A DNA stretch of 64,000 bases from Leucobacter ruminantium (GTDB lineage: Bacteria > Actinomycetota > Actinomycetes > Actinomycetales > Microbacteriaceae). The DNA is taken from NCBI RefSeq assembly GCF_017565705.1, contig NZ_JAGDYL010000009.1, positions 1-64,000 on the forward strand, written 5' to 3'. Made by a program: the position numbers and the translations under genes. Positions 1 to 64,000 of this stretch are shown here, one piece after another. How positions within the stretch are numbered: the stretch's first letter is position 1; each line of letters opens with the position of its first letter. Below the pieces are notes generated by a model. It worked only from the letters and a program-made list of their open reading frames with translations. It ran no database searches and was not told where the DNA came from.

Positions 1-111
1 GCGCGAGATACCCATCGCGGCAGCGATATGGGATTGTTTCCAGCCCTGCTGATGACGTTGAATGATCAATCGCCTACCAGCAGGAGTCAGACGGGCGTTA
101 CGGTGGGTCAC
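1..111 (-). CDS. IS481-like transposase, N-terminal fragment (runs off the window)
   Basis: A GTG start at 111 opens a frame with 37 readable codons before the sequence ends. The peptide starts MTHRNARLTP and continues with an Arg/Gln-rich helix and KQSHIAAAMGISR, a helix-turn-helix typical of the N-terminus of IS481-family DDE transposases. The catalytic DDE core would lie beyond position 1. Its AT-richer codon use (CAT, CAA, CGT) differs from neighbouring genes, as expected for a mobile element. Confidence 0.7.
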   Translation of the reverse strand, partial: MTHRNARLTPAGRRLIIQRHQQGWKQSHIAAAMGISR

Positions 112-169
112 GAGAACCTCCGGGAATAGGTGAAGACGTTAGACATCTCCACTAAGCCCGGAGGTTCTC
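112..169. repeat. 13-bp perfect inverted repeat in the IS leader
   Basis: GAGAACCTCCGGG at 112-124 is mirrored by CCCGGAGGTTCTC at 157-169 with a 32-nt spacer, directly abutting the transposase GTG codon. In RNA reading into the transposase the stem would mask the start region, a known way for insertion sequences to block translation from impinging transcripts. That role is an inference; the repeat itself is directly visible. Confidence 0.7.
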
Positions 170-308
170 CTGTTTCACAAGCCCGTCGCTGCTACCAACC
201 TCCTGACCGGGTACACCTAGGTCGTGCGGGTGGGCGCCCCGGGGTGCCGGGGCGTCCCTGCAGCGTCGCACTGTCGGAGATCGCGAGGGATCGCGGTAGC
301 GTGATGCC

Positions 309-1241
309 ATGCGCACCTTCACCCTGCCGGGAACCGAGCTGACCGTGTCCGACGTCGTGCTCGGGCTCATGCGGATCCAGGACAAGACCGACGAGGAGGT
401 GCGCGCGCTCGTGAGCTCCGCTCGCGACGCCGGGATCAACTTCCTCGACCACGCCGACATCTACGGCGACGGCGTGCACGGTTGCGAGCGCCGCTTCGGC
501 GAGGCTGTGCGGCTCACCCCCGCCGAGCGGGAACGGTGGGTGATCCAGTCGAAGACCGGGATCGTGAAGCAGGGCCCCTATTTCGACTTCTCGTACGAGC
601 ACATCGTCGAGTCCGTGCACGGCTCGCTCGAAGCCCTCGGCACCGACTACCTCGACATCCTGCTGCTGCATCGCCCCGACGCCCTGGTCGAGCCCGAGGA
701 GGTCGCCCGCGCGTTCGACGATCTCGCCGCGGCAGGCAAGGTGCGCGCGTTCGGCGTCTCGAACCATACGTCCCACCAGATCGAGCTGCTGCGCCGATAC
801 GTCGAGCAGCCGCTCGTCGCGAACCAGCTGCAGCTGTCGATCACGCACGCGCCGATGATCGCGCAGGGTCTCGCGGCGAACATGCAGGGCCTCGAGCAGT
901 CGGTGGCGCGAGACGACGGGGTCCTCGACTACTGCCGCCTGCACGACATCACCGTGCAGGCGTGGTCGCCGTTCCAGTCGGGCTTCTTCGACGGACCCTT
1001 CCTCGGTTCCAGCCGATTCCCCGAGCTGAACGCCGCCATCGATCGCCTCGCCGCGCGGTACGACGTGTCGGCCGAAGCGATCGCCGTCGCGTGGATCACC
1101 CGGCACCCCGCGCGCATGCAGGTCGTGCTCGGAACGACGACGCCGCAGCGCGTCTCCGCTGCCGCACAGGGGTCCGAGGTGCGGTTGAGCCGCGCGGAGT
1201 GGTACGAACTCGTGCGCGCGGCGGGGTATCTCGTGCCGTAG
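309..1241 (+). CDS. Aldo/keto reductase (YdhF-like group)
   Basis: 310 residues, a full-length AKR TIM barrel that should reduce carbonyls with NADPH in the cytosol. The catalytic tetrad is visible: Asp47 and Tyr52 in LDHADIYG, Lys82 in QSKTG, His121 in LLLHRPD. The FGVSNH motif and the C-terminal cofactor segment (VLGTTTPQR) are also present. The start follows a TAGCGT -10-like hexamer by 6 nt with no Shine-Dalgarno sequence, suggesting a leaderless message. It stands alone between the IS end and an uncharacterised gene, so the substrate is unknown. Confidence 0.9.
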   Translation: MRTFTLPGTELTVSDVVLGLMRIQDKTDEEVRALVSSARDAGINFLDHADIYGDGVHGCERRFGEAVRLTPAERERWVIQSKTGIVKQGPYFDFSYEHIVESVHGSLEALGTDYLDILLLHRPDALVEPEEVARAFDDLAAAGKVRAFGVSNHTSHQIELLRRYVEQPLVANQLQLSITHAPMIAQGLAANMQGLEQSVARDDGVLDYCRLHDITVQAWSPFQSGFFDGPFLGSSRFPELNAAIDRLAARYDVSAEAIAVAWITRHPARMQVVLGTTTPQRVSAAAQGSEVRLSRAEWYELVRAAGYLVP

Positions 1242-1313
1242 GCCGCCCGCCCCGCCGGTCGCGGCGGGGATGCGGAGGCACGGTTCCGGAACACGGCGAC
1301 TACGCTGACAGGC

Positions 1314-3032
1314 ATGAGTGCGACGATGCCCGAACCCGAAGATCTGCGACTGTGGCGCGAGCGGCAGCGCGCGGGCCTGCCGACGCCGTGGGAGGATGCC
1401 GGGATCCGCCTCCTCGAGGACGACGAAGTGCCGGAGCTGCTCGACGACTCGTATCTCACCGAGGACGACCTCGCGGAACCCGGCATCCGTGCCAACGTGC
1501 GCGCGATGGCCGAGACGAACGCCCTCATCGCGTGGGTCGCCGAGGAAGATGGGGAGAGGGCGTACGGCTACTGGAACGGCCCGGCGGATCCGTCCGCCGC
1601 CGCCGAGGAGCAAGCCGACGGCGGAGCCGCATCCGGGCCGGCGCTCGTATCGCTCGACACCGAGGGCCAGTACATGATGCTGGCGGGACGCACGCTCACC
1701 GAGGCGCTGTGCGCGGAGGCCGCCGAGTACGAGGACGGAAACTTCGCAGCTCTGGTCGCGCGCGCCCGCGGACTCGCGGCGGAGACGGACGCCGGGCTCG
1801 CGGCGTCCCTGGTCACAGGGGAGGCGATCGCCGAGCTGCGGAACCCCGCGATCGAGGGGCCGGGCAGGTATCGGGACGCCCGATACGCCGCCCTGCGTCA
1901 AGAGGATTCCGGCGAAGGCGCCGAGGAGCCCGATCCCGCGCCGGATCCCGTTCCCGCCCCCACCGCGCCTCCCGCCCCCTCCGAACTCCCGGAGGACCTG
2001 CTGCGGTGGAGAGCACGCGCGGCGGCCGGCGAGACCGCCCCGTGGGATCGCTTCGGCGTGCGCTTCCTCGCCGAGGCCGAGCTGCCGAGCGAGGTGGTGA
2101 GATCCGAAGCCCGCGCGGCCGAGTCGGGCGTCGAGCGGGATCGGATCGAGGCCGAAGCGACCCGGGCCACCACCGAACTGGCGACCTGGGTGCTGGAGAG
2201 CGACGATGGCGTGGCGCTCGGCTACTGGCACGGCCCAGAGGGCACTCCGACCGATGCGGCGCCGCTCGCCCTGCTCGAGCCCTCGGAGTGGTTCGACGCC
2301 GTGCGGGGGCGCACGCTGACCGATGCCATGTGCCTCGCGTTCGGCGAGTACGAGGACGAGCTGATCGCGCCGCTCGCGCGGGAGTGCCGGGCGCTCGGAT
2401 TCGAGGTGGCGGCCGACGCGTACGACGACTTCCCGGAGCCGCAAACCGATGGCCCCAGCACCTATCGCTACGAGTTCAAGAAGCGGCTCGAAGAGCGCGC
2501 GCGGACCGCCGGGATCGAGGCCGCCGAAGCCGCGGCAGAGGAGCGGGCGCGGCGCAGCGCGATGGCGCCGCGGGCGGAGGCGGTCGTGACGGGCGAACTG
2601 CCGACACTGATCGCGGCGCTCGGGCACGGCGCCGACGACGCCGAGGCGCAGGCGGCCCTCGCGCTCTTCGGGCCGCCGTTCGAGCGCAGCCAGTACCCGG
2701 TCGGCGCGGTCACCCGGACCTATTACGTCGCCGAGCGGAAGCACGCGGAGCTGATCTTCGAGGACGGTGTCCTCGAAGACGTCAGGATCTGGGTCAGGGG
2801 CAGCGATGAGCGCGGGGCGTACGCGCGGCCGGAAGGCCTCATCGACGGCGTCGGCCCCGATACGACGCGGGAGCAGATCCTCGAGCGCTTCGGGACTCCC
2901 GAGTGGTCGAACGCCCACGCTGATCGGTTCTGGACCGCGGAGGACGCCCCGAACCGGGTGTTCGTGCGCTTCGAGTACGTCGACGGACAGGTCTCGGATA
3001 TCTCCTTGACCCGCGAATCACCGGAGCAGTGA
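1314..3032 (+). CDS. Uncharacterised protein with an internal tandem duplication
   Basis: 572 residues, no signal peptide or membrane segment, very acidic. Two homologous halves are visible. Residues about 8-200 (LRLWRERQRAGLPTPWEDAG ... AYGYWNGP ... GRTLTEALCAEAAEYEDG) match about 226-385 (LLRWRARAAAGETAPWDRFG ... ALGYWHGP ... GRTLTDAMCLAFGEYEDE). A Pro/Ala linker (about 200-225) joins them. The C-terminal part (about 420-572) is a separate beta-rich segment with RTYYVAERKHAELIFEDG. The general look recalls SMI1/KNR4 or Imm-type domains but I cannot assign a family. Start: ATG 7 nt after TACGCT, candidate leaderless. It converges with the next gene. Confidence 0.75.
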   Translation: MSATMPEPEDLRLWRERQRAGLPTPWEDAGIRLLEDDEVPELLDDSYLTEDDLAEPGIRANVRAMAETNALIAWVAEEDGERAYGYWNGPADPSAAAEEQADGGAASGPALVSLDTEGQYMMLAGRTLTEALCAEAAEYEDGNFAALVARARGLAAETDAGLAASLVTGEAIAELRNPAIEGPGRYRDARYAALRQEDSGEGAEEPDPAPDPVPAPTAPPAPSELPEDLLRWRARAAAGETAPWDRFGVRFLAEAELPSEVVRSEARAAESGVERDRIEAEATRATTELATWVLESDDGVALGYWHGPEGTPTDAAPLALLEPSEWFDAVRGRTLTDAMCLAFGEYEDELIAPLARECRALGFEVAADAYDDFPEPQTDGPSTYRYEFKKRLEERARTAGIEAAEAAAEERARRSAMAPRAEAVVTGELPTLIAALGHGADDAEAQAALALFGPPFERSQYPVGAVTRTYYVAERKHAELIFEDGVLEDVRIWVRGSDERGAYARPEGLIDGVGPDTTREQILERFGTPEWSNAHADRFWTAEDAPNRVFVRFEYVDGQVSDISLTRESPEQ

Positions 3033-3119
3033 GGGGACGACCGCGGGTGAGCGCAGGGACGCGGCAACCCGCACATGTGGCAGGGCGCCGGCGAGTTCAG
3101 GGAGAGGGACCCGACGGGT

Positions 3120-4169
3120 TCAGCCGCCCTCGCCGCCGAACAGGAACTTCCTGACCGCGCCGCCCTGCTTCGGCATGAGCGCGCGCAGCTCGCCGTCTAC
3201 TTTGCTGGGGCGTTCGATGCTCTCGGAGGTGTACCAGGCGCGATCCCGGGTTCCGGATGCGTCGAGGCCCCACGCGGCGAGCACGTCGATGAGGCGCGAC
3301 GCCGATCCGAACGCCCACGCCCAGATCTCGGGGTCGAGCGTCGACAGCTCGCCGAAGGAGCTGTAGGCGTAGATCCAGTCGCGCTCGACCTCGATGTCGA
3401 AGGATTCTGCGAGCTCGGAGAGCAGGGACGCGGCGGGGCCGTCGATGAGCGCCTCGGCCGTGGCCGCGCGCGCCGCATCGAGCTCGGGTTCGAGCTTCGC
3501 TCTGCGCTTGGCCTCGGCCCCGGCCTTGCGCCCGAACTCCGCTTTCAGATCCGCCTTCGCCCTGCTGGTCGTCGACCATTTCGCATCGACGTAGGCGGTG
3601 AAGCCGAGCGACGGCGGCAGTTCCAGCCGGGTGGCGCGCTTGCGGAAACTGTCGACCGGGGTGACATCCGGTTCCGAACGCTCGAAGTCGAAGAATCCGG
3701 CCACGTTCACGACGGTCGAGGCCGCCGCCAGCACCGTCGCGGCGCCGGGGCCGCGCGCGGCGAGGTACATGCGGGGCAGGTCGAGGCAGTGACGGATCGC
3801 GATGTAGCCGCGACGCGACGGCGAACCGTCCCCCTCCGCCTTCCAGTAGCGCCAGCCGTGGTTGCCGACCTCGATGTGCGGCGCGCCCGCCGCGGGGTCG
3901 GTGTCGGGGTCGCCGTCCATGACGATCGTCTCGCAGGTCCCGTCGAGCACGAGGCTCGGCATGGGCACGATCCGGTTGCGCACTTCGGACCACGAGGAGT
4001 AGAGGAGCCCGTTCGCCTTCGCGAACTCGGCGAGCGCGTCGTGCTGCGCGCCCGTCAGCTGCCGCCCCGGCAGCACCGAGCCCAGTTTCGCGAGGGGGTT
4101 GCGGCTGCGCCCGGCGCCCTCGAGCGGGTCGGTCTCGAACCAGTACTCCTGCTGTTCCCGTGCGACCAT
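3120..4169 (-). CDS. Uncharacterised protein, 349 aa
   Basis: I do not recognise a family. The start at 4169 is chosen because AAGGGGA lies just upstream and a GATAAT -10 element is 26 nt upstream (4195-4200); an ATG 24 nt further upstream would fall nearly on that promoter. The sequence has no signal peptide. The N-terminal region includes WFETDPLEG and a Trp-rich stretch (HGWRYWKAEG). The middle (about 215-265) is Lys/Glu/Ala-rich and predicted helical or coiled-coil. The C-terminus contains IYAYSSFGELSTLDPEIWAW. It converges with the duplicated-domain protein and is divergent from the MFS gene. Confidence 0.7.
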   Translation of the reverse strand: MVAREQQEYWFETDPLEGAGRSRNPLAKLGSVLPGRQLTGAQHDALAEFAKANGLLYSSWSEVRNRIVPMPSLVLDGTCETIVMDGDPDTDPAAGAPHIEVGNHGWRYWKAEGDGSPSRRGYIAIRHCLDLPRMYLAARGPGAATVLAAASTVVNVAGFFDFERSEPDVTPVDSFRKRATRLELPPSLGFTAYVDAKWSTTSRAKADLKAEFGRKAGAEAKRRAKLEPELDAARAATAEALIDGPAASLLSELAESFDIEVERDWIYAYSSFGELSTLDPEIWAWAFGSASRLIDVLAAWGLDASGTRDRAWYTSESIERPSKVDGELRALMPKQGGAVRKFLFGGEGG

Positions 4170-4194
4170 CTCGCTCCCCTTCCGGCTGGTTCCC

Positions 4195-4200
4195 ATTATC
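4195..4200 (-). promoter_or_regulatory. -10 element for the 3120-4169 gene
   Basis: On the minus strand this reads GATAAT (5 of 6 to TATAAT). It is about 25 nt from the chosen ATG with the ribosome-binding site AAGGGGA in between, which decides the start codon. The -35 region is weak. Confidence 0.5.
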
Positions 4201-4407
4201 GGCGCTCGGAAGGGCGGGCATGAGGCCATCGCAGCTCAGGAGCGGGATCACGGCTCAGGTGGGGAGAATCCCGCCAGAACGTGCGCCCGAGTTGCGAACC
4301 CCGGCCTGAGCCGCGGTCCAGACCAGAACCGCGGCCCGCGGCCCGCCCCGACCCCCGGCCCTGAACCCCGGCCCTCGGCTCCGCAGTACAGTGGAGTCGG
4401 AGGTTCC

Positions 4408-5736
4408 ATGACAGACTCGGCGAGAAGCGTACTGCTGCGCTTCGCTCCGATGATCTACGGGCCGACCACGTTCTTCGCGCTCGGCGAGGGTGCCGTGATC
4501 CCTCTCATCCCGATCATGGCGGCGAAGCTCGGCGCCGACCTCGCGCTCTCCGGGCTCGTCGCGTCGACGCTCGTCATCGGCCAGCTGTGCGGCAACATTC
4601 CCGCCGGCTACCTCGTGGCGCGGCTGGGGGAGCGCGTCACCATGGTCGCGGCCGGCATCATCGCGATGCTCGGCGCTGCGGGCATCGCCTTCGCGCCGAG
4701 CGTGGGGGTGCTCTCCGTCGCGGTCTTCGTGGTCGGGCTCTGCGCGGCCGCGTTCGCTCTCGCCCGCCACGCCTTCATGACCACGCGCGTGCCGCTCTTC
4801 TACCGCGCCCGAGCGCTCTCGCTGCTCGGCGGATCGTTCAGGTTCGGTCTCTTCGCCGGCCCGTTCCTCGGGGCCCTGCTGCTCGGGCTCACCGGCGTGG
4901 AGGCCTCGGCGGCGTGGTGCTTCGCGGCGTGTCTGGTCGCGTGCGTGCTGCTCGTCGGCTTCGGTCCCGACCCGGAGGCGCGGCTGCAGGCCGGCTCGGG
5001 CGAGGGATCCGCGGGCTTCCGCGAGGGATCCGCCCACCCCGCGAACCGGGCGGAGCGGGCCGATGGCGCCGCCGACACCGGTGAGCCGGTGACGAGCGGA
5101 ATCGCGGTGCCCGGCGCGGGGCGGCGACCGGGGGTCTTCCGTACGATGGTCGAGCACCGCGGGGTTCTGGCGCGTCTCGGCCTCGCGGCGGCCTCGCTGT
5201 CGGCCGTGCGCTCGGCCAGGCTCGTCGTGCTGCCGATCTGGGGCGTCTCCCTCGGGCTCGATGCGCAGACCATCTCCCTGGTGGTGGGCATCTCGGGCGC
5301 CATCGACTTCGCGCTGTTCTACGCGGGCGGCCAGGTGATGGACCGTTTCGGCAGGCTCTGGGCCGTGCTCCCGGCGATGCTGCTGATGAGCTCAGGCTTC
5401 ATCGCGCTCGCGTTCACGCACGATGCGCCGGAGGCCGCGATGTGGTTCGCCATGTTCGCCGCCGTGATCGGCGTGGGCAACGGGCTGTCGAGCGGCATCC
5501 TGCTCACCTTCGGCGCCGACGTAGCGCCGAAGGGCGATCCCGCGGCGTTCCTCGGGTCGTGGCGCACGCTGACCGACGCCGGGGGAGCCGCCGCGCCCGT
5601 CATCTTCTCGGGTATCGCCGCGGTCTCGACGCTGGGCGTGGCGACCGGCGCGATCGGCGCGATCGGTCTGATCGGCGCGCTCGGCATGCTGCGCTGGGTG
5701 CCGCGCTTCGTGCATCGCCGCCCTCCCGCCGGTTGA
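4408..5736 (+). CDS. Major facilitator superfamily transporter
   Basis: 442 residues with about 12 hydrophobic segments in two groups of six, separated by a long hydrophilic loop (about residues 188-245) rich in Gly, Ala and Glu. The loop DNA contains two near-identical GAGGGATCCGC stretches. Motif-A-like residues ([10 protein letters not shown] after TM2; DRFGRLWAV in the second half) support MFS membership, so it should be an inner-membrane secondary transporter, probably drug or metabolite efflux. GGAGG lies 5 nt before the ATG, with TACAGT further upstream. Substrate not predictable. Confidence 0.88.
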
Positions 5737-5824
5737 GCCGCGCGGCGGTGAGGGATCCCTCCCCCTCATCGGTCGGCCGAACCGCGCCCTCGTGGGGTAC
5801 GTGCGTCCGCGTTACGGTGGAGGC

Positions 5825-7180
5825 ATGAGTACCGCAACGATTCACGGCGCGACCCTCGAGGAGTGGGAGCGCCGGCTCCCCGTGATCTCGGACCTGGTCG
5901 GTCTGCGGGAGACCGAGTGGTTCTCGCCGCACACGGCCCCCACCGCCGAAGCGATCGCGGATGTCGGACTGACCCGCGCCGACATCGACGACGCGGCCGC
6001 GCGGCTGCGGCGCTTCGCCTCCTACTTCCGGGAGGTGTTCCCCGAGACGGGGGCGACGCAGGGCATCCTCGAGTCGCCGCTCGTGGGAGCGCCGAAGCTG
6101 CACGCCGCACTCGCTGAGCGGGCGGGCCGCGAACTGCCGGGATCCCTCTGGCTGAAGCTCGACAGCGAGCTGCCGATCTCCGGTTCGATCAAGGCCCGCG
6201 GCGGCATCTACGAGGTGCTGCAGCACGCCGAGCGGCTCGCGATCGAGGCGGGCATGCTGAGCCTCGACGACGACTATGCGAGGATCGCCGGCCCGGAGTT
6301 CACCGAGTTCTTCAGCCGTCACGCCATCGCGGTCGGCTCGACGGGCAACCTCGGGCTCTCGATCGGCATCATCAGCGCGAGGCTCGGCTTCCGGGTGACG
6401 GTGCACATGTCTGCCGACGCGCGCGCGTGGAAGAAGGACCTGCTGCGCTCGCACGGCGTCACGGTCGTCGAGTACGACTCCGACTTCTCGGAGGCGGTGC
6501 GGCAGGGCCGCGAACTCGCGGACGCCGACCCCGACTGCTACTTCGTCGACGACGAGAACTCGACCAGCCTCTTCCTCGGGTACGCCGTCGCCGCGCGCCG
6601 CCTCACGGGGCAGCTGCGCGCCTTCGACGTGGCGGTCGACGAGGAGCACCCGCTCTTCGTGCACCTGCCGTGCGGCGTGGGCGGCGGGCCCGGGGGCGTC
6701 GCATTCGGCCTGCGCACCGAGTTCGGCGACCACGTGCACCCGATCTTCGCCGAGCCCACCCACAGCCCGAGCATGCTGCTCGGCGTCGCCACGGGCCTGC
6801 ACGACGGCGTCGCGGTGAACGATTTCGGCATCGACAACGTGACCGCGGCCGACGGGCTCGCCGTCGGCCGTCCCTCGGGCTTCGTCGGCAAGGCGATGCA
6901 GCGCCTCATCGACGGATACGTCACGGTCGACGACGACACCCTGTACCGGCTCCTCGCGCTGCTCGACGCGACCGAGGGGCTGCGCGCCGAACCGTCGGCG
7001 ATGGCGGGCGTGGTCGGCCCGGAGCGGGTGGCGGCGTATTCCGAGTATCTGGAGCGGCGAGGGATCACTGCCGAGCGCTTCGCCCGCGCGACGCACATCG
7101 CGTGGGTGACGGGCGGCAGCATGGTGCCCGACGACGAGATGGAGGGCTACGTGGCGCGGGGGCGCGAACTGCTCGGCTGA
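5825..7180 (+). CDS. dsdA: D-serine dehydratase
   Basis: 451 residues, the usual DsdA length. It is a PLP enzyme that deaminates D-serine to pyruvate and ammonia. The PLP lysine is Lys123 in SGSIKARGG; the phosphate-binding loop is GSTGNLGLS; the Gly-rich segment CGVGGGPGG and the C-terminal WVTGGSMVP also match the family. The start ATG is 6 nt after TACGGT; the GGAGG there is only 1 nt from the ATG, so leaderless initiation is more likely than SD-driven. No adjacent DsdC regulator or DsdX transporter is seen; the preceding MFS gene is the only possible transport partner. Confidence 0.93.
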
Positions 7181-7267
7181 GGTGAGGCGAGGGATCCCCG
7201 CCTGGTCGCACCTTTCCTTCTCCCGTCTTCCTCTCATTCCGGTCGCGCGGCCCGACCTCCCCGCGAC

Positions 7268-7345
7268 CTGACCCCGTGTGCACGAGCTGACCCCGTATTC
7301 ACGTGCATAAAGGTGTCAGCTCGTGCATACGGGGTCAGCTCGCGC
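7268..7345. repeat. Nested palindromic intergenic repeat
   Basis: A perfect 16-bp inverted repeat (CGAGCTGACCCCGTAT at 7283-7298, ATACGGGGTCAGCTCG at 7327-7342) encloses a second dyad (GTGCACGAGCTGAC near 7279-7291 against GTCAGCTCGTGCAT near 7315-7328). CTGACCCCGT is also repeated directly at 7268 and 7287. It sits between dsdA and an aldo/keto reductase. It could act as a dsdA terminator or be a repetitive extragenic palindrome; no T-tract follows. Confidence 0.7.
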
Positions 7346-7416
7346 ATGAGCTCGCGCGTTGCGCCTGGTTGCGGGGGCCTGGAACCGCGGGGCCCGATGT
7401 TGATAGCGTCGAAGGC

Positions 7417-8373
7417 ATGACTATCGCGCGCACCACCATCGGAAGCTCGGATCTCGAGATCGCACCGCTCGCCCTCGGAGGCAATGTGTTCGGCTGGACC
7501 GCCGACCGCGACGCCTCGTTCGAGGTGCTCGACGCCTTCCTCGCGGGCGGAGGCGACTTCGTCGACACGGCCGACGGCTACTCGCACTGGGTGCCGGGCA
7601 ACGGAGGCGGCGAGTCGGAGACCGTGATCGGCGAGTGGTTCGCCGCGCGCGGCAACCGCGACGACGTCGTGCTGGCGACGAAGGTGTCGACGCACCCGCA
7701 GTTCTCCGGGCTCGCGGGCGACAACGTGCGTGCCGCAGCCGATGCCTCGCTGCAGCGACTGCAGACCGACCGCATCGACCTCTACTACGCGCACTTCGAC
7801 GACCCCGAGACCCCTCTCGAGGAGACCGTCGCCGCCTTCTCGGGTCTCGTGGACGCCGGCAAGGTGCGCGCCATCGGCGTCTCGAATTACACGGCCGAGC
7901 GCGTCGAGGAGTGGCTGCGCATCTCCCGCGAGGGCGGCTACCACCTGCCTGTCGCCCTGCAGCCGCACTACAACCTCGTCGAGCGCGACTTCGAGACCAA
8001 CGGCCTCCGCGACGCGGCCGAGGGGGCCGGGCTCGCGGTCTTCCCGTACTTCTCGCTCGCCAAGGGTTTCCTCGCGGGCAAGTACCGCGACGCGGGCGAC
8101 GTTTCGGCGGAGGGCGCGAGCCCGCGGGCCGGCCAGGCCGCCGAGTACCTGAACGACCGCGGTCGCGCGGTGCTCGCCGCGCTCGACGAGGTCGCCGCCG
8201 CGCACGGCGCCGAACTCGCGACCGTGTCGCTGGCGTGGCTGCGTTCCCAGCCGACGGTCGCCGCCCCCATTGCGAGCGCCCGCAACCTCGAGCAGCTCCC
8301 GGCACTCCTGGCATCGCTCGAGCTCGAGCTGACAGCCGAGGAGCTCGAGCGCCTCAGCGCGGCCTCCGCGTAG
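7417..8373 (+). CDS. Aldo/keto reductase (AKR11/12-like)
   Basis: 318 residues, TIM-barrel AKR. The tetrad is present: Asp and Tyr in VDTADGYSHW (about residues 50-56), Lys in ATKVSTH, His in YYAHFDD. IGVSNYT and the C-terminal IASARNLEQL NADPH-binding segment complete the family pattern. Start chosen at the ATG that follows TAGCGT by 7 nt (candidate leaderless); an upstream in-frame ATG at 7303 would put 38 unrelated residues encoded by the palindromic repeat in front. Convergent with the ROK regulator gene. Substrate unknown. Confidence 0.9.
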   Translation: MTIARTTIGSSDLEIAPLALGGNVFGWTADRDASFEVLDAFLAGGGDFVDTADGYSHWVPGNGGGESETVIGEWFAARGNRDDVVLATKVSTHPQFSGLAGDNVRAAADASLQRLQTDRIDLYYAHFDDPETPLEETVAAFSGLVDAGKVRAIGVSNYTAERVEEWLRISREGGYHLPVALQPHYNLVERDFETNGLRDAAEGAGLAVFPYFSLAKGFLAGKYRDAGDVSAEGASPRAGQAAEYLNDRGRAVLAALDEVAAAHGAELATVSLAWLRSQPTVAAPIASARNLEQLPALLASLELELTAEELERLSAASA

Positions 8374-8399
8374 GTCGAGGGCTCGCCGCGCCCGAGCCC

Positions 8400-9587
8400 T
8401 CAGCCGCCCAGCGCCGCGGCGATGCGGTCGGGCGAGAGCGCGGCGTCGATCGCCAACTGCGCGGCGCCGAAGATCGCGGCGTTGCCGGCGGCCCGAGACG
8501 GCGCGATGGTGAGGTGCTCGGTCGAGAGCGGGATCGAGCGGGCGTAGACGACCTCGCGCACGCCGGCGACGAGGTGCTCGGCTGCCTGCGCCATCGTGCC
8601 TCCGATGACGATGGTGGACGGGTTCATGAGGCTGACGCACGCGGTCAGCACCTCGCCGATGTCGCGGCCGGCCTGCCGGATGGCCTGGATAGCGGCGACG
8701 TCGCCGCTCTTCGCGAGCGCGACGACGTCGCTCGGGCGGGCGAGCGGGCGCTCGGGCACGCTGAGCGCGCGGGCGAGGGCGCGTCCCGATGCGGCGGCCT
8801 CGAGGCAGCCGCGGTTGCCGCAGGGGCAGGGGACGTCGGCGGCTCGCGCGAGCGCGACGTGGCCGATGTCGCCGGCTGCGCCGTTGGCTCCGCGGCGCAG
8901 GGATCCCCCCGAGATCACGCCTGCACCGATGCCGCTCGCGACCTTCACGAAGATGAGGTCGGTCACGCCGGGCCAAGCGCTGCTCTGCTCGCCGAGGGCC
9001 ATGATGTTCACGTCGTTGTCCACGAGCACGGGGGCGTCGATCTCGGCCCTGATCGCGGCCGGGATGTCGAAGCGATCCCACCCTGGCATGATGGGCGGGT
9101 TGATCGGGCGGCCCGTCGAGAACTCGACCGGTCCGGGCACGCCGATACCGACGCCGGTGACCTGCTGCGCCGTGTAGCCGATGCTCGGCAGCAGCTCCGC
9201 CGCGGAGCGGAGCAGCCAGGCGATGGCGGCCTCGGGGCCTTCGGCGATCTCGCGCGGCTCCGATGCCTCGGCGAGCAGTTCTCCGTCGAGGTCGGTGACG
9301 GCGACGCGGGCGTGCAGCGCGCCGAGGTCGGCCGCCAGCACGACGCCGGCTCGGGGGTGGAACGCGATCTGCGAGGAGGGGCGACCTCCCGTCGAGGCCG
9401 CGTCGTGCACCGGTGCGACGAGACCGAGTTCGAGCAGCTGGTCGATGCGCTGCGTGATCGTGGGGCGCGAGAGGCCCGTGAGCTGGGCGAGTTCGGCGCG
9501 CGTGCGCGGCCGACCGTCGCGCAGCAGTTGTAGCAGGCCGCCCGCGGTCGAGACGAGGGGCCCGGTCTGTGGGGGGATCGGCAACAC
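8400..9587 (-). CDS. ROK-family transcriptional regulator
   Basis: About 395 residues. The N-terminal winged helix (LLRDGRPRTRAELAQLTGLS) is followed by a ROK sugar-kinase-like domain with AADLGALHARVAV and the zinc signature CPCGNRGCLEAA. ROK repressors normally bind DNA until a sugar ligand arrives. It is divergent from the Gfo/Idh-ABC operon starting at 9682 and is the obvious candidate to control it. I chose GTG 9587 because upstream codons read through the intergenic region; TTG codons nearby are alternatives, so the exact start is uncertain. Confidence 0.85.
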   Translation of the reverse strand: MLPIPPQTGPLVSTAGGLLQLLRDGRPRTRAELAQLTGLSRPTITQRIDQLLELGLVAPVHDAASTGGRPSSQIAFHPRAGVVLAADLGALHARVAVTDLDGELLAEASEPREIAEGPEAAIAWLLRSAAELLPSIGYTAQQVTGVGIGVPGPVEFSTGRPINPPIMPGWDRFDIPAAIRAEIDAPVLVDNDVNIMALGEQSSAWPGVTDLIFVKVASGIGAGVISGGSLRRGANGAAGDIGHVALARAADVPCPCGNRGCLEAAASGRALARALSVPERPLARPSDVVALAKSGDVAAIQAIRQAGRDIGEVLTACVSLMNPSTIVIGGTMAQAAEHLVAGVREVVYARSIPLSTEHLTIAPSRAAGNAAIFGAAQLAIDAALSPDRIAAALGG

Positions 9588-9588
9588 G

Positions 9589-9640
9589 CTTTCAGTTAAG
9601 CACAGCCTCAAGTCGATAACGGTTTGGTTACTTATGAAAG
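9589..9640. promoter_or_regulatory. Candidate operator between ROK gene and its divergent operon
   Basis: CTTTCAGTTAAG (9589-9600) and CTTATGAAAG (9631-9640) form an imperfect dyad (10 paired positions with a 2-nt gap). A smaller dyad, GATAAC-N6-GTTAC, lies between them. Placement just upstream of the TTGACA of the 9682 operon fits repressor binding. Sequence-only inference. Confidence 0.35.
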
Positions 9641-9644
9641 ATGC

Positions 9645-9675
9645 TTGACAAAAGTAGTTCTCGAAGTTGCATGAT
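9645..9675 (+). promoter_or_regulatory. Promoter of the Gfo/Idh-ABC operon
   Basis: A perfect TTGACA (9645-9650) is followed by CATGAT (9670-9675). The spacer of 19 is long. The ATG at 9682 begins 6 nt after the -10 hexamer, so the first transcript would be leaderless. Confidence 0.45.
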
Positions 9676-9681
9676 GGGCAT

Positions 9682-10782
9682 ATGCCCACACCGACAGTGC
9701 TGTCACCCAGGTCGCCGCGCATCGGCATGCTCGGCGCCGGTTTCATGGCGCGCACGCATACGGCCGCGGCGCGAGTCGCCCGAGCCGATCTCGCCGCCCT
9801 CGCCTCCTCGTCGCCGGAGACGGCCTCCCGGGCCGCGGCCGAGCTCGGCTACGCGAGCGCGACGACCGCCGATGAGCTCATCGCCTCGGGGCTCGACGTC
9901 GTGCACGTCTGCACGCCGAACCCCACCCACGTCGACTACGCGCGGGCGGCACTGCGAGCCGGCGCGCACGTGATCTGCGAGAAGCCGCTCGCCACGAGCG
10001 CCGCCGAGGCGCGGGAGCTGGCCGCCGAGGCGGAGCGGGCCGGCCGTCCCGGCGCCGTGCCGTTCGTCTACCGCTACCATCCGATGGTCCGCGAGGCCCG
10101 CGCCCGCATCGCCGAGGGGGAGGCGGGAGCCGTTCTCACGATCTCGGGCCACTACCTCCAGGACTGGTTGCTCGACCCGGGCGACGACGACTGGCGCGTG
10201 AGCTCCGAGAGCGGCGGACCGTCCCGCGCCTTCGCCGACATCGGCTCCCACCTCGTCGATCTGCTCGAGTTCGTGAGCGGCGATCGGATCGCGCGGCTCG
10301 CGGCCGTCACCCGCACGGTGCACCCCGAGCGCGGGGGCCGGGCGGTCACGACGGAGGACACGGCGGCGCTCGCCGTCGAGCTCGCGGGCGGCGGCATCGG
10401 CACCCTCCTCGTCTCGCAGGTCGCCCCGGGCCGGAAGAACGGCCTGACCCTCGAGATCGCGGGCTCGCGCGAGAGCCTGCGCTTCGAGCAGGAGGACCCG
10501 GAACGGCTCTGGGTCGGCAGGCGGGGCCACTCGCTCCTGCTGCGTCGCGATCCGGACACGCTCGGTGCCGACGCTGCGCGGCTGTCACCGCTGCCCGCCG
10601 GGCATCCGCAGGGCTACCAGGACGCGTTCAACGCCTTCGTCGCCGACGCCTACGCCGCCGCGGCCGGCGAGACGCCCGCCGGACTGCCGACCTTCGCCGA
10701 CGGGGCCCGCGCGGCCGTCATCACCGACGCCGTGCTCGCATCTGCCAGCGCCGGCACCTGGGTGGAGGTGAGCGCGGAATGA
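9682..10782 (+). CDS. Gfo/Idh/MocA-family sugar dehydrogenase
   Basis: 366 residues. The Rossmann motif GMLGAGFMARTH (15-26) binds NAD(P); EKPLA (100-104) is the family's catalytic-Lys motif; ADIGSHLVDLLE carries the Asp and His of the active site. Members oxidise or epimerise sugars, inositols and their derivatives. It is the first gene of an operon, overlapping the ABC ATPase start by ATGA. An in-frame ATG at 9667 lies inside the proposed promoter and is not used here. The pairing with a CUT2 transporter and two isomerases downstream suggests it oxidises the imported sugar. Confidence 0.9.
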   Translation: MPTPTVLSPRSPRIGMLGAGFMARTHTAAARVARADLAALASSSPETASRAAAELGYASATTADELIASGLDVVHVCTPNPTHVDYARAALRAGAHVICEKPLATSAAEARELAAEAERAGRPGAVPFVYRYHPMVREARARIAEGEAGAVLTISGHYLQDWLLDPGDDDWRVSSESGGPSRAFADIGSHLVDLLEFVSGDRIARLAAVTRTVHPERGGRAVTTEDTAALAVELAGGGIGTLLVSQVAPGRKNGLTLEIAGSRESLRFEQEDPERLWVGRRGHSLLLRRDPDTLGADAARLSPLPAGHPQGYQDAFNAFVADAYAAAAGETPAGLPTFADGARAAVITDAVLASASAGTWVEVSAE

Positions 10783-12374
10783 GCGCGATCGCCCCGGATC
10801 TCCCGCCGACACCGAAGGCTTCGACCGCCGTCGCGACCGCGGCGCCGGTACTCTCCGTCTCCGATGTGCGCAAGCAGTTCTTCGGCGTCGAGGTGCTGCA
10901 CGGCGTCTCGCTCGAGCTCGTTCCCGGCACGGTGCACGGCCTCGTCGGCGAGAACGGTGCGGGCAAGTCGACGCTCATGAAGATCATCGCGGGCGTGCAC
11001 CGGCGCGACGGCGGCGACGTGCGGTTCGACGGCGCGAGCGTCGACTTCGGCCACCCGGTCGAGGCGGCGGCCGCGGGTGTCGCGACCGTGTTCCAGGAGT
11101 TCAACCTGCTGCCGGACCGCACGGTCGCCCAGAACGTGTTCCTCGGCCGCGAGCCGCGCCGCCGCGGCTTCGTCGACGTCGCCGCGATGCGCCGCGACAC
11201 GGCTGCCCTGCTCGACGACCTCGGCATCGCGGGCATCTCGCCCGACGCCGCCGTGGGCGGCCTGACGGTCGCCGAGCAGCAGATCGTCGAGATCGTGAAG
11301 GCCCTCTCCGTCGACGCCCGGGTGATCTCGATGGACGAGCCCACGGCCGCCCTCGCCGACCACGAGGTCTCGATCCTGTACCGCGTGATCCGCCGCCTGC
11401 GCGACCGGGGCGTCGCTATCCTCTACGTCTCCCACCGCCTGAAGGAGATCTTCGACCTCTGCGACACGATCACCGTCATGAAGGACGGCTCCCTCGTTTC
11501 GACCGGTCCGGCTGCGGAGCTCGACCAGGCCACGCTCGTGCGTCGTATGGTGGGGCGCCCGATCAGCGCGTTCTTCCCCGATCCCGAGCCCGGCACCGAA
11601 CGCGGCGCAGCGCTCGTCGAGGTGCGCGGCGGCGGCAACACGCAGCTCGACGGGATCGACCTCGAGCTGCGCGCCGGCGAGGTGGTGGGGCTCTCGGGCC
11701 TCCAGGGATCGGGCCGCACGGAACTCGTCGAAGCCATCTTCGGCGCCGCGCCCTTCACCCGCGGCGAGCTGCGCGTCGGCGGCTCCGCAGTGCGCATCGC
11801 GCGGCCGCGGCAGGCGGTGCGGCGGGGGATCGCCCTCGTCACCGAGGATCGCAAGCGCACGGGCCTCGCCCTGAACCAGTCGATCCTCGACAACGCGCTG
11901 CTCGCCATCCGCAGCGTATTCCCCGGGCGTACGAGGGCCAAGCGCGCCGAGATCCCCGGCGTCTTCACCTCACTCGAACTCGTGAGCCAGGGCCTCGGGC
12001 AGGAAGTGCAGGCGCTGTCCGGCGGCAACCAGCAGAAGGTGGTGCTCGCGAAGTGGCTCGCGACCGGGCCGCGGGTCGTGCTCCTCGACGAGCCGACGCG
12101 CGGCATCGACGTGGGCGCGAAGATCGCGGTCTACCGCCTGATCCGATCCCTCGCCGCGCAGGGCGTGGCGATCCTGCTGGTGTCGAGCGAACTCCCGGAG
12201 GTGATCGGCATGGCCGACCGGATTCTCGTGATGCGCGACGGTCGGCTCGCGGGCGAACTGTCCGCGGGAGCGAGCGAGGAGGCCGTGCTGGCCCTCGCGA
12301 CCGGAGCGGAGGAGGGCGAGGGATCGGCGCCGACCGTCCGACCCGCCGCGGACCGGAACGGAGGCGCGCGATGA
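10779..12374 (+). CDS. Sugar ABC transporter ATP-binding protein (CUT2, two NBDs)
   Basis: 531 residues with two nucleotide-binding domains. Walker A GENGAGKST is at 57-65, with Walker B ISMDEPTA. The second half has the degenerate P-loop GLQGSGRTELVEAIFG but the canonical signature LSGGNQQKVVLAKWL and Walker B LLDEPTRGIDVG, the usual pattern of RbsA/XylG/MglA proteins. It drives sugar uptake with the two permeases that follow. Start and stop overlaps (ATGA) on both sides indicate translational coupling. Confidence 0.94.
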   Translation: MSAIAPDLPPTPKASTAVATAAPVLSVSDVRKQFFGVEVLHGVSLELVPGTVHGLVGENGAGKSTLMKIIAGVHRRDGGDVRFDGASVDFGHPVEAAAAGVATVFQEFNLLPDRTVAQNVFLGREPRRRGFVDVAAMRRDTAALLDDLGIAGISPDAAVGGLTVAEQQIVEIVKALSVDARVISMDEPTAALADHEVSILYRVIRRLRDRGVAILYVSHRLKEIFDLCDTITVMKDGSLVSTGPAAELDQATLVRRMVGRPISAFFPDPEPGTERGAALVEVRGGGNTQLDGIDLELRAGEVVGLSGLQGSGRTELVEAIFGAAPFTRGELRVGGSAVRIARPRQAVRRGIALVTEDRKRTGLALNQSILDNALLAIRSVFPGRTRAKRAEIPGVFTSLELVSQGLGQEVQALSGGNQQKVVLAKWLATGPRVVLLDEPTRGIDVGAKIAVYRLIRSLAAQGVAILLVSSELPEVIGMADRILVMRDGRLAGELSAGASEEAVLALATGAEEGEGSAPTVRPAADRNGGAR

Positions 12375-13423
12375 ACTCGCTCTCGGCGCGCCTGCGACGC
12401 CTCGACACGACCGCGATCGTCGCCATCGCGCTCGTCGCGGTGCTCGTCGTGAGCGCGGTGCTCGTCGCCACGCTCGGCCGCAACCTGTTCAGCCCGGGCA
12501 GCATCCGCGACATCCTCACCGGCATGAGCGTTCTGGGCTTCGTCGCCATCGGCCAGACGCTCGTGGTGCTCGGCGGATCCCTCGACCTCTCCGTGCCCTA
12601 CGTCGTCAGCCTCACGAGCCTCGTCGCCGCTCAGACCATGAACGGCAGCACCGGGATGATCGTGCCCGGCGTGCTGCTCGCCCTCGCCGTCGCGGCGCTC
12701 GTCGGCCTCGCGAACGGCCTGATCGTCACCTACCTCCGCGTGCACGGCTTCGTCACGACGCTCGGCGTGGGGCTCATGCTCAAGGGCTACCTCGACACGA
12801 ACTACCAGGGCACGGCCGGAGAGGCGCCGTGGGCGTTCCAGTTGTTCGGCGCCACGGGCATCGGTCCCGTGCCGATCTCGACCATCGTGATGCTCGCCTG
12901 CGCCGGGATCGTCGCCCTGCTGCTCGCCCGCAGCAGCTTCGGCCACCACCTGTTCGCCGTCGGCGGCAATGCCGAGGTGGCGCGCCTCTCCGGCGTGCGC
13001 ACGCGGCGGCCGCTCATCGTCGCGCACGTGCTCTGCTCGGTGTTCGCGGGCCTCGCGGGTCTGCTCCTCGCGAGCCGTCTCGGGCTCGGCAGCCCCACCG
13101 TCGGCTCGCAGGGCGGCTACGACCTGCTGTCGATCGCCGCCGTGGTGCTCGGCGGGACGCTGCTCGCCGGCGGCCGCGGCTCGATCTGGGGCACCATCGG
13201 GGGCGTCGCGATCTTCGCGGTGCTCGACAACCTGATGAGCGTCGCCCAGGTCAACCCGTTCCTCAAGGACGTGGTGCGCGGCGTGGTGATCATCATCGCG
13301 GTCGCCGTCTACTCGCGCCGGCGCACGGTGGCGCGCCGCGAGCGCTTCACCCGAACGGGGGACGCGGCGCCGAGCGGAGCCGCCGTCACCGCGCCGACCG
13401 CGAGCGAAGGGAGCATCCGATGA
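12371..13423 (+). CDS. Sugar ABC transporter permease 1 (CUT2)
   Basis: 350 residues with about 8-10 transmembrane helices and the BPD_transp_2 pattern: GQTLVVLGGSLDLSVPYVVSL near the N-terminus and GNAEVARLSGVRTRR in the cytoplasmic loop. It overlaps the ATPase gene by 4 nt and the second permease by 4 nt. CUT2 systems often use a homodimer; here two different permeases are encoded, pointing to a heterodimer. Confidence 0.92.
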   Translation: MNSLSARLRRLDTTAIVAIALVAVLVVSAVLVATLGRNLFSPGSIRDILTGMSVLGFVAIGQTLVVLGGSLDLSVPYVVSLTSLVAAQTMNGSTGMIVPGVLLALAVAALVGLANGLIVTYLRVHGFVTTLGVGLMLKGYLDTNYQGTAGEAPWAFQLFGATGIGPVPISTIVMLACAGIVALLLARSSFGHHLFAVGGNAEVARLSGVRTRRPLIVAHVLCSVFAGLAGLLLASRLGLGSPTVGSQGGYDLLSIAAVVLGGTLLAGGRGSIWGTIGGVAIFAVLDNLMSVAQVNPFLKDVVRGVVIIIAVAVYSRRRTVARRERFTRTGDAAPSGAAVTAPTASEGSIR

Positions 13424-14547
13424 GCGCCGCATCGACGACCGCCGGGGCCGGGCGCCTCGCGAGCCTCGGCCGCCGCCTCGTCAGCCCGCGCGGAGCGGTC
13501 TACCTGCTGCTGGTGGTGCTCCTCGTCGCCGTCGCCGTGCTCAACCCCTCCTTCGCGGAACCGGGTCAGCTCGTCCGCTACATCCAACGGGTCGCGCCGA
13601 TCGCGATCGTCGCGATCGGGCAGTACTTCGTCATCGTGAGCGGCGAGTTCGACCTCTCGCAGGGGTCCCTCGTCACCACTCAGGTCGTGCTCGCCGGCAC
13701 CCTCATCGGGCAGGACGACGCGAAGACCCTGCCGGTGCTGCTGCTCCTCATCGGCATCGGCATCGGCGTCGTCGTCGGCATCGTGAACGGCCTCGTCACG
13801 ACCCTGCTCCGCGTGCCGTCGTTCATCGTGACGCTCGGCATGATGCTCGTGCTCTACGGCGGCGTCATGTGGCTCACGGGAGGCGCCGCCACGGGCAACC
13901 CCGCCGACTCGTTCCGGCAGATCGGCCGCGGGGGCATCACGGGGCTGCCGGTCATCGGCCTGCTGCCGTGGAGCGTGCTCGTGCTCGCCGCGGTCGTCGC
14001 GCTGGCCGTGTGGCTCACCCGCAGGCCCTTCGGCCGCAGCCTCATCGCGATCGGCGACAACCCCGCGGCGGGCGCCTTCGCCGGCGCCTCGGTGTGGAGC
14101 ACCAAGACGACCGCCTTCGTGATCTCCTCGCTCAGCGCGACCACCGCAGGCGTGCTGCTCGTCGGCTACGCGGGCGTGCACCCCTCGGTCGGGAGGGGCT
14201 ACGAGTTCATCGCCATCACGGCGGTCGTGCTCGGCGGAGTGGTGCTCGGTGGCGGCCGCGGCACGGTGTGGGGCGCGCTCGCGGGCGCCTTCGCGCTCGA
14301 GACCCTGTTCACCCTGCTCAACTTCACCTCGATCCCGTCGACGATGCGCGACGCGATCCAGGGCGCCATCATCATCGCCGCGGTCGCCTACTCCGGCGCC
14401 GTCTTCCGCAGCCGCCGGCGCGCCCCCGCAGCGGTCACCGCACCACCCGGATCCCCCGGGTCATCAGCGACGGGGAGCACCCCGTCACCCGATCCCGCCG
14501 GCATCGCCGCCGCGCGGGGCGACGATACGAAGGAGAATCGATCATGA
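13420..14547 (+). CDS. Sugar ABC transporter permease 2 (CUT2)
   Basis: 375 residues, about 9 membrane helices, BPD_transp_2 family. IVSGEFDLSQGSLV and GDNPAAGAFAGASVWSTK correspond to the same motifs as in the first permease, but the proteins are clearly diverged. The C-terminus carries a hydrophilic Pro/Ser-rich tail of about 40 residues that is unusual for the family. It overlaps permease 1 by ATGA and the binding-protein gene by 4 nt at 14544. Confidence 0.92.
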   Translation: MSAASTTAGAGRLASLGRRLVSPRGAVYLLLVVLLVAVAVLNPSFAEPGQLVRYIQRVAPIAIVAIGQYFVIVSGEFDLSQGSLVTTQVVLAGTLIGQDDAKTLPVLLLLIGIGIGVVVGIVNGLVTTLLRVPSFIVTLGMMLVLYGGVMWLTGGAATGNPADSFRQIGRGGITGLPVIGLLPWSVLVLAAVVALAVWLTRRPFGRSLIAIGDNPAAGAFAGASVWSTKTTAFVISSLSATTAGVLLVGYAGVHPSVGRGYEFIAITAVVLGGVVLGGGRGTVWGALAGAFALETLFTLLNFTSIPSTMRDAIQGAIIIAAVAYSGAVFRSRRRAPAAVTAPPGSPGSSATGSTPSPDPAGIAAARGDDTKENRS

Positions 14548-15743
14548 AACGATCGCTGAGAGTCACGGCGGGCCTCGTCGGCGCGGCGTCGCTGATCCTG
14601 CTGGCGGGGTGCACGACCGATCCGTCGGTCGAGGCCCCGAAGGACGGCGCGGAGGAGACCGCGACCGACTGGTTCGATCAGGAGCTCTACGACAAGCAGG
14701 ACGCCGAGCGCTCCGTCGTGCCCGAGGGCCCCGAGGAGCAGCCCTACCTGCAGACCATCAACGCCGAGCTGCGCGACACCGCCGAGTTCGCCTCGTCCGG
14801 CCCGAAGAAGCTCTGCTTCGCCAACGCCTCGATCTCGAACCCCTGGCGCCAGACCGGCTGGATCACCATGAACGAGCAGTTCAAGGTGCTGCAGGAGGCG
14901 GGCGTCTTCTCCGAGATGGAGACCCGCGACGCGAAGGACAGCGACGACACCCAAATCGCCGACATCGACTACTTCATCTCCGAGGGCGACTGCGACGGCT
15001 TCATCATCTCGCCGAACTCGACCGCCGCGCTCACCCCGGCCGTCGAGCGCGCCTGCGAGACCGGGAAGCCCGTCGTCGTCTTCGACCGCGGCGTGCAGAC
15101 CGACTGCGCCGTCACCTTCATCCACCCCATCGGCGGCTTCGCCTGGGGCATCGACACCGCAGAGTTCCTCAGCGACAACCTGAAGGAAGGCGACAAGGTC
15201 GTCGCGCTGCGCATCCTGCCCGGCGTCGACGTGCTCGAGCAGCGCTGGGCCGCCGCCGAGAAGATCTTCGAGGAGAACGGCATCGAGGCGGTCGACTACT
15301 TCACCGGCGCCGACCCCGCCGAGATCAAGAAGATCATCTCCGACGAGCTCGCGAAGGGCGATGTGCAGGGCGTCTGGATGGACGCCGGCGACGGTGCCGT
15401 CGCAGCGATCGAGGCCTTCGAGGACGCTGACAAGGACTACCCGGTCATGACCGGTGAGGACGAGATGAGCTTCCTGCGCAAGTGGAAGGACACGGGCCTC
15501 ACCGGCCTCGCCCCCGTCTACTCGAACTTCCAGTGGCGCACGCCGCTGCTCGCGATGCAGAAGATCTTCGCCGGCGAGCAGGTGCCGCAGGAGTGGGTGC
15601 TCCCGCAGAGCCCCATCACCGCCGAGGAGCTCGACGGCTACCTCGAGGCGAACGAGGGCATGCCCGACGGCCACTACGCCAAGTTCGGCGGCGAGGACCT
15701 TCCGGGCTACCCGAAGCTCTGGCAGGATCGGGTCATCCCGTAG
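14544..15743 (+). CDS. Sugar ABC transporter substrate-binding lipoprotein
   Basis: 399 residues. Lipoprotein signal peptide: MKRSLR, hydrophobic core, lipobox LLAGC with Cys23. The mature part is a type I periplasmic-binding fold (FANASISNPWRQ, DGFIISPNSTAAL, VVVFDRGVQTDC) and should sit on the outer face of the membrane. It is preceded by AAGGAGA. Mature-chain Cys residues (CFANA, GDCDG, ACETG, TDCAV) may form disulfides. Last gene of the operon before a strong hairpin. Confidence 0.92.
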   Translation: MKRSLRVTAGLVGAASLILLAGCTTDPSVEAPKDGAEETATDWFDQELYDKQDAERSVVPEGPEEQPYLQTINAELRDTAEFASSGPKKLCFANASISNPWRQTGWITMNEQFKVLQEAGVFSEMETRDAKDSDDTQIADIDYFISEGDCDGFIISPNSTAALTPAVERACETGKPVVVFDRGVQTDCAVTFIHPIGGFAWGIDTAEFLSDNLKEGDKVVALRILPGVDVLEQRWAAAEKIFEENGIEAVDYFTGADPAEIKKIISDELAKGDVQGVWMDAGDGAVAAIEAFEDADKDYPVMTGEDEMSFLRKWKDTGLTGLAPVYSNFQWRTPLLAMQKIFAGEQVPQEWVLPQSPITAEELDGYLEANEGMPDGHYAKFGGEDLPGYPKLWQDRVIP

Positions 15744-15784
15744 TAGGTCTGCCCGGTGGGGCGGAGGCCGCGGAGACTTGGGCA

Positions 15785-15819
15785 GGGAACCCCGGCGCGT
15801 CGCAAGCGCCGGGGTTCCC
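15785..15819 (+). terminator. Strong hairpin after the first ABC operon
   Basis: GGGAACCCCGGCGC (15785-15798) pairs perfectly over 14 bp with GCGCCGGGGTTCCC (15806-15819), loop of 7 nt. There is no U-tract, so it may be a non-canonical actinobacterial terminator or part of the larger folded element that begins at 15818. Confidence 0.65.
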
Positions 15820-15978
15820 GCGGGAACGAATCTCTCGGAGACTAGGGCAAGGGATCCCCGCGTGTTTGTTCACGCGGCCGTGTGCCGCGGTTCACGTCGC
15901 TACGAAACGCTGGCGCGTTTCGTTTCACGCGACGTGCACGCGAACCTTGATGCGTCTCCGAGAGCTTCGCTCCCGCGG
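15818..15978. repeat. 161-bp folded element bounded by 25-bp inverted repeats
   Basis: The ends 15818-15842 and 15954-15978 are inverted copies matching at 23 of 25 positions. Inside lie further hairpins: CCGCGTG-N6-CACGCGG near 15857-15876, and a stem in which CGTCGC, CGAAACG pair with CGTTTCG, GCGACG (about 15896-15943). I see no reading frame with coding character. It ends about 40 bp before the isomerase ATG. It may be a miniature mobile palindrome, a structured RNA or an operon-spacer terminator. Confidence 0.6.
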
Positions 15979-16016
15979 GCACGACGAATGAGCGATGAAC
16001 CCGGTGAGGGGGCAGC

Positions 16017-16883
16017 ATGCAGCGAGAGCTCGGAGTGAACACGTGGGTGTGGGCGTCGCCGCTCGACGACGCGGGCCTGCTCGCGATCGCGGAGCGGGCG
16101 CGGCGCATCGGATACTCGCTGCTCGAGCTGCCCGTCGAGACGCCGGGCGACTGGACGCCCGCGCTCGCCGCCGAGCGGCTCGCCGAACTCGGCATGGGCG
16201 CCCGGGTGGTCGGTGCGATGGGGGAGGGGCGCGACCTCCTCGATCCCTCGACCCGCGCCGGCACGCAGGCCTACCTGCGGCACTGCGTCGACGTTGCAGT
16301 GGCGGTCGGATCGCCCACCGTCGCAGGTCCGTTCACGGCCCGCACCGGGCGGGTGTGGCGCATGACGGCCGCGGAGCGCGCGGACGCCGTGCGGGCACTG
16401 CGCGGATCCCTCGCCCCTCTCTCGGACTATGCCGCCGAGCGCGGCGTGACGCTCGCCATCGAGCCCCTCAACCGCTACGAGACGAGCCTCATCAACACCG
16501 TGGAGCAGGCACTCGACGCCCTCGACCCCCTGCTGGGCCCGGGCCTCGGCCTCGCGCTCGACAGCTACCATCTCAACATCGAGGAGCGCTGCCCCGCCGC
16601 AGCCATCCGAGCCGCGGGCTCCCGCATCGCCGTGATGCAGGTGTGCGGCAACGACCGCGGCCCCGCAGGGCCCGACCACACCGACTGGCCCGGCATCCTC
16701 GACGCGCTCGACGACGCGGGCTACGCCGGCCCGCTCACCCTCGAGAGCTTCACCGGGGACAACGACACGATCGCGACCGCCGCATCGATCTGGCGGCCCC
16801 TGTCCGAGAGTCAGGACGAGCTGGCCCGCATCACCCACGACTTCCTCACCGATCTGCAGCAGCGAAGGAGCCGCCGACCATGA
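16017..16883 (+). CDS. Sugar epimerase/isomerase of the tagatose-3-epimerase type (metal ligand altered)
   Basis: 288 residues, xylose-isomerase-like TIM barrel (AP_endonuc_2). Alignment by eye to D-tagatose/psicose 3-epimerases gives metal ligands Glu149 (AIEPLNRYETS), Asp182 (LDSYHLN) and Glu243 (TLESF). The usual His of the HxGExNR motif appears to be Gln208 (QVCGNDR), with the Arg kept. GAGGGGG precedes the ATG. It is coupled to the next isomerase by ATGA. It probably acts on the product of the upstream dehydrogenase; substrate unknown. Confidence 0.85.
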   Translation: MQRELGVNTWVWASPLDDAGLLAIAERARRIGYSLLELPVETPGDWTPALAAERLAELGMGARVVGAMGEGRDLLDPSTRAGTQAYLRHCVDVAVAVGSPTVAGPFTARTGRVWRMTAAERADAVRALRGSLAPLSDYAAERGVTLAIEPLNRYETSLINTVEQALDALDPLLGPGLGLALDSYHLNIEERCPAAAIRAAGSRIAVMQVCGNDRGPAGPDHTDWPGILDALDDAGYAGPLTLESFTGDNDTIATAASIWRPLSESQDELARITHDFLTDLQQRRSRRP

Positions 16884-17896
16884 CCCACGAGGCATCCCAT
16901 CCCGTCACCCTGTTCACCGGCCAGTGGGCCGATCTGCCGTTCGAGGAGGTGGCGCGGCTCGCCGCCGAGTGGGGCTACGACGGCCTCGAGATCGCGGCGT
17001 CGGGCGACCACCTCGACCTCGCTCGCGCCGACGAGGACGACGCCTACCTGCGCTCGCGCCTCGAGATCCTCGAGCGCCACGGGCTGCGGGTCTGGGCGAT
17101 CTCGAACCACCTGGCGGGGCAGGCGGTCTGCGACGATCCCATCGACTTCCGGCATCAGGCCATCGTGCGTCCCTACGTGTGGGGCGACGGGGAGCCCGAG
17201 GGCGTGCGTCGGCGCGCGGCCGAGGACATGCAGCGCGCGGCCCGCGTCGCCCGCAAGCTCGGCGCCGACGTCGTGACCGGCTTCACCGGCTCGAAGATCT
17301 GGCCCTACGTCGCGATGTTCCCGCCCGTGCCGCAGTCGGTCATCGACGACGGCTACGAGGACTTCGCGCGGCGGTGGAACCCGATCCTCGACGTGTTCGA
17401 CGCCGAGGGTGTGCGCTACGCCCACGAGGTGCATCCTTCCGAGATCGCGTACGACTACTGGACGACCGTGCGCGCGCTCGAGGCCGTCGATCACCGGCAC
17501 GCCTTCGGCCTCAACTGGGATCCGAGCCACCTCGTGTGGCAGGGGATCGACCCGATCGGATTCATCGTCGACTTCGCCGACCGCATCTGCCACGTCGACT
17601 GCAAGGACACCAGGCTGCGGCCCTCCACCGGGCGCGCGGGCATCCTGGGCTCGCACCTGCCGTGGGGCGACCCGCGCCGCGGCTGGGATTTCGTGTCGAC
17701 CGGACACGGCGACACTCACTGGGAGGACGGTTTCCGGGCGCTGAACTCGATCGGCTACACCGGCCCCATCTCGATCGAGTGGGAGGACGCGGGCATGGAC
17801 CGCCTGCACGGCGCTGCCGAGGCGGTCGAGCGCATCCGCGCCCTGCTGTGGAAGCGGCCGGAGGCCTCGTTCGACGCGGCCTTCTCGAACCAGTAG
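16880..17896 (+). CDS. Sugar phosphate isomerase/epimerase (TIM barrel)
   Basis: 338 residues, AP_endonuc_2/xylose-isomerase-like fold. All four expected metal-binding positions are present: Glu in YAHEVHPSE, Asp in LNWDPSHLVW, His in ICHVDCKD, Glu in ISIEWEDAG. The YDGLEIA motif marks the first strands. It overlaps the preceding isomerase by 4 nt, so the two are one transcription unit, probably following on from the ABC operon. Likely cytosolic isomerisation of a keto-sugar or inositol derivative. Confidence 0.88.
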   Translation: MTHEASHPVTLFTGQWADLPFEEVARLAAEWGYDGLEIAASGDHLDLARADEDDAYLRSRLEILERHGLRVWAISNHLAGQAVCDDPIDFRHQAIVRPYVWGDGEPEGVRRRAAEDMQRAARVARKLGADVVTGFTGSKIWPYVAMFPPVPQSVIDDGYEDFARRWNPILDVFDAEGVRYAHEVHPSEIAYDYWTTVRALEAVDHRHAFGLNWDPSHLVWQGIDPIGFIVDFADRICHVDCKDTRLRPSTGRAGILGSHLPWGDPRRGWDFVSTGHGDTHWEDGFRALNSIGYTGPISIEWEDAGMDRLHGAAEAVERIRALLWKRPEASFDAAFSNQ

Positions 17897-18270
17897 GGCC
17901 CCTTCGTCGCGCAGCGATGATGAGAAGGCGTCGACGTCGGATCAATCAGAAGTAGCCAATTAGAAGAATTGTCTCCTATGTGCGCCCTCGCGACTCGAAA
18001 TACTGGGGTGAATCCGTATAGAAAGCCGTAAATGAATCCAATTTCTTGACTTTGAAGGTGCGAGCGGGGCAGACTGCCGATAGACCGTGTGACGGACCGG
18101 CGTCGCTTCTCAGCGTTGAGAAGGGAGCGATGACGCGCTGCGCGCAGTGCGCCCCGGACTTCCGCGGTGTATACGACGATCACGCCCCGGTGCATCGGCG
18201 CACCGGCGAACGGGCGCGGTCGCAGACCCGTCCCCGCACGAGAGGGACGGCCGAAGGGAAGGTTGGATCG
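17897..18270 (+). promoter_or_regulatory. 374-bp gene-free leader and promoter region of the hydrolase operon
   Basis: The first half is markedly AT-richer than its surroundings. TTGACT (18046-18051) and CAGACT (18070-18075, 18-nt spacer) are a possible promoter. Two 10-of-12 matches to ATTGTATCCAAT lie at 17968-17979 and 18031-18042, the latter immediately upstream of the -35. About 195 nt of leader would precede the ATG at 18271; an open frame runs through it, but its composition is not gene-like. Confidence 0.45.
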
Positions 18271-19482
18271 ATGACCGCAGCGCTCAGCACCCAGTGGTGG
18301 AAGGCCCTCGCCGAGGAGCTCAATTCGGACGCGCGATGGCTGAAGAACGCGCGCTGGATCGAGGCCCGCTTCGAGTTCGATTTCGGCGACGGGATCGCGA
18401 CCCTCGACGTCGACAACGGTCGCATCGTCGCGGTGGGCGAGGGCGCCCACCCGCACGGATCCACCGTCTACTTCACCGCGCCCCGCGACGAGTGGGAGGC
18501 GATCGCGAGCGGGGAGAAGGACTTCTACCTCGCGCAGTCGCCCGAGCCGATCGGCCGGCTGCGCTACACGGGCGACGCGCTGCTCGTGCTCCGCAACCTC
18601 GTCTCGATGCTCGTGCTCACCCAAGCCATGGCGCGGATCACGCGCGGCGAGGCCCAGCGCCCGGCGCCGTCGCCCGGCCCCCGCCCCTCCGGCAAGGAGA
18701 CCGTGGGCCGCTACATCATGGTCGACGGCGTGCGCACCTACTACGAGGAGGCCGGCGACGGCGACAAGGTCATCGTATGCTTCCACGCCGCGAGCCAGGA
18801 CACGCTCATGTACCGCCACGTGCTCGACGGGCTCTCCGACGAGTACCGCGTGATCGCAGTCGACGCGCCCGGTCACGCGAAGTCTCTGCCGCATCCCGGC
18901 GGTCATTTCACGAGCATCACGCAGCACGCCGAGTTCAACGAGAAGTTCATGGAGGCGCTCGGCCTCGTTCGCCCCGCGATCATCGGCTGCTCCTTCGCCG
19001 GCAACCAGGTGCTGGAGCTCGCGGCCCGTCGCCCCGGAGCCTACGCCGCGATCGTCTCATCTGAGGGCGCCGATTACACCCCGACCGTGTCCCAGATGTT
19101 CCTCGACGTCATCGAGGTCGACGGGCATCAGGTCGTGGAGGGCTGGGCGGAGTCGCTCACGGGCGATCGCACGCCGCAAGACCGGGCCGACGAGGTGCTG
19201 TGGCAGATCCGCCGCAATCCCCCGGAGGTGATGTGCGCCGACCTCACCGGCTACGGCAACTTCGACCAGCGCGACATCATGGGCAATATCACGGACCCCG
19301 TGCTCCTGCTCCGCGGCGACGCCGACTGGCTGGTGTCGCAGGCGCAGGTCGAGGCCACCCGGAGCCGCGTCCCCGGTTCGGAGATCGCGGTGCTCGCGGG
19401 CACCGGTCACTACCCGATGAGCGAGAACCCGTACGAGTACAACGAGACCGTGCGCACCTTCCTCAAGAAGGTCGGATTCTGA
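18271..19482 (+). CDS. SCP2-like domain fused to an alpha/beta hydrolase
   Basis: 403 residues. Residues 1-125 resemble a sterol-carrier-protein-2 type domain (WWKALAEELNSDARW ... GEKDFYLAQSPEPIGRLRYTGD). Residues 145-403 are an alpha/beta hydrolase with nucleophile Ser241 in GCSFAGN, acid Asp in LRGDADW (about 345) and His in GTGHYPMSE (about 385). A Pro-rich linker joins them. The fused lipid/hydrophobe-binding domain suggests a hydrophobic substrate. Start chosen at the ATG after GAAGGGAAGG; the open frame extends 75 codons upstream without homology. A second hydrolase follows after 32 nt. Confidence 0.85.
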   Translation: MTAALSTQWWKALAEELNSDARWLKNARWIEARFEFDFGDGIATLDVDNGRIVAVGEGAHPHGSTVYFTAPRDEWEAIASGEKDFYLAQSPEPIGRLRYTGDALLVLRNLVSMLVLTQAMARITRGEAQRPAPSPGPRPSGKETVGRYIMVDGVRTYYEEAGDGDKVIVCFHAASQDTLMYRHVLDGLSDEYRVIAVDAPGHAKSLPHPGGHFTSITQHAEFNEKFMEALGLVRPAIIGCSFAGNQVLELAARRPGAYAAIVSSEGADYTPTVSQMFLDVIEVDGHQVVEGWAESLTGDRTPQDRADEVLWQIRRNPPEVMCADLTGYGNFDQRDIMGNITDPVLLLRGDADWLVSQAQVEATRSRVPGSEIAVLAGTGHYPMSENPYEYNETVRTFLKKVGF

Positions 19483-19514
19483 GCGGGCAAGGGCTCGGCA
19501 GGAAGGAGAACACC

Positions 19515-20339
19515 ATGACGACGAGTCTCATCCCGATCAATGGGATCAAGATGTACGTGGCCGACACGGGCGAGCAGGACCTGCCGGTCGTGCTCTGCCT
19601 CCACTCGCTCTTCCTCGACTCCCGGATGTTCGACGGCTTCGTCGAGGTGGCGAAAGGGAGGTACCGGGTCGTGCGGCCCGAGTTCCGCGGGCAGGGGCGC
19701 ACCGACCGCGACACGGTCGAGGCGATCACGATGGATCAGGACGCCGACGACATGTTCGCGCTCATCGAGCACCTGGGGCTCCGGGACATCAACATGATCG
19801 CCCAGTCCATGGGCGGCGACGTCGCGGTGCGGCTCGCCGCGCGCAGGCCCGAACTCTTCCGCTCGCTCGTGATGGCGGGCTCCTCCGCGTGCAACGAGCC
19901 CGACGAGCAGCGCGAGGAGTTTCTCGGGTGGATCGGCCGTGCCGGTGAGCAGGGCTTCATCAACGACAGCCTCGAAGAGACCATGGCGATCATGTTCGGT
20001 CCCACCAGCCGCAACACGACCGACCCGAAGCGCAAGGCGGCCGTCGCGCTCTGGGAGGACCGGATCGGCGCGGTGCACCGCAACCTCTACCCGGCGATGC
20101 GGGGCGTGATTCTGCGCGAGAACGCCGTGCCCCTGCTGCCGCGGATCACCTGTCCGTCGCTCGTCCTCTCGGGCACGGAGGACACGGCGCGCCCGCCGGC
20201 GTGGGCCAAGCAGGTGGCCGACGGGATCCCCGATTCCGAGCTGATCGTGATGGAGGGCGTGGGTCACAGCCCGACGCTCGAGGTGCCGGACGAGGTGTAC
20301 CCGGTGATCCTCGACTTCTTCGATCGCCACAATCCCTGA
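19515..20339 (+). CDS. Alpha/beta hydrolase (C-C or ester hydrolase type)
   Basis: 274 residues, single alpha/beta-hydrolase domain. Nucleophile Ser98 in AQSMGGD, oxyanion region LHSLFLD, acid Asp in SGTEDTARP, His in VGHSPTLEVP. GGAAGGAG precedes the ATG. It follows the SCP2-hydrolase fusion in one operon and ends at a bidirectional terminator. Family members include BphD/MhpC-type C-C hydrolases and 3-oxoadipate enol-lactonases; the sequence alone does not separate these. Confidence 0.88.
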   Translation: MTTSLIPINGIKMYVADTGEQDLPVVLCLHSLFLDSRMFDGFVEVAKGRYRVVRPEFRGQGRTDRDTVEAITMDQDADDMFALIEHLGLRDINMIAQSMGGDVAVRLAARRPELFRSLVMAGSSACNEPDEQREEFLGWIGRAGEQGFINDSLEETMAIMFGPTSRNTTDPKRKAAVALWEDRIGAVHRNLYPAMRGVILRENAVPLLPRITCPSLVLSGTEDTARPPAWAKQVADGIPDSELIVMEGVGHSPTLEVPDEVYPVILDFFDRHNP

Positions 20340-20349
20340 CGGGGAACGG

Positions 20350-20383
20350 GAGAGGCCCCCGCGGGAATCCGCGGGGGCCTCTC
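20350..20383. terminator. Bidirectional terminator between convergent operons
   Basis: GAGAGGCCCCCGCGG (20350-20364) pairs perfectly over 15 bp with CCGCGGGGGCCTCTC (20369-20383), loop GAAT. It lies between the convergent hydrolase (ends 20339) and E2 (ends 20397) genes. Confidence 0.85.
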
Positions 20384-20396
20384 CTCGTCCTCGTCG

Positions 20397-21728
20397 TCAG
20401 ACGAGGATGCTGAGCGGCTGCTCGATGAGCTCCTGGAACTTCTTCACCAGGCGGGCGGCGACCGCCCCGTCGATCGCGCGATGGTCGGCGGAGAGCGTCA
20501 CCCGCATGACGGAGGCGATCGCGATCTCGTCTCCCTGCGCGACGGGCTGCCGGATCGCGGCGCCCACCGCGAGGATCCCCGCCTGCGGCGGGTTGAGGAT
20601 CGCCGAGAACTCCGGCACGCCGAACATACCGAGGTTGCTCACCGTGAAGGTGCCCCCCTCGAGCATCTCCGGGCGGATCCGGTTCTCGCGGGCCGCCTCG
20701 GCGAAGCCGCGCGCCTCGCGCGACACGGCGTCGAGGCTGAGCGAGGCCGCGCCCCTGATCACGGGGGTCACGAGGCCGCTCTCCGTCGCGATCGCGACCG
20801 CGAGGTTGACGTCCTCGAAACTCAGCATCTCCTCGTCGGTCCACATCACGTTGGCCTCGGGGACGGCGACGAGCGCCTTCGCGATGGCCTTGAGCACGAG
20901 ATCGTTGACCGAGATCCTGGTCTCGCGGCCGGCGTTGATCTCGGCGCGCAAAGCGAGCAGGGCGTCGACCCGGCAGTCCGCGCTCACGTAGTAGTGCGGG
21001 ACCGTGGTCTTGCTCTCGGTGAGGCGACGCGCGATCGTCTTGCGCATGCGGGTGTGAGCGGCCGAGGTGCGGGCGGGGAGCCCGGAGGGCGCCGCGAGGG
21101 ATCCGGCCGGCGCTGCGGGGGTCGGCTCCGACGCCGGGGCGGGCGCCTGCGTCGTTGCGCGCTCGGCGAGTGCACGCTCGATGTCGCGGCGGACGATCCG
21201 GCCGGAGGGGCCGCTGCCGACGATACCTGCGGTGTCCAGGCCGTGCTCTCGGGCGAGGCGCCGGGCGAGCGGGCTCGCGAAGCGGCGCTCGCCGTCCGCT
21301 GCGGCGTAGGTGGGAGCGGCCGGGGCAGGCGCAGCCTGGGCCGGAACCGCGACGGGGGCGGGAGCGGGGGGCGTGGAGGGTGCCGGTGCGGGTTCCGCAG
21401 GCGCCGGCTCGGCAGCCGGCACCGCGGTCGCGCTCCCGTCGCCGAGCGCCGAGACCGCGCTCGCCACGTCGGCGTCGCTCTCGCCGTCACCGCGCAGCAC
21501 GGCGATGGGCGCGCCGACGGCGACGTTGTCGCCGGCCGCTACGAGCAGCTTCGCGACCACGCCCGTGTGCTCCGAGGCGAAGTCGACGACGGCCTTCTCG
21601 GTCTCGACCTCGGCGAGGGTGTCACCCGCGGCGACGGAGTCGCCCTCCTGCACCGACCACGTCGAGATGGCGGCTTCGGTCACGTTCGCCAGAACCTCCG
21701 GCATGTAGACGACGGTTGCCATGGTCAT
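20397..21728 (-). CDS. Dihydrolipoamide acyltransferase (E2) of a 2-oxoacid/acetoin-type dehydrogenase
   Basis: 443 residues. One lipoyl domain (about 3-80; lipoyl Lys45 in VETEKAVVD), an Ala/Pro linker (about 95-145), a peripheral-subunit-binding domain (about 148-188, FASPLARRLAREHG), and a catalytic domain ending with SADHRAIDG, the His-Asp active-site motif. It forms the multimeric core and passes the acyl group to CoA. The ATG overlaps the E1 stop (ATGA); an ATG two codons downstream is an alternative. No lipoamide dehydrogenase (E3) gene is in the window. Confidence 0.93.
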   Translation of the reverse strand: MTMATVVYMPEVLANVTEAAISTWSVQEGDSVAAGDTLAEVETEKAVVDFASEHTGVVAKLLVAAGDNVAVGAPIAVLRGDGESDADVASAVSALGDGSATAVPAAEPAPAEPAPAPSTPPAPAPVAVPAQAAPAPAAPTYAAADGERRFASPLARRLAREHGLDTAGIVGSGPSGRIVRRDIERALAERATTQAPAPASEPTPAAPAGSLAAPSGLPARTSAAHTRMRKTIARRLTESKTTVPHYYVSADCRVDALLALRAEINAGRETRISVNDLVLKAIAKALVAVPEANVMWTDEEMLSFEDVNLAVAIATESGLVTPVIRGAASLSLDAVSREARGFAEAARENRIRPEMLEGGTFTVSNLGMFGVPEFSAILNPPQAGILAVGAAIRQPVAQGDEIAIASVMRVTLSADHRAIDGAVAARLVKKFQELIEQPLSILV

Positions 21729-23917
21729 GCCTCCCGGATCTCGATGCCGACATTTCGGGCTGTGCGGGTCAGGCCCTCCACGACGTCGTCGACGTCGGCG
21801 TTCGCCGCGGCCTCGAGCACCTTCGAGATGCTCGGAGAGGCCTCGCGGCCGTGCACCCGCTCGACGGGCTGGTCGAGGTAGTCGAAGAAGCGGCGCTGGA
21901 TCTCGTCGGAGAGCCAGCCGCCGTACGATGTGCCGACGGCGCCCTGCTCGACGATCAGCACGTTGCCGGTCTTGCGGACGCTCTCGCCGATGGCGTCCCA
22001 GTCGAGGCTCGCCCGGTCGAGCCAGCGCAGGTCGATGAGGTCTGCGCTGATACCGGTTCGGTCGAGGGCCTCGGCGGCGATCGCGACCATGTTGAGGTAG
22101 CTGATGACCGTCAAGTCGTCTCCGGTGCGCCGGACCGCCGCCTTGCCGAGTTCGATCTGGTAGTCGAGATCATCGACGGGCGCCTTGCCCGTCGAGGCGT
22201 AGAGGTCGACGTGTTCCATCACGACCACGGGATCCTCGAGTTCGAGGGCCGCGTTCATGAGTCCGATGTAGTCGAAGGGGGTCGAAGGGGCGACGATCCG
22301 GAAGCCCGGGTTGGTGGCGAAGACGCCCGCCGGGTCCATCGTGTGCTGCGAGCCGTAGCCCGATCCCTGGGCGAGTTTCGAACGGAGTACGAACGGCACC
22401 CGGTTCGTGCCGCCGAACATATGACGCACCTTGCCGACCTGGTTGAAGAGCTGATCGGCGGCGACCCACATGAAATCGGCGTACATGAACTCGACGATGG
22501 GGCGGTACCGCCCCTCGAGCGCGACGCCGAGCCCGAGTCCGGTGAACGCGTTCTCGCTGATCGGCGTGCCCAGGATACGATCCGGGAAGCGCGCCTTCAG
22601 GCCCTTGGTGGCTCCGTTGGTGCCGCCGTTGAGACGGTGGATGTCCTCGCCCATGACGACGACATCGCCCTGCTTCTCCATGCGGTTGCCGATGACACCC
22701 GAGACGACGTCGATGAACTTGACCTCCTTGAGCTCGCCGCCGAAGGTCGCCTCCTCCTCGAGGCGCGCGCCCGCCAGTTCCGAGGCGTCGCCGCGGATGC
22801 CCACGTCCACGAAGCCGGGATCCGGCCAGAGCTCGTCCTTGATCTTGCGCTTGCCGTCGGGCAGGGGCACGGTAACGGTCTCAGCGGCCTTGCGCACTGC
22901 GGCGAGGGATCGCTCGCGCAATGCGTCCACCTCCTCGCGGGTGAGGTGCCCGAGCTTGATCATCTCGCTTTCGACGCGGGCGATCGGATCCCTTTCGCGC
23001 CACTCGGCCTCCTCCTCCTTGCTCCGGTAACCGAAGGCGCTGCCGGGGTAGGGGCCGTTCTGGTGGAAGTAGCGGTAGACGTCGGCCTCGATCACGACGG
23101 GGCCGCGGCCGGTGCGGAGATACTCCTCGGCCTCCTGCATCGCGAGGTGGACGGCCAGCGGGTTCATGCCGTCGACCTTCCACGAGGGGATCGCGAAGCC
23201 GAGGCCTCTGGCGCTGAGGCGGGTCTCGGCGGTGGCCTCCTCCACGTTCGTCGAGACGGCGTAGCGGTTGTTCTCGATGAAGAACACGAGGGGCAGCTTC
23301 CACGCAGCCGCGAGGTTCATGGTCTCGAGCACGGAGCCGATGTTCACGGCCCCGTCGCCGAAGTAGGTCGCGGTGAGGTCGCCGTCGCCGCGCTGCAGCT
23401 GCGCCCAGGCGTTGCCCGCAGCCATGGGCACGCCGCCGCCGACGATCGCGTTCGTGCCGAGCGCGCCGGCCTCCCACCACTGCAGGTGCATCGAGCCGCC
23501 GCGCCCCTTGCAGTAGCCGGGGGCGAGGCCGAGGATCTCGGCGAGGGTGCGGTCGAGAACCTCCTGGACCCGGGCCGAGACCTCGTCGGTCGGGGCGATG
23601 CCGTCGGGCGCGACGTAGCCGAGCGCCTTCGCGAGGAACTGGTGGTGGCCGCGGTGCGATCCGTTGATGGCGTCGGCCGCGCGCATGCCGACGATCGAGC
23701 CGACGGCGCCGCCCTCCTGGCCGATGCTCGAGTGCGCGGGGCCGTGGACGAGCCCCTCGCCCGCGAGTTCCAGCACCTGCTCCTCGAAGGCGCGGATGAG
23801 GTGCAACTGGCTGAGCATGGTGCCCAGGAGTTTCGGGTCGGCGTTCTTCCAGTCGGCTGCCGTCGTCTGCAGCTCGACCCATCCCTCTGCGGGTGACAGG
23901 CGGATCTTCTTGGTCAT
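21725..23917 (-). CDS. Fused E1 alpha-beta subunit of a 2-oxoacid/acetoin-type dehydrogenase
   Basis: 730 residues; the alpha half (1 to about 370) is joined to the beta half (about 395-730) in one chain. The ThDP/Mg motif starts at GDG 187-189 and ends at NN 216-217. The alpha half also has GSHRGHHQFLAKALG and GRGGSMHL; the beta half has VMGEDI, ISENAFTGLGLG and the trailing WLDRASLDWD. Closest in style to branched-chain/acetoin dehydrogenase E1. AAGGA precedes the ATG. It is coupled to E2 and probably to a small upstream ORF. Confidence 0.92.
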   Translation of the reverse strand: MTKKIRLSPAEGWVELQTTAADWKNADPKLLGTMLSQLHLIRAFEEQVLELAGEGLVHGPAHSSIGQEGGAVGSIVGMRAADAINGSHRGHHQFLAKALGYVAPDGIAPTDEVSARVQEVLDRTLAEILGLAPGYCKGRGGSMHLQWWEAGALGTNAIVGGGVPMAAGNAWAQLQRGDGDLTATYFGDGAVNIGSVLETMNLAAAWKLPLVFFIENNRYAVSTNVEEATAETRLSARGLGFAIPSWKVDGMNPLAVHLAMQEAEEYLRTGRGPVVIEADVYRYFHQNGPYPGSAFGYRSKEEEAEWRERDPIARVESEMIKLGHLTREEVDALRERSLAAVRKAAETVTVPLPDGKRKIKDELWPDPGFVDVGIRGDASELAGARLEEEATFGGELKEVKFIDVVSGVIGNRMEKQGDVVVMGEDIHRLNGGTNGATKGLKARFPDRILGTPISENAFTGLGLGVALEGRYRPIVEFMYADFMWVAADQLFNQVGKVRHMFGGTNRVPFVLRSKLAQGSGYGSQHTMDPAGVFATNPGFRIVAPSTPFDYIGLMNAALELEDPVVVMEHVDLYASTGKAPVDDLDYQIELGKAAVRRTGDDLTVISYLNMVAIAAEALDRTGISADLIDLRWLDRASLDWDAIGESVRKTGNVLIVEQGAVGTSYGGWLSDEIQRRFFDYLDQPVERVHGREASPSISKVLEAAANADVDDVVEGLTRTARNVGIEIREA

Positions 23918-24006
23918 ATTCGTTCCTTAACGGTGTGCGTCGTCTCGGTGCGGGCGGTCTCGGCGATGAGACCTGCGTCTGCGCGTGCGAACGGCATCGC
24001 CTCCAT
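23914..24006 (-). CDS. Possible 30-aa leader ORF coupled to the E1 gene
   Basis: An ATG at 24006 opens a 30-codon frame (MEAMPFARAD ... HTVKERI) whose TGA overlaps the E1 ATG as ATGA. Third codon positions are about 73% G/C, consistent with real coding in this genome. The ATG lies 11 nt after a TACAAT element. A second in-frame ATG at codon 4 follows GGAGG very closely. It could be a leader peptide that couples translation to E1; chance occurrence cannot be excluded. Confidence 0.4.
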   Translation of the reverse strand: MEAMPFARADAGLIAETARTETTHTVKERI

Positions 24007-24017
24007 CAGACACAGAT

Positions 24018-24029
24018 ATTGTATCCAAT
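24018..24029 (-). promoter_or_regulatory. ATTGTATCCAAT operator and -10 of the E1-E2 operon
   Basis: The plus strand reads ATTGTATCCAAT; on the minus strand the overlapping TACAAT (24018-24023) is a good -10 for the E1 operon. The site is identical to the one at 36612-36623, so regulator binding here would cover the promoter. Confidence 0.6.
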
Positions 24030-24076
24030 TTGAAAGATCCTGTGGGGCGGCCTCCTGGAATTGCCCCGATCCATTC

Positions 24077-24604
24077 CTACTCGGCGGGGTCGCGTGGATC
24101 CCATAGCTTCACCGGGGGGTGCTCCCTCTCGTAGCGCTTGCCGTTCGGGAAGCTCACGAGTTCGAACTGCATGCCCCAGGGCGAGAGGAAGTAGACCCAG
24201 CGCTGCCCCGTCGAGTACGACGAACTCTCGGTCGCCTCGCCGAGCACGCGGATGCCTTCGGAGCGGAGGTATTCGATCGCCTCGTCGAGGTCGTCGACGT
24301 AGAAGCCCAGGTGATGGCCGCCGATGTCGCTGTTGCGGGGCTGCGGTTGCGGGGGATCGTGGGGTTCGTACTCGAACACTTCGAAATTCGAGCCGTTCTT
24401 GCAGCGGTAGAAGTTGAGTCGGCGCATGACGGTGCGCGGGTGGACGTTCAGGTGCTCGAGCATCCAGTCGTCGTCGGACCGGAACGGGCCGAGCGAGTAG
24501 ACGAGATCGCAGCCGATGATCCTGGTGAAGAAGTCGTGAGCCTCGTCGAGGTCTGGGACGGTGAAGCCGATGTGGTCGGTGCCACGGAGAGCGGGGAGGG
24601 GCAT
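24077..24604 (-). CDS. VOC-family protein (glyoxalase/extradiol-dioxygenase fold)
   Basis: 175 residues, two beta-alpha-beta-beta-beta modules. Likely metal ligands: His11 (TDHIGFTV), His in HHLGFYVDD and Glu in MQFELVSF. Too short for a classical two-domain ring-cleavage dioxygenase, so it may be an isomerase, a lyase or a single-module dioxygenase. Start placed at 24604; the frame extends 21 codons upstream but these would be encoded by a hairpin. It follows the cyclase gene on the same strand. Confidence 0.82.
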   Translation of the reverse strand: MPLPALRGTDHIGFTVPDLDEAHDFFTRIIGCDLVYSLGPFRSDDDWMLEHLNVHPRTVMRRLNFYRCKNGSNFEVFEYEPHDPPQPQPRNSDIGGHHLGFYVDDLDEAIEYLRSEGIRVLGEATESSSYSTGQRWVYFLSPWGMQFELVSFPNGKRYEREHPPVKLWDPRDPAE

Positions 24605-24635
24605 GGGGTGCTTTCTGATCGTGAGCGGAAACAGG

Positions 24636-24666
24636 TGGGCCCGGACCCCAGAGGGGTCCGGGCCCA
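24636..24666 (-). terminator. Hairpin between cyclase and VOC genes
   Basis: TGGGCCCGGACCCC (24636-24649) and GGGGTCCGGGCCCA (24653-24666) pair perfectly over 14 bp with a 3-nt loop. It lies downstream of the cyclase stop and would terminate or attenuate transcription into the VOC gene. Confidence 0.65.
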
Positions 24667-24682
24667 TGCAGGGGAGCGCGTG

Positions 24683-25639
24683 CTACTTGATGACCACCGG
24701 GTTCACCGGCGCGCCGGTGCCGCGGTAGACCTTCAGCGGACCGGCGGCGTAGAAGAAGTCCCACTGACCGTCGGCCGCGCAGTCGTCGGCGAGCTTGTCG
24801 AGCAGCAGGATCTCGGCGAGAGTCACGCCGAGGTTGCGCATGAGCGCGCTGTGCAGCGGCAGCACGACGCCGCTCTCGGGCTCGACCGTGACCTCGTTGG
24901 CGATGGTGTCCGTGCAGAGATTCGGAATCTCCATGTCCTGGAACCACTGGACGAGCTCGGGAGTGTAGGTGAGGCCCGGCTCGAGGAAGTCGCGGTAGAA
25001 CTCCTCGGACGGCGTGTAGTAGAAGGAGCCGATCCACCCGGTGCGGATGATGAGGATGTCGCGCTTCTGAATGGTCACGCCCTGCGCTTCGGCTGCGGCC
25101 AGCAGATCCTCGTGCGTGAAGGTCTCGCCGCGGCCGAGCACCTGCTTGCCGCGGAAGCGAGCCATGTCGATGAGCACGGCGCGGCCCGCGATGCCCTTCT
25201 CGGCGATCGGGAGGATGCTGGCCTTCTTCAGTCCTCCCGTGGTGGTCTCGGCGGCGAAGCCGTTCCAGATGTGATCGCCGTACCAGACGTGTCCGAGCGC
25301 GTCGTACTGGGTGCTGCCCTGGAGCGGCATGGAGATGTGGTCGTCGGAGTCCTCCATGCCTCCGGCGTAATCGATGCCGTTGCCGTTGAGGAAGTCGCTG
25401 CGGTCGCGCACCTGGAAGCGCTGGGCGAGCGGGCGACCGGGCCAGATGGGGTCGCCGCCGGGCATGCCGATCGGCACCCCGAGGGTGAAGACCTTGCCCG
25501 AGCGGATCGAGGATGCGCCCTCCTTGATGACCTCCGGGGTGAGGTAGTTCAGACCGCCGACCTCGTCGTCCTCGCCCCACTTGCCCCAGTTCTTGGGGGC
25601 GTCCTTCAAGAGTTCGCTGATGTGCAGCTGTTCGGCCAT
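24683..25639 (-). CDS. Cyclase-family metal-dependent hydrolase (PF04199 type)
   Basis: 318 residues. The metal-binding region reads ISMPLQGSTQYDALGHVWYG, the variant of the kynurenine-formamidase HxGTHxDxPxH motif seen in putative cyclases. Further family features are GVTIQKRDILIIRTGW and the C-terminal LPLHSALMRNLGVTLAEILLL. These enzymes hydrolyse amide, lactam, lactone or C-C bonds with Mn or Zn. AAAGGAGA precedes the chosen ATG; the open frame upstream has 30 unrelated codons. Divergent from the ThDP-enzyme gene. Confidence 0.85.
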   Translation of the reverse strand: MAEQLHISELLKDAPKNWGKWGEDDEVGGLNYLTPEVIKEGASSIRSGKVFTLGVPIGMPGGDPIWPGRPLAQRFQVRDRSDFLNGNGIDYAGGMEDSDDHISMPLQGSTQYDALGHVWYGDHIWNGFAAETTTGGLKKASILPIAEKGIAGRAVLIDMARFRGKQVLGRGETFTHEDLLAAAEAQGVTIQKRDILIIRTGWIGSFYYTPSEEFYRDFLEPGLTYTPELVQWFQDMEIPNLCTDTIANEVTVEPESGVVLPLHSALMRNLGVTLAEILLLDKLADDCAADGQWDFFYAAGPLKVYRGTGAPVNPVVIK

Positions 25640-25740
25640 GCTGTTGTCTCCTTTGATCGAATCACGGTCGGGCGATCGATCCGGAATGCCTTCGCGCAGG
25701 CTCCGCGGTGGCTTCCTCACGATCACCAAAACTCAATTAC

Positions 25741-25749
25741 GTATTCAAT
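25741..25749 (-). promoter_or_regulatory. Degenerate GTATCCAAT-like site upstream of the cyclase gene
   Basis: GTATTCAAT matches 8 of 9 positions of the core of the ATTGTATCCAAT site. It lies about 100 bp upstream of the cyclase ATG in an AT-rich region, the same distance as the perfect site at the E1 gene. Confidence 0.3.
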
Positions 25750-25832
25750 CACACTATTCAGAGTCGAGGCCAGACCGGATTTATGGGGAATCTGACTCTT
25801 GATTCGCTAAATCGACTCCATCTTTTTATTAG

Positions 25833-25849
25833 ATATCAAATACTGATAT
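25833..25849. promoter_or_regulatory. Palindrome upstream of the ThDP-enzyme gene
   Basis: ATATCA-N5-TGATAT, a perfect 17-bp dyad about 45 bp before the ThDP gene start. It differs from the ATTGTATCCAAT motif and could be the site of the nearby IclR regulator (inference). Confidence 0.4.
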
Positions 25850-25893
25850 AAATGCAACATAGTGAAATACCGCACGATGAAGTGGAGAATCGC

Positions 25894-27648
25894 ATGACTC
25901 ACGACACCCGGAAGACCGTGGCCGAGGCGATCGCCCAGGCGCTGCAACGTCACGGTGCGACCGAGATCTTCGGACAGAGCATCCCCGCTCCGGTGCTGCA
26001 GGCGGCCGAAGACCTGGGGATTCGCCAGGTCTTCTACCGCACCGAGAACGCCGCCGGCGCCATGGCGGACGCCGCCGCGCGCCTGCGCAACCGGATCGGG
26101 GTGGTCGCCGCGCAGAACGGCCCGGCCGCCACGTTGCTCGTCGCCCCCCTCGCCGAGGCCTTCAAGGCCTCCGTTCCGGTACTCGCGCTGGTGCAGGACG
26201 TGCCTGAGAAGGACCGCGATCGCAACGCGTTCCAGGAGCTCGACCACTTCGCGCTCTTCTCGGGCGTCGCGAAATGGATCCGCAGGATCGAGAGCCCCGA
26301 GCGCGCCATAGACTACGTCGACATGGCGGTGGCGGAGGCCACGAGCGGCCGGCCCGGCCCGGTCGTCCTGCTGATCCCTCGCGACATCATGGCGGTGCCC
26401 GCCGCACCCCTGCCGTTCCCGCGGACGCAGGAGCTCGGGCACTTCCCGCTCGATCGGCTGCGTCCCGAGCGCGGCGCCGTCGCCGAAGCGGCCGCGCTCA
26501 TCGCCGGAGCCGAGCGTCCGGTCGTCATCGCCGGTGGCGGTGTGCACCTGTCCGATGCCGTCGAGTCGGTGGTCGACCTGCAGGATGCCGCGTCCCTCCC
26601 CGTGGCCACGACCAACATGGGCAAGGGGTCGGTCTCCGAACTGCATGAGCTGTCGCTCGGCGTCGCGGGGAACATCGCCGGTGAGTACGGTCCGGTCAAC
26701 GGCACGATCGATCTGATCACGGAGGCGGATCTCATCGTGCTCATCGGAAGCAGGACCAACGAGAACGGCACGAACGGCTGGAGCCAGTATCCGGTCGGAG
26801 CGAAGATCATTCAGATCGACATCAGTCCCGATGAGCCGGGCCGCACCTACGAGGCGCTCCGCCTCGTCGGCGACATCCGCGCAACCGTGGACGAACTCGT
26901 CGCCGAGCTCCGCGAGCTCGACCTCGGCAAGCGGAGCGCAGCGCGCACGCGACTGGCCGACCGGATCGCGGCCGGCCGGAGGAGATTCCTCGAGCGCAAT
27001 CGCGAGCGCATGACCGGCGACGAGCGGCCGCTGCGCCCCGAGCGGATGCTCGCTGCGCTCGACGCTCAGCTGTCGGGTGACGACATCGTCGTCGCGGACG
27101 CGAGCTACTCCTCCATCTGGGTGTCGGGCTTCCTGACCGCGAAGCGGGCGGGCCAGCGCTTCATCCTGCCGCGCGGCATGGCCGGGCTCGGCTGGGGATT
27201 GCCCTACGCACTCGGCGCGAAGATCGCCCGCCCGGGCAGCCGCGTCGTCGCGGTCGTCGGCGACGGCGGCTTCGCCCACTGCTGGAGCGAGATGGAGACG
27301 GCGATCCGCGAGGACCTCCCGGTGACGGTCATCCTGCTCAACAACTCGCGCCTCGGCTTCCAGGCCAACTACGACATGTTCGTGTGGGGGCGCACATCGA
27401 GCGCCGTCGAGTTCGCCGAGGTCGACCACTGCGCGGTCGCACGAGCCTGCGGAGCCGAGGCGATCCGCGTCGAGCGCGCCGATCAGCTCGACGGGGCCAT
27501 CGCGGCTGCACTGGCCTCCGAGCGCATCACGCTCATCGACGTCGTGGTGGAGCCGAACGCCTTCCCCCCCGTGGCGGCCTGGGACGGCGCAGGCGACAGG
27601 GTCATCGCTCCCGTGCCCGCTATCAGGCCCGGAGCGACCCGCGTCTGA
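25894..27648 (+). CDS. ThDP-dependent enzyme (acetolactate synthase/cyclohexanedione hydrolase-like)
   Basis: 584 residues with three ThDP-enzyme domains. Catalytic Glu51 lies in YRTENAAGAMADAAAR; a central domain (about 195-330) has VVIAGGGVHLSDA; the ThDP/Mg motif runs from GDG 456-458 to LLNN. The enzyme should make or break a C-C bond next to a carbonyl. Start chosen at the ATG after GTGGAG; an upstream ATG at 25852 is less well placed. Its neighbours (hydrolases, dehydrogenases) favour a diketone- or 2-oxoacid-cleaving role over branched-chain amino-acid synthesis, but this is inferred. Confidence 0.85.
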   Translation: MTHDTRKTVAEAIAQALQRHGATEIFGQSIPAPVLQAAEDLGIRQVFYRTENAAGAMADAAARLRNRIGVVAAQNGPAATLLVAPLAEAFKASVPVLALVQDVPEKDRDRNAFQELDHFALFSGVAKWIRRIESPERAIDYVDMAVAEATSGRPGPVVLLIPRDIMAVPAAPLPFPRTQELGHFPLDRLRPERGAVAEAAALIAGAERPVVIAGGGVHLSDAVESVVDLQDAASLPVATTNMGKGSVSELHELSLGVAGNIAGEYGPVNGTIDLITEADLIVLIGSRTNENGTNGWSQYPVGAKIIQIDISPDEPGRTYEALRLVGDIRATVDELVAELRELDLGKRSAARTRLADRIAAGRRRFLERNRERMTGDERPLRPERMLAALDAQLSGDDIVVADASYSSIWVSGFLTAKRAGQRFILPRGMAGLGWGLPYALGAKIARPGSRVVAVVGDGGFAHCWSEMETAIREDLPVTVILLNNSRLGFQANYDMFVWGRTSSAVEFAEVDHCAVARACGAEAIRVERADQLDGAIAAALASERITLIDVVVEPNAFPPVAAWDGAGDRVIAPVPAIRPGATRV

Positions 27649-27755
27649 TCCGCCGTCCGATCGAAACCGGCGCTCAGCGGCACGAGGTCCGGGGCTTCCC
27701 GCATCGCAGGCCGGCTGCGCCCTCGAACCGCAGCCAACCAGGCTACGGTGTATGC

Positions 27756-28538
27756 ATGCCCTTCATCTCTGCCAACGACCGCAAACGACCGACGCTGCAG
27801 ACGGTCGACCGCGCGCTCAACTTTCTGGAGATCGTCGCCGAGAGGCCGGACGGGGTCACCGTGCGAGACATCGCCGATGAGCTCGGCATCAACGTCACCA
27901 CCTGCTATCACCTCTACAACACGCTGCTCGCGCGCGACTACATCGAACGGAACACGAACGGCACGATCCGTCTCGGCAACAACGTGGCGTCGCTCTACGA
28001 GGGCTACCGTCGCGGCTTCTCCAACCAGGACGAGATGCTCGCGATCGTGCGCCGCATGAGCGAGGCCTCGCAGGAGACGGCGTTCATCTCCCTGCGTGTG
28101 AACGACTCGGTGATTCTGACCGCGTTCACCGAGGGCCCACATCCCGTCAAGGCGGGCGGACTGTTCGTGGGGCTGAGCGGGCTCGAGCACGTGCGGGCGA
28201 CGGGTAAGGCCGTGCTCGCGTTCCTCGGGCCCGAGGATCGGCAGCGCATGATCAACCGCTCGCTGAGCGCGGTCCCGCCGGCGCAGCGTCCCGTGCTGAT
28301 CTCGCGGCTCGAGGAGGATCTGCGCGAGATCGAGGCCCGCGGCTGGGCGCTCGACGACGAGGGGTACGAGAACGGGATCGTCGGCGTCGCGGCCCCCTAC
28401 TTCTCCCGCGACGGCAGCTGCATGGGCGCCGTCGGGGTGTGGGCGCCGAAGGAGCGCTGGCAGAGCAACGAGAAGATCATCCTCCAGGCGACGCTGGACA
28501 GCGCGAAGGAGGCGAGCCGCATCCTCGGCCGCACCTAG
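27756..28538 (+). CDS. IclR-family transcriptional regulator
   Basis: 260 residues. N-terminal winged helix-turn-helix (residues about 12-75: VTVRDIADELGINVTTCYHL), then the IclR effector domain with ATGKAVLAFLGPE and GYENGIVGVAAPYFSRDG. It acts as a homotetramer or dimer sensing an aromatic or short organic acid. The ATG follows TACGGT by 6 nt (candidate leaderless). It sits between the ThDP enzyme and the zinc alcohol dehydrogenase and may control either or both. Confidence 0.92.
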   Translation: MPFISANDRKRPTLQTVDRALNFLEIVAERPDGVTVRDIADELGINVTTCYHLYNTLLARDYIERNTNGTIRLGNNVASLYEGYRRGFSNQDEMLAIVRRMSEASQETAFISLRVNDSVILTAFTEGPHPVKAGGLFVGLSGLEHVRATGKAVLAFLGPEDRQRMINRSLSAVPPAQRPVLISRLEEDLREIEARGWALDDEGYENGIVGVAAPYFSRDGSCMGAVGVWAPKERWQSNEKIILQATLDSAKEASRILGRT

Positions 28539-28570
28539 GCATCCCGCATCTCGACAGGTGGTTCCTGAGT

Positions 28571-28601
28571 CCTTCGGCAAGCTCGGGGCCCTTGCCGAAG
28601 G
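28571..28601. terminator. Hairpin between IclR and alcohol dehydrogenase genes
   Basis: CCTTCGGCAAG (28571-28581) pairs with CTTGCCGAAGG (28591-28601), 11 bp, loop of 9 nt. It lies between convergent genes and can serve both strands. Confidence 0.6.
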
Positions 28602-28641
28602 GCTCGATGACCGGGGCTCGATGACCGGGGCTCGATGACCG
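28600..28641. repeat. Three tandem copies of a 14-bp unit
   Basis: GGGCTCGATGACCG is repeated exactly three times (28600-28613, 28614-28627, 28628-28641), abutting the stop codon side of the alcohol dehydrogenase gene. No obvious function; such tandems can vary in copy number between strains. Confidence 0.85.
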
Positions 28642-28645
28642 CGGT

Positions 28646-29698
28646 CTACTCTCGCGGCATCTCGATGAGGACGCGGGCCGGGGCGCGCCGCTTGTCGGCG
28701 AAGAGGGCGAGCGCCTCATCGATGTCGGAGAGCGCGAAGCGGCGGTTGCCGGGGTCTCCGAGGACGACAGCGCGCTCGGAGACCGCGCGACAGACATCGG
28801 CGACGTCCTGCGCGGTGTAGGCGTAGACGGCTGCGATGCGCAGCGAACGACGGATGAAATGCGCGGGTGCTGTCGTGCGCAGACGCTCGTCGCCGATCCC
28901 CAGGACCGAGAGAGTGCGGCCGGGTTTCAGTGCGGAGAGACCGAGCTCGACGGTGTCGGGAAAGCCGACGCAGTCGACGACGCCGTCGAGGTGCGAGCCC
29001 GCGAGCTCGAGGAGTGCAGCGAGAGGGGCCGGGTGCCGCACCGAGTTCAGGGTCGCGGCTGCGCCTGCTCGTCCGGCCCGTTCCAGCGCGAGGTCGCTCG
29101 CGTCGAGCACGATCACCCGCATCCCCCGCCAGAGCGCCAGCTGCAGGACCTGGCTGCCGAGGCCGCCCGCCCCGATGAGCGCGATGGTGGGACCGCCGTG
29201 CCCGTCGAGGCCGAGTTCGCGCAGCGCGTGGTTGGCCGTTCCCGCCGACTCGATCATCGCGATCTCCGCCGGGTCGAGGTCGCCCGGCATCACAGTGAGG
29301 TTCACGACGGGTGCGACGCCGAACTCGGCGAGGCACCCCTCCCGATGAATACCGATGATCTCCTTGTCGGGGCAGAGATTCGTCTCCGATCCTGCGCAGT
29401 GCTCGCACGTCCCGCACCCGACGATGGGGTTCACGAAGACGCGGTCGCCCACGGCCACGCCCCGGTCTGCCGATCCCTCGCCGAGCTCCACGACATCCGC
29501 GGCGATCTCGTGACCGAGGGTGATGGGGGTGAACGCGACGGAGGTATGGCCTTCCAATATATGGAGGTCGGATCCGCATACCCCGACCGTGTGGATTCTG
29601 AGGAGTGCCTCACCCTCGCGGGGCCTCGGCCGGTCCACCTCATCGAGACGGGCTTCGTGATCGGGTCCGTGGTATCTGAAGGCGCGCAAATGGCTCAA
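28646..29698 (-). CDS. Zinc-dependent alcohol/polyol dehydrogenase (MDR)
   Basis: 350 residues, medium-chain dehydrogenase. Catalytic-zinc residues are in GVCGSDLHILEGH and LGHE; the four structural-zinc Cys lie in CGTCEHCAGSETNLC; the NAD-binding GAGGLG is at about 185. It oxidises a secondary alcohol or polyol. Paralogous to the enzyme at 30772. The start is a TTG: the one at 29698 abuts GAGGAG, while a TTG three codons later (29689) has better spacing to it, so the true start may be 29689. Confidence 0.9.
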   Translation of the reverse strand: MSHLRAFRYHGPDHEARLDEVDRPRPREGEALLRIHTVGVCGSDLHILEGHTSVAFTPITLGHEIAADVVELGEGSADRGVAVGDRVFVNPIVGCGTCEHCAGSETNLCPDKEIIGIHREGCLAEFGVAPVVNLTVMPGDLDPAEIAMIESAGTANHALRELGLDGHGGPTIALIGAGGLGSQVLQLALWRGMRVIVLDASDLALERAGRAGAAATLNSVRHPAPLAALLELAGSHLDGVVDCVGFPDTVELGLSALKPGRTLSVLGIGDERLRTTAPAHFIRRSLRIAAVYAYTAQDVADVCRAVSERAVVLGDPGNRRFALSDIDEALALFADKRRAPARVLIEMPRE

Positions 29699-29946
29699 CT
29701 CCTCAATGAAATCAACATCATCGGTGTTTCTCCCGCCTTCTCATCCTGCCTCAGTCGAGGAGAAGGCGCCAGAATTTCAAGGAATTACTATATGTGAAAT
29801 GCGTTCAAAATAATACGATTGCGATGTATTCCGAATAGTGCAAAACTTGGGATCGAGTCGAGGAGGACTCCCCCTTCCCGACTGTTCCCACGTGGGCCAA
29901 GAGCGCATCAGGGGTTCGCACGCGGACACCGAGGAAGGATCCGGGC

Positions 29947-30720
29947 ATGACCGAGGACTATCGGAGCGCGGTGGCGTTCGTCACCGGAGCCGCATCCGGG
30001 ATCGGAGCGGCGGTGACCACGATGCTGCTCGAACGCGGCGCCGCGGTGATCGCCTCGGACCTCTCGGAGAAGGGGTTGGCATTCCACGTCGATCGTTACG
30101 GCGACCGCGTGTTCCCTGTGCGGGTGGACGTCTCCGACGAGGGGTCGATCGAAGCGGGTCTCGCCGCCGGCGTCGACCGTTTCGGCAGGCTCGACCGCGC
30201 ATTCAACATCGCGGGCGTCTCGAAGGGGGCGATGATCGTCGACCTCCCCGTCGAACAGTGGGACTTCAACGTCAACGTCGTGCTGCGCGGTGTCTTCTTG
30301 AGCGTGAAGCACGAGGCGCGGATCATGCGCGAGAACGGCGGCGGCGCGATCGTCAACATGTCGTCGCTCAACGCCCATGTGCCCATGCACACCGGCGCCG
30401 CGTACGCCTCGGCCAAGGCCGGTGTGGAGATGTTCACGAAGAACGCCGCTCTCGAGCTCGCCGACGACGGGATCCGTCTCAATGCGATCCTTCCAGGGCT
30501 CATCGACACGCCGCTCACGCAGCGCAGGCTGACGAATGGACCGCTCATGGAGCACTGGCTCACCCGCATTCCGCTGCACCGCCCGGGACTGCCGGAAGAG
30601 GTCGCGCAGGCGGCGCTCTTCCTCGCGGGCTCCGAGGCGTCTTACATCACGGGCACGAGCCTCGTCGTCGACGGCGGCTGGGAGATCACGGGCTATCCCG
30701 ATCTCCGTCCCTTCTCCTGA
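29947..30720 (+). CDS. Short-chain dehydrogenase/reductase
   Basis: 257 residues, classical SDR: TGAASGIG cofactor loop, NIAG, catalytic Ser-Tyr-Lys with YASAK, and the C-terminal GTSLVVDGGW. NAD(H)-dependent oxidation of a secondary alcohol is expected. GAAGGATC precedes the ATG. First gene of a unit that continues through 36558 (next start 52 nt downstream). Divergent from the paralogous alcohol dehydrogenase across an AT-rich 248-bp spacer. Confidence 0.9.
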   Translation: MTEDYRSAVAFVTGAASGIGAAVTTMLLERGAAVIASDLSEKGLAFHVDRYGDRVFPVRVDVSDEGSIEAGLAAGVDRFGRLDRAFNIAGVSKGAMIVDLPVEQWDFNVNVVLRGVFLSVKHEARIMRENGGGAIVNMSSLNAHVPMHTGAAYASAKAGVEMFTKNAALELADDGIRLNAILPGLIDTPLTQRRLTNGPLMEHWLTRIPLHRPGLPEEVAQAALFLAGSEASYITGTSLVVDGGWEITGYPDLRPFS

Positions 30721-30771
30721 ACCGGGCCGACGCCCGAACCCCGCAGACGATCGACCGAGAGCAGCCCGAAG

Positions 30772-31842
30772 ATGAGCGACCAATCAGCGACGATGCAGGC
30801 CGTACGATTCACCGACGTCGGAGCCCCCCTGCTCCGGACGACGCTTCCGGTCCCCCGGCCGGAGCCCGGCTGGGCGCTCGTGCGCGTTCGCGCGGTCGCC
30901 ATCTGCGGCTCGGACGTCCACATCCTCGAGGGGCACACTCCGGTCGGCTTCACGCCGATCACCCTCGGCCACGAGATCTCGGGCGACGTCGTGGAACTGG
31001 GCGAGGGCGCGGTCGGCCAGGGGGTGGACGTCGGCGACAGAGTCTTCATCAATCCCATCATCGGCTGCGGGCGCTGCCGGTACTGCGCGACCGAGGAGAG
31101 CAACTTCTGCCCCGACCGCGGCCTGCTCGGCATTCACTTCGAGGGCGCGATGGCGGAGTACGTCGTCGCGCCCGTGCGGAACCTCACGGCCGTACCCGAT
31201 CGGATCTCGCACGCTGAGATCGCCATGGTCGAATCCGCGGGAACGGCCTATCACGCCATCCGCGTGCTCGACGCCGAGCCGGGCGACGCGGTCGTCGTGA
31301 TCGGTGCGGGGGGCCTGGGGCTGCAGACCGTCCGCATCGCGACGGCGCTCGGGTTGCGGGTGGTGTCGGTGGATCCGAACGCGGCGGCGCGCGAGCGTGC
31401 GCTGGCCGCCGGCGCCGAGCGGGCCTACTCGCCCGAAGATCTGATGCCGGCCACCGAGGACGGCGGCTACATCGCACTCGCCGAGGAGATGGGCTCGCCC
31501 TTCGGTTTCGCGCACGCGGTCGATTGCGTCGGGTTCGAGGAAACGGTGAACCTTGCGCTCTGCCTGCTCCGGCCCAGGGGCAGCTGTTCGATCATCGGTA
31601 TCGGAGCCGCGGGCGTGCGCCTCCCCGACCCGGCGATCTTCGTGCGCCGCTCGCTGCAGGTGCGCGGCATCTACACCTATTCCTCGAAGGACATCGCGAA
31701 CGTGATCGAGCTGCTCGTAGCGGGCCGGCTCGAACTCGCCGATTCCGTGAGCCTGAAGCTCCCGCTGGCCGAGGCCCAGCGCGCCTTCGAGGCCTTCGTC
31801 GGCGGCGACGTGCGCCCGGTGCGCGTGGTGCTGGAACCGTGA
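30772..31842 (+). CDS. Zinc-dependent alcohol/polyol dehydrogenase (MDR), paralogue
   Basis: 356 residues. Catalytic-zinc segment AICGSDVHILEGH, LGHE; structural-zinc Cys in CGRCRYCATEESNFC; GAGGLG nucleotide fold. It shares long segments with the 28646-29698 protein (SDxHILEGHT, FTPITLGHEI, VVELGEG, GDRVFxNPI), so the two arose by duplication on either side of the divergent region. It likely acts on a stereoisomer or a later hydroxyl of the same substrate (inference). Confidence 0.9.
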   Translation: MSDQSATMQAVRFTDVGAPLLRTTLPVPRPEPGWALVRVRAVAICGSDVHILEGHTPVGFTPITLGHEISGDVVELGEGAVGQGVDVGDRVFINPIIGCGRCRYCATEESNFCPDRGLLGIHFEGAMAEYVVAPVRNLTAVPDRISHAEIAMVESAGTAYHAIRVLDAEPGDAVVVIGAGGLGLQTVRIATALGLRVVSVDPNAAARERALAAGAERAYSPEDLMPATEDGGYIALAEEMGSPFGFAHAVDCVGFEETVNLALCLLRPRGSCSIIGIGAAGVRLPDPAIFVRRSLQVRGIYTYSSKDIANVIELLVAGRLELADSVSLKLPLAEAQRAFEAFVGGDVRPVRVVLEP

Positions 31843-31901
31843 ACCGGGCGGACGGGGATCCGAAACGAGGAGCACCGGCCGCGCCGGTGGAGAGGGGAAA
31901 C

Positions 31902-33149
31902 GTGAGCGAGAAGCAGCGGCCGCCCGAGAACGGCTTCGACATCGCGGTCGTCGGAGCGGGGATCGTCGGACTCGCCGTCGCCGGGGAGATCCTGAGGCGC
32001 CGGCCCGGCGCCAGAATCGTTCTGCTCGAGAGGGAACCGGAGGTGGCGGCGCATCAGACCGGTCACAACTCCGGCGTCATCCACAGCGGCATCTACTACA
32101 CGCCGGGTTCGCTGAAAGCGCGGCTGTGCGTGGAGGGGGCCGCACTGATGTACGAGTACTGCGAGCAGCGGGGGATCCCGCACGAGCGTGCGGGGAAGCT
32201 CATCGTCGCGCGCACGAAGCGCGAGGTCGAAGGGCTCCGGGTGCTGCATGAGCGGGGCATCGCGAACGGCGTGCCGGGTCTGAGATGGTTGGAGTCGCAC
32301 GAGATCCCCGAGGTCGAACCCATGTGCGTGGGCCTCGCCGCCCTGCACTCCCCGAACACCGGCATCGTCGACTACGCGGAGGTGTGCCGCAGGCTCGAAC
32401 GCGAACTGCGGGAATCCGGCGCGACGGTGCTGCTCGGCACGCGGGTGGAGCGCATCGACCGCTCCGGCGATCGCTCGATCGTCCGCACCGATCGCGGCGA
32501 GGTGAACGCGGGATGGGTCGTCACCTGCGCGGGACTGTGGTCCGACGAACTGTCGAGGCGTTCCGGTGCCGAAGACAACCCGCGCATCGTGCCGTTCAGG
32601 GGGGCCTATCTGCACCTTGCACCCTCCGACGCCGAGCCGGTCGTGCGCGGCATGGTCTACCCCGTTCCCGACCCCGACCTGCCCTTCCTCGGGGTGCACA
32701 TCACCCGCCACATCGGCGGCGAGATCTCGATCGGCCCGACCGCGTTCGTCGCGGGAGCGAAGGACGCGTACCGGATCACCCGCATCAGCGCGCGCGACCT
32801 GTGGTCCCTCGCCTCCTGGCCCGGCACGTGGCGCGTGGCGAGGAAGTTCTGGCGCACCGCCTTCACCGAGATCCGCTTCCTGCTGAGTCGTCGCGCGATG
32901 CGCAGCGCCGCCGCGGAGTTCGTCCCCGAGATCCGGCGCCGCGCCCTCGCCGCGCACGGAGCAGCGGGCGTCCGCGCGCAGGCGGTGGATCGCGACGGAA
33001 CGCTCGTCGACGACTTCGTCATCTCCGAGGTGCCCGGCGCGACGCACGTGCGCAACGCCCCGTCACCCGCCGCGACGAGCGCCTTCGCACTGGCGCGCGA
33101 ACTCGTCGACCGCTTCGAGAGGAACCTGGGCGCCGCCGGTCGGCCCTAG
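31902..33149 (+). CDS. FAD-dependent oxidoreductase, L-2-hydroxyglutarate-oxidase-like
   Basis: 415 residues, DAO fold. N-terminal FAD motif VVGAGIVGLAVAGEIL, then GHNSGVIHSGIYY, which is diagnostic of the LhgO group, and PFRGAYLHL. C-terminal ISEVPGATHVRNAPSPAATSAF also matches. It should oxidise a 2-hydroxyacid to the 2-oxoacid, feeding electrons to oxygen or quinone. GTG start chosen after GAGAGGGGA; another GTG at 31839 overlaps the upstream stop. The actual hydroxyacid may differ from hydroxyglutarate. Confidence 0.87.
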   Translation: MSEKQRPPENGFDIAVVGAGIVGLAVAGEILRRRPGARIVLLEREPEVAAHQTGHNSGVIHSGIYYTPGSLKARLCVEGAALMYEYCEQRGIPHERAGKLIVARTKREVEGLRVLHERGIANGVPGLRWLESHEIPEVEPMCVGLAALHSPNTGIVDYAEVCRRLERELRESGATVLLGTRVERIDRSGDRSIVRTDRGEVNAGWVVTCAGLWSDELSRRSGAEDNPRIVPFRGAYLHLAPSDAEPVVRGMVYPVPDPDLPFLGVHITRHIGGEISIGPTAFVAGAKDAYRITRISARDLWSLASWPGTWRVARKFWRTAFTEIRFLLSRRAMRSAAAEFVPEIRRRALAAHGAAGVRAQAVDRDGTLVDDFVISEVPGATHVRNAPSPAATSAFALARELVDRFERNLGAAGRP

Positions 33150-33182
33150 CCCACCCGACAGACTCCGAGAAAGGAACACATC

Positions 33183-34367
33183 ATGTACCCCGAATTCGAT
33201 GACTTCTTCGCCGCACGGCAGCTCATGTACCGAGCCGGGGCGAGCGGCGGCGTCGCCTCGGCGCTGCGCGACTGGGGCGTCGAGCCCGGCCGCGTCTTCG
33301 TCGTGGCCGACAAGATCGTGGGCGACCTCGGCGGGCTCGAAGCACTGAAGCGCGGCTTCGCCGAGCAGGGCTTCGAGGTCGAGGTGTTCGCCGAGATCGC
33401 CGGTGAGCCGAACGACGACATCGTCGAGCGCGCCACGGCCGCCGCGCGCGCCTACGGGCCGCAGGTGATCGTCGGCGTCGGCGGCGGCAGCGCCCTCGAC
33501 TCCGCCAAGCTCGTCAACTATCTCACCGTCTCGGGCAGGGCGCTCTCCGAGATCGCGGGCCCCATCCCATCGCTCGACGGCTTCCTCCCGATGGCGCTCG
33601 TCCCCACCACCGTCGGCACGGGCTCGGAGGCCACGCGCGTCGCGATGTTCTCCGTGCAGGGCATGAAGCGGGCGGTCGTGTGCCGCCAGTTCCTGCCGAT
33701 CGTGGCGGCGCTCGACACCGATCTGGTCGCGCAACTGCCCCCGTTCGTCGTAGCGCCGACGGCGCTCGACGCGCTCTCGCACGCGATCGAGTCGATGCAG
33801 TCCAAGAACCGCAACGCCTTCACGATGCTGGTGGGCGGCGAGGCCGCCCGCATCATCTTCCGCCGCCTGCGCGCCGCGGTGCTCGAGAACGACGCGGAGG
33901 CCAAGGGCGAGCTGCTCTACGCCTCCTACCTCGCGGGTGTCGCTCTCAACGCGGGCGTGGTCCTGGGCCACTCGCTGAGCTACGTCGTCGCGTCGCGGCA
34001 GGGACTCTCGCACGGCGCCGGCTGCGCCCTCGCGCTGCCCTACACGATCGCCTACAACCACGCGGTGGATCCGGAGCTCAACCGGAAGATCGCGGAACTC
34101 GTGACCGGCGACCCCGATGCGGATCTCCAGCAGCTCGCGCTCGACATCGCAGAGCTCACGCGCGAGGTCTCGCTGCCCACGAGCACGGGGGAGACCGGGC
34201 TCGACGCCTCGCGCATCCCCGAACTCGTGCACGAGGTCATCGAGAGCTTCCCCCGTCCGAACAACCCGGTGGAGATCACCGAGGAGCGGCTGACCCGGCT
34301 GCTCGAGCACATGCAGACCGGAGACGTCGCGGCCGCCTGGGCCGCGATGAACAGCGAGGAGGCGTAA
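33183..34367 (+). CDS. Iron-containing alcohol dehydrogenase
   Basis: 394 residues, Fe-ADH/dehydroquinate-synthase-like fold. GVGGGSALDSAK binds NAD(P); metal ligands fall in PTALDALSHAIES and GLSHGAGCALALPYTIAYNH. Such enzymes interconvert aldehydes or ketones and alcohols, and include maleylacetate reductases and hydroxyacid-oxoacid transhydrogenases. GAAAGGA precedes the ATG. Followed after 5 nt by an aldehyde dehydrogenase, so it may supply that enzyme's aldehyde. Confidence 0.9.
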   Translation: MYPEFDDFFAARQLMYRAGASGGVASALRDWGVEPGRVFVVADKIVGDLGGLEALKRGFAEQGFEVEVFAEIAGEPNDDIVERATAAARAYGPQVIVGVGGGSALDSAKLVNYLTVSGRALSEIAGPIPSLDGFLPMALVPTTVGTGSEATRVAMFSVQGMKRAVVCRQFLPIVAALDTDLVAQLPPFVVAPTALDALSHAIESMQSKNRNAFTMLVGGEAARIIFRRLRAAVLENDAEAKGELLYASYLAGVALNAGVVLGHSLSYVVASRQGLSHGAGCALALPYTIAYNHAVDPELNRKIAELVTGDPDADLQQLALDIAELTREVSLPTSTGETGLDASRIPELVHEVIESFPRPNNPVEITEERLTRLLEHMQTGDVAAAWAAMNSEEA

Positions 34368-34372
34368 GACGC

Positions 34373-35815
34373 ATGGCATACGAATACGAAGCACTGATCG
34401 GCGGCTCCTGGGTCGGAGGCGAGGAGCGCATCGAGGTTCTGAACCCGGCGACGGGCGAGCGCATCGGCAGCGTTCCGTCCCTCGGGCCCGAGGTCGCGGG
34501 CGACGTCTACGAGACGGCGGCGCGCGGCGCCGGCATCTGGCGCCGGACCTCCCCGCTGAAGAGGATGGAGATCCTGTTCGGCGCGGCCCGCATCATGCGC
34601 GGCCGCCTCGACGAGCTCGCCCGCATCATCGTGCAGGAGAACGGCAAGACCCTCGCCGAGGCCAGGGGAGAGGTCACGAAGTCGGCGGAGTTCCTGGAGT
34701 ACTACGCCGGCATGGGCCGCGATCAGCTCGGTTACCTCATCGCCGACGCCCGTCCCGACACGAGCGCGCGCGCAGTCTACGAGCCCATCGGCGTCGTGCT
34801 CGCCATCACACCGTGGAACGACGCGCTGCTGACGCCGTGCCGCAAGCTCGCCCCCGCGTTCATCGCCGGGAACGCGGTCGTCATCAAGCCGGCCTCGGAC
34901 ACCCCGCTCATCGCGATCGAGCTCGCCAAGGCGCTCGTCGAGGCGGGCATGCCGAGCGAGGTGATCCAGGTCGTGACCGGGCGCGGCGGCACCGTCGTCG
35001 ACGCGCTGCTCGCCGACAGCCGCGTCGCCGGCGTCAGCTTCACGGGCAGCACCGAGGTGGGCCTCCGGATCCAGCGCTCGCTCGCGGGCAGTAACGTGCG
35101 CGTGCAGACCGAGATGGGCGGCAAGAACGCCTCGGTCGTGCTGGCGGACGCGGACCTCGTGCTCGCAGCCGACACGGTCGTCGCGGCCGCCTTCGGCGGG
35201 GCCGGCCAGCGCTGCACCGCGACGAGCCGTGTGATCGTGGAGAGCTCGGTCCGCGAGGAGTTCCTCGCCGAGCTGAACCGCCGCGTCGGGGCGCTCGTGG
35301 TCGGCAACGGCCTGAGCGAGGGCGTGCAGGTGGGCGCGCTCATCAACCCCGGGCACCGCGACAGGGTGATGGAGGCCATCGAGGATGCGCGTCGCGCCGG
35401 CGGCGAGGTGCTCGTCGGCGGCGATGCCCCCGGCGGAGAACTCGCGGCCGGATGCTTCGTGCGCCCGACGGTCGTGGCGAACCTCGCGGAGGACTCCTCG
35501 GCCTGGCGCGAGGAGATCTTCGGCCCGGTCATCGCTGTGCGCGAGTGCGCGGACCTCGACGACGCGCTCCGTCAGGTGAACGATTCGAGCTACGGTCTTT
35601 CTGCGGCGGTGTTCACCCGTTCGCTCGCCGCGGCCGAGCGCTTCATCGCGGAGGCGGATACGGGGCAGGTGTCGGTGAACCTCCCGACCTCCGGCTGGGA
35701 TATCCACCACCCCTTCGGCGGCTTCAAGTTCTCCGGTTCCGGGTACAAGGAGCAGGGCGTCGAGGCGCTCGGTTTCTACCGCCGGGTGAAGACCGCGGCG
35801 GTGCGGGCGGTATGA
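34373..35815 (+). CDS. Aldehyde dehydrogenase family protein
   Basis: 480 residues, full ALDH superfamily. Catalytic Glu in TEMGGKNASVV, catalytic Cys in GGAGQRCTATSRV, NAD-binding FTGSTEVG, and the C-terminal HPFGGFKFSG. It oxidises an aldehyde to the acid; the semialdehyde-dehydrogenase type is likely. Overlaps the following SDR gene by 4 nt (ATGA at 35812). Confidence 0.93.
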   Translation: MAYEYEALIGGSWVGGEERIEVLNPATGERIGSVPSLGPEVAGDVYETAARGAGIWRRTSPLKRMEILFGAARIMRGRLDELARIIVQENGKTLAEARGEVTKSAEFLEYYAGMGRDQLGYLIADARPDTSARAVYEPIGVVLAITPWNDALLTPCRKLAPAFIAGNAVVIKPASDTPLIAIELAKALVEAGMPSEVIQVVTGRGGTVVDALLADSRVAGVSFTGSTEVGLRIQRSLAGSNVRVQTEMGGKNASVVLADADLVLAADTVVAAAFGGAGQRCTATSRVIVESSVREEFLAELNRRVGALVVGNGLSEGVQVGALINPGHRDRVMEAIEDARRAGGEVLVGGDAPGGELAAGCFVRPTVVANLAEDSSAWREEIFGPVIAVRECADLDDALRQVNDSSYGLSAAVFTRSLAAAERFIAEADTGQVSVNLPTSGWDIHHPFGGFKFSGSGYKEQGVEALGFYRRVKTAAVRAV

Positions 35816-36558
35816 GTGCTCCTCATGTCCTCGTGACGGGGGCGAGCCGAGGGATCGGGCTGGCGATCGCCGAGCGTTTGCTGCACGACGGGGCCTCCGT
35901 GACGCTTGCGGCCCGAAGTTCGGATTCAATGTCAGAGTTTCGTGCTCGGGTCGGTGTATCTGAGGCCCGCTGTCGCATGGTGCAGATCGATCTCTCGCGA
36001 TCGCAGGACTTCGACGATCTCGTTGCGGCGGTGGAGGAGCCGGGACAGCGGCTCGACGGCGTGGTGCACGCTGCGGGAACCCAGTTGCGCAAGCCCGCGA
36101 TCGAGGTCGGCGAGGAAGAGCTCATCAGGCTCCTCAGGATCCATCTGGTGGTCCCGTATCTGCTCAGCACCGCCGTCGCCCGATCCCAGATCGCGGGCGG
36201 ACGCGGTGGCAGCCACGTGTTCATCGCGTCGCTCGGAAGCAGTATCGCGATTCCCAACGCATCCCCTTACACCGCGGCGAAGAGCGGGGTCATGGGCGTC
36301 GTCAGATCGCTCGCCGTCGAGCTCGCGCCCCACGGCATCCGCGCCAATGCCGTAGCCCCAGGCTACGTGCGGACCGATCTCACGGCGGATCTGCTGAGCT
36401 CGTCCGACCAGCGCGAACGGATCCTGGGCCGCACCCCGCTCGGAAGGCTGGGGCAGCCCCGCGAGGTGGCCGCTGCGGTCTCGTTCCTGCTCGGAGGCGA
36501 TTCGTCGTTCGTGACGGGCGAGGTGCTCCGCGTGGATGGGGGCTGGCTGTCCGCCTAG
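35812..36558 (+). CDS. Short-chain dehydrogenase/reductase
   Basis: 248 residues, classical SDR. TGASRGIG loop and SPYTAAK catalytic Tyr-Lys. The usual NxAG motif reads HAAG, with His in place of Asn, a modest deviation. C-terminal FVTGEVLRVDGG. Its codon use in the first 100 codons is less GC-biased than its neighbours (TTTG, CGTT, TCAATG), hinting at a different origin. Last gene of the 29947-36558 unit. Confidence 0.9.
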   Translation: MSAPHVLVTGASRGIGLAIAERLLHDGASVTLAARSSDSMSEFRARVGVSEARCRMVQIDLSRSQDFDDLVAAVEEPGQRLDGVVHAAGTQLRKPAIEVGEEELIRLLRIHLVVPYLLSTAVARSQIAGGRGGSHVFIASLGSSIAIPNASPYTAAKSGVMGVVRSLAVELAPHGIRANAVAPGYVRTDLTADLLSSSDQRERILGRTPLGRLGQPREVAAAVSFLLGGDSSFVTGEVLRVDGGWLSA

Positions 36559-36584
36559 GGCGTGTTCCCGCGCTCTGGTAACAA

Positions 36585-36623
36585 ATTGGATACAACGCTG
36601 ATTTTTGAAGTATTGTATCCAAT
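36585..36623. promoter_or_regulatory. Paired operator and promoter of the second ABC operon
   Basis: ATTGGATACAA (36585-36595) and TTGTATCCAAT (36613-36623) are perfect 11-bp inverted copies 17 bp apart. The left copy contains TTGGAT, a possible -35; the right copy overlaps TATTGT (36611-36616), a possible -10 with a 19-nt spacer. A repressor bound at both would cover the whole promoter of the binding-protein gene at 36687. Confidence 0.7.
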
Positions 36624-36686
36624 AGACTCATCGAGGGTTGTTCACCTGTCAGCCCACCCCTGTCAATGAAGATTGAGGAGACTCCC

Positions 36687-37853
36687 ATGACTCTTGCTCC
36701 GAGCAAGAAGGCGCTCGCCTTCCTGGGGCTCGCGGCCGCTGCCGCTCTGACGCTCTCGGCCTGCGCGGGCCCCACGACGGCGACCGACGGCGGTGGGGCG
36801 GGGAAGAGCGGCTCCGATCGCGACGCCCCCACCAACATCGAGGACTTCACCGCGTACGCGGAGGAGATCGTCGCGGAGGCCTCGGCCGAGCAGACGAACA
36901 CGGCTCCGACCGAGGGCCCCGAGATCGTCGAGGGCAAGAAGATCGCCGTGATCCCCTGCTCCATGGCGGCCGAGGGCTGCGCCCGCCCCGCGAACGGCGC
37001 GGTGCACGCGGCCGAGGTGGCCGGGTGGACAGCCGACATCCTCGATCCGGGCGGAGACCCGTCGAAGATGGCCTCGCTGATCGACCAGGCCGTGGCCACG
37101 GGCTACGACGGCATCGTGCTCACCGCGATCGACGTCCAGTCGGTGCAGGCCTCGGTGCAGAAGGCCATCGACGCCGATGTGCTCGTCGGCAACTTCGCCG
37201 CCTCCGATGCCGAGCCGGCCCTGCTGACCACCAACGTCCCGCTGTTCCCCGAGGACTTCTTCAACGCCGGCTACGCCATGGGCGCGAAGATGTTCCTCGA
37301 CCAGGGCAAGGACATGAAGGTCGCGATGCTCACCGGCACGGAGTTCGGTTCGATCCGCGAGCGCCTCGCGGGCACCAAGGCGTTCATCGACGACTGCAAG
37401 GCGGCGGGCGGCGGCTGCGAGGTCGTGGCCGAGGAGAACTTCCTCGTGACCGATCTCGTCACGAGCCTTCCCGGCCAGACCGCGGCCATGGTCCGCTCGC
37501 ATCCCGACGCCAACGCGCTGTGGTTCGGCTACGACGCCGGTGCCAACTTCGGTATCCAGGGCCTCGAGGAGGCCAAGCTCACGATCGACACCTACGGTTT
37601 CGACGCGAACGTCGCCAACCTGCAGCGCATCGCAGACGACCGCGGGCAGGTGGCGACCGCGGGTTCCGCGATGGCGTGGATCGGCTTCGGCATCATCGAC
37701 AACTTCAACCGCGTCTGGGCCGGCGAGGAGGTCATCGACCAGGGCATGAAGTTCAAACTGCTCATGGCCGACAACCTGCCCGCGGACGGCGGGGCCTGGG
37801 ACGGCGATGTCGACGTCGAGGCCGGCTACAAGTCCATCTGGGGGGTGAGCTAA
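36687..37853 (+). CDS. Sugar ABC transporter substrate-binding lipoprotein
   Basis: 388 residues. Lipoprotein signal with lipobox LSAC, Cys26; a Gly/Ser linker (TTATDGGGAGKSG), then a type I periplasmic-binding fold (KIAVIPCSMAAEGCARPANG, YDGIVLTAIDVQSVQ). It should catch the substrate of the catabolic island. ATG at 36687 chosen because GAGGAGA precedes it; the in-frame ATG at 36666 has no such site. First gene of the second CUT2 operon. Confidence 0.92.
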   Translation: MTLAPSKKALAFLGLAAAAALTLSACAGPTTATDGGGAGKSGSDRDAPTNIEDFTAYAEEIVAEASAEQTNTAPTEGPEIVEGKKIAVIPCSMAAEGCARPANGAVHAAEVAGWTADILDPGGDPSKMASLIDQAVATGYDGIVLTAIDVQSVQASVQKAIDADVLVGNFAASDAEPALLTTNVPLFPEDFFNAGYAMGAKMFLDQGKDMKVAMLTGTEFGSIRERLAGTKAFIDDCKAAGGGCEVVAEENFLVTDLVTSLPGQTAAMVRSHPDANALWFGYDAGANFGIQGLEEAKLTIDTYGFDANVANLQRIADDRGQVATAGSAMAWIGFGIIDNFNRVWAGEEVIDQGMKFKLLMADNLPADGGAWDGDVDVEAGYKSIWGVS

Positions 37854-37856
37854 CCC

Positions 37857-39359
37857 ATGGCGCAGGGGACCGCGCTTTCCATCCGCAACCTCTCGAAGAC
37901 CTTCCCGGGTCAGCGAGCGCTACAGGACTTCCACATCGAGGTCGAGCGGGGGCAGATCCACGCGCTCGTCGGTGAGAACGGGTCGGGCAAGTCCACCTTC
38001 ATCAAGAGCCTGTCGGGCTACCACGAGCCGGATCCCGGCGCGGAGATCGTGGTCAGCGGTGTGAAGCTCGCGGTCCCCTATGCCCCTCCGGTCGCGCGCA
38101 AGCACGGCATCGCCTTCATCCACCAGGATCTCGGCCTCGTCGCCGATCTCACCGTCGCCGAGAACCTCGCGCTCCCGCGCGGGTTCCACACGAACGCCAT
38201 CGGAGGCATCAACTGGCGGGCGGAGCGCCAGGACGCACGTAAGCTGCTCGAACGCTTCGGGCACGGCGAGATCGATCCGGACGAGCGGTTGGGCAATCTG
38301 CCGCTCGCCACCCAGACGATCATCGCGGTCGCCCGCGCGCTCGCGGACGACGACGAGGCCCACGTGATCGTGCTCGATGAACCGACCGCGTCGATGCCGC
38401 ACGCCGAGGTCGAGCGACTGCTCGCCTCCGTGCGCGACATCGCGGCGAGCGGCGTGGGCGTCATCTACGTCTCGCACCGGCTGGAGGAGATCTTCCAGCT
38501 CTGCGACCGGGTCACGGCGATCCGCGACGGCCGCAACGTCGGCACGCACGACGTGGCCGACCTCGACTACGACTCCCTCGTCGAACTCATCGTCGGCGAC
38601 TCTCTCATCCCGTTCGATCCCTGCGATCCCGGAACCGTGCGCGACGAGGTCGTCGTGAAGTTCGACGGCCTCTCGGGCGGTCTCGTCCAGAAGGCCTCGG
38701 GCGAGATCCGCGCGGGCGAGATCGTGGGGGTCACCGGCCTGCTCGGCTCGGGCTCCGACGACCTCGGCAAGCTCCTCTTCGGCGCGATCCAGAAGCGCGG
38801 GGGCTCGCTCTCGATCGGCGGCGACAGCACGCCGCTGAAGAGCCCCGGGCATGCGATGGACCGCGGCATCTCCTACGTGCCGGGCGATCGTCAGCGCGAG
38901 GGCATCTTCCGGCCGCTGTCGCTCACCGACAACGCGATGCTCACCGATCTGCGCCGCTTCTTCCGCGGAGGCTGGCGCCGTCGGAAGCCGGAGACCGAGT
39001 ACGCGAGGGATCTCTTCCAGAAGCTGAACGTCAGGCCCAATGACCCCGACCGTCCCATCTACAGCCTCTCCGGCGGCAACGCGCAGAAGGTCGTGCTCGC
39101 GAAGTGGCTGAACCTCGACCCGAGCTTCGTCATCTTCGACGAACCCGTGCAGGGCATCGACATCGGCGCGAAGACCGAGGTCTACAACGTGATCGGGCGC
39201 ACCGCGGCCGACGGCGCAGCGGTGATGATCGTGAGCACCGAACTCGACGACATCGCCCGTCTCTGCCACCGCATCCTCGTGATGCGCGAGGGCCGCGTCG
39301 TCGCGGAACTCACCGGCGCCGACAAGAACCGCGCGCGCATCAGCGAGCTGACCTACTGA
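37857..39359 (+). CDS. Sugar ABC transporter ATP-binding protein (CUT2, two NBDs)
   Basis: 500 residues, two nucleotide-binding domains. Walker A GENGSGKST in the N-half, with a weak signature LPLATQTIIAVARAL and Walker B VIVLDEPTAS. The C-half has the degenerate P-loop GLLGSGSDDLGKLL, a canonical LSGGNAQKVVLAKWL and IFDEPVQGIDIG. Start is 3 nt after the binding-protein stop. It powers import of the island's substrate. Confidence 0.93.
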   Translation: MAQGTALSIRNLSKTFPGQRALQDFHIEVERGQIHALVGENGSGKSTFIKSLSGYHEPDPGAEIVVSGVKLAVPYAPPVARKHGIAFIHQDLGLVADLTVAENLALPRGFHTNAIGGINWRAERQDARKLLERFGHGEIDPDERLGNLPLATQTIIAVARALADDDEAHVIVLDEPTASMPHAEVERLLASVRDIAASGVGVIYVSHRLEEIFQLCDRVTAIRDGRNVGTHDVADLDYDSLVELIVGDSLIPFDPCDPGTVRDEVVVKFDGLSGGLVQKASGEIRAGEIVGVTGLLGSGSDDLGKLLFGAIQKRGGSLSIGGDSTPLKSPGHAMDRGISYVPGDRQREGIFRPLSLTDNAMLTDLRRFFRGGWRRRKPETEYARDLFQKLNVRPNDPDRPIYSLSGGNAQKVVLAKWLNLDPSFVIFDEPVQGIDIGAKTEVYNVIGRTAADGAAVMIVSTELDDIARLCHRILVMREGRVVAELTGADKNRARISELTY

Positions 39360-39379
39360 GCATCGAAGGAACATCAACC

Positions 39380-40390
39380 GTGAGTGACAAGAACCTGAGC
39401 AGCGGGACCGTGAGCATCGCCTCGCCCGTCGGCAAGAAGAAGACCCCCGTCGGGATCATGATCGCGAAGTACGGTCTTCCGGTCATCCTCGTCATCGAGA
39501 TCATCATCTTCGGCATCCTGCGTCCGCAGACCTTCCTGACGCTGGATACGCTCCAGACCATCGCGATCAACCAGTCGGTCGCCGGCATCCTCGCCATCGG
39601 CGTCGTGCTGCCGCTCGTCATCGGCGAGTTCGACCTGTCCGTCGGCGCGAACCTCGGTCTCGGAGCGATCATGGTCGTCGGTCTCACCGCGTTCAACGGC
39701 GTGCCGGTCTGGCTCGCCATCATCCTCAGCGTCGCGGTATCCGGCGGTGTCGGTCTGCTGAACGGCCTGCTCGTGTCGAAGGTGGGCGTCAACGCCTTCG
39801 TCACCACGCTCGGCGTGCAGTCGGCACTGACCGGCGCGGTGCTCTGGTACACCGGCGGCAACGTGATCTACCAGGGCGTGCCCGCAGGGCTGGTGGCGCT
39901 CGGCAACGGCTCGGTGCTCGGCATCCCGCTGCCCGTGATCTTCCTCGTCGTCGTCGTGCTCATCATGTGGTACGTGCTCGACCAGACTCCGTTCGGCCGC
40001 AAGCTCTACGCCGTGGGCGGCTCGAAGGAGGCGGCGCGCCTCTCCGGCCTCAACGTGGGGCGGCTGACGATCCTGGCCTTCGTCATCGCGGGTCTGCTCT
40101 CGGGCCTCGCGGGTGTGCTGCTCTCCGCCAAGCTCGGCTCGGGCAACCCGACCGTCGGCGGCTCATTCCTGCTCCCCGGCTTCGCCGCGGCCTTCCTCGG
40201 CGCCACGGCGTTCAGGCCCGGCACCTTCAACATCCTCGGCACCATCTTCGCCGTGTTCGTGATCGCCACCGGCATCTACGGCCTGAACCTCCTGGGGCTG
40301 CCGTTCTTCGTCGAGTACGTGTTCACCGGCGTCGTCCTGGTGCTCGCGGTCGCAGCCACCCGCTACCTGCGCAAAGAAAGGGCAATGTAA
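39380..40390 (+). CDS. Sugar ABC transporter permease (CUT2)
   Basis: 336 residues, about 9 transmembrane helices, BPD_transp_2 family: LPLVIGEFDLSVGANLG and GGSKEAARLSGLNVGR are the conserved loops. Only one permease accompanies this transporter, so it probably functions as a homodimer, unlike the first system. GTG start, GAAGGA upstream. Confidence 0.92.
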   Translation: MSDKNLSSGTVSIASPVGKKKTPVGIMIAKYGLPVILVIEIIIFGILRPQTFLTLDTLQTIAINQSVAGILAIGVVLPLVIGEFDLSVGANLGLGAIMVVGLTAFNGVPVWLAIILSVAVSGGVGLLNGLLVSKVGVNAFVTTLGVQSALTGAVLWYTGGNVIYQGVPAGLVALGNGSVLGIPLPVIFLVVVVLIMWYVLDQTPFGRKLYAVGGSKEAARLSGLNVGRLTILAFVIAGLLSGLAGVLLSAKLGSGNPTVGGSFLLPGFAAAFLGATAFRPGTFNILGTIFAVFVIATGIYGLNLLGLPFFVEYVFTGVVLVLAVAATRYLRKERAM

Positions 40391-40392
40391 CC

Positions 40393-41151
40393 ATGACTGC
40401 TTCAGAACGTCGAGTCATCGCCATCACCGGCGGTGCGGCGGGCATCGGGCTCGCGGTCGCCGAACGGTGGGTCGCGGACGGCGGCTACGCGGTGCTGCTC
40501 GACCTGAGCGAGGACAACATCGCGAAGGCCATCGCCCTGCTGGGCGAGGAGAACGCCCGCGGCATCCGCACCGATGTCACGAGCGCCGAGAGCGTCGACG
40601 CCGCCTTCGCCTCGATCGCAGAGCGCGAGGGGCGCCTCGACGGACTCATGAACGGCGCCGGCATCGGACGGCCCTCACCGACCGCCGAGACCTCCGACGC
40701 CGACTTCGACTTCCTCATGAGCATCCACCTGGGCGGCGTGCTCCGCGCCTCGCGTGCCGCGCACCCGTTGCTCAAGGCTTCGCACGGTTCGATCGTGAAC
40801 ATCTCGTCGGTGGCCGCGAAGAACGGCATGCCGCAGCGCGCGAGCTACTGCTCGGCGAAGTCCGCGATCGAGGGCTTCACCCGCACCACCGCGGTCGAGT
40901 GGGCTCCCGACGGGATCCGTGTCAATGCCGTGGCCCCGGGCTATGTGCGCACCGCTCTCACGGATGCGCTGATCGCCGAGGGCAAGCTCGACGACGCGCC
41001 GATCGTGGCCCGCACCCCGCTCGCCCGCTTCGCCGAGCCGAAGGAGATCGCCGCGGTGGTCGTCTTCCTGCTCTCCGGCGACGCCTCCTACGTGAACGGG
41101 CACTCGCTGGTCGTCGACGGCGGGCTCACCATCGACGGCAACTGGTACTGA
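40393..41151 (+). CDS. Short-chain dehydrogenase/reductase
   Basis: 252 residues. TGGAAGIG cofactor loop, NGAG, YCSAK catalytic pair, VNAVAPGYVRT, and VNGHSLVVDGG at the end. It starts 2 nt after the permease stop, so it is in the transporter operon and probably acts early on the imported alcohol or ketone. AAAGAAAGGG in the permease 3' end serves as ribosome-binding site. Confidence 0.9.
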   Translation: MTASERRVIAITGGAAGIGLAVAERWVADGGYAVLLDLSEDNIAKAIALLGEENARGIRTDVTSAESVDAAFASIAEREGRLDGLMNGAGIGRPSPTAETSDADFDFLMSIHLGGVLRASRAAHPLLKASHGSIVNISSVAAKNGMPQRASYCSAKSAIEGFTRTTAVEWAPDGIRVNAVAPGYVRTALTDALIAEGKLDDAPIVARTPLARFAEPKEIAAVVVFLLSGDASYVNGHSLVVDGGLTIDGNWY

Positions 41152-41172
41152 ATCCCCGAAAGGACAACGCCC

Positions 41173-41925
41173 ATGGGAAACGCCAAGTTCGACTTCTCCG
41201 GAAAAGTCGCCCTGATCACGGGTGCCGCGGGAGGCATCGGCGGCGTACTCGCCGACCTCCTGCACGATTCGGGCGCCGATCTGGTGCTCGCCGACATCAA
41301 TCTCGCCGGGGTCGAGGCGAAGGCCGCCGAACTGAGCGGCTCGAGCCGCACCCTGGCCGTCGAGGTGAACTCCTCCGACCCCGAGAGCATCGATGCTCTC
41401 GTCGAGCGGGTGCGCTCGGAGTTCGGCAGGCTCGACTTCCTCGTCCCGGCCGCGGGGATCTACCCCGAGGCGATGATCGCCGACATGCCGTTCGAGGACT
41501 GGCGCAGGGTGATGTCGATCAACCTCGACGGGATCTTCCTGCTGACGCAGCGCCTCCTCCCGCTCATGGGCGAGGGCGGCGCGATCGTCAACCTTGCATC
41601 GGTGGCGGGCCACCGCGGCAGTCTGGGCCACGCCCACTACTCGGTCGCGAAGGCGGGCATCATCGCGCTGACCCGCAACCTCGCGCTCGAGTTCGGAGCC
41701 CGAGGCATCCGCGCCAACGCGGTCTCGCCCGGCATCATCCTGACGACCATGACCGAGGGCATCCGCGCGGAGAAGGGCGATGCGCTGCTCGCTCAGACCC
41801 CGCTCGGTCGCAACGGGGAGCCGGAGGAGACCGCATCCGTCATCGCCTTCCTGCTCAGCGATGCCGCGAGCTTCGTCCACGGTGAGGTGATCCACATCAA
41901 CGGCGGTCTCTTCATGGCCGGCTGA
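41173..41925 (+). CDS. Short-chain dehydrogenase/reductase
   Basis: 250 residues. TGAAGGIG loop, YSVAK catalytic pair, VSPGIILTTMT. The NAG motif is replaced by PAAGIY, so the Asn of the catalytic tetrad is missing at that position; activity may be altered. GAAAGGA precedes the ATG. Last gene before a terminator and the GntR gene. Confidence 0.9.
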   Translation: MGNAKFDFSGKVALITGAAGGIGGVLADLLHDSGADLVLADINLAGVEAKAAELSGSSRTLAVEVNSSDPESIDALVERVRSEFGRLDFLVPAAGIYPEAMIADMPFEDWRRVMSINLDGIFLLTQRLLPLMGEGGAIVNLASVAGHRGSLGHAHYSVAKAGIIALTRNLALEFGARGIRANAVSPGIILTTMTEGIRAEKGDALLAQTPLGRNGEPEETASVIAFLLSDAASFVHGEVIHINGGLFMAG

Positions 41926-41940
41926 GAGATCCGTCTGCTT

Positions 41941-41976
41941 CGAGGGCTGCGTTTCCGGGAGGGAACGCAGCCCTCG
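41941..41976 (+). terminator. Terminator of the second ABC operon
   Basis: CGAGGGCTGCGTT (41941-41953) and AACGCAGCCCTCG (41964-41976) pair over 13 bp, loop of 10 nt. It sits 16 bp after the last SDR stop. The ATTGTATCCAAT-like site at 41979 follows directly. Confidence 0.75.
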
Positions 41977-41978
41977 CT

Positions 41979-41988
41979 GTATCCAATG
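41979..41988 (+). promoter_or_regulatory. TGTATCCAAT site upstream of the GntR gene
   Basis: Ten-base match to the ATTGTATCCAAT motif, about 95 bp before the GntR start; the first two bases differ (CTGTATCCAAT). Its position suggests autoregulation or co-regulation with the catabolic operons. Confidence 0.45.
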
Positions 41989-42035
41989 GGTAGGATTGAC
42001 ATTCGTGGCGGTTCAGCGCTGGGCGGGTTATCCGG

Positions 42036-42057
42036 TCCATACGGGATCCCGTACGGA
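42036..42057. promoter_or_regulatory. 22-bp palindrome in the GntR leader
   Basis: TCCATACGGGATCCCGTACGGA is symmetric at 10 of 11 base pairs, with a perfect 14-bp core (TACGGGATCCCGTA). It ends 23 bp before the GntR ATG, a classic position for an autoregulatory operator. It is unlike the ATTGTATCCAAT sites. Confidence 0.6.
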
Positions 42058-42080
42058 CGCGATTCAGAAAGGGCTGAGCA

Positions 42081-42737
42081 ATGAGTAGTGTCGCAAGCCG
42101 CAGGATCAGGGATCAGCTGATCCGGGCGATCCTCGATGGCGAGTTGTTGCCGGGTCAGCGCATCCGCCAGGAGGCGCTCGCCGCCGAATACGGTGTGAGC
42201 CGTGTTCCCGTGCGCGAGGCGCTGCACATGCTGGAGCGCGAGGGCCTCGTGACGCTCGTGCAGAACACGGGGGCGTGGGTCACCGCGCTGACGCAGCGGG
42301 AGTGCACGGAGATCTACGAGATCAGGGAGCGCATCGAGCCGCTGCTGCTGAGCCACAGTATGCATGCATTGGATCCCTCGGTCTGCGACAGGCTCGAGGA
42401 GCTCAACGATCAGATGCTCAGCGCGGCCGACGATCCGGATACGTTCATGCGGCTCGACTGGGAGTTCCACTGGCTCACCTACTCGGCGGCGGAGCCGAGC
42501 TTCCTCCTCAGCACGGTGCGCCGTCTCTGGAACGTCACGCAGGCGTACCGGCGGGAGTTCGTCAAGCACCAGGATGCCGGGGCGCGTGCGCTGACCAACT
42601 CCGAGCACCTGCTGATCATCGAGGCGCTGCGCCGCGGTGACGATCTCGACGCGGGCGACGCGATAGCGGCGCACATCCGTCGCACTCGGAAGGCCCTCGC
42701 CCACCGCCCCGAGATCTTCGAGGTCGTCGAGCCCTGA
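42081..42737 (+). CDS. GntR-family regulator, FCD subfamily
   Basis: 218 residues. N-terminal winged helix (about 1-70) with GQRIRQEALAAEYGVSRVPVREALHML, then an FCD helical domain with metal ligands in the LDWEFHWLTY, TNSEH and AAHIRRT segments. FCD regulators usually repress catabolic operons and release DNA on binding a carboxylated intermediate. GAAAGGG precedes the ATG. It closes the island and is the main candidate for its shared operators. Confidence 0.92.
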   Translation: MSSVASRRIRDQLIRAILDGELLPGQRIRQEALAAEYGVSRVPVREALHMLEREGLVTLVQNTGAWVTALTQRECTEIYEIRERIEPLLLSHSMHALDPSVCDRLEELNDQMLSAADDPDTFMRLDWEFHWLTYSAAEPSFLLSTVRRLWNVTQAYRREFVKHQDAGARALTNSEHLLIIEALRRGDDLDAGDAIAAHIRRTRKALAHRPEIFEVVEP

Positions 42738-42808
42738 ACCGACGGGCGAGAAACGGGGCTGAAGTCGAGAGATGCGCCCTGAGGGTCGCCCCTCGAGCCA
42801 CCTGCCGC

Positions 42809-42837
42809 TACAATTTAGCTAGCTTATCTAGCTAAAT
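42809..42837 (+). promoter_or_regulatory. MarR/TetR-like operator overlapping the MMPL promoter
   Basis: TACAAT (42809-42814) is a near-perfect -10. Overlapping it is a 10-bp perfect inverted repeat, ATTTAGCTAG (42813-42822) and CTAGCTAAAT (42828-42837), spacer CTTAT. Such AT-rich symmetric sites are typical of MarR-family repressors; a MarR gene lies 4 kb downstream. Confidence 0.65.
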
Positions 42838-42852
42838 GGGGGAGGCAGCGCG

Positions 42853-45075
42853 GTGGTTACGGAGACATCGAAGAAGCGAGGGATCGCCTCGCGCTGGCTG
42901 CGAGTGCTGCTTCCAGCGCTGCTGATCGTGGCGTGGGTCGGCGCCGCGGGCATGGGAGGTCCGCTGTTCGGCAAGGTCGACGAGGTGTCGTCGAACGACC
43001 AGACGGCGTATCTTCCCGAGTCGGCGGAGGCGACGGAGGTGCAGCGCGCGCTGCCCGATTTCCTGGGCGACGACGTGATCCCGGCGGTCGTCGTATTCTC
43101 CTCCGACAGTCCGATCGACGCGGCCGCGCTCGAGCGCCTCGGCGATGCGCTGACCGACGCGGAGGGCGTCGACGGTATCGAGAGCGGCGCCTCGCCGATC
43201 ATCCCGTCCGACGACGAGCTCGCGGCGCAGGCCTTCGTGCCGATCGACGCCGACGCCGACATCTCCGACGTGGTGACGCATCTCGGCGAGCAACTGCGCG
43301 AGGCGGCGCCCGACGGCGTCGCCGTGCACGTCACCGGACCGGCGGGCTTCACGGCCGATCTCGTCGCGGGTTTCGCGGGCATCGACGGCATCCTGCTGCT
43401 CGTCGCCCTGCTCGCAGTGCTCGTGATCCTCGTCATCGTCTACCGCTCGCTGCTGCTGCCGATCGTGGTGCTCAGCACGAGCCTGTTCGCGCTCTGCACG
43501 GCGCTGCTCGTGGTGTGGCATCTCGCCGACGCCGGTGTGCTCCTGCTCAGCGGACAGACGCAGGGCATCCTCTTCATCCTCGTGATCGGCGCCGCGACCG
43601 ACTACTCGCTGCTGCTCGTGGCCCGCTTCCGCGAGGAACTGCGCACCACGCGCGACCGCGGCGCGGCCGTGCTGGCCGCCGTGCGCGGATCCCTCGAGCC
43701 CATCGCGGCCTCGGGCGGCACCGTGATCGCGGGCCTTCTGTGCTTGCTGCTCAGCGACCTCAAGTCGAACAGCACGCTCGGCCCGGTCGCGTCGATCGGC
43801 ATCGTGTTCGCGATGCTCTCGGCGCTCACCCTGCTGCCGGCACTGCTCTTCGTGTTCGGGCGCGCCGCCTACTGGCCGCGCCGCCCGAAGTACGAGCCCG
43901 AGGCGGTGCGCGAGGAGCACGGCCTGCCCGCCCGCGGCGTCTGGCGGCGGCTGGCGGAGTCCATCCGCAGGCGGCCGCGTCCCATCTGGATCGTCACCGC
44001 GATCGTGCTCGCGCTCGGCGCGGCCGGCGTCACCCAGCTGAACGCGCAGGGCGTGCCGCAGTCCGATCTCGTGCTCGGTCAGTCGGAGGCCCGCGACGGC
44101 CAGGCCGTGCTCGGCGAGCACTTCCCCGGCGGATCGGGCAGCCCGGCCTACGTGCTGACCCCCGAGAGCGAGCTGCAGCGCACCGCCGACGTGCTGCTCG
44201 CGCACCCGGGCGTCGACGGCGTCGCCGTCACGAGCGGCGACTCGCCGAGCGGCACCGCGCCAGTCACCGAGAGCGGCATCGAGGCCTACGGCCCGCCTGG
44301 CACCCCTGCCCCCGAACCCACCGTCCGCGACGGGAGCGTGCTGCTGCAGGCGACGCTCGCCGACGCGGCCGACTCCGACGCCGCGGCGAAGACCGTCACG
44401 AGCCTGCGCGAGCAGCTGCACGGCGAGGGATCCCTCACCGAGGCGACCGACGACAGCACCGGCACCGCGGCCGGCACCGGCCGCACGCCCCTCGTCGGCG
44501 GCGTCACCGCCACAGCCGTCGACACGAACCAGGCGTCGATCCACGACCGCAACCTCATCATTCCCCTCGTGCTCGCCGTGATCCTCGTCATCCTGATGCT
44601 GCTGCTGCGCTCGGTTCTCGCCCCGATCCTGCTGATCCTCACCACCGTGCTGTCCTTCGGCACGGCGCTCGGCGTGGCGGCGCTCGTGTTCAACGGCGTC
44701 TTCCGCTTCCCGGGCGCCGACCCCGCGGTGCCGCTCTACGGCTTCGTCTTCCTCGTCGCGCTCGGCATCGACTACAACATCTTCCTCATGACCCGGGTGC
44801 GCGAGGAGGCGGTGCGGCACGGCACGCGCGAAGGGATCCTGCGCGGGCTCACGATCACGGGCGGCGTCATCACCTCGGCGGGACTCGTGCTCGCGGCGAC
44901 GTTCGCGGCGCTCTCGGTGATCCCGATCCTGTTCCTCGTGCAGATCGCGTTCATCGTGGCGTTCGGGGTGCTGCTCGATACCTTCATCGTGCGCTCCCTG
45001 CTCGTGCCGGCCCTCGCGACAGACATCGGGCGCGCGATCTGGTGGCCGTCCGAGCTGGGGAGGGGCGCGCGATGA
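42853..45075 (+). CDS. MMPL/RND-family membrane transporter
   Basis: 740 residues. One N-terminal membrane segment, a large extracytoplasmic loop (about 45-170), five to six helices, a second loop (about 390-555) and a final helical bundle. Typical MMPL motifs: GAATDYSLLLVARFREEL in the first half and ALGIDYNIFLMTRVREE in the second. It is a proton-driven exporter of lipids, drugs or siderophores. GTG start with GGGGGAGG seven bases upstream. Confidence 0.92.
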   Translation: MVTETSKKRGIASRWLRVLLPALLIVAWVGAAGMGGPLFGKVDEVSSNDQTAYLPESAEATEVQRALPDFLGDDVIPAVVVFSSDSPIDAAALERLGDALTDAEGVDGIESGASPIIPSDDELAAQAFVPIDADADISDVVTHLGEQLREAAPDGVAVHVTGPAGFTADLVAGFAGIDGILLLVALLAVLVILVIVYRSLLLPIVVLSTSLFALCTALLVVWHLADAGVLLLSGQTQGILFILVIGAATDYSLLLVARFREELRTTRDRGAAVLAAVRGSLEPIAASGGTVIAGLLCLLLSDLKSNSTLGPVASIGIVFAMLSALTLLPALLFVFGRAAYWPRRPKYEPEAVREEHGLPARGVWRRLAESIRRRPRPIWIVTAIVLALGAAGVTQLNAQGVPQSDLVLGQSEARDGQAVLGEHFPGGSGSPAYVLTPESELQRTADVLLAHPGVDGVAVTSGDSPSGTAPVTESGIEAYGPPGTPAPEPTVRDGSVLLQATLADAADSDAAAKTVTSLREQLHGEGSLTEATDDSTGTAAGTGRTPLVGGVTATAVDTNQASIHDRNLIIPLVLAVILVILMLLLRSVLAPILLILTTVLSFGTALGVAALVFNGVFRFPGADPAVPLYGFVFLVALGIDYNIFLMTRVREEAVRHGTREGILRGLTITGGVITSAGLVLAATFAALSVIPILFLVQIAFIVAFGVLLDTFIVRSLLVPALATDIGRAIWWPSELGRGAR

Positions 45076-45506
45076 GGATCTGGTCGCTGCACCCCGAGCA
45101 CCTCGACCGCATGGGCCTCGTCGCCTGCTGGCGCGAGACCCTGCTCGCGCAGGCGGTGCTCGCCGAGCGCACGCGCGGCTACCGCAACCACCCGCAGCTC
45201 GAGCGCTTCCGGGCCCAGCCCGATCCGCTCGCTGCCGTCGGCGCCTACCTCGGCGGCATCGCCGAGGAGGCCGGTCGCAGAGGCTACCGCTTCGACTCGA
45301 CGCGCATCCTGCGTCATGGATCCCTCGCCCCCGAAGCACGCATTCCGGTGACCGAGCGGCAGCTCGGCTACGAGTGGGAGCACCTCGGCCGCAAGCTGCG
45401 CGAGCGCAGCCCGGAGGACGCGGCGCGCTGGGAGGCTGCAACGCCGACCGCGCACCCGGCGCTGCGGGTGGTGCCCGGTGAGATCGAGGCGTGGGAGCGG
45501 CCCTGA
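45072..45506 (+). CDS. Pyrimidine dimer DNA glycosylase-like protein (PF03013 type)
   Basis: 144 residues. The start MRIWSLHPEHLDRMGLVACW and GYRNHPQLERF are hallmarks of the small Pyr_excise (T4 endonuclease V-like) family found in many actinobacteria. T4-type enzymes cut thymine dimers using the N-terminal amine after Met removal; here residue 2 is Arg, so classical Thr2 catalysis is not evident and function is uncertain. It overlaps the MMPL gene by ATGA, so the two are translated together. Confidence 0.8.
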   Translation: MRIWSLHPEHLDRMGLVACWRETLLAQAVLAERTRGYRNHPQLERFRAQPDPLAAVGAYLGGIAEEAGRRGYRFDSTRILRHGSLAPEARIPVTERQLGYEWEHLGRKLRERSPEDAARWEAATPTAHPALRVVPGEIEAWERP

Positions 45507-45623
45507 GTCGCCGCGGCTGAGAGCGCACGCACCCGGAAGGGGCAGACTGGAGCGAACCGGGAGAGCGGCGGGGCCCGGGCGGCGCAGCAGCAGAACGGAT
45601 GTCGCAGGTGAGGGGAGCATCGC

Positions 45624-46523
45624 ATGGGCGAGCGACGAATCGTGGTGGCGGGAGCCTCGGGACTGATCGGCGGGGCGCTCGTGCACGCGCTGCGCGTCGA
45701 CGGCTTTCGCGTGGTGCGGCTCGTGCGGCGCGAGGCGCACGGGCCCGACGAGATCGAGTGGCTGCGCTCCGGCGAGCCGCTGCCGCCCGACGCGCTCGCG
45801 GGCGCCGCCGCGGTCGTGGGACTGAACGGGGCGAGCATCGGCCGCCTGCCCTGGACGCCCGCCTACCGCGACACCCTGCGCCGCTCGCGCATCGACTCGA
45901 CCCGCACCCTCGCCGCTGCGCTGCGGCAGCTCGGGGACGAGGCGCCGCGATTCATCTCGGGCTCGGCCGTCGGCTTCTACGGCGACCGTCCGGGGGAGCG
46001 GCTCACCGAGACGAGCGGGGCAGGCGGCACCTTCCTCGCCGAACTCTGCCGGGAGTGGGAGGCCGAAGCGCTCGCCGCAGGCCCAGCCGTGCGGGTGGTC
46101 CTGCTGCGCACGGCACCCGTGATCCACAGGCGCGGCGTGCTGAAACCGCTCATCGCTCTGACGCGGCTGGGGCTCGGCGGCCCGCTCGGCTCCGGACGAC
46201 AGCTGTGGCCGTGGATCTCACTCGAAGACGAGGTGCGCGCGATCCGCCATCTCGTCGACTCCGACGTCGAGGGACCGGTCAACCTCACCGGCCCTGTTGC
46301 CGCGTCTGCGAAAGACATCGGTCGCGAGCTCGCCCGTGCGATGCACCGACCGTTCGTGCTGCCCGCGCCGGCGTGGGCGCTGCGCCTCGGCCTCGGCCGG
46401 GACGCGGCCGACTCGCTGCTGCTCGCCGACGCGCGAGTGGAGCCGCGGGCGCTCGAGGAGTCGGGTTTCGAGTTCAGGCACCGCACGCCCGCGGAGGCGA
46501 TCGCAGCCGCGCTCGCGGAGTGA
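45624..46523 (+). CDS. TIGR01777-type NAD(P)-dependent epimerase/sugar-nucleotide-like SDR
   Basis: 299 residues, extended SDR of the YfcH/SDR39U1 group. N-terminal GASGLIGGALVHAL, internal LNGASIGRLPWTPAYR and SGSAVGFYGD, then a C-terminal DUF1731-like segment (ADARVEPRALEESGFEF). The biochemical role of this family is not settled. GAGGGGAG precedes the ATG. Convergent with the MarR gene. Confidence 0.87.
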   Translation: MGERRIVVAGASGLIGGALVHALRVDGFRVVRLVRREAHGPDEIEWLRSGEPLPPDALAGAAAVVGLNGASIGRLPWTPAYRDTLRRSRIDSTRTLAAALRQLGDEAPRFISGSAVGFYGDRPGERLTETSGAGGTFLAELCREWEAEALAAGPAVRVVLLRTAPVIHRRGVLKPLIALTRLGLGGPLGSGRQLWPWISLEDEVRAIRHLVDSDVEGPVNLTGPVAASAKDIGRELARAMHRPFVLPAPAWALRLGLGRDAADSLLLADARVEPRALEESGFEFRHRTPAEAIAAALAE

Positions 46524-46536
46524 GCCGGGTGGAGCC

Positions 46537-47031
46537 TCAGCCGACGTCGCCCGGGTCGAGGGCGGAGCCGACCGCGTTCATCACCCGCATCGCCGCGTCG
46601 AGCTCGGCATCGTCGAACGGCGCGAGCGCTTCGCGGATCGCTGCGAGCTTCGGCCCGTAGAGGCGGAAGAAGTCGACGCGCGCAGCCTCGGTGAGGGCGA
46701 CCACCCGCGCCCTCCGGTCCTGCGGGTGCGGCACGCGGCGCACGTGCCCGGACTCGGTGAGGCGGTCGAGCAGCTTGGTCGTCGACGCCGTCGAGATGCG
46801 CAGGTGCCGTGCGATCTCGTGCGGGCTCACCGTGCGCCCCTGCTCCTCGCGGATGATGAGCAGCCGCAGCGCTGCGACGTCGCTCGCGTTCATATGCATG
46901 CCGTGCTTGAGGTCGCCCGCCATGCGGTCGTGCGCGTCGCCGAACGCCCGCACCGCGCGCAGCATCCCGAGGATCGCCGCGGCGCGTGCGTCGTCGCCCC
47001 ACTGGGGTGAGGGATCGGAGGGCCGCGTCAT
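46537..47031 (-). CDS. MarR-family transcriptional regulator
   Basis: 164 residues, winged helix with HEIARHLRISTASTTKLLDRL and the wing VRRVPHPQDRRARVV. It probably represses a transporter or stress gene and is released by small phenolic or lipophilic ligands. The ATG is 6 nt after GAGAAT and 1 nt after GGAGG, so initiation may be leaderless. The symmetric site at 42813-42837 before the MMPL gene is a plausible target. Confidence 0.9.
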   Translation of the reverse strand: MTRPSDPSPQWGDDARAAAILGMLRAVRAFGDAHDRMAGDLKHGMHMNASDVAALRLLIIREEQGRTVSPHEIARHLRISTASTTKLLDRLTESGHVRRVPHPQDRRARVVALTEAARVDFFRLYGPKLAAIREALAPFDDAELDAAMRVMNAVGSALDPGDVG

Positions 47032-47146
47032 GCCTCCATTCTCGCGCAGCCTGGCTCGATCCCTCGCCGCCGCCGTTCGCCCGCCGATCCCTCGCCTCCC
47101 GCCGATCGAGCGCAGCCGCCCCTTCCGCCCGTCCCCTCACAGCTGG

Positions 47147-47237
47147 TCAGTAGACGTTCCGAATCTCGATCGCGGCGACATCTGCTGCCGAGCTTCCGGC
47201 GAGAACCGCGGCGAGACCGGTGAAGCGAGCGCGGGTT
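47147..47237 (-). pseudogene. Possible C-terminal remnant of a lost gene
   Basis: Just past the stop of the downstream oxidoreductase, the minus strand continues in another frame as ARFTGLAAVLAGSSAADVAA followed by IEIRNVY and a stop. The composition looks protein-like and the frame is outside any gene. I cannot assign a family. It may be debris from an excised gene or chance. Confidence 0.25.
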
Positions 47238-48410
47238 CTACGGCGCGACGGCTCCGCCGCTCTCGTGCGAGCGCGCTGCCGCGGCGAAGATGCGGTGGGT
47301 GAGCGCGGCCTCCTCGGGGCGCACGCAGCCGAAGCGGTCTCCGAGGGATCCCTCCCGCTCGGCGAGGAACGCCGCCCACATCTGCAGGATCGCGTCCGAG
47401 AAGCCGGTCTCGAAGTTCGGCCCCGTGACGGTCGGCCACACCGACTGGCTGCCCGCGTCGATCTGCTGCCAGCTCTGCTCCCGGCCCACGCCGGGAACGT
47501 CGACCCACGCGAACACCTCGACGGTCTTCGGCCGCTTCGTGCTGAACCGCACACCGCCTTCCATGCCGTGCACCTCGAACTCCCAGGTGTTCTTCTCGCC
47601 GAGGGCGATCCGCTTCGTCTCGGCTGCGAAGGGGAACGGCCCGGCCGGGTCGTCGACGCGGCAGTGCAGCACGGCGTTGTCCCAGGTGTCGCAGCGCTCG
47701 GTCGCGCCGTCGCCTCCCGGCGCGGGTCGCTCGCGCACGATGTCGCTGAGCACGCCGAAGACGCGCTCGGGGCGCCAGCCGAGGCGCAGCGGCACGTGCC
47801 AGGCGTGCATGCCGAGGTCGTTCATCACGCCGGCCTCGCCGCAGAAGCGCGCCTGCCGCTTCCAGTTGATGGGCTTTGCCGTGTCGAGGTCGCTCGCGTG
47901 CAGGAAGGCGCAGCGCGCCTCGATCACGCGACCGACGGCGCCGCTGCGCACGTAGTCGATCGCCCACTGCGGGCCGGGGAAGAACGGCATCTCGCTCGAT
48001 ACCCGCACGAACGCGCCAGGCGTCTCGTCGATCGCACGCAGCACGCTCTCGGCGGCTGGGGCGTCGATGCCGAACGGCTTCTCTGCGAGCAGGGACTTGC
48101 CCGCGCGGATCGCGTCGACGTAGAGCCGCTCGTGGAGGTCGTGACGCACGGCGATGTAGACGACGTCGACGTCGGGGTTCGCGAAGAGCTCGTCGGATGA
48201 CGCGGTGAGCTGCGTCACGGTGTCGATCCGCTCGAACCAGGCGAGCGCGTCGGGGTTGATGTCGCAGACGGCGACGAGTTCGGGGGCGACGGGGTGGTCG
48301 ATGAGCGCGGGCCAGCGACGCAGGGCCGCGGCGATCTCGCGCCCCATGAGCCCGCCGCCGACGATGCCGACGCCCACGCGCTTCGGAGCGCCGCCGCCCA
48401 AGGCGCTCAT
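47238..48410 (-). CDS. Gfo/Idh/MocA-family oxidoreductase
   Basis: 390 residues. Rossmann loop GIVGGGLMGREIAAAL, EKPFG catalytic-Lys motif, and DLGMHAWHVPL carrying the Asp and His of the active site. It oxidises or epimerises a sugar or polyol. It overlaps the upstream aldolase gene by ATGA, forming a two-gene minus-strand operon expressed from the 49246-49441 divergent promoter with a LacI-type site. Confidence 0.9.
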   Translation of the reverse strand: MSALGGGAPKRVGVGIVGGGLMGREIAAALRRWPALIDHPVAPELVAVCDINPDALAWFERIDTVTQLTASSDELFANPDVDVVYIAVRHDLHERLYVDAIRAGKSLLAEKPFGIDAPAAESVLRAIDETPGAFVRVSSEMPFFPGPQWAIDYVRSGAVGRVIEARCAFLHASDLDTAKPINWKRQARFCGEAGVMNDLGMHAWHVPLRLGWRPERVFGVLSDIVRERPAPGGDGATERCDTWDNAVLHCRVDDPAGPFPFAAETKRIALGEKNTWEFEVHGMEGGVRFSTKRPKTVEVFAWVDVPGVGREQSWQQIDAGSQSVWPTVTGPNFETGFSDAILQMWAAFLAEREGSLGDRFGCVRPEEAALTHRIFAAAARSHESGGAVAP

Positions 48411-49246
48411 CGTGCGCCCCCGATCAGGGCGAGCGCCTCGTCGACCGGTGCGTCACGGTGCACCACCGCCATGAGCGCGGCCGTGATGCCCGCAGGGTCG
48501 GCGTGCTGGATGACGTTGCGCCCGTAGACGATGCCGCGCGCCCCCTGGGCCAGCACGGCCTCGGTGCGCTCGAGCAGCGTGCGGTCGTCGACCCTCCCTC
48601 CGCCGCGCACGAGCACCGGGGTGTCGGCGGCGGCCTGCACCACCCGGTGGTAGTCGGAGATGTCGTCGGTGGGGTCGGCCTTGATGAGGTCGGCGCCGAG
48701 CTCGCGCGCCTGCCGCACGAGGGTGATGATCTTCTCGGTGTCTCCGTCGACGGAGTAGCCCTCGGCGCCGTCTCCGATGCGCATGACGAGGGGCTCGATC
48801 ATGAGGGGCATGCCGAAGCGGTGGGCGTCGCTGCGCAGGGCGAGGATCGAGCGGATGCACTGCTCGCGGATCTCGGGGTGGCCGGGCAGGTCGAGCAGGT
48901 TGACGCAGACGGCCACCGCGTCGAGGCGCACGGCCTCCTCGATCGCGTCGGGCACGTGCACGCTGTGGAGCGGTGATTCGAGCGGGGAGTTGTAGACGTT
49001 GGCGATGTCGGTGCGCATGACGAGCGCGGGCTTGCGCTTGCCGCGGATGCGCTGCAGCAGGGGCGCCTGGCCGAGCGTCAACTGGATCGCGTCGGGGCCG
49101 GCGTCGACGAGCGTCTCGACGGTGCGCGGCATGTCCTCGATACCGGCGAGGAAGCCGTGCTCGTGGAAGGCCCCGTGGTCCACGGCCACGTCGAGCGCGC
49201 GCCCCGAGCGCGCATCGAACAATCGGTTGAGGCGGTACTGCGTCAT
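48407..49246 (-). CDS. Class I aldolase, DhnA/LsrF-like
   Basis: 279 residues, DeoC/FbaB-family TIM barrel. LDVAVDHGAF near the N-terminus and the Schiff-base Lys in GADLIKADPTDD are visible; VLVRGGGRVDDRTLL and GIVYGRNVIQH form the phosphate pocket. It should cleave a phosphorylated ketose. First gene of the minus-strand pair. A LacI-like operator is 90 bp upstream. Confidence 0.88.
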   Translation of the reverse strand: MTQYRLNRLFDARSGRALDVAVDHGAFHEHGFLAGIEDMPRTVETLVDAGPDAIQLTLGQAPLLQRIRGKRKPALVMRTDIANVYNSPLESPLHSVHVPDAIEEAVRLDAVAVCVNLLDLPGHPEIREQCIRSILALRSDAHRFGMPLMIEPLVMRIGDGAEGYSVDGDTEKIITLVRQARELGADLIKADPTDDISDYHRVVQAAADTPVLVRGGGRVDDRTLLERTEAVLAQGARGIVYGRNVIQHADPAGITAALMAVVHRDAPVDEALALIGGAR

Positions 49247-49335
49247 GGGAGTCCATTCTCCGAGAGCGGCGGCGCGCGGGTCGCGCGACCGGAATGCGCG
49301 GGCGAGGGGCCCTGCGACTCAGTATGCGGAGATGA

Positions 49336-49349
49336 TGACAACGTTGTCA
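49336..49349. promoter_or_regulatory. LacI-type operator between divergent operons
   Basis: TGACAACGTTGTCA is a perfect 14-bp palindrome. It lies between the aldolase (minus, start 49246) and the DUF4432 gene (plus, start 49441). Same motif as at 51878, 54076, 54142 and 56553. Confidence 0.8.
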
Positions 49350-49440
49350 AGTGGGGTGATCGGTGCGACGATGAGAGGGCATCGAGAGGGATCGCCCGCG
49401 CACCGCGCCGATCCCTCGCCCGCACGCGAAGGAGCAGCAC

Positions 49441-50424
49441 ATGGGCACGCATCCCACCGGACGTCCGCTCGACGAGGTGCTGCCGCGCATCGGCTCGCTC
49501 GCTCAGCTCGTCGCCTGCGAGTCGTACGTGCTGAGCGACGGGCCCGCCGCCGCGTCGCGACGCATCCGCCTGACGGTCGGCGAACTCGACGTCGAACTGC
49601 TGCCCGATCGGGGGCTCGACATCGGCGCCGTGCGCTTCGCCGGGACCCCGGTCGCCTGGATCTCGCCGACGGGCCTGCCGAGGCGCGCATCGGGAGACGA
49701 CTTCGGGCGCACCTTCGGCGGAGGGCTGCTGACGACCTGCGGACTGCGCAACTACGGCCCCGCGGCGCTCGACGAGGGTGAGGCGCACCCGATGCACGGC
49801 CGCTACAGCACGCTCGCCGCGACCGTGCGACGGGTGGAGGCCGACGAGAGGGGCGCCGCGGTCGAGGCCGAGGTCGTCGAGGCGGAGCTCTTCGGCGCGC
49901 ACCTCCGCTCGCGCCGCCGCATCGAGGTGCCGCTCGGCTCCGCGTCGATCCGCGTGGAGGACGTCGTGACGAACTTGGGAGCGCGGCCGGTCGCGCCGAT
50001 GGTGCTCTACCACCTCAACTTCGGCTGGCCGCTCGTCGACGAGGGCACGCGCCTCGAGACGGGTGCCGCGAAGGTCGTGCCGCGCGACGACGCGGCGCGC
50101 GCCGGCGCCTGGAACCTCTTCCCAGCCCTCGCGGATCCCTACCCTGAGCAGGTCTTTCTGCACGAGCTGCCGGAAGGTCCCGCGGAGGTGCGCATCGCGC
50201 GACCCGGCGGCTTCGGCGCGACGGTGCGCTTCGACACCGCGACACTGCCGGGTCTCGTGCAGTGGCGGGTGGCCGAGCCGGGATGCGCCGTGCTCGGCAT
50301 CGAACCGGCGAGCGCGCCGACCATCCTGGGCCGCGCCGACGCGAGGGCGCGCGGCCTGCTCCGACCGCTCGCGCCTGGCGAGAGCCGCCGCTACGCGGTC
50401 GAGGTGGCGTTCGCGCACCCCTGA
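49441..50424 (+). CDS. Aldose-1-epimerase-like protein (DUF4432 type)
   Basis: 327 residues, galactose-mutarotase-like beta sandwich. LPDRGLDIGAVRFAGTPVAW, GLRNYGPA, HPMHGRYS and LYHLNFGWPLVDEGT match the DUF4432 family, whose members sit beside sugar operons. It probably equilibrates anomers or epimers of the transported sugar. AAGGAGCAGC precedes the ATG. Divergently transcribed from the aldolase pair across a LacI-type operator. Confidence 0.82.
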   Translation: MGTHPTGRPLDEVLPRIGSLAQLVACESYVLSDGPAAASRRIRLTVGELDVELLPDRGLDIGAVRFAGTPVAWISPTGLPRRASGDDFGRTFGGGLLTTCGLRNYGPAALDEGEAHPMHGRYSTLAATVRRVEADERGAAVEAEVVEAELFGAHLRSRRRIEVPLGSASIRVEDVVTNLGARPVAPMVLYHLNFGWPLVDEGTRLETGAAKVVPRDDAARAGAWNLFPALADPYPEQVFLHELPEGPAEVRIARPGGFGATVRFDTATLPGLVQWRVAEPGCAVLGIEPASAPTILGRADARARGLLRPLAPGESRRYAVEVAFAHP

Positions 50425-50468
50425 GCGCGCCGCCGTCACATCCGGTGAGGGATCGCCCCCGCCTCGCC

Positions 50469-51929
50469 TCAGTCGGCGAGGGATCGCACAGCCTCGCGCG
50501 GGCCGAGTTCGCGCAGCGCGGTCGCGGCCGCGCGCACCGCATCGCGCACGGCGCCGGGAACCGCGGCCCCGTATACGGCGTCGAGGAAGCCGTCGGCGCC
50601 GCCGGGATCGGCAGCGGCTGCGGCCTCGAGCTCGCCGAGGCGTGCGTCGGCCGTGATGAGGCGCGAGGAGGGATCCGCTGCGCCCCCGGCGAGGCAGGCG
50701 TGCCAGGCCGCCAGCACGAGCGCCGAACGGGGGAAGGGGCGCCCGGCCGTCGCGAGGTCGGCGATGACCGGCAGCAGGAACACCGGGATGCGGCTCGAGC
50801 CGTCGACGACCTGCCTGGCGAGCGTGTCGCGGATCGCCCGGTTGCGGAATCGCCGGAGCAGTTGCGCGCGGTATTCGGCGAGGTCGATGCCCGGCACCTC
50901 ATCGAGGGTCGGTGTCGCCTCCTCGGCCATGTAGTCGGCCAGGAAGCGGGCGAAGTCCGGGTCGTCGCAGACCTCGTGCACCTCTGCGAAGCCCGCGAGC
51001 AGCCCGAGGTACGACATGACCTGGTGAGAGGCGTTGAGCAGGCGCAGCTTCATGGACTCGTAGGGGGCGACATCGGCGACGAGCTGAGCTCCGACGCGCT
51101 CGACGGGCGGCCTCGGTCCCGAGAAGCGATCCTCGATCACCCACTGCGCGAACCGCTCGGAGCAGACGGGCCAGCGATCGTCGAGGCCCGTCAGCACGGC
51201 GGTCTCCTCGCGGTCGCGGTCGGTCGTGGCAGGGGTGATGCGGTCAACCATGCACGATGGGAAGGCGACCTCGGCGGCGATCCACTCGGCGAGCCCGGGG
51301 TCGGCGGATGAGGCGAAGCCGAGCAGCGCCTCGCGCGCGATCTCGCCGTTGCCCGGCATGTTGTCGCAGGAGAGCACGGTGAAGGCGGGAAGTCCGCGCT
51401 CGCGCCGCCGACGCAGGGCCGCGGCGAGGAATCCCCAGGCCGTCGTCGGCGTGGCTCCCGGCTGCGCGTCCGCGCGCGCTCCCGCGCGGTCGAGGTCGAA
51501 TCCGTGCTCGCCGCGCCCGTAGCCGGCCTCGGTGACGGTGAGCGTGACGAGGTGCGTGGTCGGTGCGGCGAGGCGCTCGACGACCGCTTCGGGGTCGTCC
51601 GGTGCGAAGAGGTATTCGGCGATCGATCCGATGATCCGGGCCTCGGCGTCGTCGGCCGTGGCCCTCGTCACGAGGGTGTAGAGCCGGTCCTGCGCCGCGA
51701 GCGCATCGCGCATGGCCGCGTCGCCCGGCATGAGGCCCACGCCGCTGAGCGACCACGCCGGATCCCCGCCGGCGGCGAGGAGTGCGTCCAGGTACATCGC
51801 GAGGTGCGCGCGTGCGAACCCCCCGAGTCCGAGGTGCACGATGCCCGGCGCCACCCCCTCGCGGCTGTAGAATGGGATGACAACGTTGTCGTGCGCTTCG
51901 CTCAGAGACGAGCTGTGAAGTCCGGTCAT
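50469..51929 (-). CDS. Mannitol dehydrogenase-family polyol dehydrogenase
   Basis: 486 residues, long-chain polyol dehydrogenase. N-terminal IVHLGLGGFARAH, then LTVTEAGY, VLSCDNMPGNG, and the catalytic KLRLLNASH (K-x4-N-x2-H). It interconverts a polyol and a ketose with NAD (mannitol, arabinitol and fructuronate are known substrates of the family). The ATG follows TAGACT by 7 nt on the minus strand, so the message may be leaderless. A LacI-type operator lies inside codons 13-18. Confidence 0.9.
   Translation of the reverse strand: MTGLHSSSLSEAHDNVVIPFYSREGVAPGIVHLGLGGFARAHLAMYLDALLAAGGDPAWSLSGVGLMPGDAAMRDALAAQDRLYTLVTRATADDAEARIIGSIAEYLFAPDDPEAVVERLAAPTTHLVTLTVTEAGYGRGEHGFDLDRAGARADAQPGATPTTAWGFLAAALRRRRERGLPAFTVLSCDNMPGNGEIAREALLGFASSADPGLAEWIAAEVAFPSCMVDRITPATTDRDREETAVLTGLDDRWPVCSERFAQWVIEDRFSGPRPPVERVGAQLVADVAPYESMKLRLLNASHQVMSYLGLLAGFAEVHEVCDDPDFARFLADYMAEEATPTLDEVPGIDLAEYRAQLLRRFRNRAIRDTLARQVVDGSSRIPVFLLPVIADLATAGRPFPRSALVLAAWHACLAGGAADPSSRLITADARLGELEAAAAADPGGADGFLDAVYGAAVPGAVRDAVRAAATALRELGPREAVRSLAD
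51878..51891. promoter_or_regulatory. LacI-type operator inside the start of the polyol dehydrogenase gene
   Basis: TGACAACGTTGTCG, 13 of 14 to the consensus palindrome, located about 40-50 nt downstream of the chosen ATG. It encodes the HDNVV segment. It would act as a transcriptional roadblock if bound, unless the real start is further downstream, which the protein alignment disfavours. Confidence 0.65.
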
Positions 51930-52048
51930 GAGCGCGAGTCTATGACACGGTGTGTGCAGCTGTTCAGCCGTGACGTGATCGGGAGCCGCGCCGCGCTTGC
52001 GGCGCGCCGCGCAGCCCCGGCGCGCGCCCCACAAAGTATGAGGGAGTC

Positions 52049-52777
52049 ATGGGCGACTTCGAAGGACGGACCATCCTGGTGACCGGCGCGGCCGGCGGTA
52101 TCGGCGGAGCGACCGTGCGTCACCTCGCGCGCCGAGGAGCCGATGTGATCGCGGCCGGCCGCACCGAGGAGCAGGTGGCCGAGATCTGCGCGGAGACCGG
52201 CGCCAGGCCGGTCGGTTTCGACCTCGGCAGCGAGGATGAGATCCGAGCGGCGATCGAGGGCCGCGAGCTGTGGGGCGTCGTGAACTGCGCCGGCTTCGGC
52301 GGCGAGATCGCGACTCCGCAGGACACCGACATCTCGGTGTTCGACCGCGTCATGACCGTGAATGCCAGGGGTGCACTGCTCGTCACGAAATACGCGACGC
52401 GCGAGATGATCCGCGTGGGCAAGGGCGGGGCGATCGTCAACGTGTCGAGCCAGGCGAGCCTCGTCGCGCTCACCGGCCACATCTCCTACGGATCCTCGAA
52501 GGCCGCGCTCGACAACATCACCCGCGTCTCGGCGCTCGAGCTCGGCGAGCACGGCATCCGCGTGAACAGCGTGAATCCCACCGTCGTGATGACCCCGATG
52601 TCGGCCTGGTACTGGGGCCGCCCCGAGATCGAGGGCCCGTTCCTCGAGCAGATGCCCCTGCACCGGTGGGCGACCGAGGACGACATCGCAGGCCCCATCG
52701 TCTTCCTGCTGAGCGATGAGGCTGCCATGATCACGGGCGTCTCGCTGCCGATCGACGGCGGCTACTCGGCGCGCTGA
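52049..52777 (+). CDS. SDR, L-xylulose reductase (DCXR)-like
   Basis: 242 residues. TGAAGGIG, NCAG, YGSSK catalytic pair. The segment VNSVNPTVVMTPMS and the ending MITGVSLPIDGGY closely follow L-xylulose/dicarbonyl reductases, which reduce L-xylulose to xylitol. Together with the polyol dehydrogenase it would interconvert pentitols and ketopentoses. Divergent from the mannitol-dehydrogenase-family gene. No clear ribosome-binding site beyond GAGGGAG... near the ATG. Confidence 0.87.
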   Translation: MGDFEGRTILVTGAAGGIGGATVRHLARRGADVIAAGRTEEQVAEICAETGARPVGFDLGSEDEIRAAIEGRELWGVVNCAGFGGEIATPQDTDISVFDRVMTVNARGALLVTKYATREMIRVGKGGAIVNVSSQASLVALTGHISYGSSKAALDNITRVSALELGEHGIRVNSVNPTVVMTPMSAWYWGRPEIEGPFLEQMPLHRWATEDDIAGPIVFLLSDEAAMITGVSLPIDGGYSAR

Positions 52778-52840
52778 GGCCCGATCCCTCGCCAGCGGCA
52801 CGCTGGGAAGCGGGCGAGGGATCGCGCAGCGGGCGCGAAC

Positions 52841-54025
52841 TCAGCGTCGCGGGCGCACACGGAAGCCGCGCTCGCCCGCGACGACCTCGAGCTGGTCGAG
52901 CCGGTCGACGATCAGCTCGGCCTCTGCGAGCTCGTCGCGGCTGTGGGTGCCCGTGATCGCGATGACGGTGCAGCCGGCGGCGTGGGCCGAGGCGATGCCG
53001 GCCGGGGCGTCCTCGAGCGCGAGGCACGCCTCGCCGGGGACGCCGAGCAGTTCGGCCGCCCGCAGGAAGGGCTCGGGGTGCGGCTTGCCCTCGGCCACGT
53101 CGTCGAAGGTGACGACCGACTCCGGTCGCGGCACTCCGGCCGCGGCGATGCGGCTCGATGCGATGGCCTGCGTGCCGCTCGTGACGATGGCGCGGGCCGG
53201 AATGGCGGCGAAGAAGTCGAGGGATCCGGGGATCGCGTGCACGTCGGAGACCTCGGCGACCTCGAGTTCGGCGATGCGCAGGAAGGCCGACTCCACGAGA
53301 TCGGGCGGGAGCAGCATCTCGAGGATCTGCCTGGCGGGTCTGCCGTGGCCCTCGCTGAGCATGTCGCCGTCGTATCCCAGCTCGGCCGCGAGCCGGCTCC
53401 AGGAGCGCAGCACCGCCGGGGTGGAGTCGATGAGCGTGCCGTCGAGGTCGGAGAGGCCCGCCAGGAACTCGCGTTCGAACACGGGCGAGCGCTCGGGCAG
53501 CGGCTCGTGAAGGCCGAGTGCGCGGCGCACGCGGGTGAGCTGCTGCTCGGTCGAGAGGTGGGCGTCGAGGTCGAGCGTAGCGACGACCGGGATCTCGGGC
53601 GCGGCCGGCATGGCGTGCGCGTCGCGGGCGACCGCGCGGCCGGCGCGTCGTTCGGCGAGCAGTTCCGGCGTCGCGACGAGGCGGATCACGGTGGGCTCGC
53701 CTCCCGCGGCTGCGACGAGCGCGTCCCACTCGGCTCCGCCCGCGAGCTCCGCGGTGAACGGGGCGACGGCGACGGCTCCGATGCCTGCGGCGACCTGATC
53801 GGAGAGGGTGGCCAGCAGAGCGGCGTATCTGGCGGGGCGCACGGCGCCGCGATGCCGGGGCGCGTTCCAGTGCTCCCCGTCGGGCAGCCATGCGGCGAGA
53901 CCGTCGAGCAGCGGCTCGGTCAGCGTGTCGAGGTCGAGGAGGGGGATCGCGAGCTCGCGGGCGAGTGCGCGGCCGAGAGTGGTCTTGCCGGTGCCGGCGG
54001 CACCGGCGATCACGAGTACCCGCAT
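52841..54025 (-). CDS. Fusion of a P-loop kinase domain and a HAD sugar phosphatase
   Basis: 394 residues. Residues 1-165 form a gluconokinase-like P-loop domain (Walker A GAAGTGKT, 8-15). Residues about 185-394 are a HAD-IA phosphatase/phosphoglucomutase-like domain: motif I DLDGT (Asp193, Asp195), IVTSGT, Lys in EGKPHPEPF, and LEDAPAGI. One chain thus carries phosphorylating and dephosphorylating domains. GGAAGG precedes the chosen ATG; the long open frame upstream is antisense to the LacI gene. Divergent from LacI across two operators. Confidence 0.85.
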   Translation of the reverse strand: MRVLVIAGAAGTGKTTLGRALARELAIPLLDLDTLTEPLLDGLAAWLPDGEHWNAPRHRGAVRPARYAALLATLSDQVAAGIGAVAVAPFTAELAGGAEWDALVAAAGGEPTVIRLVATPELLAERRAGRAVARDAHAMPAAPEIPVVATLDLDAHLSTEQQLTRVRRALGLHEPLPERSPVFEREFLAGLSDLDGTLIDSTPAVLRSWSRLAAELGYDGDMLSEGHGRPARQILEMLLPPDLVESAFLRIAELEVAEVSDVHAIPGSLDFFAAIPARAIVTSGTQAIASSRIAAAGVPRPESVVTFDDVAEGKPHPEPFLRAAELLGVPGEACLALEDAPAGIASAHAAGCTVIAITGTHSRDELAEAELIVDRLDQLEVVAGERGFRVRPRR

Positions 54026-54075
54026 GGGTCCGCCTTCCGAATCATGATCGACACACAACTGTGATGTAGGCGACT

Positions 54076-54089
54076 TGACAACGTTGTCG
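54076..54089. promoter_or_regulatory. LacI-type operator 1, fusion-gene/LacI divergent region
   Basis: TGACAACGTTGTCG, about 50 bp upstream of the kinase-phosphatase ATG. TTGACA on the plus strand overlaps it (54075-54080) and could be the -35 of the LacI promoter. Confidence 0.75.
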
Positions 54090-54141
54090 CTCACGGATGA
54101 GTATAGCCCTGCGGGTTTCACAATCCGCTGAATGATGCGGA

Positions 54142-54155
54142 TGACAACGATGTCG
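54142..54155. promoter_or_regulatory. LacI-type operator 2, just before the LacI start
   Basis: TGACAACGATGTCG, centre 66 bp from operator 1 and 10 bp before the LacI ATG. The 66-bp spacing (about six helical turns) would suit looping by a tetrameric or paired LacI repressor. Confidence 0.7.
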
Positions 54156-54164
54156 GGGGCAGGA

Positions 54165-55253
54165 ATGGCTGATATGCCTGAGCAGGTGAGGCGAACGGGG
54201 CGGAAGGCCCCCGCGCGCCTGGCCGACGTCGCGGCCGAGGCCGGGGTGAGCATCAAGACCGTCTCCCGCGTCATCAACGAGGAGGCGGGCGTGCTCCCCG
54301 ACACCCGGGACCGGGTGGAAGAGGCGATCCGCACGCTCGGCTTTGTGCCCAACAGCATGGCCCGATCCCTCAAGACCGGCGGCCAAGACGTCATCGGCGT
54401 CGTGATCGACGCGATCTCCGACCCGTTCTTCGCGACCCTCGTGAGCGCCGTCGAGCAGCAGGCGGTGCGGGCCGGGCTCAGCGTCATCATCGCGAGCACC
54501 GAGACCGACGCGGCGCGCGAATCGGAGCAGCTGCTGCGGCTCGCGGGCCAGCAGCTCCGCGGCCTCATCGCGACCCCGGTCGGCGAGGGATCCGAGCTGC
54601 TGCGCAGGCTGCGCTCGCGCATGCCCGTCGTCTGCGTCGACCGCTACCGCGAGGGGCTCGACTCGATCGTCGTCGACGACTTCGGTGCGGCGCAGACGGC
54701 CGTGGCCGGACTCATCGAGCGGGGCCATCGACGCATCGGCTTCGTGGGCGCCGACGACCGGCACCAGGAGACGAGCGGGCGCCGTCTCGCGGGGTATCGC
54801 CAGGCCCTCGACGACGCGGGCATCGCCTACGACCCGTCGCTCGTCGCGCGGGCGGGCCCCACGAGCGACGGCGTCTTCGCGGAGGTCGACGCCCTGCTGC
54901 GGCACTCCGAGCCGCCCACCGCGCTCTTCACCGCGTCGGCCAGGGCCGCCACGGTCTGTCTCGACGTCGTACGCGAGGGCGGCTTCCCCCAGGTCGCGCT
55001 GATCTCGTTCGGCAACTTCGACCTGGCGCACCTCTTCACGCCGGGGATCAGCTGCATCGACCACGATCCTCGTCGCATCGGAAGGGCCGCGCTGGAGCGG
55101 CTCACCGAGCTCATCGCCGACCCCTCGGCCGAGCCCACGACGACCGTGCTCGATACGGCCTATGTGGCCCGCGGCTCGGGCGAGCTGCCCGGGCCCGAGG
55201 CCCCCGAGAATCGCACCGCCGCGGTCGCCGCGGCCGAAGGAGGGACGCTGTGA
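54165..55253 (+). CDS. LacI-family transcriptional regulator
   Basis: 362 residues. N-terminal HTH (residues about 19-38, LADVAAEAGVSIKTVSRVIN), hinge VPNSMARSL, then a periplasmic-binding-like effector domain (DVIGVVIDAISDPFFATL, RIGFVGADD). It should repress the polyol/ketose locus and respond to a sugar or sugar phosphate. Start at 54165 chosen for GGGGG 5 nt upstream; ATG 54174 is also possible. Its stop overlaps the next gene's GTG. Confidence 0.93.
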   Translation: MADMPEQVRRTGRKAPARLADVAAEAGVSIKTVSRVINEEAGVLPDTRDRVEEAIRTLGFVPNSMARSLKTGGQDVIGVVIDAISDPFFATLVSAVEQQAVRAGLSVIIASTETDAARESEQLLRLAGQQLRGLIATPVGEGSELLRRLRSRMPVVCVDRYREGLDSIVVDDFGAAQTAVAGLIERGHRRIGFVGADDRHQETSGRRLAGYRQALDDAGIAYDPSLVARAGPTSDGVFAEVDALLRHSEPPTALFTASARAATVCLDVVREGGFPQVALISFGNFDLAHLFTPGISCIDHDPRRIGRAALERLTELIADPSAEPTTTVLDTAYVARGSGELPGPEAPENRTAAVAAAEGGTL

Positions 55254-56287
55254 AGCCGCTGCTGCTCGTGCCGAATCCCGTTCAGCACTTCTACCGCGGC
55301 GGCGATCGGATCGCCGCGCTGCGCGGCATCGTCGCCGAGACCGACCACCAGCCCGAGGAGTGGCTGGGCGCCACGGTGACCCGCTTCGGCGAGGAGACGA
55401 CCGGGCTCGCCGTGACGCCGGAGGGTGTGCTGCGCGACATCGTGCGCGAGGATCCCGACGCCTGGTTCGGCGGTATCGGGAGCGACGAGGCCGACACCGG
55501 CCTGCTCGTGAAGCTGCTCGACGCCAGGCAGCGCCTCCCCGTGCACGTGCACCCGACGCGCGGCTTCTCCGCCGCCCACCTCGACTGCCCTTACGGCAAG
55601 ACCGAGGCCTGGGTGGTGCTCGATGCCGAGCCGGGCAGCGCCGTCTACGTCGGGTGGAAAGAGGGTGTCGACCGCGACGAGCTCGACCGGCGCCGCGATG
55701 CGCAGGACAGCGAGTGGATGCTCGCGCACCTCAACCGCATCCCCGTCGCGGAGGGCATGGGCGTGCTCTGCCCCGCGGGCACCGCGCACGCGATCGGTGA
55801 GGGCGTCTTCGTCGCCGAGGTGCAGGAGCCGACCGACTTCTCCATCCTCCTCGAGTGGTCGGTGACCACCTCGACCCGCGAGGAGTCGCACCTCGACCTG
55901 GGCTTCGACGCCGTGATGCCCGCGGTCTCCACAGCCGCGACGACGGCCGACGATCTCACGGCGCTCGTGTCGACCGTCGGCTGCGACGCGGTGACGCGCG
56001 AACCGCAGTCGCTGCTGCCCGCCCCGGCCGATTCCTACTTCCGCGTGCTGCGCGGGGGCGGGCCCAGCGGCAGCGGCGTCTTCCCGCAGAGCTTCGCGGT
56101 GGTGCTCGCGACGGGCGGCGCGGGCAGGCTCGTGTCGGAGCATGGCTCGGTCGAGCTCTCGAGGGGCGAGGCGCTCGCCGTGCCGCACGCCTTCGGCGCC
56201 TGGCGCTCGGAGGGCGACCTCGAGGTGCTCGCCTGCCTGCCCGGAGAGGGTTGGCCGCAGAGCCTGCACGAGGGGCGGCTGCGATGA
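55250..56287 (+). CDS. Class I mannose-6-phosphate isomerase-like protein
   Basis: 345 residues, cupin-type phosphomannose isomerase. Zinc ligands in HVHPTRGFSAAH, KTEAW and PAGTAHAIGEGVFVAEVQEPTD. It interconverts aldose and ketose phosphates. GTG start after GAAGGAGGG, overlapping the LacI stop (GTGA); ends overlapping the kinase ATG. Within this locus it could act on a tagatose-, fructose- or similar 6-phosphate rather than on mannose. Confidence 0.88.
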   Translation: MKPLLLVPNPVQHFYRGGDRIAALRGIVAETDHQPEEWLGATVTRFGEETTGLAVTPEGVLRDIVREDPDAWFGGIGSDEADTGLLVKLLDARQRLPVHVHPTRGFSAAHLDCPYGKTEAWVVLDAEPGSAVYVGWKEGVDRDELDRRRDAQDSEWMLAHLNRIPVAEGMGVLCPAGTAHAIGEGVFVAEVQEPTDFSILLEWSVTTSTREESHLDLGFDAVMPAVSTAATTADDLTALVSTVGCDAVTREPQSLLPAPADSYFRVLRGGGPSGSGVFPQSFAVVLATGGAGRLVSEHGSVELSRGEALAVPHAFGAWRSEGDLEVLACLPGEGWPQSLHEGRLR

Positions 56288-57720
56288 GGGAGTTCGTCGT
56301 CGGCGTCGACATGGGCAGCACGAGCATCAAGATGCTCGTGGCCGAGCCGCGCGGGGCCGAGGTGCTCGTGGCGAGCCGTCGCTCTCCGTGGACGAGCCTC
56401 GACGGGGGCGGGGCCGAGATGACCGGCGACCGCGTGCTCGAGATCGTGGTCGAACTCGCAGCCGAGGTCGACGCGGGGCTCGCGGCCGGGGGCGGGTATC
56501 GCGTGCTCGGCTTGGGGGTATCCGGCATGGCGGAGGCGGGTGCCGTGCTTGATGACAACGATGTCATAGCTGCGCCCATCATGGCCTGGTTCGATCCGAG
56601 GGGCGAACGGGAGATCGCGGCGACCCCGCAGGAGTTCCGCGACGAGTTCCTGGGCCGCACCGGCCTGCCCGTCGGTCCGCTTGCCTCCATCGCCAAGCTG
56701 CTGCACCTGCGCGAGTCGGGCCTCGAGCTGCGCGGCCGCACCTTTCTCAACGTGCCCGAGTTCGTCGTGCGGTCGCTCGGCGGGCGCCGGGTGGCCGAGT
56801 ACTCCCTCGTCTCCCGCACCGGTCTCATCGACCAGGACACGGGCGGTCCGTGGCAGGCCGCTCTCGACGTGCTCGGCGTCGACGAGCAGATCATCGCCGA
56901 GCGCATCGGAGCGGGCGAGCCGGCCGGCACGCTCTCCGACCCCCGTCTCCCCGACGCCTTCCAGGGCGCGGTGCTCACGGTCGCGGGGCACGACCACCTC
57001 GTGTCCTCGGTCGCGGCCGGCGCCACCCACCGCGGCGACCTCTACGACTCCATGGGCACCGCCGAAGCGCTCGTGCGCGTGCTCGACGAGCAGTTGCCGT
57101 TCGACGCCCGAGAACGCCTCGCCCTCGCCGGTATCAACACCGTGCGCCACGTGCTGCCCGGAGCCTACGTGCTGCTCGCCGGCACCAAGTCGGGCCTGCT
57201 CATGCGGCGCGTGCTGCAACTGCTCGGAGTCACCGACGCCGCGGGCCGACAGGCGCTCGACGAGCGCGTCATGGCGCTGCCCGTGCGCGGCGAACTCGTC
57301 GCCGGAGCCCTGACCGTCGACGGCGCGCGCAACGACGACGGGGTGCTGAAGGTCGTCGCGAACAGCGACGGCCTCTCGCCCGAGGAGTTCTTCATCGCAT
57401 CGCTGCTGCACGGCAACGATATGTGCACCGAGCTCATGCGGGTCATGGACCGCGAGGTGCCGCCCCCCACGGCGGCCCTGCTCACCGGCGGCTGGTCCAA
57501 GATGGCGAGCGTCGTGCGCGCCCGCTCGCTGATCTTCCCGCCCATCGACGTCATGAACCGCGACGAGGGCACCGCATACGGCGCCGCGCTCTTCGCCGCC
57601 TACGCCGTGGCTCGCGAGGCCGATCCCTCGCCCCTCGAATTCTCCGACTTCGCCGACGGCTTCCTCTCCGCAGGCGACGCCCAGCTCCCAGCCACCAACC
57701 CGATCGGAGCCCGACTGTGA
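56284..57720 (+). CDS. FGGY-family carbohydrate kinase
   Basis: 478 residues. N-terminal VGVDMGSTSIKMLV phosphate-binding motif, GVSGMAEAGAVLDDND, then the second FGGY half with VAGHDHLVSSVAAGA (catalytic Asp) and LLTGGWSKM. It phosphorylates a ketose or polyol. A LacI-type palindrome (56553-56566) is embedded in the segment encoding DDNDVI. Overlaps both neighbours by 4 nt, so it is tightly coupled to the isomerase and aldolase. Confidence 0.9.
   Translation: MREFVVGVDMGSTSIKMLVAEPRGAEVLVASRRSPWTSLDGGGAEMTGDRVLEIVVELAAEVDAGLAAGGGYRVLGLGVSGMAEAGAVLDDNDVIAAPIMAWFDPRGEREIAATPQEFRDEFLGRTGLPVGPLASIAKLLHLRESGLELRGRTFLNVPEFVVRSLGGRRVAEYSLVSRTGLIDQDTGGPWQAALDVLGVDEQIIAERIGAGEPAGTLSDPRLPDAFQGAVLTVAGHDHLVSSVAAGATHRGDLYDSMGTAEALVRVLDEQLPFDARERLALAGINTVRHVLPGAYVLLAGTKSGLLMRRVLQLLGVTDAAGRQALDERVMALPVRGELVAGALTVDGARNDDGVLKVVANSDGLSPEEFFIASLLHGNDMCTELMRVMDREVPPPTAALLTGGWSKMASVVRARSLIFPPIDVMNRDEGTAYGAALFAAYAVAREADPSPLEFSDFADGFLSAGDAQLPATNPIGARL
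56553..56566. promoter_or_regulatory. LacI-type site within the FGGY kinase gene
   Basis: TGACAACGATGTCA. It matches the 54142 operator except for the last base. It lies about 270 nt inside the kinase gene and could be an auxiliary operator or a by-product of coding for DDNDVI. Confidence 0.5.
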
Positions 57721-58616
57721 CTCAGACCACCCGCACCCTCGACGGCATCGCGACGTCCGAAGGCACCTTCGCCATCGTGGCGATGGATCAGCGCAACACG
57801 CTCAAGCGCATGTACGGCGCCGTCGGCGCGCCCGAGCCGAGCGAGCAGGAGCTCGTCGACATCAAGGCCGACACGATCTCGGGCATCGGCGACCTCGCGA
57901 GCGCCTTCCTGCTCGACCCCACCTACGGCATCCCGGCGCTCGAGCAGGTCGAGCGCCGCCCCGGCGTGCTGCTGGCCGCCGAGCCCGCCTCCCGAGACAC
58001 CTGGAACGGAGAGCCGCGCGCGACCTACGATCCTTCGCAGAATGCGCAGTGGGTCGTAGACCAGGGGGCCGACGCCCTCAAGTTCTTCGTGCAGATGCGC
58101 GTGACCCGCCCGCAGCCGGCGGGCACCCCCGACCTCGCCGCCGAGTGGATCGAGCTCAACCGCCGCGTCGTCGACGACTGCCGCGCCACCGGCGTGCCGA
58201 GCGTCATGGAGAACCTCATCTACGCCGTCCCCGGCGAAGAGCCGCTCACCCCCGAGCAGCGCGCCGACGAGATCATCGAGGCCGCCCGGCTGCTCGCCGA
58301 GGCGAAGCCCGACCTGCTGAAGCTCGAGTACCCGGGCAGCCCCGAGGCCTGCCGCAGGCTCGCCGACGCGATCGACGTGCCCTGGGCGGTGCTCTCGGCG
58401 GGCGTCGCCTTCGACGAGTTCACCGAGGTGCTGCGCGTCGCGTGCGACGAAGGCGGGGCATCGGGCTTCATCGCCGGCCGCGCCATCTGGCGCGAGACCG
58501 TCGGCATGCCCCGCGCGGATCGCCGCGCCTACCTCGCCGACGAGGGCCGTCGGCGCTTGGAGACGTGCGTGTCGGCGATCGCCGGCCGCGCTCGACCCTG
58601 GAATGAAAGGAGCTGA
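57717..58616 (+). CDS. Class I aldolase, LacD/tagatose-bisphosphate or sulfofructose-phosphate aldolase-like
   Basis: 299 residues, DeoC/LacD family. FAIVAMDQRNTLKRMYG near the N-terminus, GADALKFFVQM and LLKLEYPGSPEACRRLA (Schiff-base Lys region), SAGVAFDEFTEVLRVA and GFIAGRAIWRETV in the C-terminal half. It should split a ketose mono- or bisphosphate made by the FGGY kinase. GTG start overlapping the kinase stop (GTGA). Unrelated to the aldolases at 48407 and 63897. Confidence 0.87.
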   Translation: MTQTTRTLDGIATSEGTFAIVAMDQRNTLKRMYGAVGAPEPSEQELVDIKADTISGIGDLASAFLLDPTYGIPALEQVERRPGVLLAAEPASRDTWNGEPRATYDPSQNAQWVVDQGADALKFFVQMRVTRPQPAGTPDLAAEWIELNRRVVDDCRATGVPSVMENLIYAVPGEEPLTPEQRADEIIEAARLLAEAKPDLLKLEYPGSPEACRRLADAIDVPWAVLSAGVAFDEFTEVLRVACDEGGASGFIAGRAIWRETVGMPRADRRAYLADEGRRRLETCVSAIAGRARPWNERS

Positions 58617-58618
58617 TC

Positions 58619-59389
58619 ATGCCCACGCCAATACTGGAGGCGCGCGGCCTGTCTCGGCAGTTCGGTAACGTCAAAGCCCTCAACGGTGCGGACTTTGAGG
58701 TCTACCCCGGCGAAGTGACGGCGCTGATCGGCGACAACGGCGCCGGCAAGTCGACCCTCGTCAAAGCACTCTCGGGCAACCTCGCCATCGACAGCGGCAC
58801 CATCAAGTTCGACGGGCGACCGGTCGAGCTCAGTCAGCCCAGCCAGGCCAGCGCGCTCGGCATCGAGACGGTGTACCAGGATCTCGCCCTGGCGCCGCAC
58901 CTCGACCCCGTGCAGAACATGTATCTCGGCCGCGAGGTGAAGCAGCCGGGCATCGGAGGCTTCTTCGGCTTCATGAAGACGAAGGAGATGAGGGATCGCT
59001 CCCGCGACGCCTTCCAGGAGCTGGGCGCAACGGTGCGCTCGCTCACCTCCCCCGTCGGCGAGATGTCGGGCGGCCAGCGGCAGGCGATCGCGATCGCGCG
59101 CGCCGTGCACTGGGCGAGCCGAATGGTGTTCCTCGACGAGCCGACGGCGGCTCTCGGCGTGCGCCAGACGCAGAACGTGCTCGACACGATCCGCAGGGTG
59201 CGCGACAAGGGCATCGCCGTCGTGCTCATCAGCCACTCGATGCCCCACGTCATGGAGGTCGCCGACAGCGTGCAGGTGCTGCGGCTCGGAAGCCGTGTCG
59301 CGAAGCTCGACGCGAAGCAGACGTCGATGGAGGAGTTGGTGGGCTACATGACCGGAGCCGTGAGCCACAGCGAAGGGGGCCGATCATGA
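58619..59389 (+). CDS. Sugar ABC transporter ATP-binding protein (single NBD, FrcA type)
   Basis: 256 residues with one nucleotide-binding domain: Walker A GDNGAGKST, signature MSGGQRQAIAIARAV, Walker B VFLDEPTAALG, H-loop LISHSMPH. It is half the length of the other two CUT2 ATPases in the window and matches the FrcA/XylG-short architecture, so it works as a homodimer. It overlaps the permease by ATGA. GAAAGGAGC precedes the ATG. Confidence 0.93.
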   Translation: MPTPILEARGLSRQFGNVKALNGADFEVYPGEVTALIGDNGAGKSTLVKALSGNLAIDSGTIKFDGRPVELSQPSQASALGIETVYQDLALAPHLDPVQNMYLGREVKQPGIGGFFGFMKTKEMRDRSRDAFQELGATVRSLTSPVGEMSGGQRQAIAIARAVHWASRMVFLDEPTAALGVRQTQNVLDTIRRVRDKGIAVVLISHSMPHVMEVADSVQVLRLGSRVAKLDAKQTSMEELVGYMTGAVSHSEGGRS

Positions 59390-60465
59390 GCGGGCCGACC
59401 ACCGAGACCGTCGCCATCGGCGCGATCGACGACCACCACGAGAGCATGATCAAGCGCCTGCTCAAGGCGCAGTCGTTCCAGATCTTCCTGGTGCTCATCG
59501 CGATCGTGCTCGTGTTCGCGGCACTCGCCCCGGGCAACTTCGCGACGGCGGGCAACTTCCGCCTCGTCGTGCAGAACGCCTCCATCCTCGCCGTGCTCGG
59601 CGTCGGAATGACCTTCATCATCATCACCGCCGGCATCGACCTGTCGATCGGCTCGGTGCTCGTGTTCTCGGGCGTCGTCTCGGCCATGGTGATGCGAGGG
59701 ATCGGCGGCGACGGCTGGGGCGTCGCCACCCTGGGCATCGTCGTCTCGATCCTGTGCGGCCTCGCCTGGGGCTTTCTCAACGGGTTCCTCATCGCGAAGG
59801 CGAAGGTGCCGCCGTTGATCGTGACCCTCGGCACCTTCGGGATGGCGCTGGGCTTCGCCCAGATCCTCACCGGAGGCGTCGACATCCGCACCGTCCCCGC
59901 GGTGCTCACCGACACCATCGGCTACGGCAACATCTTCGGCAGCATCCCCGTCATCTCGGTCATCGCCCTCGTCGTCGTGATCGTCGGGGCGGTCGTGCTG
60001 CACAAGACCCGCTACGGCCTCCACACCTACGCGGTGGGATCGAGCGAGCTCGCGGCCCGACGCGTGGGCGTCAAAGTCGATCGCAAGCTCATCAGCATCT
60101 ACACGATGTCGGGCGGCCTCGCGGGCCTCGCGGGCATCCTGTCGCTCGCGCAGTTCAGCACGACGGCCATCGCCGGCCAGTCGCAGACCAACCTGAACGT
60201 GATCGCGGCGGTCGTCATCGGCGGCACCTCGCTGTTCGGCGGCTCCGGCACGATCTTCGGCACCGTGGTCGGTCTGTTCATCCCGGCGGTGCTGCAGAAC
60301 GGCTTCGTGATCATCGGCGTGCAGCCCTTCTGGCAGCAGGTCGCCGTCGGCGCCGTGCTGATCGTCGCGGTCTACGTCGACCAGGTGCGCCGCGCCTCCG
60401 CCGCGCGCGGTAAGCAGGAGGGCGTCTGGAAGAAGCTCTTCGGGCTCTCACGAGAACGAAGTTGA
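59386..60465 (+). CDS. Sugar ABC transporter permease (CUT2, FrcC-like)
   Basis: 359 residues, about 10 membrane helices. MTFIIITAGIDLSIGSVLVF and GSSELAARRVGVKVDRK are the conserved CUT2 loops; the N-terminus has a short cytosolic stretch (TVAIGAIDDHHESM). It pairs with the single-domain ATPase and the binding protein that follows. Confidence 0.93.
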   Translation: MSGPTTETVAIGAIDDHHESMIKRLLKAQSFQIFLVLIAIVLVFAALAPGNFATAGNFRLVVQNASILAVLGVGMTFIIITAGIDLSIGSVLVFSGVVSAMVMRGIGGDGWGVATLGIVVSILCGLAWGFLNGFLIAKAKVPPLIVTLGTFGMALGFAQILTGGVDIRTVPAVLTDTIGYGNIFGSIPVISVIALVVVIVGAVVLHKTRYGLHTYAVGSSELAARRVGVKVDRKLISIYTMSGGLAGLAGILSLAQFSTTAIAGQSQTNLNVIAAVVIGGTSLFGGSGTIFGTVVGLFIPAVLQNGFVIIGVQPFWQQVAVGAVLIVAVYVDQVRRASAARGKQEGVWKKLFGLSRERS

Positions 60466-60538
60466 CGCGGCCGTGCCGCGTCGAACCCCAACACCACACC
60501 CAACACACACCCAATCAATGAAGAAACGGATGTACATC

Positions 60539-61540
60539 ATGCAGTGGAAGAAGACAGCAGTCACGGCGGCCGCCCTGGGCGCCGCGTTCTCGCTCACCCT
60601 GGTCGGCTGTTCGTCGGGCGGCGACTCCGGCTCCGGCGGAGACGGAGACTCGGGCGGCGACAAGGGCTACAAGATCGCCTTCGTGCCCGGCGTCGCCGGT
60701 GACGAGTTCTACGTCACCATGGGCTGCGGCATCCAGGAGGCCGCGAAGGCCGCCGGCGCCACGGTCGAGGAGCAGGGCCCGCAGAAGTTCGATCCCTCGC
60801 TCCAGAAGCCCATCGTCGACTCCGTCGTCGCCTCGAAGCCGGACGCGCTGCTCGTCGCGCCGACCGATGTGAAGGCCATGCAGGCCCCGATCAAGGCGGC
60901 GGCGGACGCCGGCATCAAGGTCGTGCTCGTCGACACCACGCTCGACGACCCCTCGGCGGCCGTCTCGCAGATCTCCAGCGACAACAAGGGCGGTGGAGCC
61001 GCGGCCTTCGAGGCGATCCAGGAGGCTCACCCCGAGGGCGGCAAGGTGCTCGTCGTCTCGGTCGACCCCGGCATCTCGACCACCGATGCTCGCGCGGAGG
61101 GCTTCCAGGAGGCGGCGGAGGCCGATTCGAAGTTCGAGTTCCTCGGAGTGCAGTACAGCCACAACCAGCCGGCCACCGCCGCTCAGATCGTGACCGCTGC
61201 GCTGCAGAAGGATCCCGATATCGTCGGTATTTTCGCCGCGAACCTGTTCGCGGCCGAGGGCACGGCCACCGGCGTGAAGCAGGCGGGCAAGGAAGGGATC
61301 ACCATCGTCGGCTTCGACGCCGGCCCCGACCAGGTCAAGCAGTTGGAGGACGGCGTGGTGCAGGCGCTCGTCGCGCAGCAGCCGGGCACGATCGGCAAGG
61401 ACGGCGTCGAGCAGGCGATCGCCGCGCTCGAGGGCGAGAAGACCGAGGAGAAGATCCAGACCGGTTTCACGATCCTCACGCAGGACAACATCGACACCGA
61501 TGAGGGCAAGGCGGCCGCCTACCAGTCGTCCTGCGGCTGA
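60539..61540 (+). CDS. Sugar ABC transporter substrate-binding lipoprotein (FrcB-like)
   Basis: 333 residues. Signal peptide MQWKKTAVTAAALG and lipobox LVGC with Cys24, followed by a Ser/Gly/Asp-rich linker (GGDSGSGGDGDSGG). The mature domain is a ribose-binding-like fold (IAFVPGVAGDEFYVTMGCG, PDALLVAPTDVKAM, GIFAANLFAAEG). ATG at 60539 fits the signal peptide best; in-frame ATGs at 60518 and 60530 are possible. A palindromic terminator follows 21 bp after the stop. Confidence 0.9.
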   Translation: MQWKKTAVTAAALGAAFSLTLVGCSSGGDSGSGGDGDSGGDKGYKIAFVPGVAGDEFYVTMGCGIQEAAKAAGATVEEQGPQKFDPSLQKPIVDSVVASKPDALLVAPTDVKAMQAPIKAAADAGIKVVLVDTTLDDPSAAVSQISSDNKGGGAAAFEAIQEAHPEGGKVLVVSVDPGISTTDARAEGFQEAAEADSKFEFLGVQYSHNQPATAAQIVTAALQKDPDIVGIFAANLFAAEGTATGVKQAGKEGITIVGFDAGPDQVKQLEDGVVQALVAQQPGTIGKDGVEQAIAALEGEKTEEKIQTGFTILTQDNIDTDEGKAAAYQSSCG

Positions 61541-61560
61541 TCGCGTCCCCGCCACTTCCG

Positions 61561-61636
61561 CCGGTTGAGCGAGCGCCAGCGAGTCGAAACCGAGGAACCG
61601 CTCCCGGGTTTCGACTCGCTCCGCTCGCTCAACCGG
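61561..61636. terminator. Long imperfect palindrome after the third ABC operon
   Basis: A 31-nt arm (61561-61591) beginning CCGGTTGAGCGAGCG pairs with a 30-nt arm (61607-61636) beginning GGTTTCGACTCGCT, with one small bulge and a 15-nt loop. GGTTTCGACTCGCT/GCTCAACC palindromes are a recurrent intergenic feature of Microbacteriaceae (recollection). It probably terminates or stabilises the transporter mRNA. Confidence 0.75.
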
Positions 61637-61681
61637 CGAAGGGAGCCCCACCTCCCCACGACACACGTAAAGGAAGCAACA

Positions 61682-62449
61682 GTGAAGTTCGATGATCTGA
61701 ACGGCAGGGTCGCCGTCGTCACCGGCGGCGCTCGCGGCATCGGCTACTCGCTCGCCGAAGCGCTCGCCTCGCAGGGCTGCGCCGTCGGCCTGCTCGACCG
61801 GCTGCCCGACGTGGAGACGTCGGCCGAGCGCCTCGCCGCCGACCACGGCGTCCCGGCCGCTCACGCGGTCGTCGACGTCACCGACCCGGGGTCGGTGAGC
61901 GCGGCCTTCGCGAGCGTGGGCGAGGCGATCGGCACCCCCGACATCCTCGTGACCGCCGCCGGCATCACGATCTGGGGTGACGCCGAGCACGTCGACCGCG
62001 AGACCTGGGGCCGCGTCATCGACGTCAATCTGAGCGGCACCTTCTACAGCACGCAGGCGTTCGCGAGGCCGCTGCTCGAACAGGGGCGACAGGGATCCGC
62101 GATCCTCATCTCGTCGATGTCGGGTCGCGTCGTCAACGTGCCGCAGCACCAGGCCTCCTACAACGCCTCGAAGGCCGCGGTCGACCAGCTCGCGAAGTCG
62201 CTCGCGGTGGAGTGGGCGCCGAGCCTGCGCGTCAACGCGATCGCGCCCGGCTACATCCTCTCCGACATGACCAGGCAGTTCACCGAGCAGGAGCCGGAGC
62301 TCGCCGCGCAGTGGGTCGACGCGATCCCCGCGGGCCGCATGGGCGATCCCGAGGATCTGCACGGCGTCGTGCTGCTGCTCGCGTCCGACGCCTCCCGTTA
62401 CCTGACCGGCCAGACCGTCGTGGTCGACGGCGGATACACCGCCATCTGA
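61682..62449 (+). CDS. Short-chain dehydrogenase/reductase (polyol/ketose type)
   Basis: 255 residues. TGGARGIG loop, YNASK catalytic pair, VNAIAPGYILSDMT, LTGQTVVVDGG. The NAG motif reads TAAG. GTG start after AAAGGAAG. First gene after the palindrome; the four that follow are nearly contiguous, so they form a new unit. It resembles D-arabinitol/sorbitol-type dehydrogenases in general pattern, without a firm substrate. Confidence 0.9.
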   Translation: MKFDDLNGRVAVVTGGARGIGYSLAEALASQGCAVGLLDRLPDVETSAERLAADHGVPAAHAVVDVTDPGSVSAAFASVGEAIGTPDILVTAAGITIWGDAEHVDRETWGRVIDVNLSGTFYSTQAFARPLLEQGRQGSAILISSMSGRVVNVPQHQASYNASKAAVDQLAKSLAVEWAPSLRVNAIAPGYILSDMTRQFTEQEPELAAQWVDAIPAGRMGDPEDLHGVVLLLASDASRYLTGQTVVVDGGYTAI

Positions 62450-62458
62450 GGAGGGACC

Positions 62459-63190
62459 ATGACCGTCTCGCTCGCAGGCAGGACCGCTGTGCTCACGGGA
62501 GCCAGCTCCGGTATCGGCCTCGCCATCGCCGAAGCGCTCATCGCGGAGGGCTGCAACGTCGTGGCCGTCGCGCGCTCGGCGGACCGGCTCGCCGCACTCG
62601 AGGCGCGCGCGCCCGATCGGGTGCTCGCGTTCGCCGCCGATGTCGGCACCGTCGCCTCGGCCGAGGCCGCGGTGCGGGCGGCCGTCGACCGTTTCGGCAG
62701 CATCGACATCGTGCTGCCCAACGCCGGCGTGTATCTCGGCGGCGATCTCGTCGACGCCGACCCCGAGGACATCGCCCGGCTCATCGACACCAACGTCACC
62801 GGGGTGATGACCCTCATGCGGGCCGCTCTGCCGCACCTCGTGGCGCAGGGATCGGGCGATGTGATCGTGACGAGCTCGGTATCGGGTCATCAGGACATCC
62901 ACTGGGAGCCCGTCTACTCGGCTTCGAAGCACGCCGTGCTCTCGTTCGTGCACACGGTGCGGAGGCAGACGGTGGAGACCGGCGTGCGCATCGGAGCGAT
63001 CGCCCCGGGTATCGTGCTCAACCCGCTCTGGGGCTTCACGCACGGTTCGCCCGAGGAGGCGCGCGAGATCGAGCAGCGCTCGGGCATCCGCTCCTCCGAC
63101 GTCGCCGATGCGGTCGTCTTCATGCTGACGCGGCCACCGCACGTCGCGATCCGCGACCTCGTGATCCTGCCGACCGGGCAGCCGATCTGA
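62459..63190 (+). CDS. SDR, ribitol 2-dehydrogenase-like
   Basis: 243 residues. TGASSGIG loop, PNAG, YSASK. WEPVYSASKHAVLSFVHTV, GVRIGAIAPGIV and RDLVILPTGQ follow the pattern of Klebsiella-type ribitol 2-dehydrogenase (from memory of that sequence), which oxidises ribitol to D-ribulose with NAD. The stop overlaps the next ATG (TGATG). GAGGAGGGACC precedes the ATG. Confidence 0.85.
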   Translation: MTVSLAGRTAVLTGASSGIGLAIAEALIAEGCNVVAVARSADRLAALEARAPDRVLAFAADVGTVASAEAAVRAAVDRFGSIDIVLPNAGVYLGGDLVDADPEDIARLIDTNVTGVMTLMRAALPHLVAQGSGDVIVTSSVSGHQDIHWEPVYSASKHAVLSFVHTVRRQTVETGVRIGAIAPGIVLNPLWGFTHGSPEEAREIEQRSGIRSSDVADAVVFMLTRPPHVAIRDLVILPTGQPI

Positions 63191-63900
63191 TGGGCGCAGG
63201 GGTGCGAACCGTCTCGGGGCTCGACGAGCTCGTAGCCCGCGCCCGTGCTCTCGCGGAGCGAGGCGCGCGCACCGTCCTCGGTATCGCGGGAGCACCGGGC
63301 GCGGGGAAGAGCGTGCTCTCCGACGCGCTCCTCGACGCGCTCGGCGAGCGGGCCGTGCTGCTCGGCATGGACGCCTTCCACCTCGCCGACGCCGAGCTCG
63401 CCCGTCTGGGGCGGGCCGACCGCAAGGGCGCACCCGACACCTTCGACGTCGACGGCTACGTGTCGACTCTGAGGCGCGTTCGCGCGGCCGACCGGCCCGT
63501 CTACGCCCCCGTCTTCGACCGATCCCTGGAGGCCGCGATCGCGGGCTCCGTGCGCATCGACCCCTCGGTGCCGCTCGTCATCACCGAGGGCAACTACCTG
63601 CTGCTCGACCGCGACGGGTGGGAGCGGGTGCGGCCCGAGCTCGACGAGACGTGGTTCGTGCAGCCCGACGAGGAGCAACGGCGGGCGTGGCTCATCGCAC
63701 GGCATGAGCGGTACGGGAGGGATCCCGAGGCGGCCCGCGCCTGGGCGCTCGGCACGGACGAGCGCAACGCCGAGACGGTGCGCGCCACCGCATCGCGCGC
63801 CGACCTGGTGTTCCGCGCGGCCGGAGCCGGCGGCGGTGCCGCTCGGGCGGCCGAGGCGGCCCGAAGCGGTGCGGCGCGAGAGCAGGAGGCGACGGTATGA
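63190..63900 (+). CDS. P-loop kinase of the uridine-kinase/fructokinase-like (PRK) type
   Basis: 236 residues. Walker A GAPGAGKS (about 34-41), GMDAFHLADAELARLGRADRK, the PxxFDR segment VYAPVFDRSLEA, and ITEGNYLLLD, typical of the phosphoribulokinase/uridine kinase family that includes FrcK-like sugar kinases. It may phosphorylate the ketose made by the preceding SDR. Coupled to both neighbours by overlaps. Confidence 0.87.
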   Translation: MGAGVRTVSGLDELVARARALAERGARTVLGIAGAPGAGKSVLSDALLDALGERAVLLGMDAFHLADAELARLGRADRKGAPDTFDVDGYVSTLRRVRAADRPVYAPVFDRSLEAAIAGSVRIDPSVPLVITEGNYLLLDRDGWERVRPELDETWFVQPDEEQRRAWLIARHERYGRDPEAARAWALGTDERNAETVRATASRADLVFRAAGAGGGAARAAEAARSGAAREQEATV

Positions 63901-64000
63901 CACTGACGACGATGAGCGAGGCGATCGGACGCGTGCGCGCCGTCGGCGCCTTCAACCTCGTGCAGCTCGAGATGGCCGAGGCCATCGTGGCGGGCGCCGA
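63897..64000 (+). CDS. Class II ketose-bisphosphate aldolase, N-terminal fragment (runs off the window)
   Basis: The ATG overlaps the kinase stop (ATGA). The 34 readable residues include GAFNLVQLEMAEAIVAGAE, the conserved first helix of class II fructose/tagatose-bisphosphate aldolases (GAFN-x5-E). The zinc-binding His residues lie beyond the window. It would complete the kinase-aldolase pair of this unit. Confidence 0.75.
   Translation, partial: MTLTTMSEAIGRVRAVGAFNLVQLEMAEAIVAGA

Follow-up and report, generated by a model that had tools for sequence, protein, structure and literature searches.

A composite hairpin past a binding-protein gene of Leucobacter ruminantium: a probable transcript-end element enlarged by a dispersed palindrome

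Intrinsic (Rho-independent) terminators carry a GC-rich hairpin past the stop codon. Bacterial genomes also harbour REP and BIME sequences, which are dispersed extragenic palindromes that lie between or after the genes of operons and occur with RAYT transposases. In Streptococcus pneumoniae, SPRITE, BOX and RUP are interspersed structured repeats that insert into one another, and SPRITE, which is like a long Rho-independent terminator, is enriched near the 3′ ends of genes; the part of this account drawn on here also mentions BIMEs (PMC3049150). Template switching is the kind of event that makes fold-back copies, and the portion of PMC8794818 used here reconstructs ancestral histories of RNA genes. 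In the literature on repeats, terminators and noncoding RNA of Leucobacter, Microbacteriaceae and Actinobacteria, judged by titles, no title suggested the elements described below.

The locus considered here lies in a window of 64,000 nt from L. ruminantium (contig NZ_JAGDYL010000009.1, positions 1 to 64,000 of the forward strand). The original prediction, made from the letters of this window, singled out a folded element of 161 bp at positions 15818-15978. The element is intergenic and non-coding, as had been proposed, lying between the stop codon of a binding-protein gene (15743) and the ATG of an isomerase-like gene (16017, start as taken), with both flanking genes on the plus strand. The claimed agreement of its terminal arms was borne out, 15818-15842 pairing with 15954-15978 at 23 of 25 positions, and the best pair of arms in an inverted-repeat scan of the window is slightly longer (Table 1). 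When folded against shuffled controls, the element gives -94.4 kcal/mol (z -7.17) on the plus strand and -101.6 kcal/mol (z -9.83) on the minus strand, with 0 of 200 shuffles as good in either case. The adjoining hairpin at 15785-15819 was likewise confirmed as a perfect hairpin of 14 bp (z -5.88).

The prediction overstated its case in setting this symmetry apart from everything else in the window. The scan gave 87 inverted repeats, and the 25 longest include comparably strong ones at 7262-7344 (33-nt arms, 91%, 17 nt spacer, plus a second overlapping pairing), at 20338-20395 (27-nt arms, 85%, 4-nt loop, resembling an ordinary long terminator hairpin) and at 61559-61638. The last of these is also nested, with arms of 17 nt (100%) and 19 nt (89%), and is of the type TTGAGCGAGCG...GAGTCGAAACC; sequence like it occupies the 3′ site of the binding-protein gene in relatives G046 and G008.

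The check for multicopy occurrence that was proposed at the outset found the whole 161 bp in single copy in its own genome, the remaining matches being its own arms, and at a blastn cutoff of E <= 0.01 neither the plasmid nor the phage collection contains a match. These two results rule out the whole element as a multicopy mobile unit. The same locus is present in another genome of the genus, G030, where the flanks are 87% and 84% identical. There the same hairpin carries 12 nt in place of the inner 72 nt, and the 14-bp hairpin is missing. The part common to the two elements recurs with unrelated outer stems, for example 3′ of a class II tRNA synthetase gene (L006) and 3′ of a thioredoxin gene (L033). 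We term this recurring element family 1, and the dispersed repeat to which the inner 72 nt belong family 2.

Table 1. Features of the binding-protein/isomerase intergenic region and its flanking genes in the window.
Feature	Position	Strand	Basis
Sugar-type periplasmic binding protein gene (upstream)	14544..15743	+	Pfam PF13407 Peripla_BP_4, E 3.6e-28; ORF
Degenerate second family-1 core, in tandem ahead of the main element	15773..15834	+	R1 19.4 bits, E 0.048
Perfect 14-bp hairpin; core sequence on the 5′ side and in the loop, exact fold-back copy on the 3′ side	15785..15819	+	z -5.88; comparison with L006
Outer stem, 5′ arm (variable part of family 1)	15814..15842	+	29 nt, 90% complementary to 15954-15982
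Family-1 core, including the insert	15838..15958	+	R1 53.7 bits, E 2.8e-11; R2 36 bits, E 2.2e-4
Conserved core, 5′ half TAGGGC AAGG GATCCCC GCGTG	15843..15864	+	Read against core alignments
Inserted family-2 hairpin repeat, two hairpins	15865..15936	-	72 nt versus 12 in G030; dispersed matches in the genus; borders drawn by eye, a global alignment with G030 gapping slightly otherwise
Family-2 small hairpin GCGGC ACACG GCCGC	15874..15888	-	Fold; similar ones in L007, L008, L009
Main hairpin of family 2, with stem CACGTCGC/GCGACGTG, an asymmetric loop and an apical AAACGC-GCCA-GCGTTT	15893..15936	-	Fold; 16-mer 15905-15920
Conserved core, 3′ half CACGCG AA CCTT GATGC	15937..15953	+	Core alignment
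Outer stem, 3′ arm, then CACGACGA, no T-rich tail	15954..15982	+	Inverted-repeat scan; T-tail count
Xylose-isomerase-like TIM barrel gene (downstream)	16017..16883	+	Pfam PF01261, E 1.9e-28

The consensus of the family-1 core is approximately GC-UUARRC-AGGG-GACCCC-[GGCGYG..CRCGCC]-AA-CCCU-GAUGC-GC. It comprises a P2 stem (AGGG/CCCU), an internal loop (GACCCC/AA), a P3 stem (GGCGYG/CRCGCC), a U.C mismatch and a small CGC/GCG cap, and a subgroup (such as L116, L119, L122 and L125) has CGGGG/CCCCG with ACCCCU in the loop. Across 30 cores, 86.2% of cells are paired as against 76.9% in shuffles, and 73 cells have changed on both sides as against 27.6 in shuffles (0 of 500 as high; slid controls <= 26), the shuffles taking no account of relatedness and the structure having been drawn from the same alignment. 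Changes on both sides are seen at 12 of the 20 core pairs, and two core pairs are split, one between A-U (14) and G-C (13) and the other between U-A (16) and C-G (11). One of the five measures, the number of further pair types, has no excess in these cores (21 versus 22.5 in shuffles).

In 25 sense elements the outer stem is 13-33 pairs long (median 21), and its sequence differs between loci with the pairing kept. In seven orthologous comparisons of arms at five loci, three of which share the thioredoxin element of G017, 30 pairs have changed on both sides and still pair. The same comparisons contain 2 one-sided changes that still pair, 6 one-sided changes that gain or lose pairing, and 2 pairs that changed on both sides without being paired in both. 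A comparison of the window copy with its counterpart in G030 over 24 arm pairs gives 3 double changes that are concordant, 2 changes on one side by which a pair is gained or lost, and 1 change on both sides that is not paired in both copies. Family 1 does not have the constant terminal inverted repeats that are a trait of MITEs; its outer arms vary between loci. The original prediction had counted single-copy status and a lack of compensatory changes against itself. The first was found, but the outer element has both compensatory changes and relatives elsewhere.

For the covariance-model search that had been suggested, models were built from three cores (R1) and from 30 cores (R2). At E <= 0.01 the search gave 38 matches in 18 of the 54 genomes of the genus, two of them in the window's genome, and these 38 still include L151, which shows no hairpin on visual inspection, L160/L161, which are doubtful, and another match on contig 138 of G039. 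By R2, 34 matches fall in 15 of 41 genomes and four in 3 of the remaining 13. These copy numbers are minimum values, because the first pass scored part of the candidates and the filters of the 41-genome search were stricter than those of the 13-genome search. There is no match at this threshold in 36 of the 54 genomes, some of them incomplete. Model matches that have no hairpin by eye were dropped before counting (L103, L105, L108, L127 and window 32973-33036), and L110, matches of 16.0-19.2 bits in L116, L131 and L132, and weak R1 matches in G007, G036 and G044 stand outside the counts. The match in L130 is decayed in appearance. The window copy belongs to the core family by both models (38 sources for R1; Table 1), and it is not in A2 or A4, of which its G030 ortholog is a member. 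The second copy in its genome is located 3′ of a carbamoyltransferase gene (G000:C30:15534-15605).

Searching 299 relatives with R1 at E <= 0.1 matched 46 genomes, 23 of them in the genus, and every match with E < 1e-5 lies in the genus. Matches in the 23 genomes outside it are weak (best E 5.6e-4), and in the six looked at (L100-L104 and L106) the hairpin is missing by eye. With R2, 299 genomes of the family, some of them in the genus, yielded two outside-genus matches at E <= 0.001. One of these, L169, does not look real. The other, L168 1501-1544, looks like a real family-1 core without P3, located 28 nt past a co-directional ORF in another genus of the family, and suggests that family 1 reaches beyond Leucobacter. 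A genome-wide scan with a narrow pattern matched three contigs, all from Leucobacter. Rfam returned five sub-threshold matches for window 15600-16100, the highest at 22.1 bits against a threshold of 168 and the one with the lowest E (0.0011), sR035, at 21.4 bits against 233, and nothing near threshold for the cores of L034, L006 and L033. Family 1 is a family of structured elements that is unrecognised by the Rfam 15 models in the stretches searched.

With loci grouped by hand, 18 of 21 family-1 loci have the element in the sense orientation, 3′ of a co-directional gene or of RNase P RNA (two-sided p 0.0015). The three reversed loci are upstream of rpsJ (five genomes), purS and dapA, and inclusion of a weaker fourth, L160/L161, gives p = 0.004. 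Lysyl-tRNA synthetase, M23 peptidase, ParB, PurS, ManC and RpsJ are names read from translations and not from a resolving family search. One family-1 element resides 3′ of the RNase P RNA gene (L114 2501-2561), which indicates an association with transcript ends and not with coding genes alone. For 10 elements at 9 loci, 29-59 nt separate the stop codon from the core. The spacing is 112 nt for the thioredoxin element of G034 and 95 nt for the window copy, in front of which the 14-bp hairpin lies. Between the reversed element and rpsJ, a stretch of ~350 nt is alike by eye in five genomes (L133 2561-2907, L097, L098, L116 and L126), and Rfam gave nothing at threshold on L133; this stretch may be the promoter plus leader of the S10 operon.

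Among 25 sense elements, counted without L129 (which has its own insert) and L162 (found afterwards), the mean number of T residues in eight positions is 2.92 on the 3′ side and 0.76 on the antisense side. The 3′-side count is higher in 20, lower in 1 and equal in 4, and 15 of the 25 have at least 3 T in the next 8 nt. An earlier count with overextended stems gave a weaker difference (1.81/12 versus 0.96). The window copy has 0 T in 8 nt, as against 1, 2 and 3 of 8 in its three counterparts at the same locus. Seven reversed elements that were read have the T excess too (higher in 5, equal in 2), so that it is a property of the element and alone no proof of use at gene ends. The outer hairpin of the window element was not called in a terminator scan, whose loop limit of 8 would exclude such a hairpin.

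The insert at 15865-15936 is a two-hairpin repeat of another, dispersed family that lies inside the family-1 loop in the opposite orientation. Family-2 elements are built from a variable stem, an asymmetric 5′ loop and an apical AAACGC-GCCA-GCGTTT, often with a small hairpin next to them. The 16-mer at window 15905-15920 has 33 matches in 14 of the 54 genus genomes, including 3 in the window's genome, and its reversed control has none in the 54. At the same locus the insert is missing from G030, G032 and G041, all three of which carry the core. An insert that folds alike is found in the thioredoxin element of G008, where it sits elsewhere in the core and is turned the other way. This insert lacks the exact 16-mer, and its relationship to family 2 is judged from shape. 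The Y1 (RAYT) transposase domain, Pfam PF01797, was found in 0 of the 54 genus genomes and in 5 of 14 control genomes, which makes mobilisation by RAYT/REP unlikely. The earlier option of a non-autonomous mobile palindrome fits the inner 72 nt, a dispersed repeat missing in three relatives, but not for the outer element with its varying arms.

Positions 15777-15811, which overlap the 14-bp hairpin, equal the core of L006 at 33 of 35 positions. Past 15811 the core simply continues in L006, and in the window the 5′ side is repeated as its exact reverse complement. The simplest history would be that a second core stood here in tandem and that fold-back copying replaced its 3′ half.

Long hairpins without a core are also found at the sites that family 1 occupies. 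In the 180 nt past the stop, with 184 coding, not intergenic, windows as controls, the ungapped stem score exceeds the coding maximum (11) at 11 of 16 orthologous binding-protein loci and at 26 of 30 thioredoxin loci (30 of 53 were read). Scores of at least 14 occur at 8 and 18 of these loci, respectively, and in 0 of the 184 coding windows. The core is present at 4 of the 16 binding-protein loci, and among stems scoring at least 14 it is borne by 4 of 8 at this locus and by 1 of 18 at the thioredoxin locus. Most long hairpins at the two 3′ sites lack the core. A long hairpin of some sort commonly occupies these sites, and a core-bearing element is one such occupant. A third dispersed hairpin repeat, GTCATCCTGCGCGAGG...CAGGATGAC, is located at the binding-protein 3′ site in L206 1942-2200, L205 and L211, and is in tandem in G047. 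No empty family-1 site, meaning the same outer hairpin without the core in a near relative, was found.

On balance, we consider the element to be probably a composite transcript-end hairpin of the terminator type that serves the ABC-transporter/binding-protein operon and has been enlarged by a small dispersed palindrome. Its outer part would be a family-1 hairpin, with a long near-perfect stem, free in sequence as long as it stays paired, around a conserved core. Once RNA polymerase leaves the binding-protein gene, this hairpin would fold, end or pause transcription and block 3′ exonucleases, and would thereby keep the mRNA of the binding protein apart from the isomerase genes. In the window's genome, the apical loop would have received an unrelated dispersed hairpin repeat, oriented the opposite way, and a second core lying upstream would have collapsed into the perfect 14-bp hairpin by fold-back copying. 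We infer termination from anatomy, namely position, orientation and T tails, and likewise infer mRNA protection, the binding of something by the core, stem renewal by template switching and the spread of either family. Of the options first named, a composite terminator is the best supported, by the 18 of 21 loci that are 3′ of co-directional genes and by the T tail of the family. The window copy agrees with it in having a stable GC-rich hairpin past a gene end, but not in its tail. Lacking a T tail, this copy may be a hairpin that pauses transcription, partly terminates it or shields the binding-protein mRNA. Plain termination leaves a conserved core unexplained.

Both layers could be selfish, non-autonomous mobile palindromes that settled at gene ends, where insertion is tolerated, and have no host function. 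This would fit the several copies at unrelated loci in a genome, the patchy presence of the core at orthologous binding-protein loci, the dispersal of the family-2 16-mer and the two sites at which a hairpin lies within the core; pneumococcal BOX, RUP and SPRITE are largely read so in the part of PMC3049150 used here. We nevertheless find it somewhat unlikely, because blind insertion would not be expected to give the sense orientation at 18 of 21 loci, the arms of family 1 vary where constant inverted ends would be expected, and the lack of PF01797 throughout the genus makes the REP/RAYT route improbable. The core itself, whose letters and asymmetric loops are kept while the surrounding stems are replaced and which covaries internally, might be a protein or small-molecule site that sets termination or mRNA life for unrelated genes. 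Such a regulatory 3′-UTR RNA is decidedly unlikely given that the upstream genes have no evident pathway in common and that two-thirds of the genus genomes, some of them incomplete, have no match at E <= 0.01. An arrangement that we judge unlikely would combine these features in a clade-specific 3′-end RNA device, with a receptor-like core, a site for a protein or ligand, in intrinsic terminators, an outer stem repeatedly rewritten by template switching, by which one core would come to be carried on a different terminator at every gene, and a second hairpin family entering the loops of the first.

That the element is a leader RNA or attenuator of the isomerase mRNA, as the original prediction also allowed, is most improbable. 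The isomerase-like gene does start 34 nt after the hairpin in the window's genome, and this short gap leaves some room for readthrough or a leader role at the window locus. However, the constant neighbour in family 1 is the upstream gene, the downstream gene points either way and is convergent in several cases, and no riboswitch family reached threshold. The genes that precede the relatives are mutually unrelated, which rules out a link with the isomerase pathway.

A near-perfect stem that changes freely around a fixed asymmetric core would make family 1 a test bed for how long stems keep their pairing, whether by selection or by template switching, and for the requirements of intrinsic termination in high-GC Gram-positive bacteria. 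Should something bind to the core, the family would represent a 3′-UTR regulator common to unrelated genes. Like intrinsic terminators, family 1 places a GC-rich hairpin past the stop, with at least 3 T in the next 8 nt of 15 of 25 sense elements; unlike them, its outer stems of 13-33 pairs surround a conserved core, and the tail of the window copy is without T. It shares with REP and BIME the character of dispersed extragenic palindromes between or after operon genes, but its stems are not conserved between loci and the Y1 transposase of the REP/RAYT system is found in 0 of 54 genus genomes. As in the template-switch hairpins of PMC8794818, so far as the portion used here describes them, concordant changes are clustered in both arms and 15785-15819 is an exact fold-back; family-1 stems differ in lying at gene ends and in having been compared without ancestral reconstruction. 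The nearest elements in print are the pneumococcal SPRITE, BOX and RUP, which, in the part of PMC3049150 drawn on, share terminator-like repeats near gene ends and mutual insertion with the elements described here. Compared by description with that same part, family 1 belongs to another phylum, its stem differs by locus, and only its central asymmetric-loop core is conserved. Locus-variable stems around a fixed core set family 1 apart from the pneumococcal repeats.
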